DNA of 64,000 nucleotides, from NCBI GenBank assembly GCA_934047225.1, contig OW204011.1:12226339-12290338 (forward strand), written 5' to 3'. A program made the translations under genes and the position numbers. Of this stretch, positions 1 to 64,000 are shown one piece after another. This DNA is from Ypsolopha sequella (taxonomy: Eukaryota > Arthropoda > Insecta > Lepidoptera > Ypsolophidae). The stretch's first letter is position 1; the number at the start of each line of letters is the position of its first letter. The notes under the pieces are model-generated. The model ran no database searches, was not told where the DNA came from, and saw only the letters and a list, made by a program, of their open reading frames with translations.

Positions 1-2
1 AG

Positions 3-80
3 TACAGGTGTAGCGAACGTGGAAGTTTAATTATAATTAATCACAAGAAACGAATCCACGCAGTATCTTCAGCTACATAA
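3..80 (+). CDS. C-terminal end of a C2H2 zinc-finger protein (partial, runs in from the left)
   Basis: The plus strand is open from the window edge to a TAA at 78-80. It encodes a final finger-like segment (YRCSERGSLIINHKKR) and a short tail. The same terminal motif closes the minus-strand finger array near 16440-16500 (there YKCHKSGSLIKHKKR, from DNA that also shares GGAAGTTTAATT and AAACGAATC). I therefore read it as the last codons of a paralogous C2H2 DNA-binding protein lying mostly to the left. Only one HxxxH-poor terminal finger is visible, so domain content and function cannot be judged beyond nuclear DNA binding expected for the family. It is convergent with the minus-strand finger gene, tail to tail. 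Confidence 0.6.
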   Translation, partial: YRCSERGSLIIINHKKRIHAVSSAT

Positions 81-285
81 TATCACATGATGCCAATAAA
101 ATAACAAATTATGTTCATACCGACCGGGTTATTACTTTTATTATAACTACTTATTAATTTGTAAATATTATATTGGCCTTAGAGCAACATAAATAAATGA
201 ATTGGACTGAATTTAAATACAGGAGACTTGATTACGAAAACAATCTTTGTCAGTACAACGATAAGGCGGTCATAAAATAAGAATA

Positions 286-906
286 ATCCCATCAAAAACA
301 TAAAATGTAAAAAAATGTCAAGTCTCGCAACGCAATCCTTCCACCGTAAAAAGTTGTGAGATCTTATGTTAAGCCAAGTATGTTATTTTAGTTTGTATGG
401 AAGCACCTTTTCATTTTAGTAAGTATGGGAGCACCTATTTAACAAATTTGTTATTAATTGTTTCCTAATTAGTTACCTACCAACATTAAGTGACTGTATT
501 AATATTAGTCATCTTTATTTCTCTAATAAAATATAGTGACGTCGCAATCGCACAGCAACATATACAACATATCTACCTAATACCAATTTATTAGCGATTT
601 GAGAAGATATTTCTACCCATAAGCGCTTTATTTGTACTCTGCGATTGCCAAGGCACAATATTTTATTAAAGAAATAAAGATGAGGAATATTAATACAGTC
701 ACTTAATGTTGGTAGGTAACTAATTAGGAAACAATGAATGATAAATTTGTTAAATAGGTGCTCCCATACTAACTAAAATGAAAAAGTGCTTCCATACAAA
801 TCAAAATAACAGACTTGGCTTTACATAAGATCTCACAACTTTTTACGGTGAAAGGATTGCGTTGCGAGACTTGACATTTTTGTACATTTTATGTTTTTGA
901 TGGGAT
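286..906. repeat. Foldback (long-TIR) element, about 620 bp
   Basis: Bases 286-556 and 638-906 are inverted copies of each other around a loop of about 80 bp. The ends are ATCCCATC and GATGGGAT. A further copy of one arm plus loop forms the outer end of the right arm at 46966-47318 and stops at the same GATGGGAT. The identical termini in three places argue that this is a mobile element end rather than a chance palindrome. No coding capacity is seen and no target duplication could be fixed. Confidence 0.75.
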
Positions 907-969
907 CTCATTTCTTTTTGTAGGTTTACCTAGGTAGGTTTTTTCTTCTTGAGTAATATTTCTTGCATG

Positions 970-1485
970 TCAGCTACAGATTTTATTAAAGCACACTCCC
1001 TTTAACTGATCATTAAGACATACTCCAGAGAAACTAGTATCGGGAAGGAGCATTTCATAATGACCAACTAAGAAACTATCAGAGAATCGTAAACGTTTCA
1101 CTGGCGTCCCAGGATCGCCACCAAATGATCCTCTCGAACGGCCATTTTCGTAAACCTCAAAAGTAAATAGATACAAAGCGGTGGCTGCCATAAGTTCGGA
1201 TACGGAACCGTAGGTGGTAGTTTTCCTCATTGCTGTCGAGTACAGGTCAGCGTTAATGTAAGTGTCTCCATGCTCGTCACACGTATAAAGTTGCATTTCA
1301 TTCCAATGCGCTACCACATACTCGACTACCGCACACCTAATGTCATACGATGAGTCAATGTTCCCATACATAGAGAATGACAAAGAATGGAACAAACATG
1401 AACCATCTTCAGGTATAGGGACAACTAGGTATGGACAAAGATTTTCATTTATGTACAAAATTTCAGGTTCCATTGCAATATTCAT
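970..1485 (-). CDS. OTU-domain cysteine protease-like protein, probably transposon-derived
   Basis: A 171-codon frame starts with ATG at 1485. Residues 24-34 (IPEDGSCLFHS) match the catalytic Asp-Gly-x-Cys loop of OTU deubiquitinases, with the nucleophile at Cys30. A conserved GHYE near residue 141 supplies the expected catalytic histidine close to the C-terminus. OTU proteases cleave ubiquitin chains. In invertebrate genomes such domains also occur in Helitron-type and other transposon proteins, and in viruses. Nothing around it (a foldback element to the left, a LINE tail to the right) suggests a host gene, and no helicase or Rep domain is visible. The compact, uninterrupted frame suggests recent function or a young insertion. 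The start is the first ATG and the true protein could be longer. Confidence 0.6.
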   Translation of the reverse strand: MNIAMEPEILYINENLCPYLVVPIPEDGSCLFHSLSFSMYGNIDSSYDIRCAVVEYVVAHWNEMQLYTCDEHGDTYINADLYSTAMRKTTTYGSVSELMAATALYLFTFEVYENGRSRGSFGGDPGTPVKRLRFSDSFLVGHYEMLLPDTSFSGVCLNDQLKGVCFNKICS

Positions 1486-1589
1486 TTTTACGGTAAGTTA
1501 TTATTATGTAGGTACACTTTTCAGTCACGGGCCCATAGGGACCCGGTCATTTGAAAGGCATTCATGGGGCCGAAGCCAACATTGAAGAG

Positions 1590-2031
1590 TCCTTCTTCTT
1601 CTTCTTCTTGGTGGGCTCGGTTTCCGCACCTAGTCTCTTACTTGGACCTTTGTGCGTGGAAAGTGTGGAGCTGGCTATTCCAGCCAGCCCAGCTCTCGCC
1701 AGAATCCCAAGAGGCGGCCTAGGTCGCCACAGGATTGGCGAAGCGTCCCCGGTTCACCGAGGATCTTAGCCCGTTGTGTGCTGACGCCTACGCAGTCTAT
1801 CGTCACGTGGGTCGGCGTTTCTTCGGTCTCCATACAAGCTCTGCATAGAGGACTGTCCGTCAGACCTATATTATAGAAATGTCTGTTGAGGTTACTATGT
1901 CCCGTAATTAGCCCTACCATCATGCGAAGGTTCAGCCTATTGAGACGAAGTAGTTTCTTTGTCAGGCGACGGTCCACGGTTGGTAGAACCGCTTTCGTCT
2001 GTCTACAAGTTGTAGAGTCCTTTGGTACCAT
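1590..2031 (-). pseudogene. 3' end of a non-LTR retrotransposon (reverse-transcriptase C-terminal region)
   Basis: A 118-codon frame (1675-2031) carries the cysteine-histidine motif typical of the tail of R1/Jockey-type LINE polyproteins: a GHSNLNRHFYNIGL stretch, then CRAC followed by HVTIDC. This region follows the RT/RNase H part in intact elements. About 70 bases after the stop, on the minus strand, is a run of GAAGAAGAAG (near 1590-1610), a plausible 3' tail. The RT itself is absent upstream, so this is a truncated or internally deleted copy. Confidence 0.6.
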
Positions 2032-2816
2032 TTAATCTAAATGTGAGATGGCTGCAACCATGGAGGCCTCTCCCTCAATGTATCATTGTGATACACTAAC
2101 GGACAGTCCCCTACAGTTGCCAAACTATTGCCAGGAAGGAAGCGACTTGGAGTGGGCTATGAGGATGGGATGCTAAATGGGTAACGGACATCTGCCTCGA
2201 AAATCTCTCACAAATTTAAATATGGCAGATGGTGACTTGCTGTATAATAACTATCCAACAGGATAGCCGTTGTGGGCCCCCTATCTAGCCACCATGGGGC
2301 GGCCAGGGGGCAACAATATGTAAGCAGCTAAGGTTGTCGAGAGGTGAGTCTGCGGGGCGCAAGATCCTTCTACAGTCAAGTGCCCCCGGCGTTATGACAT
2401 TTAACACTTCCAACCTGGAGCATAGGTTCCGCTCTTGCATCTCCACTCTGGCCGGCTGGTTAAGGCAAGCGCAGAGGCAGGGGGTGTGTTTCTGTGTGTG
2501 TGTAAGCGCATGTGTGATAGTGTCCCCTGGAGGTAGGGTCCGTGGTGTCGCCACTCACCATCGACTCGCCACAAGCCGCCCTGCGGTGACTGATTGCACT
2601 GGACGTACAGGACATACCAGAGGGCGATGGGGTCGTCACATCCCTACGCATTTATTATTATTATCCACAATTAGATGCAACAGGCAGGTTAATATTTATT
2701 TTGACCATGAAGTGAAAGGCAGACTTGTCAGTCTAAACCACAGAGTACATTATTATGTCTACACCTGCTCTTTATTCAATGACACACGAGTACATAGACA
2801 TTTCAATACACCTACA
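2032..2816. other. GC-richer stretch without a recognisable gene
   Basis: This stretch is richer in GC than its surroundings and has several short open frames on both strands, none matching a family I know. It may be the 5' or internal part of the LINE whose tail ends at 1590, since it lies upstream of it on the minus strand. It also interrupts the homology between the left and right arms of the large inverted repeat, so it arrived after that repeat formed or was lost from the other arm. Confidence 0.4.
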
Positions 2817-3112
2817 TCATAGAGGATGCATATACAAATAATACAACATTAGCCGCTTTATTTTTCCTGCAAGCTTTACTAAGCCTCCGCTGTCTATCCA
2901 TTTATCACAGGGGTCTACAGCTTCAGCCGCTATAGGTGAATATAGCGCGTAAATGTTTTCACATAATATCACGGAAAATAATAATATAATATAATAATAA
3001 ATAATAATAATAATATCACAGCATAAAAAGTTCAATAAATGGAAATCCAAAGGGGGTCCAATTATTCGACGTTGTTTCAGCTTTATCTTTATAATACAAC
3101 AATTTTGGGCAG

Positions 3113-3805
3113 ATAAATAGATAGATAGATAGATATAATCTTTATTTACTCAGCACTATCAACAAATTAATTCAAACACATTTTAGATACAAAACAAAAT
3201 GAATTGCTGGGTAAAAAGGCCCTGACTCAGCATGTGTTGCAGCCAGTAAGTAGACTACAACGCTGTTATTATGCCAGAACCATTGTTTTGTCACGCATAC
3301 TTCCGACATTTTAATGTACATACTTACATAGATACAAATAGTTACAGTATATTACATACTACTATTTTAATCATATGTCGGGGACGTGAAGGAGGGTTCA
3401 TTGTCAGGTGTGTCAGACATGGCGATAACGATCAGACGAATAGATTCGGATTACTTGGTCGAGAAACGCGGTAAGTTCGATACAGCGACGCACCCTCAAA
3501 GCAATGACCGTTCGTCTCCGCGTTCTCCAACAGAATCCTGTCATGGCAGACAGACTTCACCGACAAACCAAAACGTCAGACTACCAAAAACTATCATCGC
3601 TGTATCGACCTCACCCAAGTAAACTACTTGGCGTTTCCGACTAGGTTCGATTAATGAGGTTAGTTGGGTCTGCGACATATATAACATTAGTAATCAACAA
3701 TAATGGTGTACAATAAATATACATAGATAATAAGCGAGTAAGTGAGTAATCAATATGATAGGCAGATGAAAAACTATCTACATAGATAAATAAATAAATA
3801 AATAA
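3113..3805 (-). mobile_element. 5'-truncated LINE 3' end inserted in the left arm
   Basis: The right arm preserves the empty site: it reads GCAGATAAAT directly into the GTTAGAGTTCC homologue (about 46630-46650), whereas here about 690 bp intervene. The insertion begins with (ATAG)n next to ATAATCTTTATTTACTC, which on the minus strand is a LINE 3' end with a TATC-repeat tail. It is flanked by GATAAAT-type duplications, with ATAAATAAATAAATAAA at the right junction. No long reading frame remains. Confidence 0.65.
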
Positions 3806-3810
3806 AATAT

Positions 3811-4870
3811 TAGAGTTCCGTATTCAAAAGGTGCTGATTTGTTTGTCAGGCGCTACCATTTTAGCGCCTTGTTTTTGTCGCCTTGATGTTGCTATGTCAT
3901 CTCTATTGTTGGTATTTACCATAATGGTTTTGGGGTTTCGTACCCATATTGTGTGACGGTAGTACGGAACCCTACGTGAGTGAGTCCGACTTGCACTTAG
4001 CCGGTTTAATAGCGACTTAATTACGAAATGTTGATATTTCTCTTCTTAAATAGACTAAATGTGTTTTAGGGTTCTTTATCCAAAGCACAGATTATTATAA
4101 CAAAGGCTCTATCGTTAGAACAGTTATACATACAAGTACCTACAAGTCGAAAATTTAGGCAGACTACTTTAAAGTAAAATAACAAATAATAAAAATTAGG
4201 GTTCCTTTCTAAAAAGGTACCGAATTGTTTGTCAGGCGCTATCATTTTATTGCTTTGTTTTTTGTCGCCTTGATGGTGCTATGGCATCTATGTTGTTGCA
4301 ATTTACTTTTAGGGTTCCGTACCCATATTGTGTGGGGGACGGAACCCTTTATGCGCGAGTCGGATTCGCACTTTACCGTTTTTTTATTGACTTAATTACG
4401 AAATGTTGATATTCTCTTCTTAAATAGACTAATTGTGAATGTGTCGAACATTGTAAACCACCCTTTTTAGGGTTCCTTACCCAAGGAACAGATTATTATA
4501 ACAAAGGCTCTATCTTTAGAACGGTAATACCTCAGAACATTGGTAATACATACAAGTATAAGTTTAAACTTTGGGCAGTCTGTAGTAAATACTTTAAAGT
4601 AAAATAATAAAAATTAGGGTTCCGTACTAAAAAGGTACAGAATTGTTTGTTAGGCGCTACCGTTTTATCGCTTTGTTTTTTGTCGCCTTAATGTTGCTAT
4701 GGCATCTATATTGTGTTTTACTTTTAGGGTTCCGTACCCGTATTGTGTAGGGGTACGGAACCCTTAATGCGCGAGTCCAATTCGCACTTTACGGGTTTTA
4801 TTTTTTATTTTTCGCACTTTAACGGTTTTATTTTTAAATTTTTACTACTTGCTCTATTTTTGGAGATAAA
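3811..4870. repeat. Three tandem units of about 300-420 bp with GGTTCCGTACC hairpins
   Basis: Units start near 3811, 4197 and 4615. Each runs from a TTAGGGTTCC-type start through TTGTTTGTCAGGCGCTA, CTTTGTTTTTTGTCGCCTT and GGTTCCGTACCCATATTG to a GCGAGTC..CGCACTTTA end. Inside each, AGGGTTCCGT and its complement ACGGAACCCT are separated by about 18 bases, so each unit can form a short hairpin. Further units occur inverted at about 45480-46640, and a partial one near 37090. I know this motif as a common lepidopteran intergenic repeat; its transposon class is unclear to me. Confidence 0.7.
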
Positions 4871-4879
4871 GATTAGTAC

Positions 4880-5780
4880 ATTGTTCACCGAGGGAAGAAA
4901 GGGGAAGATTACCAACGAGGGTGTAGTTTGAGGCCCGAGGAGTTGGGAATCGCACTTTCTCCCGAGTGATACCTACATAGTGCTTTATACTACACCTACG
5001 AGGAAATAGTATCATTTTACTTTTAATCAAGATACAATAAAAGAAACCGACTGACTCGCGTGCGATTGTCACTTTTTATTTTATTTTTTTTTTCATTTTC
5101 CCACTAAGTGGAAAGGCAAAGGGATCTTAGCCCATACAGCCATGTTTGACGTTATAGTTTTTTATGTTTATATGCACTATCCTCTTCTGTTGAGGATCAT
5201 CTGAAAGGTCTGTCCTGTCTAAGTCACTGTCCTGTCGTTTCCGCTATAATTATAGCATTATAACGCAAATACAACAGAGTTAGAAAAAACACACGAAAAG
5301 GCACAGCCCGCACTTTTGTTCCATTGAACAACACACTACACAGGTTACAGCGATTTTAATTCACAATATCCTATCACTATTGTTGATCAAAACACCCAAA
5401 ATGCAATATTTTTTCAATAAAACAAAAAAAGGACGCCATCACGTCTTCGCGCCTTTTTTCCAACCTTTTATTTCCTTCTTATTTTTTATTATGTGCAGTA
5501 AAAGCAAGTGGCCAGTATCATCTTTCGAGTTTTATGTACGAGTTCGCAAAATAATACTGGCCACTTGGCCACTTGCTCATTCTTTATGTTATTTAAAAAA
5601 AAACAGCACGTTAACAATGGATTTGCATACACTTTTTCTGCCCGCTCAAGCACGTTAACAATGAATTTTCATACACTTTTGCCGCCCGCATATTTGTATG
5701 ACAGTAATGACGTATTTACTGCATCGTTTTCAACAAAGAAAGAAGGTACTTTCGGAGCAGGTGTAGTATAAATATTTTTT
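4880..5780. other. Segment missing from the opposite arm; small internal repeats
   Basis: This 0.9 kb has no counterpart in the right arm, so it is either an insertion here or a deletion there. It contains an inverted repeat around GCAAGTGGCCAGTAT (5503-5580) and a two-copy direct repeat of AGCACGTTAACAATG with its following 35 bases (5607-5690). No convincing coding frame or target duplication was found. Confidence 0.45.
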
Positions 5781-5849
5781 TTACACTTCATACCATCTAG
5801 TGTGACGAGGTAGAATTTTTCAAAGCACGCAATAGATCAATCAGAAACC

Positions 5850-6290
5850 TGCAATATGAAATTACAAATGAAATGTACACAATATCTTTGTTTAATGACA
5901 GTCCGAGTGCACAGAAGCTGTCAGTTAATCCAATTTTTCATAAAAGATGAAAGCATATTGATGTGAGGTATCATTTTTGTAGAGAATGTATAGCTAACAA
6001 AATTATAAATATAGTTTTTATGCCTGCAGCTAATATGCCAGCTGATTTGTTGACAAAAAGTCCGTGTACAGTGAAACATTATACCTTCTTGGAAGGATTG
6101 GGTATTGTTATAGTTTAGGTGATGTTTGTTGCATGTTTTGATATAGTGGGGGTGTTTATTTAATATCAAAATGTAACCCATAGCGCCATCTATGGACAGT
6201 TTTATGTAACTATCTAAAACAATTGATTGTCTCTTCAATAAATGCAGTTCCCTCTGGTCACTAGCTGGACAACGACGTTTTATTTATTAT
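5850..6290 (+). pseudogene. Copia-type retrotransposon 3' end (RNase H C-terminus plus LTR start)
   Basis: The plus strand encodes the typical end of a Copia polyprotein: SAQKLSVNP, then KHIDVRYHF, then MPADLLTKSPC and KHYTFLEGLGI, up to a stop at about 6118. An in-frame TGA just before KHIDVRYHF breaks it. A purine-rich AGTGGGGG follows at about 6141-6148. The sequence after it, from TGTTTATTTAATATC, is a plausible LTR start; the other LTR and the rest of pol are not in the window. It sits directly beyond the end of the left inverted-repeat arm. The LTR end near 6290 is a guess. Confidence 0.65.
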
Positions 6291-6829
6291 CATAAATATC
6301 AAATGTGAATAAGCTTGAACATATAAGTATCTAAAATTAGGTTATACTGACTGCACTGCACCTTCCCCGTAAGGAAAAATAAAATAAATGTTAATATTTT
6401 ATTTTATTTCTTAAGGCTAACGGGTTAAATTCAATTTACTTAATTACTAAAAGTACACACGTATCATAAAGTTAAATATAACCTTAAATTTACTTAAGTA
6501 AATTAATTTTAATATGTTTTATGTTTACATAACACTTTTCAATTTATAAAAAAAGAAAAATAATACAATTACTTTTTGAACAAATATAAGTATTAAATAC
6601 ATTGGTTTGTTTACACAGGCTTACTTTTAAATTCTAAATGTTTTCGTGCGGTTTTTATGAACAACATCTTCTTTCCCATTATTTAAAATCCTGACATTAC
6701 ATCCTAAATCTTCGATTATTAAATATGGACCTAGATAAATTGGATCTAGTTTATTTCCACTTTCATTTTTTAACCTTCAAGCGGGCGCTCGGTCGTTTGT
6801 TACGGCAGCGGTCGCGCATAGTCGTTTCG

Positions 6830-8555
6830 ACCTACTTAAGGCCCCTAATATCGCCAAATGGGTACTTTCTAAAGCCTACTCCTCTTTTATGGCCAAACCA
6901 AAAATATTGAAAAAATGTATTATGGATTATCGACTCTAGGACAACATATGCAACATTTTTCTTTTTCGTACCACCAAAACTTCTATATGAAAAATTGTTT
7001 CAACTGAATGGTGTTTTTTGGCTTGAATTTCCTACTGCTCCTAAGCGGCTTAGGTGATTTAATTCATTTATGCTTTGATAAATAGATAAACTTGATAGCT
7101 ATAAATATAACATAGAATTATTCAATCGAACAATCACGTCCATGTGAAAAGTATTATCTTCTCCTATTTTGCCCTTTCAAGGACGCAGCGAGCGTCGTAA
7201 CAGCCACCACGCATTGTGCACTGATTTGAACGTTGTTTCCGTCGATATTCATACAGACAAACATCGAGCTGCTAATTTGGCGACGGTAATCGCCTTAATC
7301 TTCAAGCATAATTAAACAAAAATCATTTATTTTTAAACAATATGTAAAACAATCTAAGGAATTAATAATTTATTTCTAAATTTTTTCTTCTTAGGACTTA
7401 AATATAAATTTTAGAACTAATCTTCTTCATCGTCATTTTCATCGACATTGTAACATTCACTGCAAAGACATGCAGTATAGACCCGCGCAACTGAAACAAA
7501 AGCAGCTTGGGGCATGCGGGGAATGGAATAAACAGTTTATTTGTGTGCGTGATGAACATATCACATGCTACTAAAACTGGTAAGCACTACTAGTAGCAAA
7601 GTACGATCTTATGGAGGAGTATTTGTTCATGGCGGTCGATTCGACGTCGCGCGACCGCTTGAAGGTTAATAATAAATAGCTACCTTTATTATACTTAAGG
7701 GCCTTACTATTGCCAAATGGGTACTTTCTAAAGCCTACTCCTCGTTTATGGCCAAACCAAAAATAATTTAAAATTGTATTATGAATAATCAACTTTTAGA
7801 CAACATATACAACAGTTTTCTTTTTCATACCACCAAAACTTCTACATGATTTTTTTTTTTACTGAATGGTGTTTTTTGACCTCAAATTCCCTACTGCTCC
7901 TGAGTGGCTTGGCCGATTGATTTCATCTATGTTTTGATAAATAGATAAACTTTATAGCTATAAACATAACATAAGATTATTCAATCGAACCATCACGTCC
8001 AAGTGAAAAGTATTGTTCACGCAACAGCGTGACGCGTGATCCGCGCGCGCATGCGCCGGATGACTAATTTCACAATCGAATTGTGCGCCGGCGGTTCACT
8101 CGCTCTGTTCCGCGCTAGACATCGTTCGAACGACACGTGTGCACACACTCGCGCCGCCAAAACGCCTAAACCTCGCGTAGCTACCAGTGTTGTGTTCATA
8201 CCAGTGCTGTGTTTATTACTCCACGAACCAAGACATTCTGCACATTCCTGCCCAAGGCGCCAGCTCCATCAGCCCGACAAGGAGTACACCACGCGGCACA
8301 TTGTCGGCCCCTCCAAAACAGGTCAGTGCACCCACAATTCTCCCGTGTCAATACTCAAGTCCCATCAGCTCTGCATTCCTGTAACCCCGCGGTTACAAGT
8401 ATTATTTTCAACTATTTCGTCCTCTCAAGGACGCAGCGAGCGTCGTAACAGCCACAATGCATTGCGCGCTGATATGAACGTTATTTCAATGTCGTTTCCG
8501 TTGATATTTGTAGTGACAAATATCGAGCTGCTAATTTGGCGATGATAATCGCCTT
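6830..8555. repeat. Direct duplication of about 470 bp with different internal insertions
   Basis: Bases about 6830-7295 and 7690-8555 are diverged direct copies: both contain AAATGGGTACTTTCTAAAGC, GATAAATAGATAAAC, ACGCAGCGAGCGTCGTAACA and GAGCTGCTAATTTGGCGA. The second copy carries an extra, GC-rich 390 bp (about 8014-8404). The spacer (7300-7690) ends with GCGACCGCTTGAAGGTTAA, an inverted match to TTAACCTTCAAGCGGGC at 6768. Together they interrupt the Gypsy integrase. Two LTR-like copies around a short spacer would fit a degenerate TRIM-like element, but no primer site was found. Confidence 0.55.
8014..8404. other. GC-rich insertion within the second repeat copy
   Basis: This segment is absent from the first copy of the duplication. 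It is clearly richer in GC (for example GATCCGCGCGCGCATGCGCC) than the AT-rich surroundings. The frames that run through it do not resemble a family I can name. It may be a fragment of an LTR retrotransposon leader, but I see no decisive signal. Confidence 0.35.
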
Positions 8556-8645
8556 AACTTCATTTACCTTATTATCATAGGTTTCCTTTCTCTTCTGCTT
8601 ACTCCGCTCCAAATTCATTTTTGCGTCGCGTTGCGCGTTTGTAAC

Positions 8646-9425
8646 TAGGGTTGCCAGATGTCCGGTATTTAAGCGTACAGTCCGGTATTTTCGAGGCCTG
8701 TCCGGTAAAATATAAATGGTCATACCGGACAGAACAATGTCCGATATTTTGAGGAAAGTCGGTACTACTGGTCACAAGCGCCTACAAAAGTAGGCATATG
8801 AAACTCGGTGTTCAGAAGCTTCAGTTGCTTGGACCTTGAACGCGGTCTACCAACTCTGGACCAACTAATTGAATTGTGGACTCTAACGAGAAGCCACGAC
8901 ACTCCACCGGAAGAACTCTACTCAGAGTTGGCTATACTTAGCAGTGTTCACCAGTCCCTGGAGGGAAAGTCAGTGGATATGTGGTGCAGCTTTTTTAGTA
9001 AAGAATCATCGAGAAATCTTCTCAAATTGGTCCAACATGTACGCGGCATTCCCGTATCGAACGCCTTCGTCTAGCGCATTTTCAGTGTGATGGGGAATAT
9101 ATGGACTAATGAACGAAACCGCCTTTCTCTAGAGACTGTGAAAAGTGAACTGTGTGTCTTTTTCAACATAAACTCGAGCTGCACTGATTTTAAAGAACGT
9201 GTTGTATCAAATAAAACACAATTGAAAGCGGCTGGGTCAAATGTAAAATATGTTAAAAAGAAGTAAGTAGGTAGGTACTACCTAAAAAACATAATTAGTT
9301 TTACAAAAATGGTTATATATTAGTATAAAAGAAACAAGGTATTTTTTGCGACCTAGCCTAGCATACACCCCTCCCCCCCGGTTGGGGTTGTCCGGTATTT
9401 TTTCGCGACTCACCTGGCAACCCTA
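8646..9425 (+). mobile_element. Internally deleted hAT transposon, 780 bp
   Basis: Terminal inverted repeats are TAGGGTTGCCAGATG on the left and CACCTGGCAACCCTA on the right, each followed inward by TCCGGTATTT. The 8-bp flanks are TTTGTAAC (8638-8645) and CTTGTAAC (9426-9433), a near-perfect duplication typical of hAT insertions. Only the transposase C-terminus is left inside, so it cannot move by itself. It splits the Gypsy integrase remnant and is therefore younger than that element. Confidence 0.85.
8808..9267 (+). pseudogene. hAT transposase C-terminal dimerisation region
   Basis: The frame from 8808 encodes LLKLVQHVRGIPVSNAFV followed, after an in-frame TAG at about 9072, by RIFSVMGNIWT, NRLSLETVKSELCVFF and a lysine-rich end (KYVKKK). 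This is the hAT-family C-terminal dimerisation motif, normally reading through the position of the stop, where a glutamate codon is expected. The DDE catalytic core and BED finger are missing because the element is deleted internally. It lies inside the hAT ends at 8646 and 9425. Confidence 0.75.
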
Positions 9426-9650
9426 CTTGTAACCTATACTTAAACTCTAGAGGATAATTATCATAGTTACACAAAGGGTCTACAATACCTGAATCAAAAT
9501 TACTTGGTAATTTTGCTGTTTGTCAAAACACCAACTCGAATGGTGTGTACTGCGTTTCCATATGCACTGTATTGTTAAACGAAAAACACCAGTACTGTAA
9601 CCAACTGCTCCAACCCCACACACTGCATCTTATTTCTGCATAAATGAAAA

Positions 9651-11377
9651 ATAAGTACAAATTAAAAATATATATAATTGGTTTTAACGAATTTGATTAA
9701 ATGACAATATCATTCCAATTTAGAACAATAATATTATTATCGTTTATAATGTGTTTAAAACTAACTTAAAATTCCATTCGCGATGTTGACGATAAAAAAT
9801 GTTAGACAAAAATTCAAAACCTAAAATAAATTCAATGACAATAAAACTATAATGTAATCTTATATACAGTATGAATTGATAACGCGATATCACTCATCTA
9901 TTTGCCTTTATGCATGCGTATATATTATTTCTCTATATTTACTATTACATACTCATCTCATCAAAATAATTTTAATCTGAAAGTTATCAATTTATCAATA
10001 ACTATCTAAAAACAAGTTCTCAAATAGTACAAGAAAACACAATGCTTCATTCATTGCACATCTCATGCTTACTTTTATTATTTATTATATACTTTTATTA
10101 TATATTTGTGAAAAAATCTTCTATTTTGCGAGTTTCCACGAGCAAATCGGCTGTAATTGTACAAGATTGAAAGGATGATGCGACTCTTCCCTTGGCGTTT
10201 GGTCCAAAATTTGAAAACCTTTTATCCACGAATGAAACCTATGCCAATCCATAGATCTTATCAGCAGTAGCAACTTTTAGCACGACACCAAAAAAATCCA
10301 AGAAGGGAAAACAGATATGGTGATAAGAATGTAAAAAAATATAATGTGTTTTTTTCTTATTCATGATATTTTATTCCTGCGTTTCTATTTATTATGCGTT
10401 TAATCGCTCCTTTCGAGTTGCAACTATTTTTTTTAACCGAGACGTAAGATTGGCATACGGCATCACATTTTTTTTACGCATTAATAAATAATGGTTTCTT
10501 TCCAACATTATTTTTCGACATGTAACATTTTTTTTTTTTGGTCGACTTCACTTTCTGGATATCCTTCGAAAAAATTACATGAATAATTAAAATTTTTTGG
10601 GGATGATTTGTAGGCAAAAGACCAGATAAAATAATAATAAAAAATTCCTCATGAATTTATCAATTCCGTGCTCTCTCACGTTCATGTACATATTTTTTTT
10701 TGCTGCATTTTTTTTTCGTAGTAATTATTTTGGTCTATGTGTGGTATTTATTCTAAGAAAAGTAAGTTATAGTGACAAATTTTATGTAATATTTATATGA
10801 AGCTCTAAGATCACGTTAAATTTCGTTACGTGCAGAAGTTAGTGTGGTGTTTTCCATACGCTTTATTTATTACTTTGAATGGCGAATTTTCACTAGTATT
10901 ATCTTTCACAGCGAGAGTGTGTTCAATTCATTTTGCGACTTCTGACTACATAAAGCCATTAAGGGACATTTTATTGAATACTTCCCACTTTAGCCGCCAC
11001 ACCCATCCCTCTGCGGCTGAAAAGTTAAAATCCACATGCATTCCTAGTAATTTATTTCTAAGGACATAAAAATTTCCACGTTCCCCCATTTTGGAACACA
11101 AAACCTCCACACATCACCAAGGAACATATTACCTTGTTTTATTATACCATGATATTTCCTATCTTCTACAGAATTTTGAAAAAAAAAAACGTACCTAATC
11201 GACCATACGTCATCGCAAGTCAAAAAGAATTTTAATACGATTTCTCGAACTTTTCTACTTTTTACCTAATGTTTATTATCAATATCCTCTAATACGGAAC
11301 ACTGGAACAAAACAAAATATAATACGGAAGCCTAAAAATCCAACTTTGTTGTACTCATTATATACTATTGCAATATA
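9651..11377. other. AT-rich stretch with no supported gene
   Basis: Long A/T runs dominate. A short minus-strand stretch near 10930-11060 reads MHVDFNFSAAEGWVWRLK, faintly like the CENP-B/pogo helix-turn-helix (expected G-W-x-x-R-F-K), but it is flanked by stops and too short to call. No terminal repeats or duplicated targets were found. Confidence 0.35.
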
Positions 11378-11536
11378 GCCGATTCTGAAGGCTTTAACTT
11401 TAGTTTTAGTGCTGTCAGTACTTAAATTTTTCCAAAGTAATGTAGCTTCTGTTCTTCACACTTATGAACTATTTTGCAACGATGAAAATTTAGTTTTGAC
11501 AGCACTAAAACTAAAATTAAAGCCTTCAGAATCGGC
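11378..11536. repeat. Small foldback MITE, about 159 bp
   Basis: The ends are inverted copies about 40 bp long: GCCGATTCTGAAGGCTTTAA with AGTTTTAGTGCTGTCA on the left, and the complement closing with TTCAGAATCGGC on the right. The centre is about 80 bp. There is no coding capacity. Flanking CAATAT and TCAATA are similar but not a clean duplication. Confidence 0.7.
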
Positions 11537-11929
11537 TTCAATACCTAGCTATGTTTGGCTTTCATTACTTTAATTTTAAAACGATCAACTTTGTTGCACA
11601 TCGACCATCCGCGACATGCATTATCAGCTTTCAGCATCTTTACCGAATGCAACTGCAACAGATCAGCTTCCACTATTGTTATTGTAACATCATTACACAA
11701 TTCAATAGTTATTCATGTTATGAATAAACTTGTAAATGATTTTTTGCAGCTTCTACAGTTAACTTGATAATTAATCTGAATAACTTGCATTATTAATTAA
11801 GTCGGTTTTTGTATGACAAATAATTAATTTACTGAAATTTGTTTTCAGAGTACAGCCAAAAAGAAAAATAAAACCTTTTAAACGGTTAGAATAAAAAAAA
11901 AAAACAGAGAAAAGAAATAATCTACCTAA
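11537..11929. other. No gene seen
   Basis: A short plus-strand frame around 11555-11767 has no family resemblance or splice context. The rest is AT-rich, with a poly(A) run near 11894-11909. Confidence 0.3.
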
Positions 11930-12290
11930 GTTCAAATTCAAATAGTTTATTTTGCAAAGCAGGTATAAATATACACTTTTTACACGTCAAATTTGATCTA
12001 ATAAATAAAGTATATGTTATAAAATAATAAATATATATGAACTAAACTAAATTAATGGTTTATTTAATTTATGTAGCAATATATATATATACGATTAAAA
12101 TGATAGGTAAAATATATATTATACAAGGTAAAATCGAATCAACCGCCCGAACCCAGGAACAAGGTTCAATGATCACCAACCGAGCCCCCAGCACGAATCC
12201 AGGCGGCCGACCAAATTCCATCCTATATACTACATACTAATAGGTTACATATATAAATACATGCCTACCTCCGCCCAATCCGCCCGCTTC
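11930..12290 (-). mobile_element. LINE 3' end fragment, same family as the 34-37 kb element
   Basis: On the minus strand this region matches the 3' part of the plus-strand LINE at about 36408-36785. Shared stretches include GGCGGAGGTAGGCATGTATT, GTTGGTGATCATTGAACCTT and the tail around TTTATACCTGCTTTGCAAAA. It ends in a TTTGAATTTGAA-type tail near 11945. It contains no coding sequence. It abuts a MITE at 12301. Confidence 0.65.
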
Positions 12291-12300
12291 AATAAATTTA

Positions 12301-12494
12301 TACAAGGTGAATTTGTGAACATCGTCCAAATTCATACTTGAGCCTTGGTAAGTGATCAGCATCATAAACCAATAACGATTTTTGTAAAATTCCATTACAT
12401 GAAATTTCACAGAAATTGTTATCGATTCATGATGCTGATCACTTACCAAGCCTCCAGTATAAATATGGACTATGATGGAAAAGTCACCTTGTAT
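12301..12494. repeat. Foldback MITE, family D copy 1 (short form)
   Basis: It starts TACAAGGTGAATTTGTG and ends with the complement (CACCTTGTA). Both arms carry CTTGGTAAGTGATCAGCATC or its complement. Two more copies are at 19645-19910 and 38414-38679. This copy is about 70 bp shorter, lacking the central ACTCCCCATAG palindrome of the others. Confidence 0.8.
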
Positions 12495-13535
12495 AAAAAA
12501 AAACTTGATCGTGTTGCAAAGTATGAATTGCCGTTCAAATTATTTACTTTATATTTCTCTAAATATCTAGCTTTGAGGGCGAAACTATACCTAAACGAAT
12601 AAATTAAAGGTGTAAAGAGCTGACTGAAGCTTACTTTTCCTATAAAATAATTAATTTTATATTATATCGCCAACATGCGTTACAAAACAAAAAAAATATC
12701 TTAAAATCTTACTCAAAAATAAATTTCTCTATTGCTTAATAAATGAAATGTATGTAGTAACATTATGACTTGATGCATGTACCACGATATCATACCAATA
12801 GCCATCTCAACGTCTGTGTTTATGATCTTGTTGTTGTAGCCAATTTGGGTCATAACATCCTGCTTTGGTAATCTTGGCACGTTGGAGTTACACATTTTGC
12901 TGGTAAAATATTTACTCTTGTAATTACATAATTAATTGTCCAACATTTTCACTTCGAAACTTGATGCGTTCGCGCACGGTCCAAATAAGTCACGGTCGCC
13001 ATGTAAGGCGGAGCGTCAGGGAGTTGAATGAAAGGCTCGGATGTTCAATTAAGACTGACTATAATGTGAATACTGAAGAAGTGAGAGGCCTACCATGTCC
13101 TGTAAAGGACTTACAATGAATTTGACATTTTGATCAATATTTTATATCACTAATTTGTAGCTTGTGACGTAAAAATTGTACTGTTAAAAACAACTAGGCC
13201 ATATAGCAGATGACATATGCATTTCTTAATATAATTAATTATCTAACTTGTTTTGAATTTTATACTTAATTTATATTTAACTAACATAATGAATTTTGCA
13301 TGAATTTTTGAATGTACAACAATGTTATTTTTGTTTGATAATGTTAATTTACTGGAGCTATTTATTAAGAATTTGTTAATATTTCAATGTCAGTGCATGT
13401 AATTTTATTATTTTTGTGGTAAATAAAGGCTTTTATTATTATTATATAATGTGAATAAGAATAAGTATCTAAAATTAGATTATACTGACTACACTACATT
13501 TTCATATTTTTTCCTTAGTTTATAAATGTTTAAAT
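12495..13535 (+). other. Non-coding; LINE-like 3' UTR at about 12950-13450
   Basis: No coding frame is supported. The second half ends in AAATAAAGGCTTTTATTATT with a (TTA)n run at 13416-13446, a common LINE 3' end form, so the preceding 500 bp is probably the 3' UTR of a plus-strand LINE. Bases 13440-13500 (TAAGTATCTAAAATTAG) are a diverged copy of about 6305-6370. Confidence 0.4.
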
Positions 13536-13654
13536 TCATATCCATAGAAAGAACGGGCCTCTCCTATTACAGGTTACTAAACTTAAAAGGGGAGTCCCAA
13601 AACATGTAAAGTGTGAATTGTAAACAATAAATGTTTTTTTTTTTTTTTGATAAT

Positions 13655-16437
13655 GTCTGCGAGGCGGGCTCTGATGAGTGCCAAATGCAACTCGAAACGA
13701 GGGATATTCTGTGCTCGTCTCTTCCTCTGTGAAGGAGCTCTCCACAAGGTCGTCCATGTAATGGCATTCGGTGATAGCACGCAACGCGTCAGGGTGCGTG
13801 CTTGTGTGCAGCTGTGCGTTGTTATTTCGCACACTGTGTGCCAGTGTAGCATAGCAAATTTTATTAGGTGCGGTTATCTATTTTCACATCGTTGTTAGCT
13901 TGTTAGGTGTGTTCATGTCAAAGTTGAGTTCATGTAGATTAAGTTCGTTCGCTTGGCTTGTGCAAGTTTCAGTTTCCGGTATCATTGCTCGCTCGGTGTT
14001 TTAGCTGTCCAGTCGTGTTGTTTTTTTTGTTCTGTCTGATAGAACATGGTGGTTTTGCCACAGCGTGGTTTTTTTTTAATCTTAAGGGTTTGTCTTTGAG
14101 CTTAAATTGGTGTGTATATTTTGCGTTAAAAGATTTCTGTAAAATTGTTTTTGTATTTCAGATGAATTATTAGAAAACTAAATGGTTGTTTAAAAAGAAG
14201 TTTTGGCTGGGAAGGAGGGAGATCTGATCTATTGACGGGTCATGGTACGTATTATTTTCTTAGTAATCGAGTCACCGGTTTTTTCTTTTTCTCGTTTCCG
14301 TGTAGTAAAGTTTTTTAATATGTTTTATTTTCTCCTAATTCCAGGGTTTTGTGTTTTTTTGTTCTGGCGGCTGAGTGTTTGCAGCCGCGTGGTTGAAACG
14401 CGGTCAAGCTGCCCGTTGTTTGCGAGGTTTGGACAGACTAAATCGCCGGGTTGGAGTTCACCATAGGTCGGTCTGCGTGGCAGACTCTGGTTCGGAATGG
14501 TTGCGATTCACAAGTATGTGTCGTAGGTTTTATTATTAACCACAACATTTAAAAGGTGACTTGGACGGGATGTTTCCAGGACACTTAGATATATAAACTT
14601 TCAAAAACGAAGTGTTAATTCTCCTTTCTGTTTCACTTTATAACCTTAAAATTATAAATTTTGGGTTGGATTTAGTATCGTTTGGCAGTTGTATGGGGGT
14701 GAAAGTGGTTAAGGCTGGTAGAGATGGGGTCCCCGATTATAACACTACCACACTTATTAAAAGGTAATGCACATTTTTCGAGAAATTAATAATAATTGTT
14801 TCTTACCTCAAATCAGGTAAAAGGCGAAAACGGAACGTTAAAATGGGCGTTTGACAACCAAATCTGTCCTAGTTTATTGTCTGTGGTGTAAAATATTGCG
14901 CAATATCGATGAAACGGAACGAAACAAAAAAAAACTGCGTCATGTGTTACTGTCATTCGTAATTCGTTTATTGGCAATTTTGGATTGAATAAATAAAAAA
15001 ATTATGAATATTTTGTTGTTTTATTTGTTTTTACCTAGAAATCCTGCTCAAAAGGAGGTTAGTATACCCCCACTTCATGGTTAAAATAGGTCAAATCTGT
15101 TTTAAAACCGAATCAGAGCACCCCGACTCTATACAGTCTTGTGGCTACTACCCCTAGAGTGTAATTTTTTATTGTTCCGTAATTTATCCTGGTACAACTG
15201 CACTGTGTATCAGATGACTTTAGTTTAAAGTGTATTTCGACAAATATTATATTAGTAGAATTCACGGCTCCCCTGAGCTAGATGTTTTTGGTGTTTCTTT
15301 TTTTTCTTGTTTACAAGTTTCCTTTCTTTTAAAGACTTTTGTATTAAGATTCACAAGGTTTATTGTAATCTGTGTTGGTTATTTGGTTAAACAAGACTAT
15401 ATCTTAGTTGGAAGGAATCTACCTAAATTGTTACCTGTAGTTAAGGCGGAACCTAACACCATTTTATAACCATAAGGTTCTAGAAGTTTCTTAGTAGAAT
15501 TTTAGTACCAATGTAGTATAATTATTTACAACAATAAACTAGTGAAATAATACTATTGTTTGATTAAGTTAAATACACCTAGTTGTAAAAGTACCTCGAA
15601 GTTTTCCTCACAACCTTTTCCCAACCGTTATAACTAGGTCACTTTTTAACTTTATTTGTTTAGCTGCACGACTGGTGGAAAAGACCGGGTACCAGCCGGT
15701 CGTGCAACTTTACACCAGGAATGGCGAACTAGATGCTCCAAAGATCATCGAAGTCATCACGTACTGAAATGGCGGGCGCGTACGGTCGGTGCCTCGCCAT
15801 AGGAACATCTGCGCTGGCTGGTCCTCCTTTCGGATCTTCACCTGGAGGAACGTCTCTTGGATGTCGGCGGTGACAGCCACTGGTCTCTCCCGGAATTGAA
15901 AGAGGATGCCTGGCAGAGATTTTAGCAGGTCTGACCCCTCCAGCAGCTGGCTGTTTAGGCTCACCCCTTGGGAGACTGCTGCTGAAGACCAGGCGCACTT
16001 TGCCGGGTTTGTTTGGGTTTCTCACGGAAAAGTGTGGCAGGAACCATTGAAGTGGGCTGTTGCTCTCGCTTCCATCTGCTGGTCGTGCGTAGCCCTTACT
16101 GAGCAGGTTGGAGATCTGCTGCGAGTATTCCAAGCTAAAGCTCGGGTTCCGGTCCATCTTACGCTCGATGACACGCAGTCGAGTGACGGCGTGAGCGTGG
16201 TTGGACGGCAGTGCGACGTCGTCAGTCTTCCAGGGGAGGCCGACTTCGTAGTGGTTGTCGACGGGGCGGACGGTGCGTTGAAAGGTCGCTACCGCCCGTT
16301 GGTCGTCTTCTCTGACTTTAATGGCCAGTGAGACGCCCAGTGCGTCAACTGAGAAGTAGTGACGCACCAAGTTATCCAGCCGGTCGTCCGGAGACTGCCC
16401 CAGGATTGTGGGGTAGATGACAGGATGCTCGGGCGCA
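13655..16437 (-). pseudogene. BEL/Pao reverse-transcriptase fragment, split by an LTR-like insertion
   Basis: Minus-strand coding from about 16437 down to 15719 gives the region before and within the BEL/Pao RT: HYEVGLPWKTDD, WFLPHFSVRNPNKPGKVRLV, then, after a frameshift near 15960, DLLKSLPGILFQFRERPV, ADIQETFLQVKIRKEDQ and MIFGASSSPFL. Coding resumes at 13840 with HSVRNNNAQLH and CHYMDDLVESSFTEEE, where YMDD is the catalytic RT motif. The gap is the 13845-15714 insertion. A poly(T) run follows at 13635-13650. The 5' side abuts the broken end of the finger array at 16440. Gag, protease and integrase are absent. Confidence 0.8.
13845..15714. mobile_element. LTR-like insertion of 1.87 kb (possible solo LTR)
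   Basis: The segment begins TGTAGCATAGC and ends GCAACTTTACA, giving the TG...CA ends of an LTR. It is flanked on both sides by CCAG (13841-13844 and 15715-15718); removing it and one CCAG joins the BEL/Pao frame without loss. No protein domain, primer site or internal LTR pair is visible, so a very long solo LTR fits best. Near the right end TGCACGAC and GTCGTGCA can pair as a hairpin; this recalls Helitron ends, but the clear target duplication argues against Helitron. Confidence 0.6.
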
Positions 16438-16439
16438 GA

Positions 16440-16924
16440 TTCGTTTTTTGTGTTTAATTAAACTTCCACTTTTGTGACACTTGTACTCGCATAAGTCACA
16501 TTTATATGGCTTCTCCCCTGTGTGTGTTCTCATATGTTGTTTCAACCTACCGCTTTGTCTTCACGCATAGTCACACATGTCACATTTATATGGCTTCTAT
16601 GCCGTGTGTTTTCTCATATGTCTCTTCAACTGAGAGGATTTGCTACTCGCATAGTTGCAAATGTCACATTTATATGGTTTCTCTCCCGTGTGTTTTCTCA
16701 TATGTACCTTCAAATCAGCCTTATAGCCACTCGCAAAGTCACACATGTCACATTTATATGGCATCTCTCCCGTGTGTTTTATCATATGTTTCTTTAAATT
16801 ACTGCTTTGGTAAGTCGCATAGTCGCACACGTCACATTTATATGGCTTCTCTCCCGTGTGTTTTTTCATAATATGTACGTTCAAAACAATTTTATAGCCA
16901 CTCGCAAAGTCACACATGTCACAT
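16440..16924 (-). pseudogene. Broken 3' part of the finger array
   Basis: After the two-base loss, about six more fingers continue in another frame: four intact ones down to 16597, then an in-frame TAG in the linker (A*KPYKC instead of GEKPYKC), a TGA inside the next finger, and the terminal YKCDLCEY...GSLIKHKKR motif near 16460. The sequence then passes directly into the BEL/Pao fragment. Whether the gene is dead or makes a shortened protein cannot be told from DNA alone. The terminal motif matches bases 1-60 of the window. Confidence 0.75.
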
Positions 16925-18822
16925 TTATATGGTTTCTCTCCCGTGTTTTCTCATATGTACCTTCAAATCATTTTTATGGTCATTCGCAAAGTCACACATG
17001 TCACATTTATATGGCTTCTCTCCCGTGTGTTTTCTAACATAATGCATCTTCAAATGATTGCTTTGGTAACCCGCATAGTCGCACACGTCACATTTATATG
17101 GCTTCTCTCCCGTGTGTTTTCTCATATGTACCTTCAAAACCTTTTTATAGCCACTCGCAAAGTCACACATGTCACATTTATATGGCTTCTCTACCGTGTG
17201 TTTTATCATATGTTTCTTTAAATTACTGCTTTGGTTAGTCGCATAGTCGCACACGTCACATTTATATGGTTTCTCTCCCGTGTGTTTTCTCATATGTATC
17301 TTCAAATGACTGCTTTGGTAACTCGCATAGTCACACATGTCACATTTATATGGTTTCTCTCCCGTGTGTTTTCTCATATGTACCTTCAAATCAGCCTTAT
17401 AGCCACTCGCAAAGTCACACATGTCACATTTATATGGCTTCTCTCCCGTGTGTTTCATCATATGTACATCCAAAACATTTTTATAGCAACTCGCAAAGTC
17501 ACACATGTCACATTTATATGGCTTCTCTCCCGTGTGTTTCATCATATGTACATCCAAAACATTTTTATAGCAACTCGCAAAGTCACACATGTTACATTTA
17601 TATGGTTTCTCTCCCGTGTGTTTTCTCATATGTATCTTCAAATGACTGCTTTGGTAACTCGCATAGTCACACATGTCACATTTATATGGCTTCTCTACCG
17701 TGTGTTTTATCATATGTTTCTTTAAATTACTGCTTTGGTTAGTCGCATAGTCGCACACGTCACATTTATATGGTTTCTCTCCCGTGTGTTTTCTCATATG
17801 TATCTTCAAATGACTGCTTTGGTAACTCGCATAGTCACACATGTCACATTTATATGGTTTCTCTCCCGTGTGTTTTCTCATATGTATCTTCAAATGACTG
17901 CTTTGGTAACTCGCATAGTCACACATGTCACATTTATATGGTTTCTCTCCCGTGTGTTTTCTCATATGTACCTTCAAATCAGCCTTATAGCCACTCGCAA
18001 AGTCACACATGTCACATTTATATGGTTCCTCTCCCGTGTGTGTTCTCATATGCCTCTTTAAATTACCAATATGGTTTCTCGCATAGTCGCACACGTCACA
18101 TTTATATGGCTTCTCTCCCGTGTGTTTTCCCATATGTCTCTTCAAATGACTGCTTTTGCAACTCGCATAGTCACACATGTCACATTTATATGACTTTTCT
18201 CCCGTGTGTTTTGTCATATGTATCTTCAACATACTGCTTTCGCAACTCGCATAGTCGCACACGTCACATTTATATGGCTTCTCACCCGTGTGTTTTCTCC
18301 TAATATGTATCTTAAGCTTACTGCCAGAGTTACTCGCATAGACGCACATGTCACATTTATACGGCTTCTCTCCCGTGTGCGTTTGAAAGTGCTCCATTAA
18401 GTGTCCTTTTCTACTAAATCTGTACGTACACAAATTACATTTATAACGCCTTTTCTCATCGTGGAGTCTTGAATGTTTTTCTAACGATTGAACTGTACGA
18501 GTTTGAAATGAGAGATTTGCTTCTGAAACTCCGTAATGAATGGATATATGCTGCTGCAATTTAATTTTTGTGTTAAAGTTTTGCTGACAATGATCACAGA
18601 TGTAAGTTAAAGAACACCTTTTTTTCTGCTCCGGTATTTTGAACACAGTTTTTATTTTATTAACGACTTTATTTTTCTTTGAAAGGTTTTCTCCATTCTC
18701 CTTTGTGGTCTGTTGCTTTGAAATACAATCTGTGACTTCATGAGGAGCTTCAACAAGCGGAACATCTTTTATTGCTTCAATCCGACTATTACTTGCGTCA
18801 TCACATATTGTAACTGGAACAC
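16925..18822 (-). CDS. C2H2 zinc-finger array exon (about 19 classical fingers) of a ZAD-type gene
   Basis: The open frame encodes a spacer rich in charged residues, one separate finger (YICDHCQQNFNTKIKLQQH), a degenerate finger lacking cysteines, then a run of fingers joined by HTGEKPYKC linkers. Each C2H2 finger binds one zinc and contacts about three bases, so the product would be a nuclear DNA-binding factor. A splice acceptor (TTGTATTGTTGCAG) places the exon start at 18822; the frame stays open upstream to 18994 but is not needed. Finger units are 84 bp and several (for example ASYQSSHLKIH, ASGYKADLKVH and ATNQSSNLKKH types) recur nearly identically, showing recent tandem duplication. 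Loss of two bases (a GTGTG reduced to GTG) just above 16940 shifts the frame and ends the protein at 16925. Exons on the same strand at 47.4 and 48.6 kb are likely 5' partners. Confidence 0.8.
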
Positions 18823-19014
18823 CTGCAACAATACAACAACCGTCAGATATTGTATATGCAATTGAGAGGGAGTGAGAGCGTTTATCAGTACTAGAAAGCT
18901 GTAATTTGGCATGGGTATACATATTTATTACGCCGATAAAGTGGTACAGTAACATTTTGAATAAGATTTTTTTTAGGGTACCTACCATACACATATTTTT
19001 TTTCTCATTTATCC

Positions 19015-19644
19015 CCTAGTGTGGGGTGTCGTTGGATAGGTAATTTAAAAATGGTGGAGGTGTGAGAAGACTATTTTTCGATCCAGGATTTCGTTTGCGA
19101 AATATTAAGCTTAAAAGTGTTAATTTTTGTTAGAGTCAAGTATCCCCCCCTGCCAGTGAAACGGTTGTATTTGGAGACGTGAAAAAAAATCACGGCAGTA
19201 GTAAAAATAACGAAATTTAAAGGAAAACTATCACAGCAAAGTAGGCTTTACAAGTTAACGAGTACAGATCGCGCCAAACTTTTAGTCCCCTCTAAACACG
19301 GGGCGATTCGCATCAGCAGGAACAAAATGTATGGACCGTTCTTGGGAAGACCAACTCACGAGCGTACTAGAAGTTTGGCTCGATCTCTATTAGTCTTGCA
19401 GAAGAATTCCGCATATTGTGCAGAGCAACTATGGAACCCTACACTGCGAGTGGCCCGACACGCACTTGGCGGGTTTTTTTTCATTAGTTTTTTGACCATA
19501 AGTCCCTTGCAATCCAGAAAAAAGAAAGCAACCCTAGTCGTGATTCTATATCTATTTATATCTTGATATATATCCAAAAAAATCACCCAGACTGTTTAAA
19601 CAAACACTAAATAACGTTTAGTTTGTCACTAATTTAATTATATA
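19015..19644. other. No gene; partial GGTTCC-type repeat
   Basis: Around 19435-19475 the text GGAACCCTACACTGCGAG and CCCGACACGCACTTGGCG resembles the end of the tandem unit seen at 3.8-4.8 kb. The rest shows no coding or repeat structure that I can support. Confidence 0.4.
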
Positions 19645-19910
19645 TACAAGGTGACTTTTTGATCATCGTCCAAATTCATACTGGAGGCTTGGTAAGTGAT
19701 CAGCATCAGGGATCGATATCAATTTTTGTGAAATTCGTATAATGAAATTTCGACTTCCCATAGTAATTCACTCCCAGTCCTGAGTGAATCACTATGGGGA
19801 GTCAAAATTTAATTTTATGAATTTTACAAAAATCGTTATAGGTTCATGATGCTGATCACTTACCAAGGCTCAAGTATGAATTTGGACGATGTTTACAAAT
19901 TCACCTTGTA
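19645..19910. repeat. Foldback MITE, family D copy 2
   Basis: The 266-bp palindrome starts TACAAGGTGACTTTTTGATC and ends with CACCTTGTA. The arms contain CATCGTCCAAATTCATACTG and GTAAGTGATCAGCATCA. The centre carries an inner palindrome, CCATAGTAATTCACTC against GAGTGAATCACTATGG. It has TA on both sides, consistent with TA insertion. Confidence 0.85.
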
Positions 19911-21024
19911 TATATATTTAAATATTAAGATTATATTTTTTTATTGCTACATCCATCGCTTTGTGTACCTTAAATATACCGTCGCCTTAAAGAGTGAAAA
20001 TCTCGGATGGAAAAATTTACGAAAATAGTTTTATTGTTTTGTATTTTAGTAGGTATGAATTTCGATATAAAAAAATCACGGGAGTTACGAGCCGTGATAA
20101 AGTTTGCATATGTGTTTATATCTGTTCTTTAGGATGATCTTAAACTATTTTGGGGGGTGGCCAAAGTAATTCATTTAAAAAAACAAAATGGCTGCCAATT
20201 AACAGAAAAATAAGTTACTGAAAGTTAAGAACTGAAAGCTCTAGAGGAAATATGCATAGGATAAAAAAAACTGTATAAAATTATCTTCAACTTTGTATAC
20301 AATGGTTTTAGTGAAGAATCAAGGGTTTGCAAGAAAATTACCTCACAATATGAAAGTTTGTAAGCGATTATTAATAAAACGGTTTATGTTTTCATTTTCT
20401 GTTTTATTTGTTAGATGTGAATAAATATATATAATATTATATATAATAAATAAATACGACTGATGACGGCCTCACTGATGAGGACGAAATATATCGACAA
20501 AATAAAAAGTTTATTATTTTTTTAATTATTATTATATATTTGTTAGATGTGTGGTTTGTCTACTTAAACACGAGTTTTGTTAGCACTTTCCGCATTTTTA
20601 GTTAATTACAACCGCCCTAATCTGCGAGCTTTCCTCCCAGGCAAGACTTGGCATTTCGAAGTGTCGGTCGCTCGCTTGGTCAAAAAGAAGGCATAATAAA
20701 CGACATAAGGAAGATATTATTCCGTCAAAAAAAACATTCTGGATCACTGTTCGAGATCGGTATACTAAGCCAGTATCTAGATTTGCGCGCATATGGCGGA
20801 AATAAAACCGCCAGATCCATGCGAGTATAGATGGTAGAAAAAAACCGACAAACTCCTACTAGTTTGGATTAATATTCCTACTGTTTCTGCAGCATGTTAA
20901 GTCACAATAAAGTGTGGATGCAAGCGGAAGTGTTCTAAAGCATATAGTTCCGTAAAGAACTCATTAAACTGCACTGATCTCTGCAAATGTTCTTGTAATA
21001 AATAACTCAAATTTAATACTTATT
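19911..21024. other. No gene; hammerhead-like motif at 20455-20498
   Basis: AT-rich sequence with poly(A/T) runs. The only notable structure is the CTGATGA...GAAA stretch described separately. Frames near 20600-20830 have no recognisable content. Confidence 0.35.
20455..20498 (+). ncRNA. Hammerhead-ribozyme-like motif (tentative)
   Basis: CTGATGA is followed by a stem-like CGGCCTCA/TGAGGACG (one G-A mismatch, four-base loop CTGA) and then GAAAT. This is the order of hammerhead core elements found in Penelope-like and other retroelements. The base pair next to the core is not canonical and flanking stem I/III pairing is weak, so activity is doubtful. An A-rich tail follows. Confidence 0.25.
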
Positions 21025-21985
21025 TTAAATGTTACATGGTCTGTTCTGCAGTCCTTGCAGCGATGCCAAGTTGATTGGCGTTACGTGAAGATGCTGAAAT
21101 GTCTTTATGACTCCGCTACGATGTCTGTTCAAGTACAGGGTGTTCAATCAAGACCAATACACCTTCAGCGCGGCGTGAGACTGGGAGATGTTATTTCTCC
21201 AAAATTGTTTACCGCCGCGCTGGAGGACGTCTTTAAAATACTAGACTGGAATGGACGAGGCATAAACGTGAAGGTAAAATACATTTCACATCTTCGCTTT
21301 GCCGATGACATCGTGATTATGGTGGAATCGCTGCAAGAACTGGAGGAAATGCTGCGCAGCCTAAGCGATTCTTCTAGATGAGTGGGCCTGTGGATGAATT
21401 TGGACAAGACTAAGTTCATGTTCAACTGTCATGTCATCCAAAGGCCAGTAACCACTGCCAATGTCAGTATCGAAGTTTTTCAAAAATATGTTTACCTGGG
21501 TCAATTCATCCAGTTGGGTAAAAAAAAGAGGCCTGGGCAGCATTCGGGAAGTTACGTCACATATTTACGTCACCAATAGCGCAGTGCTTAAAGGCTAAAG
21601 TAATCAACTAGTGCGTCCTTCCGGTAATGACGTACGGCGCTGAGACATAGTCTCTTACCTATGGAAGCGGGCTATGCTTGGGATATCTCTGATGGATAAA
21701 ATTTGTCAGAGATCGAAAGTGACCAACGTAGCCTGCCGAATCAGTAAGTTAAAGTGGCTGTGGGCTGGCCATATTTGTTACCGACACGATAGCCGTTGGG
21801 GCTGAAACGCGTTGGAATGGAGACCACGTACAGCAAAGCGTAACGTAGGCCGACCTCGTGCCCACTGGACCGACGACCTGAAGGATGTTACGGGTAGCGG
21901 CTGGATGAGGATGACGCAGGACCGCTAAGAGTGGCGTGATATTGGAGAGGCCTATGTTCAGCACACACAGGCTGATGGATGGATT
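21025..21985 (+). pseudogene. RTE-clade LINE, 3' part of reverse transcriptase
   Basis: The frame from 21055 carries RT motifs HLQRGVRLGDVISPKLF and HLRFADDIVIM (the catalytic FADD), then, past a TGA at 21381, VGLWMNLDKTKFMF and KYVYLGQFIQLG. After frameshifts near 21530 the DNA still matches the RTE tail: TGGCTGTGGGCTGGCCAT and GCCGACCTCGTGCCCACTGG. It ends near GATGGATGGATTGTTAC. The endonuclease and the first RT motifs are missing (5' truncation). The clade call rests on the FADD-to-YLGQ spacing and the tail motif as I know them from insect RTE elements. Confidence 0.75.
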
Positions 21986-22040
21986 GTTACATACGATTAA
22001 TTAACTACCTAAGTTCCTAGATTCTTGTCTTACGTGGCCT

Positions 22041-22621
22041 TCAAAAATAATTGGGGGAACATTGTTCTACATTGGTGTGAATGTGACGCCGTTTGGCGTT
22101 TCTTATCACCTGGTTGCAGCGATTTCTTGCAGCTTTGAACCTACTCCAGTTCTCTTCAGTCGGGTCTTTTTTCTGTCTACGCCGTAGTCTATCCCAGTGT
22201 GCTATCCGTTTACGAATACTATCGGAGAGCCATGGAGCTGGAGCATGCTTCATTCGTACTGGACAAATTGGAGCATCGTAAAGTCGTAAAGGTCGGTAAC
22301 CAATTTATTAAAATGGTTGACCATGTCATTGATATTATGAAGACCCTCCAACTGAGACCAATCAACCTTGTTTGCATCAGCCAAGAGTTTTTCCCTGTCC
22401 ATATCTGCAAAATTACGCTGAAGAATGACTTTAGGCTTGACTTTGGGAATTTTTAACTTGTAAGAAGCGAAGATAAGGTCATGGTGAGAAAAACCAGCTG
22501 CCGTAAACTGGCCATGCGAAGCAATACGGTCAGGGCATGGGGTCATGACAAGATCCAGAAGTGTGTGAGAATCACCAATGTGATGAATGGCATCAAGAAA
22601 AGTTTTATAGAAAAGTTTCAT
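22041..22621 (-). pseudogene. LINE endonuclease/linker fragment
   Basis: Two overlapping minus-strand frames encode DAIHHIGDSHTLLDLVM and GFSHHDLIFASYKLKIPK (the H-D region closing an AP-type endonuclease), then WSQLEGLHNINDMVNHFN, and, in the next frame, PWLSDSIRKRIAHWDRLRRR, the basic linker before RT. The RT is absent downstream. Family is Jockey/CR1-like. It lies left of the BEL/Pao element, beyond about 200 bp of sequence that continues on that element's other side. Confidence 0.7.
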
Positions 22622-22828
22622 ACCTACCCGACCAAAATATATGAAGCAACAGATTTTTTTCTCGATTTCTCAATTCTTTTTTACGGAAAGTTGCTCGTAT
22701 GGACGAGTACTATCACCAGTTTTCAGCTTCGTATTGGTCGTGATATGGCTCCATTTATACACCAATGCTACGTGGCTCCAAGTCTAACGATATACACTTA
22801 ACTGATGACAAGATGGTAGCTAGGAGAG

Positions 22829-22939
22829 TGTTGGGGACTGATGCTAGTTTAAGGTTGAGGAAAACTTAGACAAGAATATCAGCTTTGCGAAAGTGTTATA
22901 ATGCAATTACCATGGTAACGTATTACAGAGTAAATCACA
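22829..22939 (-). repeat. 3' LTR of the BEL/Pao element
   Basis: This 111-bp repeat starts TGTTGGGGACTG and ends GTAAATCACA. The last codons of pol end just inside, at 22969, with a purine-rich stretch (CCCCAGGGGTGAAG on the minus strand) close by. Confidence 0.85.
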
Positions 22940-22968
22940 CATCAAAATATCACACAGAGTAAAAGTCT

Positions 22969-23445
22969 TTAACATTCTTCACCCCTGGGGCTTGAAGGCA
23001 GACGAACGTGTCGTAATACAGAGCGGCGGCGCACCGTGCCCCGTGATGTTCTCACGTCGACAACCCTCACTCGGCTATCGGCTCCAGGGTACACCGCTTC
23101 AATCCTTCCACGCGGCCAGTATCCTCTCTCAGAAGTTGGGTCAACGATAAGTACCACATCGTTGACTTGTAGCTGACTCTCGTCATTAGTAGGACTCATC
23201 GTTCTCGGTAATAAACAAGGGAGAACCTCTTTTAGCGATCTAGCCCAAAACATGTCAGCCAATCGTTTTGCCACACGCCACTGTTTTCTTGAGCATAGAT
23301 CAGTAGCATCCGACAAACCAGTAGGCAGATTCGATGATGTACCCAATAAAAAATTAAATGGGCTCAAAGCAACATCATCAGAGGAGCTTACCGAAACGTG
23401 TGTTAACGGGCGACTATTAACTATCGCTTCTACTTCGCACATCAA
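22969..23445 (-). pseudogene. BEL/Pao integrase C-terminal part (DUF5641-like)
   Basis: A 158-codon frame begins with MMCEVEAIVNSRPLTHVS, where the glutamate is the third integrase catalytic residue. It continues with SPFNFLLG, KQWRVAKRLADMFWAR, VNDVVLIVD and RGYWPRGRIEAVYPG, the C-terminal domain (DUF5641-like) typical of BEL/Pao. It ends shortly before the 3' LTR, so the pol 3' end is complete. Confidence 0.8.
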
Positions 23446-23458
23446 TGTCCTAAGAATT

Positions 23459-24300
23459 TCATCTCGTGGCGCTCTCTCTTTTAACCTTCAACGCTGTCTT
23501 TACGCTGCGAATGAGCTTTTCCCAGGCATCTCCCATATGTGGACTGAGAGTTGGGTTGAAATGCCAGTTAATTCTGTACTTAGAAGTCTTAGTCTGCAAG
23601 GACTTAAGTTCAACATCTGCTCCGCGTAAGTTTGTACCATTGTCAGAGTACAGACATCTGTTTGCCATCCTCGTCTTGTAGCCATTCTTCTTAAAGCCAT
23701 TATCAAACTGTCGGTAGACAGTGAGTGAACAATCTCAAGGTGAATGGCACGCACAGTCATACATGTGAATATTTACTCCGTACCTTTTTTCTCGCCTTCT
23801 TCCAACCGCAACATCAAAAGGTCCAAAAAGGTCTAGACCACAATGAAAAAATGGTCTACAACTATGCGCAACTCGACCTGCTGGTAAATCTCCTTGTCTT
23901 GGTGGTACAGGCATTGCTTTTCTAATGCAGCAAATTAAACATTTTGACGCTACATTTCTCACTGATGGTCGAAGATGTATAATCCATAACCTTTACCGAA
24001 GTTCATTGATGACCGTTTCATTGTTAGCGAGAGCAAACAGTTTGTGATAAAAGTTAATGATTAGATGCGAAACATGATGACAACCGTCAAGAATAGCGGG
24101 CCTTTTTAAGTCAATGCTAATATTTTCTGCAGCATCAATGCGTCCATGAATTCGTAGAACTCCTTCATTATCAAGGTAAGGTGAAAGCTTTGCAAGTTTA
24201 CTTTTCTTTGGAATAGGGTTGTTGTCTTTCAGGAGAGCTATCTCTTCAGGGAATGAATCACTTTGAGATTGCTTAAGTATCAAAACTTCGGCTCGATCTA
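23459..24300 (-). pseudogene. BEL/Pao integrase N-terminal and core region, frameshifted
   Basis: Pieces in at least three frames give the HHCC zinc part (CHHVSHLIINFYHKLF, then KCLICC), the core start (GLDLFGPFDV, first Asp) and the second Asp (YSDNGTNLRG), followed by WHFNPTLSPHMGDAWEKLI. Integrase inserts the DNA copy into the host genome. Several stops and shifts (near 23993, 23735 and 23670) make it non-functional as it stands. Confidence 0.75.
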
Positions 24301-24578
24301 GTTTTTTAAAATCAACTGTTGCACCTTTCTCCGAAACGTATCAATGGCTTGCAAAAGTGTGGCCGTAGCGTTTAAAAGCCGTATCCATGATGAAAATCTT
24401 GTACATTCAGGAATAGATGACTCAATAGGTGTTACAACGGTAACCACAGCTCCTTTCTTGAGCTCTAAATCTTCAACAGATCCCGATGTTTTAGTAAACA
24501 TTTTTCGAGACCACATAATCTCATCTTGTCTCAAAAACTTAGGACCGTGGAACCATTGATGATCAATATTGAAGATCG

Positions 24579-25010
24579 TCAACATTTTCTTTGGTCGCGA
24601 AGTCTGCGATTTAATTCGGATGGAACGTACCACCATTCCTCCAAATTGGTGAGTTCGTCGATCTCTCCGAGGCTGTTTGCAACATAGGGTTTGTAATTAC
24701 GTGCATCACTCATAATCCAAAAAAGAACCGTTGATGAATCTGTCCAAAAGAACCGCTGATCTGGCTTATGTGTATGTTCTTTTTCAATATTAGCAGCTAA
24801 TCTACAAGCCAGCACTGCTCCTTGTAGCTCCATGCGTGGTCTTAAAGGCGCGACTCTGCTTTTACTAGCTATGAAAGCAACATACACACTTGTGAAATAG
24901 AGAATTCGCCAGAATGCAACAGCAGCATAGGCTTGTGGTGAGGCGTCGCAAAAAACGTGTAGCTCTCGCTTAACGATAGCATCTACTGGAACCTTTTCTG
25001 CCACATTCAA
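24579..25010 (-). pseudogene. BEL/Pao RNase H domain
   Basis: Just past the stop at 25017 the frame continues: LHVFCDASPQAYAAVAFW (first catalytic Asp in CDAS), RPRMELQGAVLACRLA (Glu) and FFWTDSSTVLFWI (Asp in TDSS), the RNase H triad order in BEL/Pao. It ends in a frameshift at about 24600, after WWYVPSELN. RNase H removes the RNA template. Confidence 0.75.
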
Positions 25011-25016
25011 GTACCA

Positions 25017-25995
25017 TCAGGGAATGCGCAGCGACTTTATATTCTCAACAATCTTTAACCATTTTTGCCATTTCGCAAATTCTTCATCTTTGACTGGTTC
25101 GTCCCAAGCTAATCCACTTCTCCAGACATCTTGAAGCAGAATTTTTGACTTTATGGATATTGGTGCCAGAAAACCTTGAACGTCAAAAACTGACATAACG
25201 ACGCTTAGCATCTCGCGCTTAGTTGGTCGTTTTAAACAGTTGAGTATATCTTTACTAATGCGTTTGAGTGAAGAATTAAATCCTAGTACATCTTCGGCTG
25301 GAAACCAGTAAAGTCCTAGTGTCCTTTCGCCCTCGCTTGCTCCTTCGATATTAAACTTAACGGCGCTCGGGCCTAAATCTTCATCAGGTAAACTCGCTAG
25401 AACCGCCTTACTGTTACTGGTCCAATTCCGTATCTCAAAACCTCCCTTTTTGTGAATGTTTCTCACGTCTTGAACCAATAGAATGGCTTCTTCCTCAGTG
25501 TCAATACTGTCCATCAAATCATCAACATAATGATTATGAACAATGCTTCTAACAGCGCAAGGCTTCTCTTTCTCATATTGCATGGCATTTTTGTTTTTGA
25601 CATATTGTGCCACAAAGGGAGAACAGCATGCTCCGAAAATCAGAGAGTTCATGACATATTTTGCAGGTGGTTTATTACTGTTGAAATTATCTCTCCAGAA
25701 AAAACGTAGGGCATCTTGATCTTCCTTTCTAATTTGAACTCTAAGAAACATATCTTTGATATCGCCGGTCACTGCAACGCGATGCTCTCTGAATCTGAAC
25801 AAGCTTCCCATACGTGAAACTAGTAAATCTGGACCCTGAAGTACTTCAGACTTCGCAGCGGCATCAAAAACTAGTCGTAGTTTCTTTTTGTTAGGATTGT
25901 CAACTCCAAAATGGGGCAAATACCAAATTCGATCGAGTACAGACACATTATCATCAGGTTCTTCACAGAGGTGTGCATAAATTATTCTCAAGCAG
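25017..25995 (-). pseudogene. BEL/Pao reverse transcriptase domain
   Basis: The frame resumes after the shift: WYLPHFGVDNPNKKKLRLVF, AVTGDIKDMFLRVQIRKED, MNSLIFGACCSPFVAQYV, and the catalytic NHYVDDLMDS (YVDD), then RTLGLYWFPAEDVLGF and a thumb-like region up to a stop at 25017. It copies the element RNA to DNA in the cytoplasmic particle. Homologous motifs are in the 13.7-16.4 kb fragment, which is a different, more degraded copy (YMDD). Confidence 0.85.
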
Positions 25996-28638
25996 ATGTT
26001 GTACTCTTTCACGGTATCGAGCTTGGAAATCTGGGTTTAAGCGCATCTTTTTCTCTACGCCTTGAAGTCGCATGTATGCAGAAGGATAAGAATCTTTCAT
26101 CTTTAACGAATCATCTTTCCACGGGAGACCAACTTCCCAGTGGTCATCAACTTGTTTAGACGTAGCATCAAGTATTTTCAAAGCTCTTACATCCTCTGAG
26201 CACTGTCGAGGCTTGGCGCTGATTCCAAGAGAATCTAGTGCATATGAGCGTTTGACAAGATCATTTAGTTCTCCTAAACTACTTTCGCGTTCGTCAGAGC
26301 TGGTTATGAACAGCGTACAAGCATTGGTAACTCCATGTGGACGACGTTTCATTAATGATTTTCCATGAACAGACCAACCTAGAACAGTACGAGTTGCACT
26401 AGGGTTGCCTTCTATAATCTCCAGTGGCACCAGCAGGTGATAGTTGTCCTGACCGATTATCATTAAGGGCTTCATGGGATCGGAACATAGAACATCTTTG
26501 ATTTCATTCAAATATTCATACCTGTCTTGTTGAAAATATTGATTCGGTAGGTTAATGTCTTTAACTGAACGTGCTAATATCTTAAAGCGGTCAGAATTTC
26601 CTCCAGAGACCTCAAATGTCATTAGCTCCGATTGACAGACTAGAATACTACTATCCCAAGCTCCACGTAGTCGTAAACTTTCAGTGCGACCTTTCAATCC
26701 AGCTTGCTCGGCAACCCTATCATCAATCATCGTGATGGTGGAACCGTCGTCTAAGAGGGCATCAGTAACGACGTCACCATTAGGGCCATTGATCCGGACG
26801 CGAACATATTTCAGGAGCACGTGTGAAGGTAAGATTGAGTCTGATGTAGTTGCACTTTCTGAGTGTGTAACGTTTGCTACACATGCGTTAGAAGAGTCTT
26901 CATTCTCGAGAAATTCAAAGGCTGCACGTTTACTGGGGTCCACCTTGTCAGAAGGTTCATCCATGGTAACATTAGCAGACCTCTCAGTTGTCTTAATTGG
27001 CCAGTGAAGAATTACGTGATGTGGTAATCCGCAGTTATCAATGTTACATATCGGTGCATCACATACGTTTTTGTCATGATCGGAAATTAGGCATTTTGGG
27101 CAAAATCGACTTCTACGTACGAAAGACCACTTATCTTTCCGAAGGGCGCGTTTAAACTTTGGACAGTCAGTTATAACATGATCAGAGCGCTTGAAGCAGA
27201 AACGGCATTTCGTCGCGTCTTTTTTCGTAGCACTCGTCGGTGCTTCCTTTGATTGTGTTAGCACTAGGTGACGCTGTTTCTGAAAATTATAATGAGTTTG
27301 AATCACTTCAGTCTTTCTTTGAATAGAAGGAACATGCAGTAAAGATACGCCGATATTGGAAATCTTTTGCGCTTCTTTATCTAAAAATTCCGATAAGAGC
27401 TCCATGCGAGTTATACTAAAACTTTTGTCGCTATGTTCGTGTGCATAGTCCACCCAACGTGTGATCAAAGCACATGGTAACTTAGATAGTATTACCGACG
27501 TAAGTTCGGGACTCCTTAGATAATCATTTTGCTTTATGGCTTTGACAGCAGCGACGCAATTTTTTATTTTGATAGAAAATGTCACGATGTCATTGTGATA
27601 TGACGTAGACAATGACGGAATTTTTCGAATTTGGCTAACAATTTTTGTAATTATAATTTCAGGTCGGCCGAAACGTAATTTCAAAGTTTGCATGATATTT
27701 TCAGCACAAACATTTCCCATGAGAAGTGCAGCAACACATTCTTTCGCTTCACCTTGCAGACTTTTACGTAAACGACAAAGATTCTCTACGTTAGAAAACT
27801 GGCATACCTGCGTGGACTCCTCGTAGAAACTTTCATAACAAATCCACTCCAAAGGGTCTCCTCTGAACGTAGGCAGCTCCTTAGGTGTCGCAATACGACT
27901 CATCAACTTATCAGAAACATTCGCTTGTTGAGAATTACGAGCGCAACCTAAAGCTAAATTATGCACTGCATCAGCTAACTTAAGTATTGCATGGCTTTGA
28001 ACATTACCTTGGGCTAAAGGGGCTGACATTTTTGGGGCAGAAGAGGCTAAACGTACATCGTCATCATGAGTAGTAGGAACTGTTTGACAATCATCTTGTT
28101 CAGCGGGGGCACCGAGGTTTAAGTAACGCATATTTTGTGTCGCAGTGGTGTGTTGAATATTAACATTCTGTCGCGCTACCCATTTCTCAGTCCTTCGTGC
28201 TGACGACGTCACATTAGAACCTTCACGAAGTCGTCGATCCTCAATTTCTGCTAAGCTGGCACTAGGTCTCTTTTCCACAATTTCAGCTTGCAACTTTGCC
28301 TCCTCTAGCTTGGATTTTTCTCTTGTTTCTTGTATCTTCGCACGCATCCTGACCTCCTCCAACTTAGCTTCTGCCTCTGGAGCCGCGATGAACAAGCGTG
28401 CTTTCTCTTCGGCAGCCTCTAATTCGAGTTGTTTCCTCACCACATCGACGGATAAAACTGACATCTTGGAACTAGATACTGATGATCTGCTGCTGCTAGG
28501 CTGATTACATACTGGGTTGGAGCTATCGGGAATATTATCATGGCTCGTTTTGCTGGTGGATGACAGTTGTCGTGCGAGTTGACTTTCGCTTCGAGCCTTT
28601 GCTCTTGTTAACATTCTGGTGATAATCTTGTACCTCAA
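25963..28638 (-). CDS. BEL/Pao gag, protease and start of reverse transcriptase
   Basis: An 891-codon frame. Residues about 60-150 are charged and coiled-coil-like (many E/K/A). A DUF1759-type gag region follows (LPTFRGDPLEWICYESFYEE and GRPEIIITKI). Two zinc knuckles come next, CRFCFKRSDHVITDC and CPKCLISDHDKNVC, which bind retroelement RNA. The aspartic protease follows (ALLDDGSTITMIDD, with the D-D-G loop in place of the common D-S/T-G). The frame then enters the pre-RT region (DDHWEVGLPWKDDS) and stops at LENNLCTPL because of a frameshift near 25990. Gag forms particles, and the protease cuts the polyprotein. The start is 28 bases inside the 5' LTR end, close to the primer site. Confidence 0.85.
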   Translation of the reverse strand: MRYKIITRMLTRAKARSESQLARQLSSTSKTSHDNIPDSSNPVCNQPSSSRSSVSSSKMSVLSVDVVRKQLELEAAEEKARLFIAAPEAEAKLEEVRMRAKIQETREKSKLEEAKLQAEIVEKRPSASLAEIEDRRLREGSNVTSSARRTEKWVARQNVNIQHTTATQNMRYLNLGAPAEQDDCQTVPTTHDDDVRLASSAPKMSAPLAQGNVQSHAILKLADAVHNLALGCARNSQQANVSDKLMSRIATPKELPTFRGDPLEWICYESFYEESTQVCQFSNVENLCRLRKSLQGEAKECVAALLMGNVCAENIMQTLKLRFGRPEIIITKIVSQIRKIPSLSTSYHNDIVTFSIKIKNCVAAVKAIKQNDYLRSPELTSVILSKLPCALITRWVDYAHEHSDKSFSITRMELLSEFLDKEAQKISNIGVSLLHVPSIQRKTEVIQTHYNFQKQRHLVLTQSKEAPTSATKKDATKCRFCFKRSDHVITDCPKFKRALRKDKWSFVRRSRFCPKCLISDHDKNVCDAPICNIDNCGLPHHVILHWPIKTTERSANVTMDEPSDKVDPSKRAAFEFLENEDSSNACVANVTHSESATTSDSILPSHVLLKYVRVRINGPNGDVVTDALLDDGSTITMIDDRVAEQAGLKGRTESLRLRGAWDSSILVCQSELMTFEVSGGNSDRFKILARSVKDINLPNQYFQQDRYEYLNEIKDVLCSDPMKPLMIIGQDNYHLLVPLEIIEGNPSATRTVLGWSVHGKSLMKRRPHGVTNACTLFITSSDERESSLGELNDLVKRSYALDSLGISAKPRQCSEDVRALKILDATSKQVDDHWEVGLPWKDDSLKMKDSYPSAYMRLQGVEKKMRLNPDFQARYRERVQHLLENNLCTPL

Positions 28639-28644
28639 TACTTC

Positions 28645-28662
28645 GTTTGCTCGAATGGACCA
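28645..28662 (-). promoter_or_regulatory. tRNA primer-binding site of the BEL/Pao element
   Basis: Three bases inside the 5' LTR the minus strand reads TGGTCCATTCGAGC, the complement of a tRNA 3' end finishing in CCA. Position and form fit the minus-strand primer site; I cannot say which tRNA. Confidence 0.6.
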
Positions 28663-28665
28663 CGA

Positions 28666-29740
28666 TGTTGGGGACTGATGCTAGTTTAAGGTTGAGGAAA
28701 ACTTAGACAAGAATATCAGCTTTGCGAAAGTGTTATAATGCAATTCGCGTAGCTTAATTAAAAAAGTTTTTTTTTAATTTTTTTTTTTAGAGAATTTACG
28801 CGCTTTTAGATCATAGTTTTCAATATTATGGTATTTAAATTAGTCATTATTTATTTATGATTTTTTAAAGAATTTCCGGACTTTTGCCTTGCTTGTAAAA
28901 AAAAAAACTGTCATCCACAGAGTACTGTATTGCTACATCTGGCAATAAAAAATCAAACAACGAAACTATGTTGAGTGTTACCAACGTCTGCAAAAAAAAA
29001 CCCTAAACTGTACTTTGTCAGTCACAAGAGGTGCCTATTAATCACGTGACGTATATTTGGCTGAAATTTAACGCCCTACCATCTCGGTTATTAAATTTTA
29101 AAAGGCAAATAAACTAGTAGTTCGCCCCGAACTATGAACTCGCAATTCGAACTTGACCGATTTGGCTCGAACTTAAAAATTCAAATTTCATGACGTTCCG
29201 ATCAACGATACTCGAGTTATGGTCGGACAAACACACAACAATTCATATATACATACATACATACATAATTATTTTTGGTATCTCTCATGTATGATTGTCA
29301 ATATTAATCCATCACATAAATTGTTGTCATCAAAAATTATATTTATTTTAATAATGCATTACTTCATAACAAATAAAACTAACCGATCAATCTGGGATTT
29401 CGTAACAAGACAGCAATACTTACTGCGTTCAGTTATATTTATACCGTGACCCAGACATGGACTTCATGTTCTGTTCTGTGACTCTGATAGTAATATTTTT
29501 TAACCTGATGGCAAGCGACACATTTCTATACAGCCTTCAGTCAAGTGACGTCACACGAAGGTCAAATGAAAGTTGCAAGCTTTTTCGTAGAAATATTCAT
29601 CATCATGAGGTTTTTCAAAACAAAAGTTCTAAAATACGGCTTATTAAACCTAAATCTCGAAATGGTTTTCGAATTAACACACCTTAACATATTTTAATCT
29701 ATGCGAATTACCATGGTAACGTAGTACAGAGTAAATAACA
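28666..29740 (-). repeat. 5' LTR of the BEL/Pao element, interrupted
   Basis: The LTR halves 28666-28745 and 29710-29740 together equal the 111-bp 3' LTR with two differences. They are separated by the 28746-29705 insertion and its duplicated AATT. Confidence 0.85.
28746..29705. mobile_element. Non-autonomous DNA element, 960 bp, inside the BEL/Pao 5' LTR
   Basis: It is flanked by AATT on both sides (28742-28745 and 29706-29709). Removing it and one AATT restores an LTR matching the other copy. The ends are imperfect inverted repeats: CGCGTAGCTTAA on the left; the complement of the right end reads CGCATAGATTAA. Inside are A/T runs, a stretch CGAACTTGACCGATTTGGCT, and (ACAT)n at 29249-29267. 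No transposase is present. The superfamily is unknown to me. Confidence 0.65.
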
Positions 29741-29825
29741 GAGAGTGTTAGTGGACCGTTTGCAGAGGGTCACCAGCCACGACGCTACAAGTTCCTTCAT
29801 CAGCTCCAAGTGTATATACACTTAC

Positions 29826-29997
29826 CTGATGACATGATGTTGTCTGCAATGTTAGAAGGCAGTCTGTGGAGGATCACTCGCCACAGTACTACTTGTTCCT
29901 TTATCATCTCCAAGTCTATTGATTTGCAAGTGTCTTCTCTAATGTCACTCTTGATAACTTGCCCAAAGTTATTGTCAGCAATATTGTCAAGTTCAGT
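29826..29997 (-). CDS. Putative internal exon of an unrecognised host gene
   Basis: A 172-bp segment is open in only one frame (57 codons; contains DNIADNNFGQVIKSDI and MIKEQVVLWRVILHRLP). It is bounded by an acceptor (TTAATTTCAG) and a strong donor (CAG/GTAAGTG). On the minus strand, about 100 bp downstream a diverged copy of its second half follows (LELMKELVASWLVTLCK), containing the BEL/Pao target site and lacking the donor GT (CAG/TTAAGT). This suggests an ancient tandem exon-end duplication. I do not recognise the protein; it is helical-looking and hydrophilic. It could also be part of an unknown element. Confidence 0.35.
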
Positions 29998-30009
29998 CTG
30001 AAATTAACA

Positions 30010-30423
30010 AGTGTATGAAATTTTCCCTAGCACAGGTGAAACTACTGTCGGTTGTCGTTATCATTTTACAAGACGCGTTATGGTTTTAGTACTCAATAAA
30101 ACAAAAGATAACCTAAATATGCTTAAGTTTTGGTGGCCACTTTTCGGCATAGCTCAAGGGCGACCAGGCTAATCCAGATGCTAAATTATCTATCACAACA
30201 TCGCCCCACACCGACAATGCCCCACTTTCTTGTAGAGCCTTATTGAGGCTCCACTTTCAGCCTGGTGAGACTTTGAGGTCGCCGGCGACCTCAAAAGACG
30301 TCACACATAGGATACTCCACGCTTCACTAAGCTTGTTGTGTCGTTTTTGTGTGGAGTTTTCATAAACTACATCATTATCACCACAATCATCACCATTCGC
30401 GTCGTTGTCATCATAATTTTTTT
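30010..30423. other. No gene; perfect palindrome at 30272-30295
   Basis: The stretch holds the palindrome TTTGAGGTCGCC/GGCGACCTCAAA, a strong small hairpin. No coding frame is supported. Its right end runs into the LINE tail at 30424. Confidence 0.35.
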
Positions 30424-32900
30424 TTAAATCTTATCACGCTTAGCTGCGTCTCCCCACATATCTACCCCGTAGGTAAGTATAGAATGGGCGTATCCATAAT
30501 ACGCCTTTTTTAGGTTGTCTGTACTTATACTAGGCGCAAGTCTAGATAGGGCGAAACATGGTGATGACAGGCACCCGCATGTGATGCCGGCGCCAGACAT
30601 GTGTCCACTTATTTGCACACTTCTTCGACGACTTTGTACACACATTTGGCGTACCTGCCACACATGCTTCGCAAACTCTTTTCTCCACAGTATGCTGGTA
30701 GACAACAAAGGAGATGGACGACGATTTCGTGGACGCAGTGTGCTTATATTATTTATGTGCATGTAATTCTGCAACAAAATATATCGAAACGTCCGAGAAG
30801 AAGGCGTGAATGGATGTGTGTCCATTTTGAACGATCAAACACGTAGTTTCTCACACAACCGTTCCGTACAACAGCGCTCGCGCAACTGGTCTTTGCAAAT
30901 AGGCCAAATAGTGTGGCAGGCTACGCACTTATTTGAACACATTCCTTTGATGTGCGCTAAAAACCGATACCGCTCGGCAAAGTGCAAATCTGTGTACAAA
31001 CTTTGGAACACATAGACAAAGTCTCGTGCCACACAGTGTGTCCACTGGAGTGTGCAAATAAGTGGACACATGTCTGGCGCCGGCATGACGTCAATGTGGG
31101 CTGCCCAGGTAAGGCCATAATCTATTGTAAATCCTAAATATTTTACTTGGTCAACTTGCGGTACAAGTAACCCGTTACACGTTACGTTTGATTCGTAACT
31201 TAATTGAAAATGGATGATATTAGTTTTCTCAAAATTTAGGAGCAGACCATTCGCTGTGAACCATGCTGCAATTTCGTCCATTGTTTGAGATAATTTTGTT
31301 TTAGATAATATTGAGAAAATTTTGACCGAAGTATTTCGTAGTTGTCATCAGCTACAATGACGCATCCATCATCAGCGAATAGCGCGTACTCAGCATGGTT
31401 TGATGCAACAGTCAAATCATTCATTAGAACGAGAAACAAGTTGGTACCCATTACAGAACCCTGTGGAACAGCGCTGTCCCCGATAAACTCAAGTTTAGAC
31501 TTTTCGTTACGAACGCACGTGCATTGGTTGCGATTTTTTTTTAAATCAGCAATTAGTTCGTAGAAACTACCGTTAACGCCATACATTTTTAATTTATCGA
31601 GCAGCAATGAGTGATTCACCATTTCGAAGGCGCGCGACAAGTCACAGAAAATAGCTCCTACCTGTCGCCTGCTCTCGAGATGACTCATCATTCGAGATAA
31701 CACATCGCGTGCGGCGTCAACTGTGGATATGTTGCATTGATATGCATATTGCTGTTTATTGAGGAGAGCGGTAAAGTGTTTCATTAGTCTATCACTAATC
31801 AGCCGTTCAAACACTTTGGATGCAATAGGTATTTGAGAGATCGGTCTGAAGAATTTGAGTATGTGCATCTCACCTTTTCCTTTGTATATAGGTTGTACCT
31901 TGACATTTTTGAGGGCGGTAGGATAAATACCTTCAACGAGGCATTTATTGAAGATCATACACAACAGGGATATAACAACTGGGGGTAGATAATCATAGAC
32001 ATTTGTGGTCATGTCATTGATGTCTTTAGCTTGCTTTCTTTTAATGGTTTTTATGGTTCTGATTAGTTCGGTTAAAGTTATTTTTTCAAGAACGAAAGTT
32101 GTGTCAGTTGACGGGCCTAGATATGCATTGAGGTAAGATAACGCAGAATTTAGGTTAGGTTGCACTCTTGTGCTGTTATTAGCTTCTATGTAGAAGCGGT
32201 TAAGAGCAGCGGCTGCTGAGGGCACCTGCTCGCTGTCACTGTATCCGGCTGATTTGCTGACGAGCACGTCCAGAGCGCTGCCACCCTTGCAGTCAGCACG
32301 TCCGTTCTCCAAGGCTATTACCCGCCATATGCTACGACACATATTATCTGAATTAGATTTTGATATTTGGTTGCTATGTAATCACGCCTAGCACTATTCA
32401 GATTGACAGAGTACGCTTTTTCGAGCTCAAGCATTTTTTTTGATTAGTATGGAATAACTAGGATCGTTACACAATATCTGCTTTGTTTCACGGATTTCAA
32501 AACGTGTTATTCGCACGTCGTCACTGACCCATGTGCTTACATTTTTCTTCACTGGACATTTTTTTTATTGGAAAATGGATGCCGTAGAAATGATTTAATA
32601 TATACATTTAGTACAGATTGAAGGTTCGCATTAGGGCACTGTGATTTGCTAAGTAATTTGTTCCAGTCATGCATATCTAGGTTTAAGTTTGAAATTGTAT
32701 ATGTTATTATCAGAAAATATTCGTTTTGAAATTACATTGTTTATTACTTTCTGTTTAGTAATGTTTGTTACAAAAATTACAGCGGAATAGTCAGATACAT
32801 ACCACTGCAATGGTGCGACCTTACATATTTCAGGTTTGGGTATGTTGGTATAGACGTGGTCGAGGCAAGTTTTTGTTTTATTTGTTATTCTAGTTTACTA
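30424..32900 (-). pseudogene. Jockey/CR1-like LINE (endonuclease end, RT and C-terminus)
   Basis: From about 32885 the minus strand encodes the endonuclease end (TCLDHVYTNIPKPEICK), a damaged linker (KAYSVNLNSARRDYIATKYQ), then from 32342 a 368-codon RT frame: KNVKVQPIYKGKGEMH, FRPISQIPIASKVFERLI, IFCDLSRAFEMVNHSLLLDK, VPQGSVMGTNLFLVLMND and ALFADDGCVIVAD (catalytic FADD). It ends in a frameshift near 31250. The C-terminal part resumes (KYLGFTIDYGLTWAAHIDV), is cut by a MITE at 30585-31085, and ends with LKKAYYGYAHSILTYGVDMW. It is broken by shifts and the insertion, and there is no 3' tail in evidence after 30424. Confidence 0.85.
30585..31085. mobile_element. MITE family G copy A (PIF/Harbinger-like), 501 bp
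   Basis: Inverted ends of about 38 bp start TGCCGGCGCCAGACATGTGT and continue CCACTTATTTGCACACT. The flanking TGA (30582-30584 and 31086-31088) is a three-base duplication that restores the LINE reading frame when removed. A second copy is at 61089-61575, and a coding relative at 60003-60217 carries a MADF start. Confidence 0.85.
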
Positions 32901-32928
32901 AAGAATGTTTACCTCCTCAGCTTTATTA

Positions 32929-33512
32929 CAGTGCGCGCCAATATTTTAGTCGCCTCTGAAGATGACGACGATGATGTCATCATCGAATCGAAGATGATGA
33001 CGACGCAAGAGGCGACGCAATAGCCGTTTTACAGTGTCAGGGGGGCGTTACAGGAGCGAGGGCGCGGAATACATCCCCCTGCGTGCCGAACCACACCCCC
33101 CGCTCGCCATTTAACAGGTGTCAACACTATGCGTTAGTGTTAGTGCTACGTCCGTACACTACACACGAGCGCGTTGCATGAAAAGTACCTTCGAGGAAAA
33201 AATTATATGATTCGTTAAGTTTATCGTTAAATCTGTTTGTTATAGTTTATTGTTTTTGTTGATTTAGTTTGTTAAAGTTTATTCTTGTTGTTATGCCTCG
33301 CGGACGTTATAGCGTTTTAAGGCGACAATGTAGGAAAATGGTGTTTATATTAATGCGTTTTATTTATATAGTTAAGATTGCATTAAAATAACGTTCCCAC
33401 TTATAGTAAACATTTAATAATCAACCGTTGATATTATTGTTTCCTTGACTGTACCTGCGCAAGCTTGTACTCGTAACTCATTCAGAGGCGACTAAAAGAT
33501 TGGCTCGCACTG
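32929..33512. mobile_element. MITE with 31-bp TIRs, 584 bp
   Basis: The left end is CAGTGCGCGCCAATATTTTA then GTCGCCTCTGA; the right end is its complement, closing with TTGGCTCGCACTG. TA lies on both sides. The interior holds a repetitive GATGACGACGATG/CATCATCG palindrome (32960-33005) and a GC-rich stretch (33040-33120). No transposase. It truncates the 5' side of the neighbouring LINE. Confidence 0.75.
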
Positions 33513-34079
33513 TACGGGGGCGGGGGCTGCCCTCCCTCCACGCATTCGGCTTTTTATATACACACTAGGGGTGGTAACCACAACACTGTATAAAGGCGGG
33601 GTGCGCCAAGTCGGTTTTTGAATATTATTTACCTACCAGTATATAACTCTGCTTTTATACCGTTTGAACCGACCAGTACAGAAGTCTCCGTTCCCTGTGA
33701 ACTGCCAAACTATTTATCTAACTGCCTATTCCATCAATTTTACTGGCCATTTATTTATTAGTCTGCTTACGTATGTTTAGTACTGACATTGTAAGACGAA
33801 ATAACCGGCCAATTGTTTTTTTATTACAGTCTATGTTTTACTGTCGCAAAATTTACCAACCGCCGATAAAAAAAATACTTTTTTCAACTGATCATAATTA
33901 CCTCTCGAATGTTTAAATAACAGTTCAAAAAATTAGTTCCTGTTTTAAAAGGAAGTTATAAACAAGCTACTTAATAAACAGATATATAAATAAGAATGTG
34001 ACTACATTATTACTATTCTTATCATATAATTATCAACATCCTCTATCCTAGTTTCCAATCCCCATCATACCTTAAAGAG
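33513..34079. other. No gene seen
   Basis: The first 100 bp are GC-rich (GTACGGGGGCGGGGGCTGCC), the rest AT-rich. A plus-strand LINE begins, truncated, at its right edge. Confidence 0.3.
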
Positions 34080-36132
34080 TTCGAAAATACGTTTAAGATG
34101 CAAAAACTTTCTAACAAAAGTAAAATCACCTTCAGTGACTGGGCGACTCCAGGTATTTACAAAAGCAGAAATCATTTATACCAATTATACGACATAAAGT
34201 CCTACAATAATTATGTTAAATTTACTGAATTCATGTAAAATTACTCACGCATCTTTAAAATGGTGTGTTTAAAAGCAAAAAGAATCTACTTGAATAAAAA
34301 ACTTAAAAGGTCCGATAACAAAGTAAAAACAGTATGGAACATCATAAATACTGAAACTGGGAAAAGTAAGAAACGTGATAACGAGCTTAACTTAAGTATT
34401 AACAATGAAAACGTTACGGGAGATAAAGAGGTTGCGGATGCCTATGAACAATTCTTTACTGAAATTCTTTCCTTAACAACTAAAGATTTAAATTCAAGCC
34501 CTGAGCTTGCGCAGGATCATTTAATAGATAACATACCTCAGTGTCTTTCTGTATTTGCTTTTAAACATATTAATTCATTAACTGTAATTAAAGCATTTAA
34601 ATCGCTTAACTTGAAAAAAACCGAGGACTTATGGGGCCTATCTGTGAAAGTTATAAGTTCTGTTATTGATTTAATAGCTCCTTATTTGGCATTAATTTTT
34701 AATAAATGTCTAGATGATGGTATCTTTCCTGACTTAATGAAGTTTAGTAAATTGATCCCCCTTTTTAAATCAGGCGACAACGGTGACCCATCAAACTATA
34801 GACATGTGTCAGTTTTACCGGTTTTGAGTAAGGTTTTTGAAAAAATTGTTTTTAATTAATTGTTATTTCATTTTAATTTAAAAAAGTTGCTTCACTGTGA
34901 ACAATATGGATTCACTAGAGGGAGGTCAACCACAGATGCAGGAGTTGCTTTAGTTAAGCACATTTTTGATGCTTGGGAAGAAAATCAGGATGCATTTGGT
35001 GTATTTTGTGACCTCTCGAAAGCCTTCGATTGCGTTAATCATGAAACACTCTTATGTAAATTGGATCACTACGGAGTGAGGGGCAAATCTTTGGCGTTAT
35101 TGAAGTCGTATCTTAGTGATCGTATTCAAAAGGTAGACATTAATGGGGTAAAATCATGTGGAGCATTAGTTTAAATGGGTGTCCCGCAGGGTTCCATATT
35201 GGGGCCCTTGCTGTTTTTAATTTACATAAATGACCTTCCCTATTTAATTACAGACTTAACTAAGATAGTACTATTCGCAGACGACACGTCACTTATATTT
35301 AAAGTTAATAGACGTAAAGATATCCTTGACAACGCGAATACAACTCTATCACTGGTGCTTGATTGGTTTACTGTAAATAATTTAGTTTGAAACGCAAAAA
35401 AGACAAAATGTATAAAATTCACGTTACCAAATATAATTCAAGTGGATGGTAATTTGCTTTTGCAGGGGTCCAAGCTGGAGTTAGTTAACGAAACTAAGTT
35501 TTTGGGCATTACGGTAAACTCTCGTCTTCAGTGGGGTCCCCACATAGAAGCCCTATGTGGTAGACTTAGTTCGGCCGCATACGCTGTTAGACGCATAAGG
35601 CAAATTACTGATGTAGATACTGCTAGGCTAGTCTATTTTAGTTACTTTCACAGCATTATGTCATACGGCATGCTGTTATAGGGTAGAGCCCCATAACGCA
35701 GTCTTTGTTTTGCAGAAGAGAGCAATTCGGGCTATTTATAATATGAAGCACCGGGATTCATTAAGAGAAAAGTTCAAAGAAATTAATATATTAACTGTTC
35801 CTTGTGAATATATTTACCAGGTCCTTAGATATGTTAGAAAAAATGTTGAGTCTCTCCCAAGGCTTGGTGAGCAACATGGTAAGGAAACCAGAAATAAGTA
35901 TAAACTGGCTTTTCCAAAAATCAGACACGCCAAAGTGAGTACCTCTTTCGTAGGACATGGTATAAGATTTTACAATAAACTTCCAAAAGAGGTCCTTACT
36001 TTGTCAGAGAATAAGTTTAAACAGTATATTAAGCAGGGCCTACTGAAAAAGGCATATTATAAAATAAATGAATATTTGGATGATGGTGAAGCATGGTGTT
36101 ATAGTGATACTGATTTTGATGATAGTAGGTAA
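34080..36132 (+). pseudogene. Jockey/CR1-like LINE, linker, RT and C-terminus
   Basis: Coding starts in the linker (WATPGIYKSRNHLYQLYD), and after a stop at about 34238 continues with YLNKKLKRSDNKVKTVWNI. RT motifs follow in one frame broken only by TAA/TGA codons at 34857, 35172 and 35388: FSKLIPLFKSGDNGDPSNYR, GVFCDLSKAFDCVNHETLL, MGVPQGSILGPLLFLIYIND and IVLFADDTSLIF (FADD). The C-terminus (LGITVNSRLQWGPHIEAL, then QKRAIRAIYNMKHRDSL after a shift near 35690) ends at 36132. Single in-frame stops with otherwise clean sequence indicate modest decay. The endonuclease is missing. Confidence 0.85.
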
Positions 36133-36785
36133 TAATTTAATTAATTAATATAATTTCCTAACTTTTTATTCCTCTTAAGAGTTAACATTAACATTAATTA
36201 ATTACAGACTGTAAAAGGAAATAGACTGTATGAGACAGGTAGGCAAAGATATATGTTTTTCTTTTTTCATTAACCTGAATTCCTGCTGTCTTGTATTTTC
36301 TTATCCCTTGGTTAAAGTAGATATAAGTAATTTGATGTATAGTATAAGTTTATGTTAAAAAAAAGACATGATCTTGCCAAGTTTCTTGCCCGTTCTTCTT
36401 AGCAAGCCTAATCGAATGGGCGGAGGTAGGCATGTATTTATATATGTAACCTATTACTATGTAGTATATAGGATGGGATTTAGTCGGTCGCCTGGATTAC
36501 TGCTGGGGGCTCGGTTGGTGATCATTGAACCTTGTTCCGGGTCTCCAGTATGGGTTCGGGCGGTTGATTGGATTTCACTTTGTATATATTATACCTATAA
36601 TTTACCTATGATTTTAATCATATATATATTGCTACATAAATGAAATAAACATTTAATCTAAGTAGTTAATGTACATTTATTATTTTATTACATATATTTT
36701 TACAAGATTAAAAATTGACTTGTGAAACGTGTATTATATATACCTACTTTGCGACATGAACTTTTTGAATTTTGAATTTTGACTC
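36133..36785 (+). mobile_element. 3' UTR of the preceding LINE
   Basis: Non-coding. Bases 36408-36785 are found inverted at 11930-12290, with shared GGCGGAGGTAGGCATGTATT, marking it as the repeated 3' end of this LINE family. The end is a TTTGAATTTTGAATTTT tail near 36785. Confidence 0.65.
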
Positions 36786-37762
36786 ATACCCACACACTTG
36801 CACTTACTCTGATATCCTACACTGCAAACCTTTTTTCTTTTTTTTCTCTAAAATAAAGTATTTTTTGTACTTGGTCCTTGAAGTATTTAATTCCCATGGC
36901 TTAATTTTTAAATATGTTTTTATCTAGGCGAATTGTATTATTGTAAGATGTAAAACCGTAATTGGCATAAGTCTGGCGTTATTAGCTACGATTGTATATC
37001 TTTAAGACTGTGGTTTTTGTAATAATAATAAAATAGTAATAAAATAAAAATAAAATAAATAAAACACGTCAATTGCGAGCCAGCCTCGCGTACCTAGGGT
37101 TCCGTAATTCGACAATTTTGGGAATTTTGTTTTCGTGAATTTCTTAACCGCTATATTTTTCCTGTAATCTTAACGTAGGCACATGATTTTTTTTTCATAT
37201 TTTTCTCTCCACCTGTTTTGGAGATAAGGGGAGGGACAGACATCTTTTTGTGGTTTTTCAAGGAATTCTCGAAACTATATATTTTTACAATCAGCTGTAA
37301 TACCTACAATTTTATACGCATATTGTATTTTTATTAAATATTTTGTATTGTATTTATTTTACTTTTTTATATTTCTCACTTGTGTTTAACTTTCGCTATA
37401 GATTACCTGTAATTGGCCAGTTGTGACCTTTAATCTACATATTTTTTGGTCCATCAGTTTTAGAGATAAGGGACAAGTGCGCTACCAAGGTTCTCATCTG
37501 GAGCAACGAATTTTTCCAGCATAGCTGACCACCAAATTTTCGTAAGTACTTGATATATGTGTTTTTTGATTGAGTTTTCCGGAAATTATGTGCATAATAT
37601 ATTCTTACCTAATATTTATGACTTGCTGAACGGCAAAGGAAAACATCGTGAGGAAACCTGCATGCACTAAAATAAGTGAATTTGTGCCCGCAGTACGGCG
37701 GTAGGGCTCACCACCCATCACGTTAGGGCGTAATAATCGTTGGTGAAACGCAGGAGTGACGA

Positions 37763-37797
<35 letters not shown>
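36786..37797. other. Non-coding; repeat scraps and a TA microsatellite
   Basis: Near 37085-37120 there is a partial GGTTCCGTA repeat. Bases 37630-37755 (AAAACATCGTGAGGAAACCT and following) are a sequence I associate with lepidopteran RTE-type LINE 3' regions. A (TA)n run occupies about 37767-37796. No gene is supported. Confidence 0.4.
37767..37796. repeat. (TA)n microsatellite
   Basis: About 15 TA units end at the left border of the adjoining MITE. It may be an expanded TA target site. Confidence 0.9.
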
Positions 37798-37799
<2 letters not shown>

Positions 37800-38412
37800 G
37801 TGTCCCTCGTACAATTGCACATCCGAAAAGGGGTGAAACTTGACCTTATTTTATCAACAAAAAAATTTTTTTTTTTTTAGAAAATCTTTGTTTTTTAAAT
37901 TTATGTTTTGAATTTTTTTTTGCCTACCATGGATACTATGTATAAAATATGTCATAGCTTTTGATCTATCGCGAGTAATGCAATGAAATAAAACTGTTAT
38001 AATCCTTAAGGATAGACGTTGCATACCAAATCAAAAACGAAACATAATCAACTACCACTACTATAAAAATAATATCCTAAAAGATTATTTTTTAAAATTT
38101 TCCGTATTTTTTTCAGTAATAGTCAACTTTTTCAAAATAATGTCCCCGCTTTACTATAGTTTTATTCCTATTTATCATTCCCTATTCCACTATCTTTCTA
38201 ACAAAAAAAATACAACGTTCTATCATAAATACAGTATTTTCTACGAGCGGTTAACCAAAGGTACTGCGCTCGCGTCCCATACAAAGATATCCAGGTGGAG
38301 TATTTTTTCAAGATAAAAAAAAATCAAAAAGAATGTTTTTCTTTGTTTTTGTCGATATATTTAGATCTAGTTTCACCCACTTTCGAGTGTGCACTTTTAC
38401 GAGGGACACACT
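37798..38412. mobile_element. Mariner-like MITE, 615 bp
   Basis: The left end CAGTGTCCCTCGTACAATTG, followed by AAAGGGGTGAAACTTGA, matches the complement of the right end, CAGTGTGTCCCTCGT... There is no transposase. The tip resembles the GTGTCCCGTA tip of the 60-63 kb mariner, hinting at a related parent. It touches the next MITE at 38414. Confidence 0.65.
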
Positions 38413-38413
38413 A

Positions 38414-38679
38414 TACAAAGTGTCTTTTTGATCATCGTCCAAATTGATACTAGTGGCTTGGTAAGTGATCAATATCATGGATCAATAACAATTTTGGTGA
38501 AATTCGTAAAATGAAATTTCGACTCCCCATAGTGATTCACTCGGGACTGGAACTGAATTTCTATGGGAAGCTGAAATTTAATTTTACGAATTTCACAAAA
38601 ATTGTTACTGATCCAAGATACTGATCACTTATCAAGCCTCCAGTATGAATTTGGACGATGATCAAAAAGTCACCATGTA
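38414..38679. repeat. Foldback MITE, family D copy 3
   Basis: A 266-bp palindrome with diverged tips (TACAAAGTGTC and CACCATGTA) and the shared inner CATCGTCCAAATTGATACT and GGTAAGTGATCA. It is the most diverged of three copies and lies between a mariner-like MITE and a hAT element. Confidence 0.8.
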
Positions 38680-38829
38680 TATGATCACTGCTCTAGGGCT
38701 TGAATATCGGACCATTTTTCAATCCCGGAATTGGGTTTCGATATTGAGCATTTCAATTCCGGAATTCCGGAGTTCCGGAGTTACTACCCAATTCTTTGAA
38801 AAAAATTTTTATATGCAAAAATATGTATT

Positions 38830-38957
38830 TGTTAAGTTAAATAAAATGTAGATATCATTTGAATAATATATTTAGACAAGACTTATATAGACTTCAGATA
38901 TGACATGTTACTATAGACCAGAATGGACATAGACACGTATGATATCCATACTTAACA
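38830..38957 (-). repeat. 3' LTR of the Copia element
   Basis: Ends TGTTAAGTTAAATAAAATG and CCATACTTAACA. It matches the 5' LTR except for one T/C difference (GATATGACA against GATACGACA). Confidence 0.9.
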
Positions 38958-38989
38958 TCCTCGGAAGATTTTCAAGAATTTTTAAGATA

Positions 38990-39486
38990 AATTCTACAGT
39001 CCCATTCTGGAACTTAAGTCCTTAAGTCTGGGACCGAACAGAGGTTTAGTGAGCATATCTGCTGACTGCAGCTCTGAGGAAACATGCTCGACTGTGAAGT
39101 TTTTCAATTTCTTCAGCTACTGCCAAAATAAGATCATCATAGTGCTTAGGAACTGTAATTTTTGACCTGTCTCTCAAAGAGCTCGTTTGAACGATGGCGT
39201 TTTCTTCACCATTAGCTTTGTCTGCAAGTTCAGCATCATGATTTTCGTTAGAACCCGAAAAGGATTCGCAGTCGCTTATTCCATTCGATGGTTCTGATTG
39301 TTGACCGTCTCCAGTGCTGTCAACCAAATTTTGTTGTAACAGTTCATCATCTTCTTTATAAGCGTCAAGTGTAATAGCCACTTGCTTGCTTGGTGTTTGT
39401 TGCGATGACGTTTGTTTAGGTTGTTTTTGTGGAACCTTGACATGGTCAAAAAAATGTAATGAGTTCACTTTTGTTCTGTTCATCAT
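38990..39486 (-). pseudogene. Copia integrase-RT linker fused to the pol C-terminus by deletion
   Basis: The linker (HVKVPQKQPKQTSSQQTPSK and acidic stretches) up to VPKHYDDLILAVAEEIEKL jumps into the last pol codons, SSELQSADMLTKPLFGPRLK in another frame, near 39090-39105. About 2 kb encoding RT and RNase H are missing. The terminal ADMLTKPL motif is the usual Copia RNase H tail. Confidence 0.75.
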
Positions 39487-40042
39487 AGAACATAGTCTTC
39501 ATCACACGAATATCTTTTGATATTATTATTTTCTTCGAAGGTATGAAGATTCTGAAAGCTTTGGACATTTCAGAGTATCCCACAAACATACCAGGGATTG
39601 CTTTTGGTGCAAATTTGTGACCATTAGTGCCTTTTCTCAGAACATAGGCCTTGCAACCGAATACGTACAAATGATTGATACATGGCTTTCTTCCAACCCA
39701 TCGTTCAAATGGTGTTTGATTCTGAATGGCGCTGTTTGATAAGTAGTTGGCAGTCAAGACTGCTTCGCCCCAGAATTTTAATGGTGTCTTAGCATCAATC
39801 ATCATTGCTCTCGCTTTCTCCACGAGGGTACGGATCTTCCGTTCAGCAACTCCGTTTTGGTTCGGGGTGTAGGGAGTGGTTAGTCTTCGCTGTATCCCGC
39901 AACGTTTTAAATATGCATCAAATTCTTTGTTCACATATTCAGTGCCATTATCTGATTGTAGGAATTTGATTTTGTTGCCAGTGTGATTTTCCGCTAACTC
40001 CTTAAACTCTTTGAATTTTTCAATCACTTCGCTTTTATTTTT

Positions 40043-41185
40043 AACCGACTTCAAAAAGGAGGCGGTTCTCAATTCGACTGTATGTTTTTTTTTTTTTTTT
40101 TTTTTGGCGTTGTTACTCCATAACTCCGTCATTTCCCAACCGATTTGAACAATTCTTTTTTTGTTTGAAAGAGTATACTTCCAGGTAGGTCCCATTTTGG
40201 GTTTGGTCATGATCTGATTAAGGTCTTCAGAGATAGGCAGTGGAACTCCTCAGAAAATGACAGCATATCGCTCGAAATTGAGGCAATCGCTATGTACTTG
40301 GGTGCTGATTACAAGGTATTACTTGAAAATCGACATTCTTCCACCTGACCTTCGATCCTGGCTTCATCAAAATATTCACCATAGAACTCTTCAAAGGATC
40401 AGAGCACATAACTCGAGATTGCGGCAATCACTGCGTTAGGGTGCTGATTCAAGGGTATTACTTGGAGATTATTAGAATACCCACCTGACCTTCGATCCTG
40501 GCTTCATCAGCATAGAACTCCTCAACGGATGACAGCACATAACTTTGGATTGCGGCAACCAGTTTGTGTTAGGGTGCTCATTGCAGGGCATTGCTGAAAA
40601 TTGCCAGCGTACCCACCTGACCTTCGATCTTGGCTTCATCACCGTAGAACTCTTCAACGGATGACAGCACATAACTCGAGATTGCGGTAATCATGTTGTG
40701 TTAGGGTGCTGATAGCAGGAAGCTACTCAAACATGGCTACTTATACTCACTTGAACTTCGTTTCATATTAATACCACGTTTGCAAGAACTACCTATACCT
40801 CACAATTTAACCCAGCAACACTAAAAAATGTGAAATAAAATAAACTTTTAACAAAAAAAATAGCAACCGACTTCAATAGTAACAGCAGTCATTCACTAAA
40901 AAGTTAATAATAATTCTATAAAGACCGATGGTACCGAAGCAACACTTTTGCCGACTTCTTTCTTCCTGAAACATTATGTTATCTAGAAGTCGGCGTATTT
41001 CCTACGATACAGCAACATAGAAACCAATATAAGAACGCCGACTTCTAGATAACATAACGTTTCAGGAAGAAAGAAGTCGGCAAAAGTGTTGCTTCGGTAC
41101 CATCGGTCTTTATAGAATTATTATTAACTTTTTAGTGAATGACTGCTGTTACTATTGAAGTCGGTTGCTATTTTTTTGTTAAAAG
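40043..41185. mobile_element. AACCGACTTC-type lepidopteran element inserted in Copia integrase
   Basis: It starts AACCGACTTCAAAAAGGAGG, followed by a long T run. It is flanked by TTTATTTTT on both sides (40034-40042 and 41186-41194). The start is a sequence I know as widespread in lepidopteran genomes. The interior has four units of about 120 bp (40240-40740) and, at the right, a long hairpin. No transposase frame is visible. Confidence 0.75.
40240..40740. repeat. Tandem repeat, about four units of about 120 bp
   Basis: Each unit contains GACAGCACATAACTCGAGAT, GTGTTAGGGTGCTGAT and ACCTGACCTTCGATCCTGGC with variation. Units differ by small indels, so the repeat is not fresh. Confidence 0.8.
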
Positions 41186-41193
41186 TTTATTTT
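40837..41193. repeat. Near-perfect hairpin with arms of about 158 bp and a 40-base loop
   Basis: Bases 40837-40995 and 41036-41193 are inverted copies with very few differences (for example ACATTATG against CATAACGT in the arms). They contain GCAACCGACTTCAATAGTAA, ACTTTTGCCGACTTC and CTAGAAGTCGGCG. A transcript from either strand would fold into a long double-stranded stem, as in hpRNA/siRNA precursors. Confidence 0.85.
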
Positions 41194-41469
41194 TGATCAT
41201 ATAAACATGACTATATCGGCTGTAGTCATCTACGAAAGTAACAAAGTACTTATTTTCATTTAGTGTGGGCATTTGTATCGGCCCACCCACGTCACTATGG
41301 ACAATTTCCAAGCGCTCTGTTGTTCTTTGGTAGGTGCTCTCGCGAGGGGCAGGCGTTCTGTGTAGTTTCCCCTGTATGCAGGCTTCGCACTCGTCCAAGG
41401 TTTCAGATGCATTGAAGTTCAGTCCAAGTAAGTTGTTATTTTTGAGTGCAACTTTTAGATCTTTGGCGT

Positions 41470-41946
41470 TCATGTGACCAAGTTTTCTGTGCCCATGTTT
41501 GATGAGTTCCTTGCTGTTTTGGGAACAGTTTCATCATTATCATTGGTCAGATTGATGCGCTCGCATTTATCAGGTTTTATGTAGTAAAGACCATCTGCTT
41601 CTCTAAGTGCGGTGAGAGTTATTCCAGATTTAGGATTGTTGACCTTCGCTTTATTTTTGGTAAACAGGACAGAGCAGCCAGCATCTGTCATCTTACTGAC
41701 GGACAGCAGGTTGGTGCATAAACTGGGTACATACAGAGTGTCTTTTAAATGTGTGAGCGCTAGGCCATCACCATTTTTCGTTATGAAGGAGACTGTACCT
41801 GTTCCTTTAATCTCTGCAGTATGTTCTTCAGTTGCGAAGTTCAGTTTTCTGGACGTTTTCTCAATGGTCTTAAATAAGTCTCGTTGATACGTTATGTGAG
41901 ACGTACATCCGCTGTCTAGAACCCAAATGCTGTTTTCAGGTTTCAC
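41470..41946 (-). pseudogene. Copia protease region
   Basis: The frame encodes WVLDSGCTSHITYQRDLF, with the aspartic protease active site DSG (here D-S-G-C-T-S-H as in Copia), then a strand-rich region (ATEEHTAEIKGTGTVSFI, YVPSLCTNLLSVSKM) leading to the GAG-pre-integrase segment. A frame change at about 41470 passes into the next piece. Confidence 0.8.
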
Positions 41947-42030
41947 GTTTGGTGTGAGGAGACACTGAGTAGCAAAATGGTTCTTTTGAGAATCGTTTTT
42001 ATTTTTGTTAGGTTTCTCATTATTTTTCTT

Positions 42031-42705
42031 TCAGCATGTACTACATATTTTGTGATTTTTGCGTTTAAAGATGTTACCTCTTCGTTTGCAAATCTTACAT
42101 GATGCGTATAATGCTTCTTCTTGATTAGAACATTCAGGTGCGTCGTTATTGGTCATATTTTGGCTATGACGTGCTTCACATTCTTCAATTATTTTAGTTT
42201 TAAGCACATCTGGCTTTGGAAGACTGTCTCGTGATTCAATAGCGACTCTGAAGTTTTCGTATTCAGGAGAGAGACTGTACAGCATCATGATTGATAACAA
42301 GTCTTCGTTGATATCTACTTTCATGTCTGCCAATTTGTCAACAATGTCCATGAACTTATTTAGATGAACATGTACGTCGTGTCCTTCTAGTGTTGTCAGG
42401 ATCAGTTGTTTTAGCAGGGATGCCTTTCGCGCAGGTCCCTTACTGGCGTAAGTATCTTTTAACTTATCCCATAATGATTTAGCTGTAGTGCAGTTTTTAA
42501 TTTGCTTGAGTTCAGAAGGAGCGATTATGAGGATGAGTTCAGACTTTGCCTGTCTGTCTCCTTCTTTATCAGCTTCGCTAGCACCAGCAGCCAAGGGAGT
42601 TTCAATGTATTTCCAAAGTTTGTGACGTACGAGAACGGCTTCAGCCTGTATTACCCAGGTGTCATAGTTTTCCCTAGTAAGAGGGTCGATTTTGGTGCTC
42701 GACAT
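42031..42705 (-). CDS. Copia gag
   Basis: A 224-codon frame starting at the first ATG after the primer site. It has the Copia gag signature: LTRENYDTWVIQAEAVLVRH near the N-terminus, TAKSLWDKLKDTYAS, and LDVH-type KFMDIVDKLADM. A cysteine/histidine cluster (CKICKRRGN...KNHKICSTC) lies at the end in place of a perfect CCHC knuckle. Gag packs the element RNA into cytoplasmic particles. The frame ends at 42031 with a stop close to the knuckle; the protease begins about 85 bp further on, so a frameshift or decay separates them. Confidence 0.85.
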   Translation of the reverse strand: MSSTKIDPLTRENYDTWVIQAEAVLVRHKLWKYIETPLAAGASEADKEGDRQAKSELILIIAPSELKQIKNCTTAKSLWDKLKDTYASKGPARKASLLKQLILTTLEGHDVHVHLNKFMDIVDKLADMKVDINEDLLSIMMLYSLSPEYENFRVAIESRDSLPKPDVLKTKIIEECEARHSQNMTNNDAPECSNQEEALYASCKICKRRGNIFKRKNHKICSTC

Positions 42706-42752
42706 TTTTGTTTATTTTCACTAGGTTGTTTACTATTTCTCGTAACTTCATT

Positions 42753-42767
42753 TACGCTCTGCTACCA
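42753..42767 (-). promoter_or_regulatory. Initiator-tRNA(Met) primer-binding site of the Copia element
   Basis: Directly after the 5' LTR the minus strand reads TGGTAGCAGAGCG, complementary to the CUCUGCUACCA 3' end of eukaryotic initiator tRNA-Met, the usual Copia/Ty1 primer. Confidence 0.75.
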
Positions 42768-42895
42768 TGTTAAGTTAAATAAAATGTAGATATCATTTGA
42801 ATAATATATTTAGACAAGACTTATATAGACTTCAGATACGACATGTTACTATAGACCAGAATGGACATAGACACGTATGATATCCATACTTAACA
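42768..42895 (-). repeat. 5' LTR of the Copia element
   Basis: The 128-bp copy followed inward, on the minus strand, by the primer site. The A+T-rich U3/R likely holds the element's promoter, although no clear TATA box could be assigned. Confidence 0.9.
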
Positions 42896-42900
42896 GTATT

Positions 42901-43562
42901 TATGGATGGTTTTCCGACGGCTAATTGAGTTACTTCATTGGATCGAGGTATTTTCTCGAGGTATCGTACGTAGTGCCTTTTTTAGAAACTATTAATATGT
43001 GCTAAATTTGATGTCAGTCCATCTATGGTCGGAGCGAAGCGTGATTAAGTAAAAAACATCTAAACTTTCGCATTTATTATATTACAAGCTCTCCGCTTGC
43101 TGGGCTTACGCGCAGCTTAATGACTTGTATTGTGTTGTGAAAATGAGGTATTTTCCCGTGATAAAATGTAGCCTATATCCGTCTATCTATATCTCTCTCT
43201 AGGATACCTACCATCTATCGTTCTGCCAAATTATATCAAAATTTAGGCGTGAAAAGATAAAAAATAGACCGAAAGACAGTTACTTTTGGATTTGTAGTAT
43301 TAATTTCTATGTATAGATAAATAAATAATATATTATGCATACAGTGGGATCTAAATCGCTTCTCAAGCCGTTTATTTATTTTTTTTACTCAATATCGAAA
43401 TATCGGAATTGGTCTCACGAATACCGGTATTACAAACGATATTGAAATCGTTCGGAGGTATTTTGTCAATTCCGGAATTCCGGAGCTCAAGCCCTACACT
43501 GCTCAGCTTAACTATGGCTTAACTCAGCTCCCGTTACTTACAGGGAGACAAAAGCCAAAATA
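42901..43562. other. Right part of the hAT element and a short gap
   Basis: Up to 43496 this is hAT interior without genes. The following 58 bp is the only non-transposon sequence before the mariner at 43563. Confidence 0.6.
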
Positions 43563-44836
43563 CCTAGTCGGTTTTTAAATACTGTCACTGGCCACTAATT
43601 TTAAATTTAGAATACCAAGAACAAAAATTAAAATGCTGTTCGATTTTCGAATATTTTTTTAATATATATGCGCAAAATCACAATTATTTTCATTCATTTT
43701 AACGATGGAGTGGACTCTCAAAGAGGACAGAGTAACAGTAATTGCATTGCATCGTTGCGGCAATTCACCGAAGACAATATTCAACTTGCCTCCAAAGTTA
43801 AAAATCACGAAGAGGTTCGTGTACCGTACAATCAAGAGGTACAATGAAACCTCTAGTATCGATGACGAGAAAAGAACCGGCAGACCTCGTTCCGTTAGGA
43901 CTCCAGGGATCATCAAAGCAATCAAGGCGCGTATTGCGAGAAATCCCGTCCGCAAGCAGAAACTGATGGCTTTGGAGATGGGATTAACCAGAAGTACAGT
44001 AAAAAAAGTACTCAATGAAGACCTGGGACTACGAGCTTACCGAAAAAAGAGTGGGCATCTTCTGAACGCGCGTCTGATAGCAATGAGAGCCAAGAAATGC
44101 AAAGTTTTGCTAAAGCGGTACGCAGGAAACCGACACCGCGATATCCTGTTTACAGACGAGAAAATTTTTGATATCGAAGAGAAGTACAACAAACAAAATG
44201 ACAGGGTGTACGCTACCAGCTCTGCTGCCGCTGGAAATGCTATTCCTAGAGTGCAGCACGGCCATCATCCATCATCAATCATGATTTGGTTGGGAGTGTC
44301 CTACTACGGTCCTACTGAAGTGCATTTTTGTGAAAAAGGTGTCAAAACCAGTGCAAAAGTGTACCAGGATACTGTTTTAGATCGCATAGTAAAAGATCTA
44401 CCCCAGATCTACTCCGCACCAGCGCATAAGGCCAAAACAACTCAGGAGTGGTTCGAGCGCCAGAATATCTAGTTAATAAGGCATCAAGATTGGCCCTCAT
44501 CTAGCCCTGAACTCAATCCACTGGATTATAAAATTTGGCAGATATTAGAGGAAAAGGTCTGCTCCAAACCTTACAAAAATTTGAGCAACCTAAAGTCATC
44601 ATTGATTAAAGCAGTGGCCGAAATCGACATGAATATGGTCCGTGCTGCTATTGATGACTGGCCGCGAAGATTGAAGGCTTGTGTGAAAAATGGTGGCAAT
44701 CATTTTGAATAAATTTTGTTTTTTATGTAAGCTAATTAAATTACCCTTTTAATTAAAAATAGGTTTTTTGAATGTCATGTCTAGTTTTCATTTTATAGCC
44801 AATTTTAATTGTGACAGAATTTAAGCACCGACTAGG
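43563..44836 (+). mobile_element. Mariner-type transposon, 1.27 kb, TA-flanked
   Basis: The ends CCTAGTCGGTTTTTAAAT and the complement of GCACCGACTAGG, with a further CTGTCAC, form inverted repeats of about 26 bp. TA lies at both borders (43561-43562 and 44837-44838). It contains a nearly full-length but inactive transposase gene. Confidence 0.85.
43705..44712 (+). pseudogene. Mariner/maT-like transposase, catalytic aspartate deleted
   Basis: The frame from ATG at 43705 has a helix-turn-helix region (VIALHRCGNSPKTIFNLPPK), the GRPRSVRTPGIIKAI hook, a second HTH and the first catalytic Asp (DILFTDEKIFDIEEKYNKQN). The second motif, normally a QQDSAPAHK-type stretch, reads LPQIYSAPAHKAK: a deletion of roughly 15 codons removed the aspartate. 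After a TAG at about 44470 the rest continues (WPSSSPELNPLDYKIW with the third Asp) to NGGNHFE and TAA at about 44712. Thus both a stop and loss of the second catalytic residue disable it. Confidence 0.85.
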
Positions 44837-44838
44837 TA

Positions 44839-45377
44839 ATGCATGATTAAGAAAGCCCCATCTACAAATATATATATATATATATATCTGGGGGCACGGC
44901 AGTGCCCCCGCCGAGTCTCGCAAAAAAACGCGGAACGGCCGTACCATCCTTTTCTCGAAGCAACTCACGGCACTTTCAACCCCCCTGTATCTTCGTTGTG
45001 GGTAAAGCTAGAAGTCTGAAATTTCAGTTACCAAGAGTACTTATTGATCCTACTTCTACCCCCAAATTACAACTTTGTACCTATATTTGATTACGAAATA
45101 TCTCAAGTCAAAGTTCCCTTATTTTGTCACTGACTGACTGACACATCATCAAAAGTCTAAAGGTGTTCTAGCAGGCCTACAAACTTGAAATTTTGCATGC
45201 AGTTAGTGTTAAGTGTACATTGCAACAAAAAAATATAAAAATGTTATTTGCGGTTGGTAATTTAATATTTCCATACAAAGTCTATACAAACTGTATGTTT
45301 CCAGCTGCATCTATAAATTTGTATGACACTAGATGACGTTGGTGGTATGCTGCTTTGCATTAAAGACATCTATCACG
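44839..45377. other. Non-coding; small GC hairpin
   Basis: After a (TA)n run (44869-44886) comes GGGGGCACGGCAGTGCCCCC, a strong nine-base-stem hairpin, then AT-rich DNA without a gene. I regard the hairpin as the end of an unidentified repeat. Confidence 0.4.
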
Positions 45378-47318
45378 AAAAATTCTACCTCGTGACGCTA
45401 GATGGTAAAAAGTGTAAAAAAATGTATACCTTTATTTCCGAAAATAGAGCAAGTAGTAAAAATAAAAAATAAAACCGTTGAAGTGCGAAAAAAAAATACC
45501 GGTAAAGTGCGAATCGGACTCGCGCATAAAAGGTTCCGTACCCCTACACAATACGGGTACGGAACCCTAAAAGTAAATAACAACAATATAGATGCCATAG
45601 CAACATTAAGGCGACAAAATAGCTTAGATTATAATTATGTAGAAATAAGTAAAGTTAATAAGTTGTTAAATATAAGTAAGTTGTTAAAGATTAAATATTA
45701 AAGATATTAAAGATTAAAGATATTAAAAAAACAAAGCGATAAAACAGTAGCGCCTGACAAACAATTCGGTAGGTACCTTTTTAGTACGGAACCCTAATTT
45801 TTATTATTTTACTTTAAAGTATTTACTACAGACTGCCCAAAGCTTAAACTTGTACTTGTATGTATTACCGTTCTAAATATAGAGCCTTTGTTATAATAAT
45901 CTGTTCCTTGGGTAAGGAACCCTAAAAAGGGTGGTTTATAATGTTCGACACATTCACCATTAAATAAGAGAAGATCAACATTTCATTATTTAAGAAGAGA
46001 AGATCAACATTTCATTATTTAAGAAGAGAATATCAACGTTTCGTAATTAAGTCACTAAAAAAACGGTAAAGTGCGAATCCGACTCGCACATAAAGGCTTC
46101 CCTTACCCCCACACAATACGGGTACGGAACCCTAAATGTAAATTGCAACAACATAGATGCCATAGCACCATCAAGGCGACAAAAAACAAGGCGATAAAAC
46201 GGTAGCGCCTGACAAAAAATTCGGTAGCTTTTTAGGAAGGAACCCTCATTTTTATTATTTGTTATTTTACTTTAAAGTAGTCTGCCTAAATTTTCAACTT
46301 GTAGGTACTTGTATGTATAACCGTTCTAACGATAGAGCCTTTGTTATAATAATCTGTGCTTTAGGTAAGGAACCCTAAAACACATTAAGTCTATTTAAGA
46401 AGAGAAATATCAACATTTCGAAAATAAGTCGCTTTTAAACCGGATAAGTGCAAGTCGGACTCGCTCACGAAGGGTTCCGTACTACCATCACACAATATGG
46501 GTACGAAACCCCAAACCAATATGGTAAATACCAACAATAAAGATGACATAGCAACATAAAGGCGACAAAAAACAAGGCGCTAAAATGGTAGCGCCTGGCA
46601 AACAAATCAGCACCTTTTGAATAAGGAACTCTAACATTTATCTGCCCAAAATTGTTGTATTATAAAGATAGAGCTGAAACAAATAACGTCGAATAATTGG
46701 ACCCCCCTTGGATTTCCATTTCATATTATTATTTGCCGTGATAGAGGACAAAGTAACATATATTATGTGCAAATATTTACGCGCTATATTCACCTATAAC
46801 GGCTGAAGCTGTAGACCCCTGTGATAAATAAAAAGACATCGGAGGCTTAGTCATAGGGTCACGGAACCTTAGGATACGGAACCCTAAAAATCAAGGTAAA
46901 AGGTTATTAATCCAGTAAAGCTTACAGAAAAATAAAGCGGCTAATGTTGTATTATTTGTATAAAGAGCACAAATAAAGCGCTGATGCGTAGAAATATCTT
47001 CTCAAATCGCTAACAAATTGGTATTTGGTAGATATGTTGTATATGTTGCTGTGCGATTGCGAAGTCACTATATTTTATTAGAGAAATAAAGATGACTAAT
47101 ATTAATACAGTTGTTTAATGTTGGTAGGTAACTAATTAGGAAACAATTAATGATACATTTGTTAAATAGGTGCTCCCATACTAACTAAAATGAAAAGGTG
47201 CTTCCATACAAACTAAAATAACAGACTTGGCTTTACATAAGATCTCACAACTTTTTACGGTGGAAAGATTGCATTGCGAGACTCGACATTTTTGTACATT
47301 TTATGTTTTTGATGGGAT
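45378..47318. repeat. Right arm of the large inverted repeat
   Basis: Inverted homologue of 286-645 plus 2826-5830. It carries three GGTTCCGTACC units (about 45480-45790, 46060-46260 and 46440-46640) and ends with TTTTTGATGGGAT. It lacks the LINE and other insertions of the left arm, so it serves as the empty-site reference. Its outer end is 63 bp from the acidic exon at 47381, inside the putative intron. Confidence 0.75.
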
Positions 47319-47380
47319 ATTAAATACCAAACCAAATATCCGTATACGATTTATCGAGTTTAATGGGAAAAATTACTAAC

Positions 47381-47701
47381 CTCAAGTGGATCATTCTCAT
47401 TCTTGACATCTAAAGTCACTGGCATGTCTTCCGTCTCAGTTTCTTTATATATTGGACCTATGTCTATAATCTCTGTCACATCTTCTATTTCAGTGTCTGT
47501 CACGTCTTCTGTATCAGTTTCTTCATATACTAGACTATGCTCTGCGTCTATATCTGCCATGTCTTCTGTCTTAATTTCTTCATATACTGGTCCTGCGTCT
47601 ATGTCTGCAATGTCTTCTGTTTTAGTTTCTTTATATTTTGTACTTGTGTCTATTATTTCTATATTTGTTCTGTATAGCTTTGATGTTGTTGCTGGTAAGG
47701 T
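47381..47701 (-). CDS. Acidic-linker exon of the ZAD zinc-finger gene
   Basis: A 321-bp (107-codon) segment open in one frame, bounded by an acceptor (TTACATTTCAG) at 47702 and a donor (GAG/GTTAGT) at 47381-47380. The protein is rich in Asp, Glu and Thr, with a repeated KTEDIADIDAGPVYEE / ETDTEDVTDTEIEDV pattern, ending KNENDPLE. Such acidic low-complexity linkers lie between ZAD and finger domains in insect factors. Phase 0 at both ends matches the ZAD exon. Joining to the finger exon needs phase 1; a second donor four bases later (TTA/GTAATT) would fit. The internal EDMADIDA-type duplication suggests slippage growth. Confidence 0.6.
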
Positions 47702-47822
47702 CTGAAATGTAACACAAAATGAAGCTTTTTAGCGTTCTGCACTAAAAAATAAGAAATAGGAACCCTTATGGTATGAATTTTGTGCTGTGTTCAAGGCGAA
47801 CTTGTAGTGTAATAATAAAAAA

Positions 47823-48547
47823 TATAGCAAGGTCACCTGTGTAGAAGTATAGCAACGTCACTTGTGTAAAAGTATAGCAACGTCACCTATGTAGAAGTAT
47901 AGCAACGTCACCTGTGTAGAAGTATAGCAACGTCAGCTGTGTAGAAGTATAGCAACGTCACATGTGTAGAAGTATAGCAACGTCACCTGTGTAGAAGTAT
48001 AGCAACGTCACTTGTATAGAAGTATAGCAACATCACTTGTGTAGAAGTATAGCAACGTCACCTGTGTAAAAGTATAGCAACATCACTTGTGTAGGAGTAT
48101 AGCAACGTCACCTGTGTAAAAGTATAGCAACGTCACCTGTGTAGAAGTATAGCAACGTCACCTGTGTAGAAGTATAGCAACGTTACCTGTGTAGAAGTAT
48201 AGCAAAGTCACTTGTGTAGAAGTATAGCAACGTCACTTGTACAGAAGTATAGCAACGTCACCTGTGTAGAAGTATAGCAACGTTACCTGTGTAGAAGTAT
48301 AGCAACGTCACCTGTGTAGAAGTATAGCAACGTCACTTGTGTAGAAGTATAGCAACGTCACTTGTGTAGAAGTATAGCAACGTCACCTGTGTAGAAGTAT
48401 AGCAACGTTACCTGTGTAGAAGTATAGCAAAGTCACTTGTGTAGAAGTATAGCAACGTCACTTGTATAGAAGTATAGCAACGTCACCTGTGTAGAAGTAT
48501 AGCAACGTCACCTGTGTAGAAGTATAGCAACGTTACCTGTGTAGAAG
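47823..48547. repeat. Minisatellite, 29 units of 25 bp, copying a 5' splice site
   Basis: The unit TATAGCAACGTCACCTGTGTAGAAG repeats for 725 bp with mostly single-base variants (CACTTG, GTTACC, ATAGAAG). The last unit overlaps the end of the ZAD exon, whose donor is ACACAG/GTAACG on the minus strand. Most units therefore contain ACACAG/GTGACG or ACACAG/GTAACG, and some the weaker ACACAA/GTGACG. Confidence 0.95.
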
Positions 48548-48677
48548 CCTCCAAATAGGTGTTCAGTACTCGTATGCACTGGTGAGAAGTAGATATAAAC
48601 TGATGGAAGTTCTTTAGTTTGGCGCTGCACTCCCAGCATATTTGCAGAGGCTGCTTTCTTTGCAAACATTGGAGGTA
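48537..48677 (-). CDS. ZAD-domain exon (second half of the zinc-finger-associated domain)
   Basis: A 141-bp (47-codon) phase 0-0 exon between an acceptor (CTGTTTTCAG) and a donor (CAG/GTAACG). It encodes QPLQICWECSAKLKNFHQFI followed by a helical part ending NTYLEASTQ. The pair ICWEC with a preceding basic segment and following aromatic-basic helix is the second zinc-binding half of ZAD, which mediates dimerisation in insect C2H2 factors. The first half, with its CxxC, must be in an upstream exon that I could not find. The donor lies inside the minisatellite. Confidence 0.6.
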
Positions 48678-49284
48678 CTGAAAACAGTAAGATTCGTCAC
48701 TTTGTTAAGAGATTCCGTGTATGCTCTTAAGTCGAAAGTAGCCCTCAAACACGTAGGGAGGATGGGTGGGGCAAACGTAGGTTCGAAGTACTTCGAAGAT
48801 ACACTTGCAACCTGGTGTTTTTACACCCATCAGTCTTAGTGGACAACTGGACAACTGACTTGCTGTATATTGGCAAACAACATCATTATTTAGTAAGCGT
48901 TAACGGTATGAAGTAATACAATTTTTACTAGCTCAACTCAATTTGCTTCTTGTGTTGCTCTTGATTCCTATAATTTTACTGTGTTATACCATCTGGGTAG
49001 TGTTGGTAACCCTATCTCATCGAATACCAGCATGACACAGACATTGTGAGAACAATGACAAAATGTTACTCTTAAAAAATAAACCTAGCAGTTTATGTAC
49101 CTGTACAGTCATCAGAAAAAGTGGGCCTTTTTTCATCTTTTTTCCAGTCAGTGAAAACAAAGTTCGATGCTGGTACCTCATCAGCTCATAAAGAAGCCCT
49201 TTTATTTGATACCCCATACGTAAGGTTTCAGAAAAAAGAAACTTGTTCTTCTAAGTTGTAACTTCAAATTGCACTGTTTGTTTT
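48678..49284. other. No further exon identified
   Basis: This is upstream of the ZAD exon on the minus strand and should be intron. I see no CxxC-bearing open segment with good splice sites. Around 49195-49235 the start of a foldback-related sequence (TTTGATACCCCATACG) appears. Confidence 0.35.
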
Positions 49285-49705
49285 GTATATATTTTTTTTC
49301 TGAAACCTATTGTGTGGAGTGTCAAATGTAAAGGCTTTATGAGCTGATTGTAAAAATGAACTATGTCATTACATTTCAGCCACTCCTTCCTAAAAAACAT
49401 TTTCAAAACCCACCAAGCATGAGCAAACAGAATTTTGAAACTATTCTGGTTTATAATTTTTATTTTTTTTTTCACTTTCATGAGGATATTAGGAGCAAAG
49501 TTCAAATATGTTTCACAAAAATTTTTTCAGCCTGTTCTCCTGTCCTCCTGGAGGAGCTTGGTATGTTTTGAAAATGTTTCATTGTTTTTTTAAGGAGTGG
49601 CAGTAGTTATAATGTAGTACATTTTTACAATAAGCTCATAAATCTCATTCATTTGATACCCCACACAATAGGATAGAGAAAAAAAAATCCATACAAAAAA
49701 TTATG
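49285..49705. repeat. Foldback element, about 420 bp
   Basis: Bases about 49290-49430 and 49560-49700 are inverted copies. Shared elements are CCTATTGTGTGGAGTGTCAA, TATGAGCTGATTGTAAAAAT and GCCACTCCTTCCTAAAAAAC with their complements. The centre is about 130 bp and T-rich. There is no coding capacity. Confidence 0.7.
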
Positions 49706-50544
49706 ACATCATACACTCGCTCATTCACACTTTGGCACAAACACCCAGTAGTACAGAGGTCTTAATCAAGAATTAAATAATTGATTGTAGTTGGTTTTGA
49801 ATTAGTTATTTAATTTTGTCTACTTATAAGTTCTTAAGTTTAATATTGCATGTTATTTTTAATTTGTTGCTGTCAATAGTTAGGAGCACTTGAAAATTTT
49901 GTACATTATCAAAGTTTATTTTTATATTGCCGATATCTGACTAATATTATAAATGCAAAAGTTTGTGTGTGTGTAATTGGGTGTGTTAATTTTGTAAATC
50001 TCGAGCATGTACTGATAAAAGTTAAAGAAAACTTATGTTGGTGTAACGAGAATGCCTCTAATTGGAACACATAGTAGTCCAAATGTTAGTTAAAGTCACT
50101 ATGTATGTTATTATGTTGGTGGAACAAATAAATAAATCTAAATATTAAGTGAAAATATGGTCTGCATTTTAGAACAAAGTATTGTTTCGATAATTTGTTG
50201 TATTGAAGATATTAAGCTCACAGTGCTCGCCTGAACTTCTGATAAGCGCTGATTGCTGATTGTGTCCTTATTTATTATTTGCATAAATTTTGATTTTGTG
50301 TCTTACTTATCGTGGTAGGTATCCCGGTGGACTTAACTTGACTTGGACTTTATTAAAGAAACCTATCTCTGTGTGTTAGAATATTATATGATATCTATGA
50401 TTACCTACCTCATGATATTTTCATTTATGGTCTGTGCGGATAGACTACACTCTTAACTTTAATTGTAAATAATTAAGATTTCTTCTGTATGTAAGTGACA
50501 TATTGTCTTTAATATATTATATATTGTCTATTACATATTGTCAC
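49706..50544. other. Non-coding; common interspersed repeat at about 49930-49985
   Basis: TAATATTATAAATGCAAAAG followed by a GT-rich run is a sequence I know from many lepidopteran introns. No gene is supported in the remainder. Confidence 0.35.
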
Positions 50545-50552
50545 TCCCACTA

Positions 50553-52145
50553 ACCATCATATTTTCGAAATCTATTAAGGAAGGTGTGTTTCCAGATATT
50601 TGGAAAAAAGCCCTTATAACACCGGTATTTAAAGGTGGAGACAAATCATCTGTGACCTATATCTAAGTTATGCATTTTTGGTAAGATTCTCGATAACTCA
50701 GTAAGTCTCAGCTAGTGTTCGTCAGCATATTTTACCGCAACAACACGGTTTTATGACAGGCAGGAGTGTAGAAACTAACCTCTTAACATTTAAGGATTTC
50801 GTAATTACAGCTCTAGAAGATGGCCACCAGGTGGACGTCGTGTATACCGATTTTTCCAAAGCTTTCGATAAAATTAATCACAAAACTCTAATTTCTAAAT
50901 TACTTCAGATCGGTATACATGGCGACCTACTAAGGTGGATTTAATAATCGCTCTCAGGCAGTAGCACTTAAAGGTTTCGTTTCAAACTTCCTCCCAGTAA
51001 GTTCTGGCGTTCCACAGGGCTCCCACTTAGGACCCCTATTATTTATGTTATACCTTAATGACATTGGTCATATATTTGGTAAATCTGCATACTTTCTGTT
51101 ATATGCAGATGACATGTAAATTTACCATATTGTAGATAATCATAGTGACCGCATTGCTTTACAAGAAGAGCTGAATAGGTAAGTGTCTTATTGTAGAACA
51201 AATTCTTTATTTTTAAATGTAGATAAATGTTGTGTTATTAGTTATACTAGGAAATTACACACAGTCAAAATTGACTATAATTTTGCAGGCACTCCCTTAA
51301 ATCGTGTGGATAGAATACGAGATCTTGGCGTGATTCTCGATCCTAAAATGGATTTCAATCTTCACATAGATCACATAATCAATAAGGCGTTTAAGCGACT
51401 TGGTTTCATTCTACGACAATGTCAACCTTTTAAACGTTCTTTTAGTTACAAAATCCTATATTATAGCTTTGTACGAAGTATTCTCGATTTTGGTAGTGTT
51501 GTCTGGAGCCCTCACTACTCAATTCACACAAACCGTATCGAGAAAATACAACATAAATTTTTAAAGGCATTGGACTACAGAATGAGAACTCTTTTTATTG
51601 ACTATGAATCCTCTGAAAAACGTTACAATATTACATCCTTATCTGACCGCCGTACTATCACCGATGCAATGTTTCTCTATAAACTCGTAAATAATGAAGT
51701 TGATTGCCAAGCATTGCTCCAAAACCTATCATTTAAGATTCCCAGGCCCTTGTCTCGTAAAGATCCATTTAACTTGTATACCTATACCTGCCGTACTAAC
51801 TACTCAAAGAATCGCTGTATGAATCGTAAGTACTCCTAATTCTTATAAACTTTTCAGTGACATCGACATTTTCTCCGAAAGTATATACTCATATAAAAAT
51901 AAGGTGTTGCAAAATTTATCAAATGCATAATTCACTCACATAATTCACGTTAAAAGTTCTTTCCTTTTTAATTATTCATTCAGTACATTCTAATCTTCTT
52001 ATGTAATGTGTTTGTAATGAGCTTTCAAAAATAATTGTTTTCTGTATATGATTCTTTAGGTTTGTTTGTGTTATTTGTAAGTGTTCATACTTTGTGTTGT
52101 AACTGTTTGTAACCTGAATAAAAATAAAATAAAATAAAAAAATAA
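50553..52145 (+). pseudogene. Jockey/CR1-like LINE, RT and C-terminus with poly(A)-like tail
   Basis: Coding begins in RT with VFPDIWKKALITPVFKGGDK, continues MTGRSVETNLLTFKDFV, VVYTDFSKAFDKINHKTLI, SGVPQGSHLGPLLFMLYLND and FLLYADD (catalytic YADD), with stops at about 50943, 51117 and 51180. A 218-codon frame (51183-51839) gives the C-terminal part (LGVILDPKMDFNLHIDHII and RSILDFGSVVWSPHYSIH). It ends in AATAAAAATAAAATAAAAT near 52120-52145. No endonuclease. It is the only LINE here with YADD rather than FADD. Confidence 0.85.
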
Positions 52146-52149
52146 AATT

Positions 52150-52976
52150 TAATAAGACCTAAAACTTGAACTCAGGTGGTTGTGGAAAGGGTGACAATTA
52201 ATTTTTACATTTACCCCGGTATTTAAGAATGCTAACTAAAGTTACAAGCATTTAAAAGTGCAGAAGTGTGGTCATTACAGAACCCTGTTCTTGGTAGGAA
52301 CACTAGGGTTGCAACGCAAAATTAATTGTAACCAGATTAGTGTTGCGATCCAGGTAGAAAACTCAACCCAGTGTGAGTTTATAACTGATTATTACCTGGA
52401 GTGGTAATTCCATAATTTACTTTTAAACAATTGTATCGTTTTGAGTATTTGTCATTTAAAATTTCACTATCAAGGCATAAAAAAGGTACCACAACACAGA
52501 TTTGGATTGGAGTGAATGAGTAGATAACGGGATTATCGATGGGAAAACATACTTGGAAAATGTTCACAACCCAGAAATCCCAGAAGCAAGCCAATAGATA
52601 GGTTAGGTATGGCGAGTCGCAGACCGAGTGCCAAAGAAGGTTGCCTACACCCTAACCTAGATCTGAACACATTCTGTAAGCACACGCACCGTACATCATA
52701 GAAAACTGCAAAACTCATGCAAAGTCATGAAAGTTTACTTACCTCTAATTTATCGTGTTCGGAAGTAATGCAGGAACCGACAATTTTCCAGTACTTTACA
52801 TCAATTAAGGTCAGATTTCTATCGATAGACAAACAAAATGCACAAATTGTTATCATCATGTATTTTTGCAAATCAAAATCTTATTATTATTATTTTCTTG
52901 TTTATGGCTTCTGATAATGTTTGTGACTAACACATTTAATTCCGCCAATGTCACGTCATAAACCAAAGCACTGTAA
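52150..52976. other. No gene seen
   Basis: Short minus-strand frames at 52379-52718 have no family resemblance. One reads RCVCLQN, which recalls the first ZAD cysteine pair, but the context does not support a ZAD. Confidence 0.3.
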
Positions 52977-52978
52977 TA

Positions 52979-53563
52979 GGGTACGTTTCGTAACGTGTGA
53001 TTATCACTCGGAGCGATGCGAATTTTACCCTGCATCGTTCAAAAATCGACCCGAGTGAAACCGAGGGTAAACGAACTGTTACCTGACAGTTGCGCTAAGT
53101 GTTTAGAAACGCTTTCGGGAAATGTGAATATCGCACTGACAAGTGCGATTTCTAACTCTGTTTGGGTACCGTTAAAATTCGCCTGACAGTTGTCATTTCG
53201 GAGTTTTCTCGGGAATCGGACAATTTTTGAAAATAGAATTCAACATTTCCGTACGAATACGGGAAAATGTTTCGAAACTGCTTCGACAGGATTATGGCTT
53301 GAAAATGCAAAGGTTGCAATGCCATCCATATTAAAAGCAATAGGTATTTAGGTACTTTACTTAATTTATTTATTTTGATTTGAGGTTATGTATTTACTTG
53401 ACGTGTGTCACTCCAGACCGTTTCAAAACGCTTTTCTCACGGGAATCACTCGCAAGCGTTTCAAAACCAGATCTTTCGTTCTCTTTCTAGTATATAGCTT
53501 TGTCTCTTTCTTAAAAACGAGTGAAATTTCGCACGAAGATCACACGTTTTGAAACATAGCCTT
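52979..53563. mobile_element. MITE-like repeat (family A), copy 1
   Basis: The left end GTACGTTTCGTAACGTGTGA and the complement of the right end (CTATGTTTCAAAACGTGTGA) match, giving inverted tips of about 20 bp. Bases 52977-53357 occur again inverted at 59105-59470. No coding content. Confidence 0.55.
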
Positions 53564-54109
53564 AGTGAAAAGTAATTTCGAGGAATTTGGTATATGTAGG
53601 CCATGCCATGTCTAAATACATCAATATTTAAAAAAATGGCCACTTTTTTTAATTTTCTTTTTTCAATAGTGTTGCCCTCACATTTTTTCCCGACATTGTA
53701 AGGAATAATTAAAGTCATTGCTTGTAACATTGACAGCAAATGTAAAATTATACAAACGTTTCTTATAAGATTGACGAACTATTTACTAGAAATTATAATG
53801 TATTCCATCGGATTTCATGTTCGTAAACATAAATTTTTATAGGTAAAACAAAAATTGGTCAACGGTTTCAATGCAATCTGTTGGTTTATTTTAAAACGTT
53901 GCTTTAGGATTATTATGACTATAGCCAACTGTTAGCTTAACAATGGTTTAGGTAGATGCCCGCGTAGAAAGTCGAAAATTATTTCGTTTTCTGTTTAGAT
54001 TTTCTTCTTCGAATGTCTACGACCAAAAAAAGACGATGATTTCATGTGAATTTTGTTTGTACATCAAATAAATTTGATGATTTTGTCATATTCCATATGT
54101 TAATCAATC
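53564..54109. other. Repeat family B copy at 53797-53956; no gene
   Basis: Bases 53797-53956 (TTCCATCGGATTTCATGTTC, TTAAAACGTTGCTTTAGGAT) recur inverted at about 59636-59885, where an extra 60 bp is present. The remainder is unremarkable. Confidence 0.5.
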
Positions 54110-54459
54110 AGCATTAGTCCATCTATCCATCAGCCTGTCTTTTTACACTGCTGGACATAGGCCTTTCCAAGATTTCACCTCTCTTGGTGGTCCTCTTGGA
54201 AGTGATGCCCATCATACTCACACACGCTGGGCAGGCAGGTTGGTGAGCATGGTGCCAAAACCACTGCCCGTCACCAGTTTGTTTGGTTTAATGCCCGGCT
54301 ATAACAGTCTTAAACATTGTGGGCTACCTGGTTGTGCCTGTTTGAGAGCTGTCTTCTTACTCTCCCTGAATAACTTAACTCGGGTGGGTTTGCCAGTAAG
54401 ATAGTGGTAAAGTCGAGCCGCAGCAGTAAATAATATAAAAGGGAAAGATTTTACAAAAA
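54110..54459 (-). mobile_element. RTE-type LINE 3' end scrap, then unassigned sequence
   Basis: TTACACTGCTGGACATAGGC at about 54145 is, on the minus strand, the GCCTATGTCCAGCAGTG end typical of RTE elements. The next 280 bp has moderate GC but no frame I can name. Confidence 0.45.
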
Positions 54460-57219
54460 TACAAATACAAATTATTTATTATCCTCATAAAAAATGCAGC
54501 ATCAATAATGAAGTATTAAATTTACCCTGAACTGAGAAAAAAACCCGCCTCTCAGGGTAAAGTTCCACATAAAATAAATATAATTGAAATTTTGATACAT
54601 CGGCAATCATAAACCTAATCATAACATGACATTTTAAATTGAGAAATTTACATTTACATGCACAACATTATATATTAACAACTAAAACTAAAACTAAACA
54701 TGCATTATTAAAATTTTTATGCATCTGATAACACAAAGTAGAATTAAAAATTAAGATTTAGAAATTTGAAATTTATATTGATAAGTAATTAACAGTAATT
54801 TCAATATTCACATCGTGACTATATGATAAGTGATAAATAATAATAAAAAATAAAAATCTTAAATAAAACCTTATATTTCATGTCTAGCCATTTTCTTATT
54901 TTATGACGATCAATAATGATTCAGTTTGTTCGTAGTCTTTTTCTATCAGGAAGCTGTTTATTATGTTTTTGAATTTGTTATTCGGATATTGGTACAACTT
55001 TATAGCCTTATTTATAGTATTTAATAGTCGAGGCTTTTGAAATAACCCAAATCTTTGGCCAAAAGATGTGTTTTGAAAAGGTACTAAGGCCGTTGGGGGT
55101 CACCTTGTTGAAAAGTCTTGATCAGTTGCTGGGGGACAGGTTTTTGTTATTGAAAGCACTGACGTCAAAATGTAAAGCTGTCTGACAGTTAGTACTTTAG
55201 ATTCCCGATACAAGAGGTGTGTGCTATACGTAAAAGGTTTGTTGAGCATGACCTTGAAGACCATCTTTTGTGCCCTCTCCAAAGGAAGCATATTTGTCTT
55301 TGTAGCCCCGCCCCAGGCCGTGATGCAATATAATAGCAAACTCTGACACATTGCAAAATACAGTCTTTTTCAATTTCTCACTAGTGAAACTTCGAATAGT
55401 TTTGAAAAAGTACATCAGTTTCCTAATCCGTCCACTGAGCAGTTTTATATTTGGCTCCCATGAGAGTTTCTCATCCACTATTACGCCCAAGTATTTGATT
55501 TGCGTAGCCCTTTCAAGTACAGGGCATGCGCACAGTACACAAGAAGTAACTGCACAGTCACAAACCCTTAGCTTCAAAAAATCAGGTGGAACTCTATGGT
55601 ATGTTTTTTGGAAACAGATGTATTTTGTTTTATCACAATTAAGTGTAAGAAGGTTATGATCAAGCCAATTTTTTACTTTTTTTAAACTAGCATTGGCCTT
55701 GGACGCAGCTTCTTCCCAGGTATCGGCAGAGCAAGTTATAACCGTATCATCAGCGAAGCAAACAACGTCACCCTCAATGTCAAGTCTAGCTAGAGCATCT
55801 ATATATATCAAGAATAGTACAGGACCCAGTACACTACCCTGAGGAACGCCGTATCTAATGTTTAGTTCGGAACTTATCTCTTTATTAACTTTAATTTGTT
55901 GGGTCCGATCCTCTAGGTAGCTTCTGAACAAATCATGCGTAAGGCCTCTGACACCAAAACCTTCCAGTTTCTTAAGTAACAGTGGAATGGACACGGTATC
56001 AAAGGCCTTTGCCAAGTCTAGAAAAATTCCAATGCAGTGTTTTCCGTCGTCTAGCTTACTTGAAAGATTGTTGACAACATTATCAACTGCATCAGTCACA
56101 GATTTCTTTGACTGGAACCCATACTGGTTATCTGCTATGAGTTGATGATTTTCAAGGAAGTATGTTAATCGCTTCTTGATAATTTTTTCCAGTATTTTAG
56201 ACATTGCCGGTAGTAAGGTTATTGGTCGATAATTTTGAATGTCTTCTTGGCATCCAGTTTTATGTATAGGGGAAATAATACCTTTTTTGAAGCATTTTGG
56301 GACTAATCCAGTTGACATGCTTAAATTTATGATGTGGACCAGCGGCTCGGCTATGAATTTAATAACTTTTTTCAAAAGTTCATTAGTTATGCCGTCCCAT
56401 CCTGGTGCACTACTAGATTTTAATTGCCTTACTATTCTTTCTACCTCAATAGCATCCGTTGGTTCGAAAAACATTGTAACAAGGGGCTGATTTTTCTTAG
56501 TGGGACATTCTCTTATTAGATTATCTTCATGTAAATTTAATCTATTTATGGTTCCCTCAAAACACCAACATCATTAAAATATTTGTTATAGACGCCAGAG
56601 AGACCAGAAAGTAATGCAGACTGTTTATTCGTTTGTTGTGAGTGCGTTGCTTCTTTAATAATTTTCCACGTGGGTTTTTAATATTTTGATTAATTTTACA
56701 TTCAAAATACAGGTCTTTTGCTGTTGCAACTGTCTTTTTGCAAATATTTCTATATTTTTTGTAATTTTCTCGCAGTTTATCATCATTTGGTCGTTTTTTA
56801 GACTCCATGTGCATTTTATCTCTTTTTAAAATACATTTAACAAGGGAGGTGGTAATCCAAGGTTTTATATTTTGAAGTTTACGGTTGATTTTTTTAATTC
56901 GGGTGTGTTTTTTTAGTAAAGTCATCAGTTCTGCCGTTAGAATATTTGTGGACTCATTAACGTCCATGTTACATAGAACATGGTCCCATGTCATAGTCTT
57001 AATTTCCTCTGTAAGATTTTCATAGTCAACAATGCTTCTAAATTTTGTTGGTTTGTTTGTTTTAGGGTTAAATTTATCTAGAATGCACACCACACATGAA
57101 TGATCAGTTGTGGTTGCTTCACATACTACAGTTGTAATATCTTTTTTGGATTTAGCCATGACATGATCTAAGCAAGCCATTTCCCTTGTTTGCAACCTTG
57201 TTGTCGAAACAATACCCAT
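54460..57219 (-). pseudogene. Jockey/CR1-like LINE, nearly full pol
   Basis: From 57219 the endonuclease end (CLDHVMAKSKKDITTVV, TTDHSCVVCIL) and a basic linker (IKPWITTSLVKCILKRDKMH) run to 56557. After a shift the RT frame 56474-55224 has CFKKGIISPIHKTGCQEDIQ, FLDLAKAFDTVSIPLLL, YGVPQGSVLGPVLFLIYID and VVCFADDTVITCS (FADD). Another shift near 55340 leads to the C-terminus (LLYCITAWGGATKTNMLPLE) and a long 3' UTR ending with an AATAATTTGTATTTGTATTT-type tail at about 54460. It is 5'-truncated at about 57220 and has only two shifts, so it is the least decayed LINE here. Confidence 0.85.
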
Positions 57220-57773
57220 TATTTATTATTTTGTATTCTTCACGTAATTTTTACACTCTTCTACGTATTGCACTCGGTGACATTGGTAAGGAGCATTCCC
57301 CTCTATTAGTTCAATTAAATCATTATTCCTATTACTAATCATCTCTGGTAACATTATAATGTAATATGTGAATTTTACGGTTTAAAAATCGATGAGAATG
57401 CAAAATAACCATGGGGACATTTGTAACGAATGTCTTAAATGCAAAATACCTACGTAATGACAATGATCGTTTAATAGTGTTATTCACGTTTGTGAAATAT
57501 AGTTGAAATGAACGATTTTTTATGAAAGTAAGGAATAGAATTTTATAACACGGACTAGACAGCTTAATAACTAACAAAAGAACATGAGAGACACAACAAC
57601 AACCACACACAATTAGACTCATACTATCAGAATATTGACTTATTGCATAATCTTTAAACAAATTAATCCAACTATACACCAGCAATTTTATATTTATTAT
57701 TATAATTTCATGTTATTTCTTATTCTAGTTCTTTATTGTACATACACAGAAAAAGAAAAAAAAACAAGCATTG
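57220..57773. other. No gene seen
   Basis: AT-rich sequence between the LINE and a foldback element. The minus-strand frame at 57335-57685 has no recognisable content. Confidence 0.3.
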
Positions 57774-58290
57774 CAATGAGGGCTTTTCAGACAGCATTAA
57801 AAAAAAAAGTACAGAGTGCGATCAATAGACAGCGCTGACGTATGCTCTAATGTCAAAAATATACTCTATGGTTCCTGGTTCAGTGTTGCCAACTTAGGAA
57901 ATTTGCACTAAAACTGGTGGTTTAGAAACCCATTTTAGCGGAGAAATATTGTTTTTAGTGGCTGGTTTTTTTTTGTGGATTAGACTTTAGTTGGTGAAAA
58001 AAGACACTCTAGCACTAAAACATTTAAAGTTTAATTTGGGTTACATTATCCAAAGAATTAGGTAATTAACGCTATTTCATAATTGATTTTTCCACATTCT
58101 AACGCTTATGTGGAAAATAGTACTATATAATATTAAATATATTGAAATCTTTATTATAATATATAAGGTTAGGTCTTGTCATAGAGTAGATTTTGTTACG
58201 TCATACATTTTTGAAATTAGAGCATACGTCAGCGCTATCTAGTTAATTTTGGTGAAACTTGATTAACAGCTGTCATGAAAAGCCCTCATT
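57774..58290. mobile_element. Foldback MITE, 517 bp
   Basis: AATGAGGGCTTTTCAGACAG and the following 70 bp (GCGCTGACGTATGCTCTAAT) are inverted at 58195-58290. The centre is AT-rich without coding content. Confidence 0.75.
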
Positions 58291-59104
58291 TAAAGTTGAA
58301 AACCAAAACAACAATCGACATCGATTTAATAATTCTATAACCAAAAAAGTTACTCTTTTTATTAAATTGCAAATTATCTTTTATAGTTTAACGATTTTAT
58401 CTGTAAAATTCACCGAATCGTTGCTTACGTACTTGCAGTCTTGGTCAGATAAGTTTGTTAAAAATATAATAAGTATTTTGCAATAACATTAATGTCAAAA
58501 TATTCAAGAAATACACTTCTTCATACATTTCTAATTTTTCGTTTCACATCAGACACAGAAAAAAGCTGCTTATTAAAAACAAGAATCGACAAAGTGGTAC
58601 ATACCTTTTCCCGTTCATAGTCACATATTTTCGCAAACAGATTCTACTACCTACAATTTGATTTTGCAAATATACCTATAAATTATTTATCTATCAATTT
58701 TGCATTCGTAATTGTAAGCAAAATGGCGCTTCTTGAATACCTGTTTTTTAAGCTGACAAAACCTGTCCTTTGTGTTGACAATTACTGAGATTTCATTACG
58801 GTTTTAAAAGATTCGTTATCGATTATTATAAAATTGCAAGTTTTTATTTTAGATAATAACTGTGAAGCAAACTTAAAAAGGCTATGTGTTTTTTTTTTCG
58901 AAAAGATTGTGCAAGTGTAAAGTTATGTTTTTGTTAAATTTTGCGTCATTTGACCGTATTAGTTTTCGAGTATAAGAACCGCCCTCAATTTTATGATATC
59001 GATATGAGTAGCACTGGCTGAAAAATGGCAACATTTTGCTTTTCGAGTTGTCGAACGATTTCCTCAAATTAAAAACTCTACTCTAATAAAGAAGGAATTG
59101 AACC
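58291..59104. other. No gene seen
   Basis: AT-rich with T runs. No coding frame, terminal repeat or tandem repeat could be supported. Confidence 0.3.
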
Positions 59105-59470
59105 GATAGGTACCTATTGCTCTTAATGTGGATGGCATTGCAACCTTTGCATTTGCAAGCCCCAATCCTGTCGGAGCAGTTACGAAAAATTTTCGCCGTA
59201 TTCGTACGGAAATGTTGAATTCTATTTTCATAATTTGTCCGAATCCCGAAAAACTCCGAAATGACAACTGTCAGGCGAATTTTATCGGTACCCAGCCAGA
59301 GTTAGAAATCGTACCTGTCAGTGCAACATTGACATTTCTCGAAAGCGTTTCAAAACACTTAGCGTAACTGTCTTTTACCCTCGGTTTCAGTCGGGTCGAT
59401 TTTTGAACGCTGCAGGATAAAATTTGAATCGCTCCGTGTAATAATCACACGTTCCGAAACGTACCTTTCA
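59105..59470. repeat. Repeat family A copy 2 (inverted relative to 52977-53357)
   Basis: It carries the complements of copy 1, such as CGAAACGTACCT at the end and CGTATTCGTACGGAAATGTT in the middle. Its other tip is missing, so it is truncated. Confidence 0.65.
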
Positions 59471-60002
59471 TGACATTTTTTTTTTCAATATGGCGGGCCG
59501 CGCACCTCTTGTCAAAAACAGCTGGTCGCGTATTTATTTTTTATTTAAAACATACTTATATTTCGAGCAACAAGACTCATAGTTGTTAGTAAACATAAAA
59601 GTACTGAGTTAGTAATACATACAATTTTGTTAGTATTGCTATACTATACACACCTAATCTACCTAAACCATTATTCATCCAACGTTAAGCCAACTGTGGT
59701 CATAATACTCCTAAAGCAACGTTTTAAAATACACCAACAGATTGCATTGAAATCGTTGACCAATTGTTGCCAACTCTATTGTAATATTTTTGTCGAAAAT
59801 TCCACTGAATTTTTGTTCTTACCTGTAAAAAATGTGAAAAATATAAAAGTATATATGTATGAACATGAAATCCGATGGAATAGTGCAAATACATTAACAG
59901 CGTCATAAAATGATGAAGTTGTGCGACTGACATATACAGGTGTCAGGGTGCGCGCGTGAGAGTGTAGGTAAATAACTTGAGCGAGGACTATGAAGTGTCG
60001 GG
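59471..60002. other. Repeat family B copy at 59636-59885; no gene
   Basis: The B copy is inverted relative to 53797-53956. The left 160 bp (GGCGGGCCGCGCACCTC) has no recognised content. Confidence 0.45.
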
Positions 60003-60217
60003 GGTGTGACTTTGCCGAGCGGTATCGGTTTTTTAGCGCACATCAAAGAAATGTGTTCAAATATGTGCGTAGCCTGCCACACTATTTGCAAAGACCAGTT
60101 GCGCGAGCGCTGTTGTACGGAACGGTTGTGTGAGACACTACGATCGTTCAAAATGGACTGGAGTAACGAATGCGCCCTAGAATTTATTGAGTTGCTGCAA
60201 GGGGAACCATCTATATA
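60003..60217 (+). pseudogene. MADF-domain start in a relative of MITE family G
   Basis: The first 140 bp match the complement of MITE G copies (GCCGAGCGGTATCGG, AGTTGCGCGAGCGCTGT, GATCGTTCAAAATGGAC). In the MITEs the match ends there, whereas here an ATG opens a frame reading MDWSNECALEFIELLQGEPS, the first helix of a MADF domain. MADF proteins are Myb/SANT-related DNA binders and are known as accessory proteins of PIF/Harbinger transposons. The frame is cut after 25 codons by the mariner insertion at 60218, and I did not find its continuation on the other side. Confidence 0.6.
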
Positions 60218-60734
60218 CAGTGTGTCCCGTAAGTAGTGCTCCAAACGAAAACCATAGATAGCTGAGACCATGCCCTGACAAAATAACTCAACATAGGTCT
60301 AACAAATGTCGCATGGTTTTCGAGATTTTTGAACTTTTATGAAATTTCTAGTATTTGCTACCCTTAGTTCATTTTTTTAATTTAATTAGTAAAACTGAAG
60401 CAAATTTGACTTTTTTTGTTATGATATATTTTGTTAACAAGTTTTTCTATAATACGTATAGCACTGTTTTTCAAAAATGGTCATAGTTTGCCAAGAACAA
60501 ATTTTTGAAAGTAAAAAAATTACCATAAAATTGTTTCAACAGCCTTTAAAGGTCTGTGGTGTGAAAAAAAAGTATGGAGACCTAAGTGCCCATCAGCTAG
60601 AAAAGTTTTGTCTTATATCAATTGAAAAACAGAACAAAATATATGAATATATTAGCAAATAAAAAGTTGTTGGTATTTTGAAACCGACGGGGACATTTTG
60701 TGAAAAATTCGTTTATTTAAAAAAAACTTAAATT

Positions 60735-62293
60735 TTACAAAAGGTGTTCGAAATGCCCACCAGCTGCCCTGATACAGGCTCTGCATCTCCTAACAAAAGA
60801 ACGCTTGATTCTTCGTGCGTAGCCAGCGTGTGAAATTTCTTGAGAAGCTGTCTGGATGCGCTGTCGTAAATCTGCTATGTTATTAATAGGTCTCTTGTAG
60901 ACTTTTTCTTTTATGCATCCCCAATAAAATAAATCTAGAGGATTTAGGTCAGGTGACCGTGCAGGCCACAGAATGGGCCCTAGACGTCCAATCCATCTTC
61001 CTGGGTAGTGTTCGTTTTGAAAATCTCTTACACGCAGAGCATAGTGTGCAGGACAGCCGTCGTTTTGCAGCCACATTTGTTGGCATTATGCCGGCGCCAG
61101 ACATGTGTCCACTTATTTGCACACTTCTTCGACGACTTTGTACACACATTTGGCGTACCTGCCACACATGCTTCGCAAACTCTTTTCTCCACAGTATGCT
61201 GGTAGACAACAAAGGAGATGGACGACGATTTCGTGGACGCAGTGTGCTTATATTATTTATGTGCATGTAATTCTGCAACAAAATATATCGAAACGTCCGA
61301 GAAGAAGGCGTGAATGGATGTGTGTCCATTTTGAACGATCAAACACGTAGTTTCTCACACAACCGTTCCGTACAACAGCGCTCGCGCAACTGGTCTTTGC
61401 CAATAGGCCAAATAGTGTGGCAGGCTACGCACTTATTTGAACACATTCCTTTGATGTGCGCTAAAAAACCGATACCGCTCGGCGAAGTGCAAATCTGTGT
61501 ACAAACTTTGGAACACATAGACAAAGTCTCGTGCCACACAGTGTGTCCACTCGAGTGTGCAAATAAGTGGACACAAGTTTATCGGGACTTCTTCCAAAAG
61601 CATAGGGAGCTGGTTTCTTAAAAAATCTAAATAAATTTCAGCATTTAATGTAGCTGGCAGTTCATACGGACCAATAATTTGCCCGTTGATGATCCCCGAC
61701 CATAAATTTATCTTAAATTGATATTGAGATTTGTCTTCCCGTTTCGTGTGTGGGTTTCTCAGCTCCCAGCTGTGCAGGTTGTGAAGGTTCATAAATCCAT
61801 CCTTTTGGCAGGACGATTCGTCGCTCCACAGGATTCTGTCGAAGAAATTCACGTCTTCCCGCATCTTTCTTAACATCCTCCGACAAAAAACAACTCTTGC
61901 GGCATAATCCCTTGGCAGTAGTGCTTGTACACGCTGCACGTGGTAGGGGTGGAACCCATATCTTTTTCTTAATATAACTTGAGCCGAGCTCTTTGAAATG
62001 CCAGTGCGTCGCTCAATCTCACGAACTGAAATAGTCGGATCTGCTGCTCTTTCCGCTAAAACTTCTTCTTCGTCTACTGTACGGGCCCTTCCTTCAGGAA
62101 CACTACCTATGCCTGTTCCAGGAAATCTGCCTTCATTAAATGCGTTGCTGACGCGTATAAAAACACTGTGGTCTGGATGTCGACGGTTTCTGTACTTCCT
62201 TCGGTAGAGTCTTGCTGTTTTCCTGGCGTTGCCTTTAGCTACGCCGTAAAAGTAGAACATTTGCGCATATTCAGGCGGTGAGTATGGCGGCAT
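60735..62293 (-). pseudogene. Mariner-like transposase (DD41D), interrupted by MITE G copy B
   Basis: I take the ATG at 62293 because MPPYSPPEYAQMFYFYGVAK begins the usual N-terminal domain (DUF4817-like); the frame is open further up. An HTH (SVREIERRTGISKSSAQVIL) and YGFHPYHVQRVQALLPRDY follow. The first catalytic Asp is in FDRILWSDESSCQKDGFMN. After the MITE, MWLQNDGCPAHYALRVRDF has the second Asp, and WPARSPDLNPLDLFYWG the third. Forty-one residues lie between them (DD41D). It ends in GGHFEHLL inside the TIR homology. Both halves are clean, so the MITE insertion is the main lesion. Confidence 0.85.
61089..61575. mobile_element. MITE family G copy B
   Basis: Nearly identical to 30585-31085 over about 487 bp. 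The left tip TGCCGGCGCC is preceded by TTA. The right tip is missing its last 14 or so bases (GTGGACACA, then unrelated AGTTTATC). It splits the transposase gene. Confidence 0.85.
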
Positions 62294-62454
62294 TGCGTAA
62301 ATAGCACGAAACGACGCTGTCAGTTTCACCAAAGCACAAAGCAAACAAATCCTAGAAGTCTGATAATTAGTAACACCGATTTACGATAACGTCTAGCGCG
62401 TATGGTACGAATTATCACACTGACTGACCAGGTCCACATTGTGTAATCTTGACA

Positions 62455-62545
62455 TGCTGTCTCTTTTACTCGCTCCTAATGCTCTCTCTTTTACTTTTTC
62501 CTTATGCTGTCTCTTTTACTCCCTCCTTGAGCTTACTTATCTCTC
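62455..62545. repeat. Short imperfect tandem repeat
   Basis: About three copies of GCTGTCTCTTTTACTCGCTC with variants, between the transposase start and the right TIR of the mariner. It lies upstream of the gene and could affect its promoter, but that is a guess. Confidence 0.6.
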
Positions 62546-63220
62546 ACTCAGTCTATCAGGGCAGCTGGTGGCCATTTCGAACACCTTTTGTATTTTTTTT
62601 TATTGGTATGAATGATAATTAATTCCCTTTTTTTTATTTTAGTAATTTTCCATGTTTTGATGCAAGCTTCTACCAGATAAAAGGCCTATAATTTAAAAAA
62701 GATCGAATGTAGAAGCTTTGAATTTTTTACAAAATTTCCCCGGTGGTATTTAAAAACCAACAACTTTTTATTTGGTAATATATTCATATATTTTTTTTCT
62801 TTTTTTCAATTGATATAAGCCATAAAACTTTTCAAGCTGATGGGCACTTAGGTCTGCATACTTTTTTTTCACACAACAGACCTTTAAAGACTGTTGAAAC
62901 AATTTCATGGTAACTTTTTTTACTTTCAAAAATGTGTTCTTGGCAAACTATGACCATTTTTGAAAAACAGTGCTATACGTATTATAGAAAAACTTGTTAA
63001 CAAAATATATCATAACAAAAAAAGTCAAATTTGCTTCAGTTTTACTAATTAAATTAAAAAAATGAACTAAGGGTAGCAAATACTAGAAATTTCATAAAAG
63101 TTCAAAAATCTCGAAAACCATGTGACATTTGTTAGACCTATGTTGAATTATTTTGACAGGGCATGGTCTCAGCTATCTATGGTTTTCGTTTGGAGCACTA
63201 CTTACGGGACACTATATGTA

Positions 63221-64000
63221 GATTATTTATTTTATTTTATTTATTACACTTAATGTACATTTACACAAAAACATGAAAAAAAAACATTAAAATTTTTTAC
63301 AGTGTACAAAGGCGGCACTTATTGCTAATAGCAATATCTTCCAGGCAACGTTTGGGTGAAAAAGAAAACAGAAAAAAATAAAGAGGAGCGTGTAAATGTC
63401 ACGAAATCAAACACAAGAGTAAACTACATAGACTTATTAATGGGGATCATAAACATACAAAAAATATAACATAAATAATATAATAAATATACTTTTATAA
63501 ATACATACATGTACACATATATATAATAATAAAAAAGATAATTGTGGATGAAATGTTAATCAAATGCATAAATTATAGATGAGTTAGGGGTGTAGTTCAC
63601 TAAAGTAGTGAGCTTTTAGTTTAGTTTTAAAGGTATTCATGTTAAGTATAATTAGCATAAGAGATGAACACGATTGTAACAGCATGTAGGATGAACACGT
63701 GAAAGTGCTGCCCCTAGCGAATAAAATGTGTAACTCTCTCTCTGCCTGCTTGTGGGACCGAATGGAGTCCAGTCATGTAATTACTTACAATAAATAAATA
63801 TCCAAAGAATATGTGCACTCATTCCAATAAACATTAACAGGTTATGTGTCCAGGACTTCCAGGATTAAGCCAGATGGCAAAGATTAACAGTAGCAAGTGA
63901 AACAGTGTGAAAAACAAAAATCAAAGAAATTTTTACGAGGAACCATAATGGCGTCGGCGTCGTCAAACATTGCGAATTACGGAACTTTACCTGTATTTAA
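63221..64000 (-). mobile_element. LINE 3' end and C-terminal scrap
   Basis: On the minus strand about 63740-63600 encodes SSYMLLQSC and MNTFKTKLKAHYF, like the last codons of a CR1/Jockey polyprotein. Further down GGAAGATATTGCTATTAGCA, GTGCCGCCTTTGTACACTG and an AT-rich TTTATTTTATTTTATTTA tail at about 63221 form a 3' UTR pattern familiar from lepidopteran LINEs. The stretch 63780-64000 has no supported content. Confidence 0.5.

Follow-up and report, generated by a model that had tools for sequence, protein, structure and literature searches.

A 25-bp minisatellite that includes an exon's own 5' splice site in ZAD-like zinc-finger genes of Ypsolopha sequella

How does a gene come to carry many copies of the 5' splice site of one of its own exons, and how are its transcripts spliced in their presence? 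The question is raised by a tandem array in the lepidopteran Ypsolopha sequella, located within a stretch of 64,000 nucleotides (contig OW204011.1, positions 12,226,339 to 12,290,338) that was analysed as a whole and is called the window here. Work on how the spliceosome chooses among donors of almost equal strength mostly uses minigenes that contain two or three sites. The original prediction, made from the letters of this stretch, described a 25-bp unit repeated exactly 29 times, the last unit being the end of a ZAD exon with its donor, and saw in it an array of competing 5' splice sites. The parts of the gene are given below in window coordinates, with a slash at splice boundaries:

52743..52859, minus strand: probable exon 1 (MMITICAFCLSIDRNLTLIDVKYWKIVGSCITSEHDKLE / GTAAGT), MMITICAFCLS..., with the first CxxC of the ZAD-like domain, phase 0
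48537..48677, minus strand: exon 2, 141 nt, phase 0 at both ends (YLQCLQRKQPLQICWECSAKLKNFHQFISTSHQCIRVLNTYLEASTQ), acceptor TTACTGTTTTCAG, donor CAG/GTAACG
48531..48536, minus strand: donor 0 (GTAACG); of the 29 donors only this one is in frame with exon 3
47702..48536, minus strand: intron 2, 835 nt, mostly array
47823..48547, minus strand: minisatellite, 29 units of 25 bp, gene-strand consensus CTTCTACACAG/GTGACGTTGCTATA, from Tandem Repeats Finder and unit-by-unit reading
47823..48522, minus strand: 28 internal units, candidate decoy donors, 16 with G/GT and 12 weakened or broken
47381..47701, minus strand: exon 3, acidic linker (TLPATTSKLYRTNIEIIDTS...NENDPLE), acceptor GTTACATTTCAG, phase 0 from exon 2 (TLPATTSKLYRTN...)
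16597..19015, minus strand: C2H2 zinc-finger exon region, open reading frames with zf-C2H2 at E 3.6e-66, about 30 kb downstream

Tandem Repeats Finder reports the minisatellite at 47823-48547 with period 25, 29.0 copies, 92% matches, 0% indels and a score of 1240. On the gene strand the unit, CTTCTACACAG/GTRACGTTGCTATA, comprises 11 exon bases and, beginning with the donor, 14 intron bases. When the units are numbered 0 to 28 from the exon side, unit 0 (48547 down to 48523) starts with the last 11 bases of exon 2 and contains its donor CACAG/GTAACG (...GAGGCTTCTACACAG/GTAACGTTGCTATA), the last exon base being 48537, so the terminal unit is indeed the exon end that the original prediction took it for. 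The number of 29 units was also correct and all of them are exactly 25 bases long, but the copies are not exact: each has 0–3 differences from the consensus CTTCTACACAGGTGACGTTGCTATA on unit-by-unit reading. Behind the array the intron continues with the T-rich sequence TTTTTTATTATTA. A chance repeat is ruled out by 29 units in register and by the 26 paralogous arrays described below. A search of 47300-53000 for known structured RNA gave no Rfam match at gathering score.

ZAD zinc-finger genes encode two N-terminal CxxC pairs, followed by a linker and a C2H2 array. The same order is found here, with CAFC in exon 1, CWEC in exon 2, which encodes the second half of the ZAD-like domain, a linker and a putatively linked C2H2 exon downstream. 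The C2H2 region at 16597-19015 is probably the 3' part of the array-bearing gene, judging from a relative on contig C26 that has a similar zinc-finger open reading frame, also on the strand of exon 2 and about 6 kb downstream of it. Exon 1 of the window gene was likewise located via the C26 relatives, in L045. The 3' end of exon 3 (CTTGAG/GTTAGT, 47381) was placed by sequence reading, without a transcript, and frame computations took the first 313 of its 321 nt. Exon 2 alone matches zf-AD (PF07776) with 17.5 bits (profile 41-67 of 75, E 0.005) and the assembled exons 1-3 match more weakly, with 12.1 bits. Since these scores lie under the curated cut-off of 28, we term the gene ZAD-like and claim no membership. 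The best Pfam row for exon 2 is Nup98_GLEBS, likewise below its cut-off, and a comparison with solved structures gave no match to exon 2.

Two further repeats lie in the coding parts. Exon 3 is composed of repeated acidic segments of the KTEDMADIDA types (window 47381-47701, minus strand; L015, L016, L026, L029-L034), which match each other within and between paralogues, so that linker length seems variable among copies. The zinc-finger array at 16597-19015 (minus strand) has about 22 copies of an 84-bp unit, and its reading frame shifts near 16925-16950, so that the gene stops at this point or else its final fingers lie out of frame.

A search for the exon across the species' own genome, which comprises 867 Mb in 151 contigs, gave at least 40 matches (40 of 42 candidates scored), 26 of those found lying on contig C28 at 11.23-12.43 Mb and 14 on C26. 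All 26 C28 copies found carry the array, in the same register, starting 11 bases before the exon end. Contiguous units number 3, 3, 4, 5, 5, 5, 6, 6, 6, 9, 11, 12, 17, 18, 25, 25, 29, 29, 32, 34, 35, 35, 41, 44, 55 and 83. Some arrays resume after insertions, and the total ahead of exon 3 ranges from 5 to 102 units in the 25 C28 copies fetched with exon 3; where a copy has two exon-3-like stretches (e.g. L034), the first one was taken. For the 83-unit copy both fetched stretches (exon 3 in L021) sum to 83 + 50 + 57 + 6 = 196 units, a total that perhaps holds, provided that a 6.4 kb unfetched gap contains no other exon 3. A probe of four units gave at least 232 matches, and all among those listed (40 of 55 candidates scored) fall on C28 at 11.23-12.43 Mb, which disfavors a genome-wide satellite, though other sites may exist.

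On C26 the situation is different. We read 13 of the 14 matches there, leaving out a partial match at 9130798; in all 13 the array is absent and CAG/GT is kept. The nearer relatives read TCTACACAG/GTGACGTTGCTATACTTTTTATTATTA or close to it, which amounts to about one unit, followed by nearly the same T-rich intron as after the window array. The four distant relatives (77–88% identical over the exon) are without a second unit and their intron differs. Intron 2 is already present in the two C26 relatives that were followed as far as exon 3. In a flank tree that included 4 of the C26 copies read, all 26 C28 rows group into a single starred branch (98/98); this tree is midpoint-rooted and carries a long-branch warning from the tool. 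Since array-free relatives show about one unit and nearly the same intron, the array probably arose in the C28 branch, and the single-unit state is likely ancestral. The same relatives speak for the proposed derivation of the array from the exon's own donor junction. We infer that 25 bp across the junction of exon 2 and intron 2 (11 exon and 14 intron bases) were duplicated in tandem, the first slip probably being aided by CTT, which is common to the unit start and the intron just after it (TATA/CTTTTT). The array would then have been carried along as the gene cluster duplicated and would have grown or shrunk in each copy.

We also assessed how fast the arrays change in length. Four loci identical over the flank (630 of 630 positions, i.e. 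500 bases upstream and 130 of the exon) hold 35, 35, 25 and 25 units, and another pair with 2 flank differences holds 41 and 44. Identical flanks with unequal unit counts indicate that array length changes faster than the flank. Rapid change in copy number, which had been anticipated between individuals, is seen here between near-identical paralogues. It could be that the assembly has left some haplotypes uncollapsed and shows them as near-identical loci; the difference would then be one of alleles rather than paralogues and the independent genes would be fewer. A plain ungapped comparison of L001 and L002 over 4 kb gave 853 mismatches in 4001 positions, an indel being probable.

The arrays also differ in structure. 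In L003/L022 34 and 15 units surround a partial copy, and pieces of array recur with pieces of the post-array intron. In these loci as well as in L019, L020, L021 and L034 arrays are split, or duplicated with the following intron piece, and further arrays of 2 to 57 units are found down the same intron; in the last four, additional arrays lie beyond inserts. In L017, L018, L023, L040 and L041 the step lengthens to 28 bases, 3 more than usual, at intervals of a few units; this is a second type of unit in one subfamily.

As a simple measure of donor strength we determined the pairing energy with the U1 5' end, which would not reflect a preference for A at +3, should one exist. Donor 0 (CAGGTAACG) pairs at -8.0 kcal/mol, the common decoy CAG/GTGACG (CAGGTGACG) at -8.1 and CAAGTGACG at -1.6. 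Of the window's 28 internal units, 15 come within 0.1 kcal/mol of donor 0, a single unit has -6.5 and the other 12 range from -1.4 to -1.7. The claim that most units offer a donor of nearly equal strength needs qualification: G/GT is present in 16 of 28 (units 1, 2, 5, 6, 9, 10, 11, 14, 15, 16, 17, 19, 22, 25, 26 and 28) and 15 match donor 0 in energy, but in 12 the donor is weak or disrupted.

Over the first arrays of the 26 C28 copies, G/GT is found at donor 0 in 26/26 and at internal units in 438/551, while 58/551 have GT without the G at -1 and 55/551 have lost GT. These counts are not independent, the copies often being near duplicates; dropping four loci that are the same in flank and copy number leaves 370/460 internal units and 22/22 for donor 0. 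In 66 internal unit types the AG/GT positions show a mean of 7.25 variants versus 4.10 elsewhere (permutation P for so low a value 0.915), with the G at -1 as the most variable position (17/66). Given that AG/GT varies more than the other positions and that 438/551 units have G/GT, the decoys seem to be neither kept for a function nor purged.

Joining exons 1 and 2, k units and exon 3 (first 313 nt) gives an open frame solely at k = 0. Premature stops follow after 117 residues at k = 1, after 116 at k = 2 and after 103 at k = 3 to 28, the latter position being just past the ZAD-like part. A unit length that is no multiple of three had led to the expectation that other donors shift the frame, and all 28 internal donors do end in a premature stop when joined to exon 3. 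Exon 2 itself has no stop in 38 copies (26 on C28, 12 on C26, the partial L081 left out), and the exon 3 acceptor and phase-0 frame are preserved in all 25 of the 26 C28 genes that were fetched far enough, whatever the array length. The exon at 48537-48677 with its donor, as originally predicted, is supported by these results. The suggestion of regulated splicing is not, since internal AG/GT lacks extra conservation and frames are intact at every array length seen.

The explanation we consider best, with a probability of about 0.72, is a hypervariable intronic minisatellite that arose by junction duplication in the C28 branch and is mostly tolerated, with donor 0 working and the decoys leaking slightly. 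Splicing would mostly use donor 0, which adjoins the exon, would be helped by exon context and is alone in giving the full reading frame. The internal donors would be a by-product with some leakage, chiefly to units 1 and 2, and leaked transcripts, frame-shifted or stopped, would probably be degraded. That genes keep their frames beside as many as 102 repeats is an argument that splicing is able to deal with them. Against a dominance of donor 0 it has to be said that its U1 pairing is no better than that of CAG/GTGACG decoys, so simple pairing gives no reason for it. The A at +3, found at donor 0 in 17/26 copies and in 26/551 internal units, could be a hint of selection; the flank tree needs only 4 changes for the +3 types of donor 0, and selection via this base is thus not supported. 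The 11-base exon end is array sequence as well, and exchange within the array may keep it uniform without selection.

Arrays of this kind are already known from human genes. A short-unit minisatellite in one human gene, IFI6 (6-16, G1P3), was reportedly described by Turri et al. in 1995; the title of that work appears among the references of PMC2572611 and PMC2915984. The closest counterpart, as far as described in the available part of PMC5954066, is the VNTR in intron 18 of human ABCA7, with a 25-bp unit in about 12 to 427 copies. This repeat lies next to an exon whose splice donor it contains, the unit opening with the donor GT, and a transcript retaining one 25-bp unit acquires a frameshift and a premature stop. 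Like the ABCA7 repeat, the C28 arrays have a 25-bp unit, begin at and include an exon's 5' splice site (26/26 copies) and vary widely in copy number, here between paralogues including loci with identical flanks. In contrast, the ABCA7 unit starts at the intron as described, whereas the unit of the window includes 11 exon bases. ABCA7 is one human gene with alleles; here a single genome holds 26 paralogues, with arrays of 3 to 83 contiguous units, together with array-free relatives that show the likely starting state. The arrays are convergent because the genes are unrelated.

Intron gain by tandem duplication is treated, for instance, in PMC4974935. As in the AGGT model of such gain, a stretch with AG/GT has been copied in tandem on C28, but no new intron results, the two C26 relatives checked already having intron 2. 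Variable internal repeats in human genes of segmental duplications are minisatellites with a mean unit of 30 bp, according to what was available of PMC2812944; like the C28 arrays they are found in sizeable sets of recently duplicated genes, in part at exon-intron boundaries. Those arrays are mostly short (mean 4 units) and lengthen exons or form new introns, whereas here array-free relatives have the intron too, and on C28 the array occupies a position just within it. In the literature searched no insect minisatellite derived from a donor was found, which is weak evidence as the searches were not aimed at both together. What is unusual on C28 is the paralogue series with array-free relatives and the exon bases within the unit. 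The exon context being nearly the same throughout, 26 paralogues of 3 to 83 contiguous donor copies and close relatives that have a single copy make the family a natural dose series. The likely starting state is preserved, so that the birth of a minisatellite from a splice junction and its spread with a gene family can be seen, and human ABCA7, whose array length is tied to disease risk, provides an independent counterpart.

The main rival is a donor competition with real effect, in which the proportion of non-productive transcripts depends on array length, and the output of each gene is tuned or disturbed accordingly. We regard it as unlikely, yet it is the main rival because one unit of the ABCA7 repeat, which also lies at a donor, is retained in a transcript and the length of that repeat affects splicing (PMC5954066, in part). 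By analogy, noisy use of the decoys is plausible. The equal U1 energy of 15 of the 28 window decoys fits such competition, as do the premature stops from 28 of 28, which for units 3-28 fall at one place after 103 residues. The ABCA7 isoform that the authors stress in the part available lacks the next exon through skipping; it is not the one with a retained unit. On C28, frames and exon 3 acceptors are intact in the 25 genes fetched at any array length, and decoys are neither preserved nor removed (438/551 with G/GT, no positional constraint).

Somewhat less probable still, the array might matter mainly as DNA, serving as a recombination substrate that aids expansion and rearrangement of the near-identical gene cluster. 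Array pieces recurring with the post-array intron (L003/L022, 34 + 15 units) and beyond inserts (L019, L020, L021, L034) would agree with this, but the family has multiplied on C26 too (14 matches), where the 13 copies read have no array.

There is little to suggest that the gene is not expressed and exon 2 a relic, the array being unrelated to splicing. The constraint on exon 2 is weaker within the array-bearing C28 copies (dN/dS 0.68, on a short exon with few changes) than within the near C26 copies (0.20), the zf-AD match is below the Pfam cut-off and the zinc-finger exon changes frame near 16925-16950, all of which such a relic might show. Against it, dN/dS between clusters is 0.37 for C28 versus near C26 and 0.31 for C28 versus far C26, 38 copies of exon 2 are stop-free and a phase-0 exon 3 follows in 25/25 fetched far enough.

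Least probable of all, and in our opinion very improbable, is that the arrays are rows of zero-length recursive exons. The AG/GT of each intact unit would then be acceptor and donor at once, like a Drosophila ratchet point, and splicing from donor 0 to the AG of a unit would regenerate the same donor at the exon and leave no trace in the mRNA. If true, such silent internal splicing would explain how up to 102 (perhaps 196) splice-site copies are tolerated in the intron of a coding gene. The unit CTATACTTCTACACAG/GTGACG does juxtapose acceptor-like and donor-like sites, with AG/GT in 16 of 28 internal window units, and reading of the units places a UGAC core 21 nt before the next AG. UGAC serves as the core of a branch motif. 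Juxtaposed acceptor and donor sites also define ratchet points in the part of PMC8605326 available, which places them mostly in long introns in Drosophila, whereas intron 2 has 835 nt. The pyrimidine tract looks poor by eye, and the core is not conserved inside the arrays (7.25 versus 4.10 mean variants; G at -1 most variable, in 17/66 unit types), which speaks against a maintained ratchet function, not against occasional use.

RNA folding over the array was considered as well. The stretch GUGACGUUGC is predicted to pair with the same stretch of another unit (G-U pairs included), giving nested stems of up to 12 bp over the donors. Six units fold at -34.4 kcal/mol, with shuffled sequences nearly equal (z -1.37, 19/200 at least as good). 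The energy needed to open donor 0 is 3.4 kcal/mol for a single unit, against 5.4 to 8.4 kcal/mol for 2 to 29 units of the window, and predicted folding also buries the array-free C26 donors (three tested). Masking of decoys by hairpins was rejected on these grounds and remains a lead.

Between and around the exons the window holds three transposon-like reading frames: HTH_29 (E 3.2e-10) at 43663-44472 on the plus strand, gag_pre-integrs (E 2.1e-8) at 41168-41530 on the minus strand and a DUF4817 helix-turn-helix frame (E 2.8e-9) at 61433-62380 on the minus strand.
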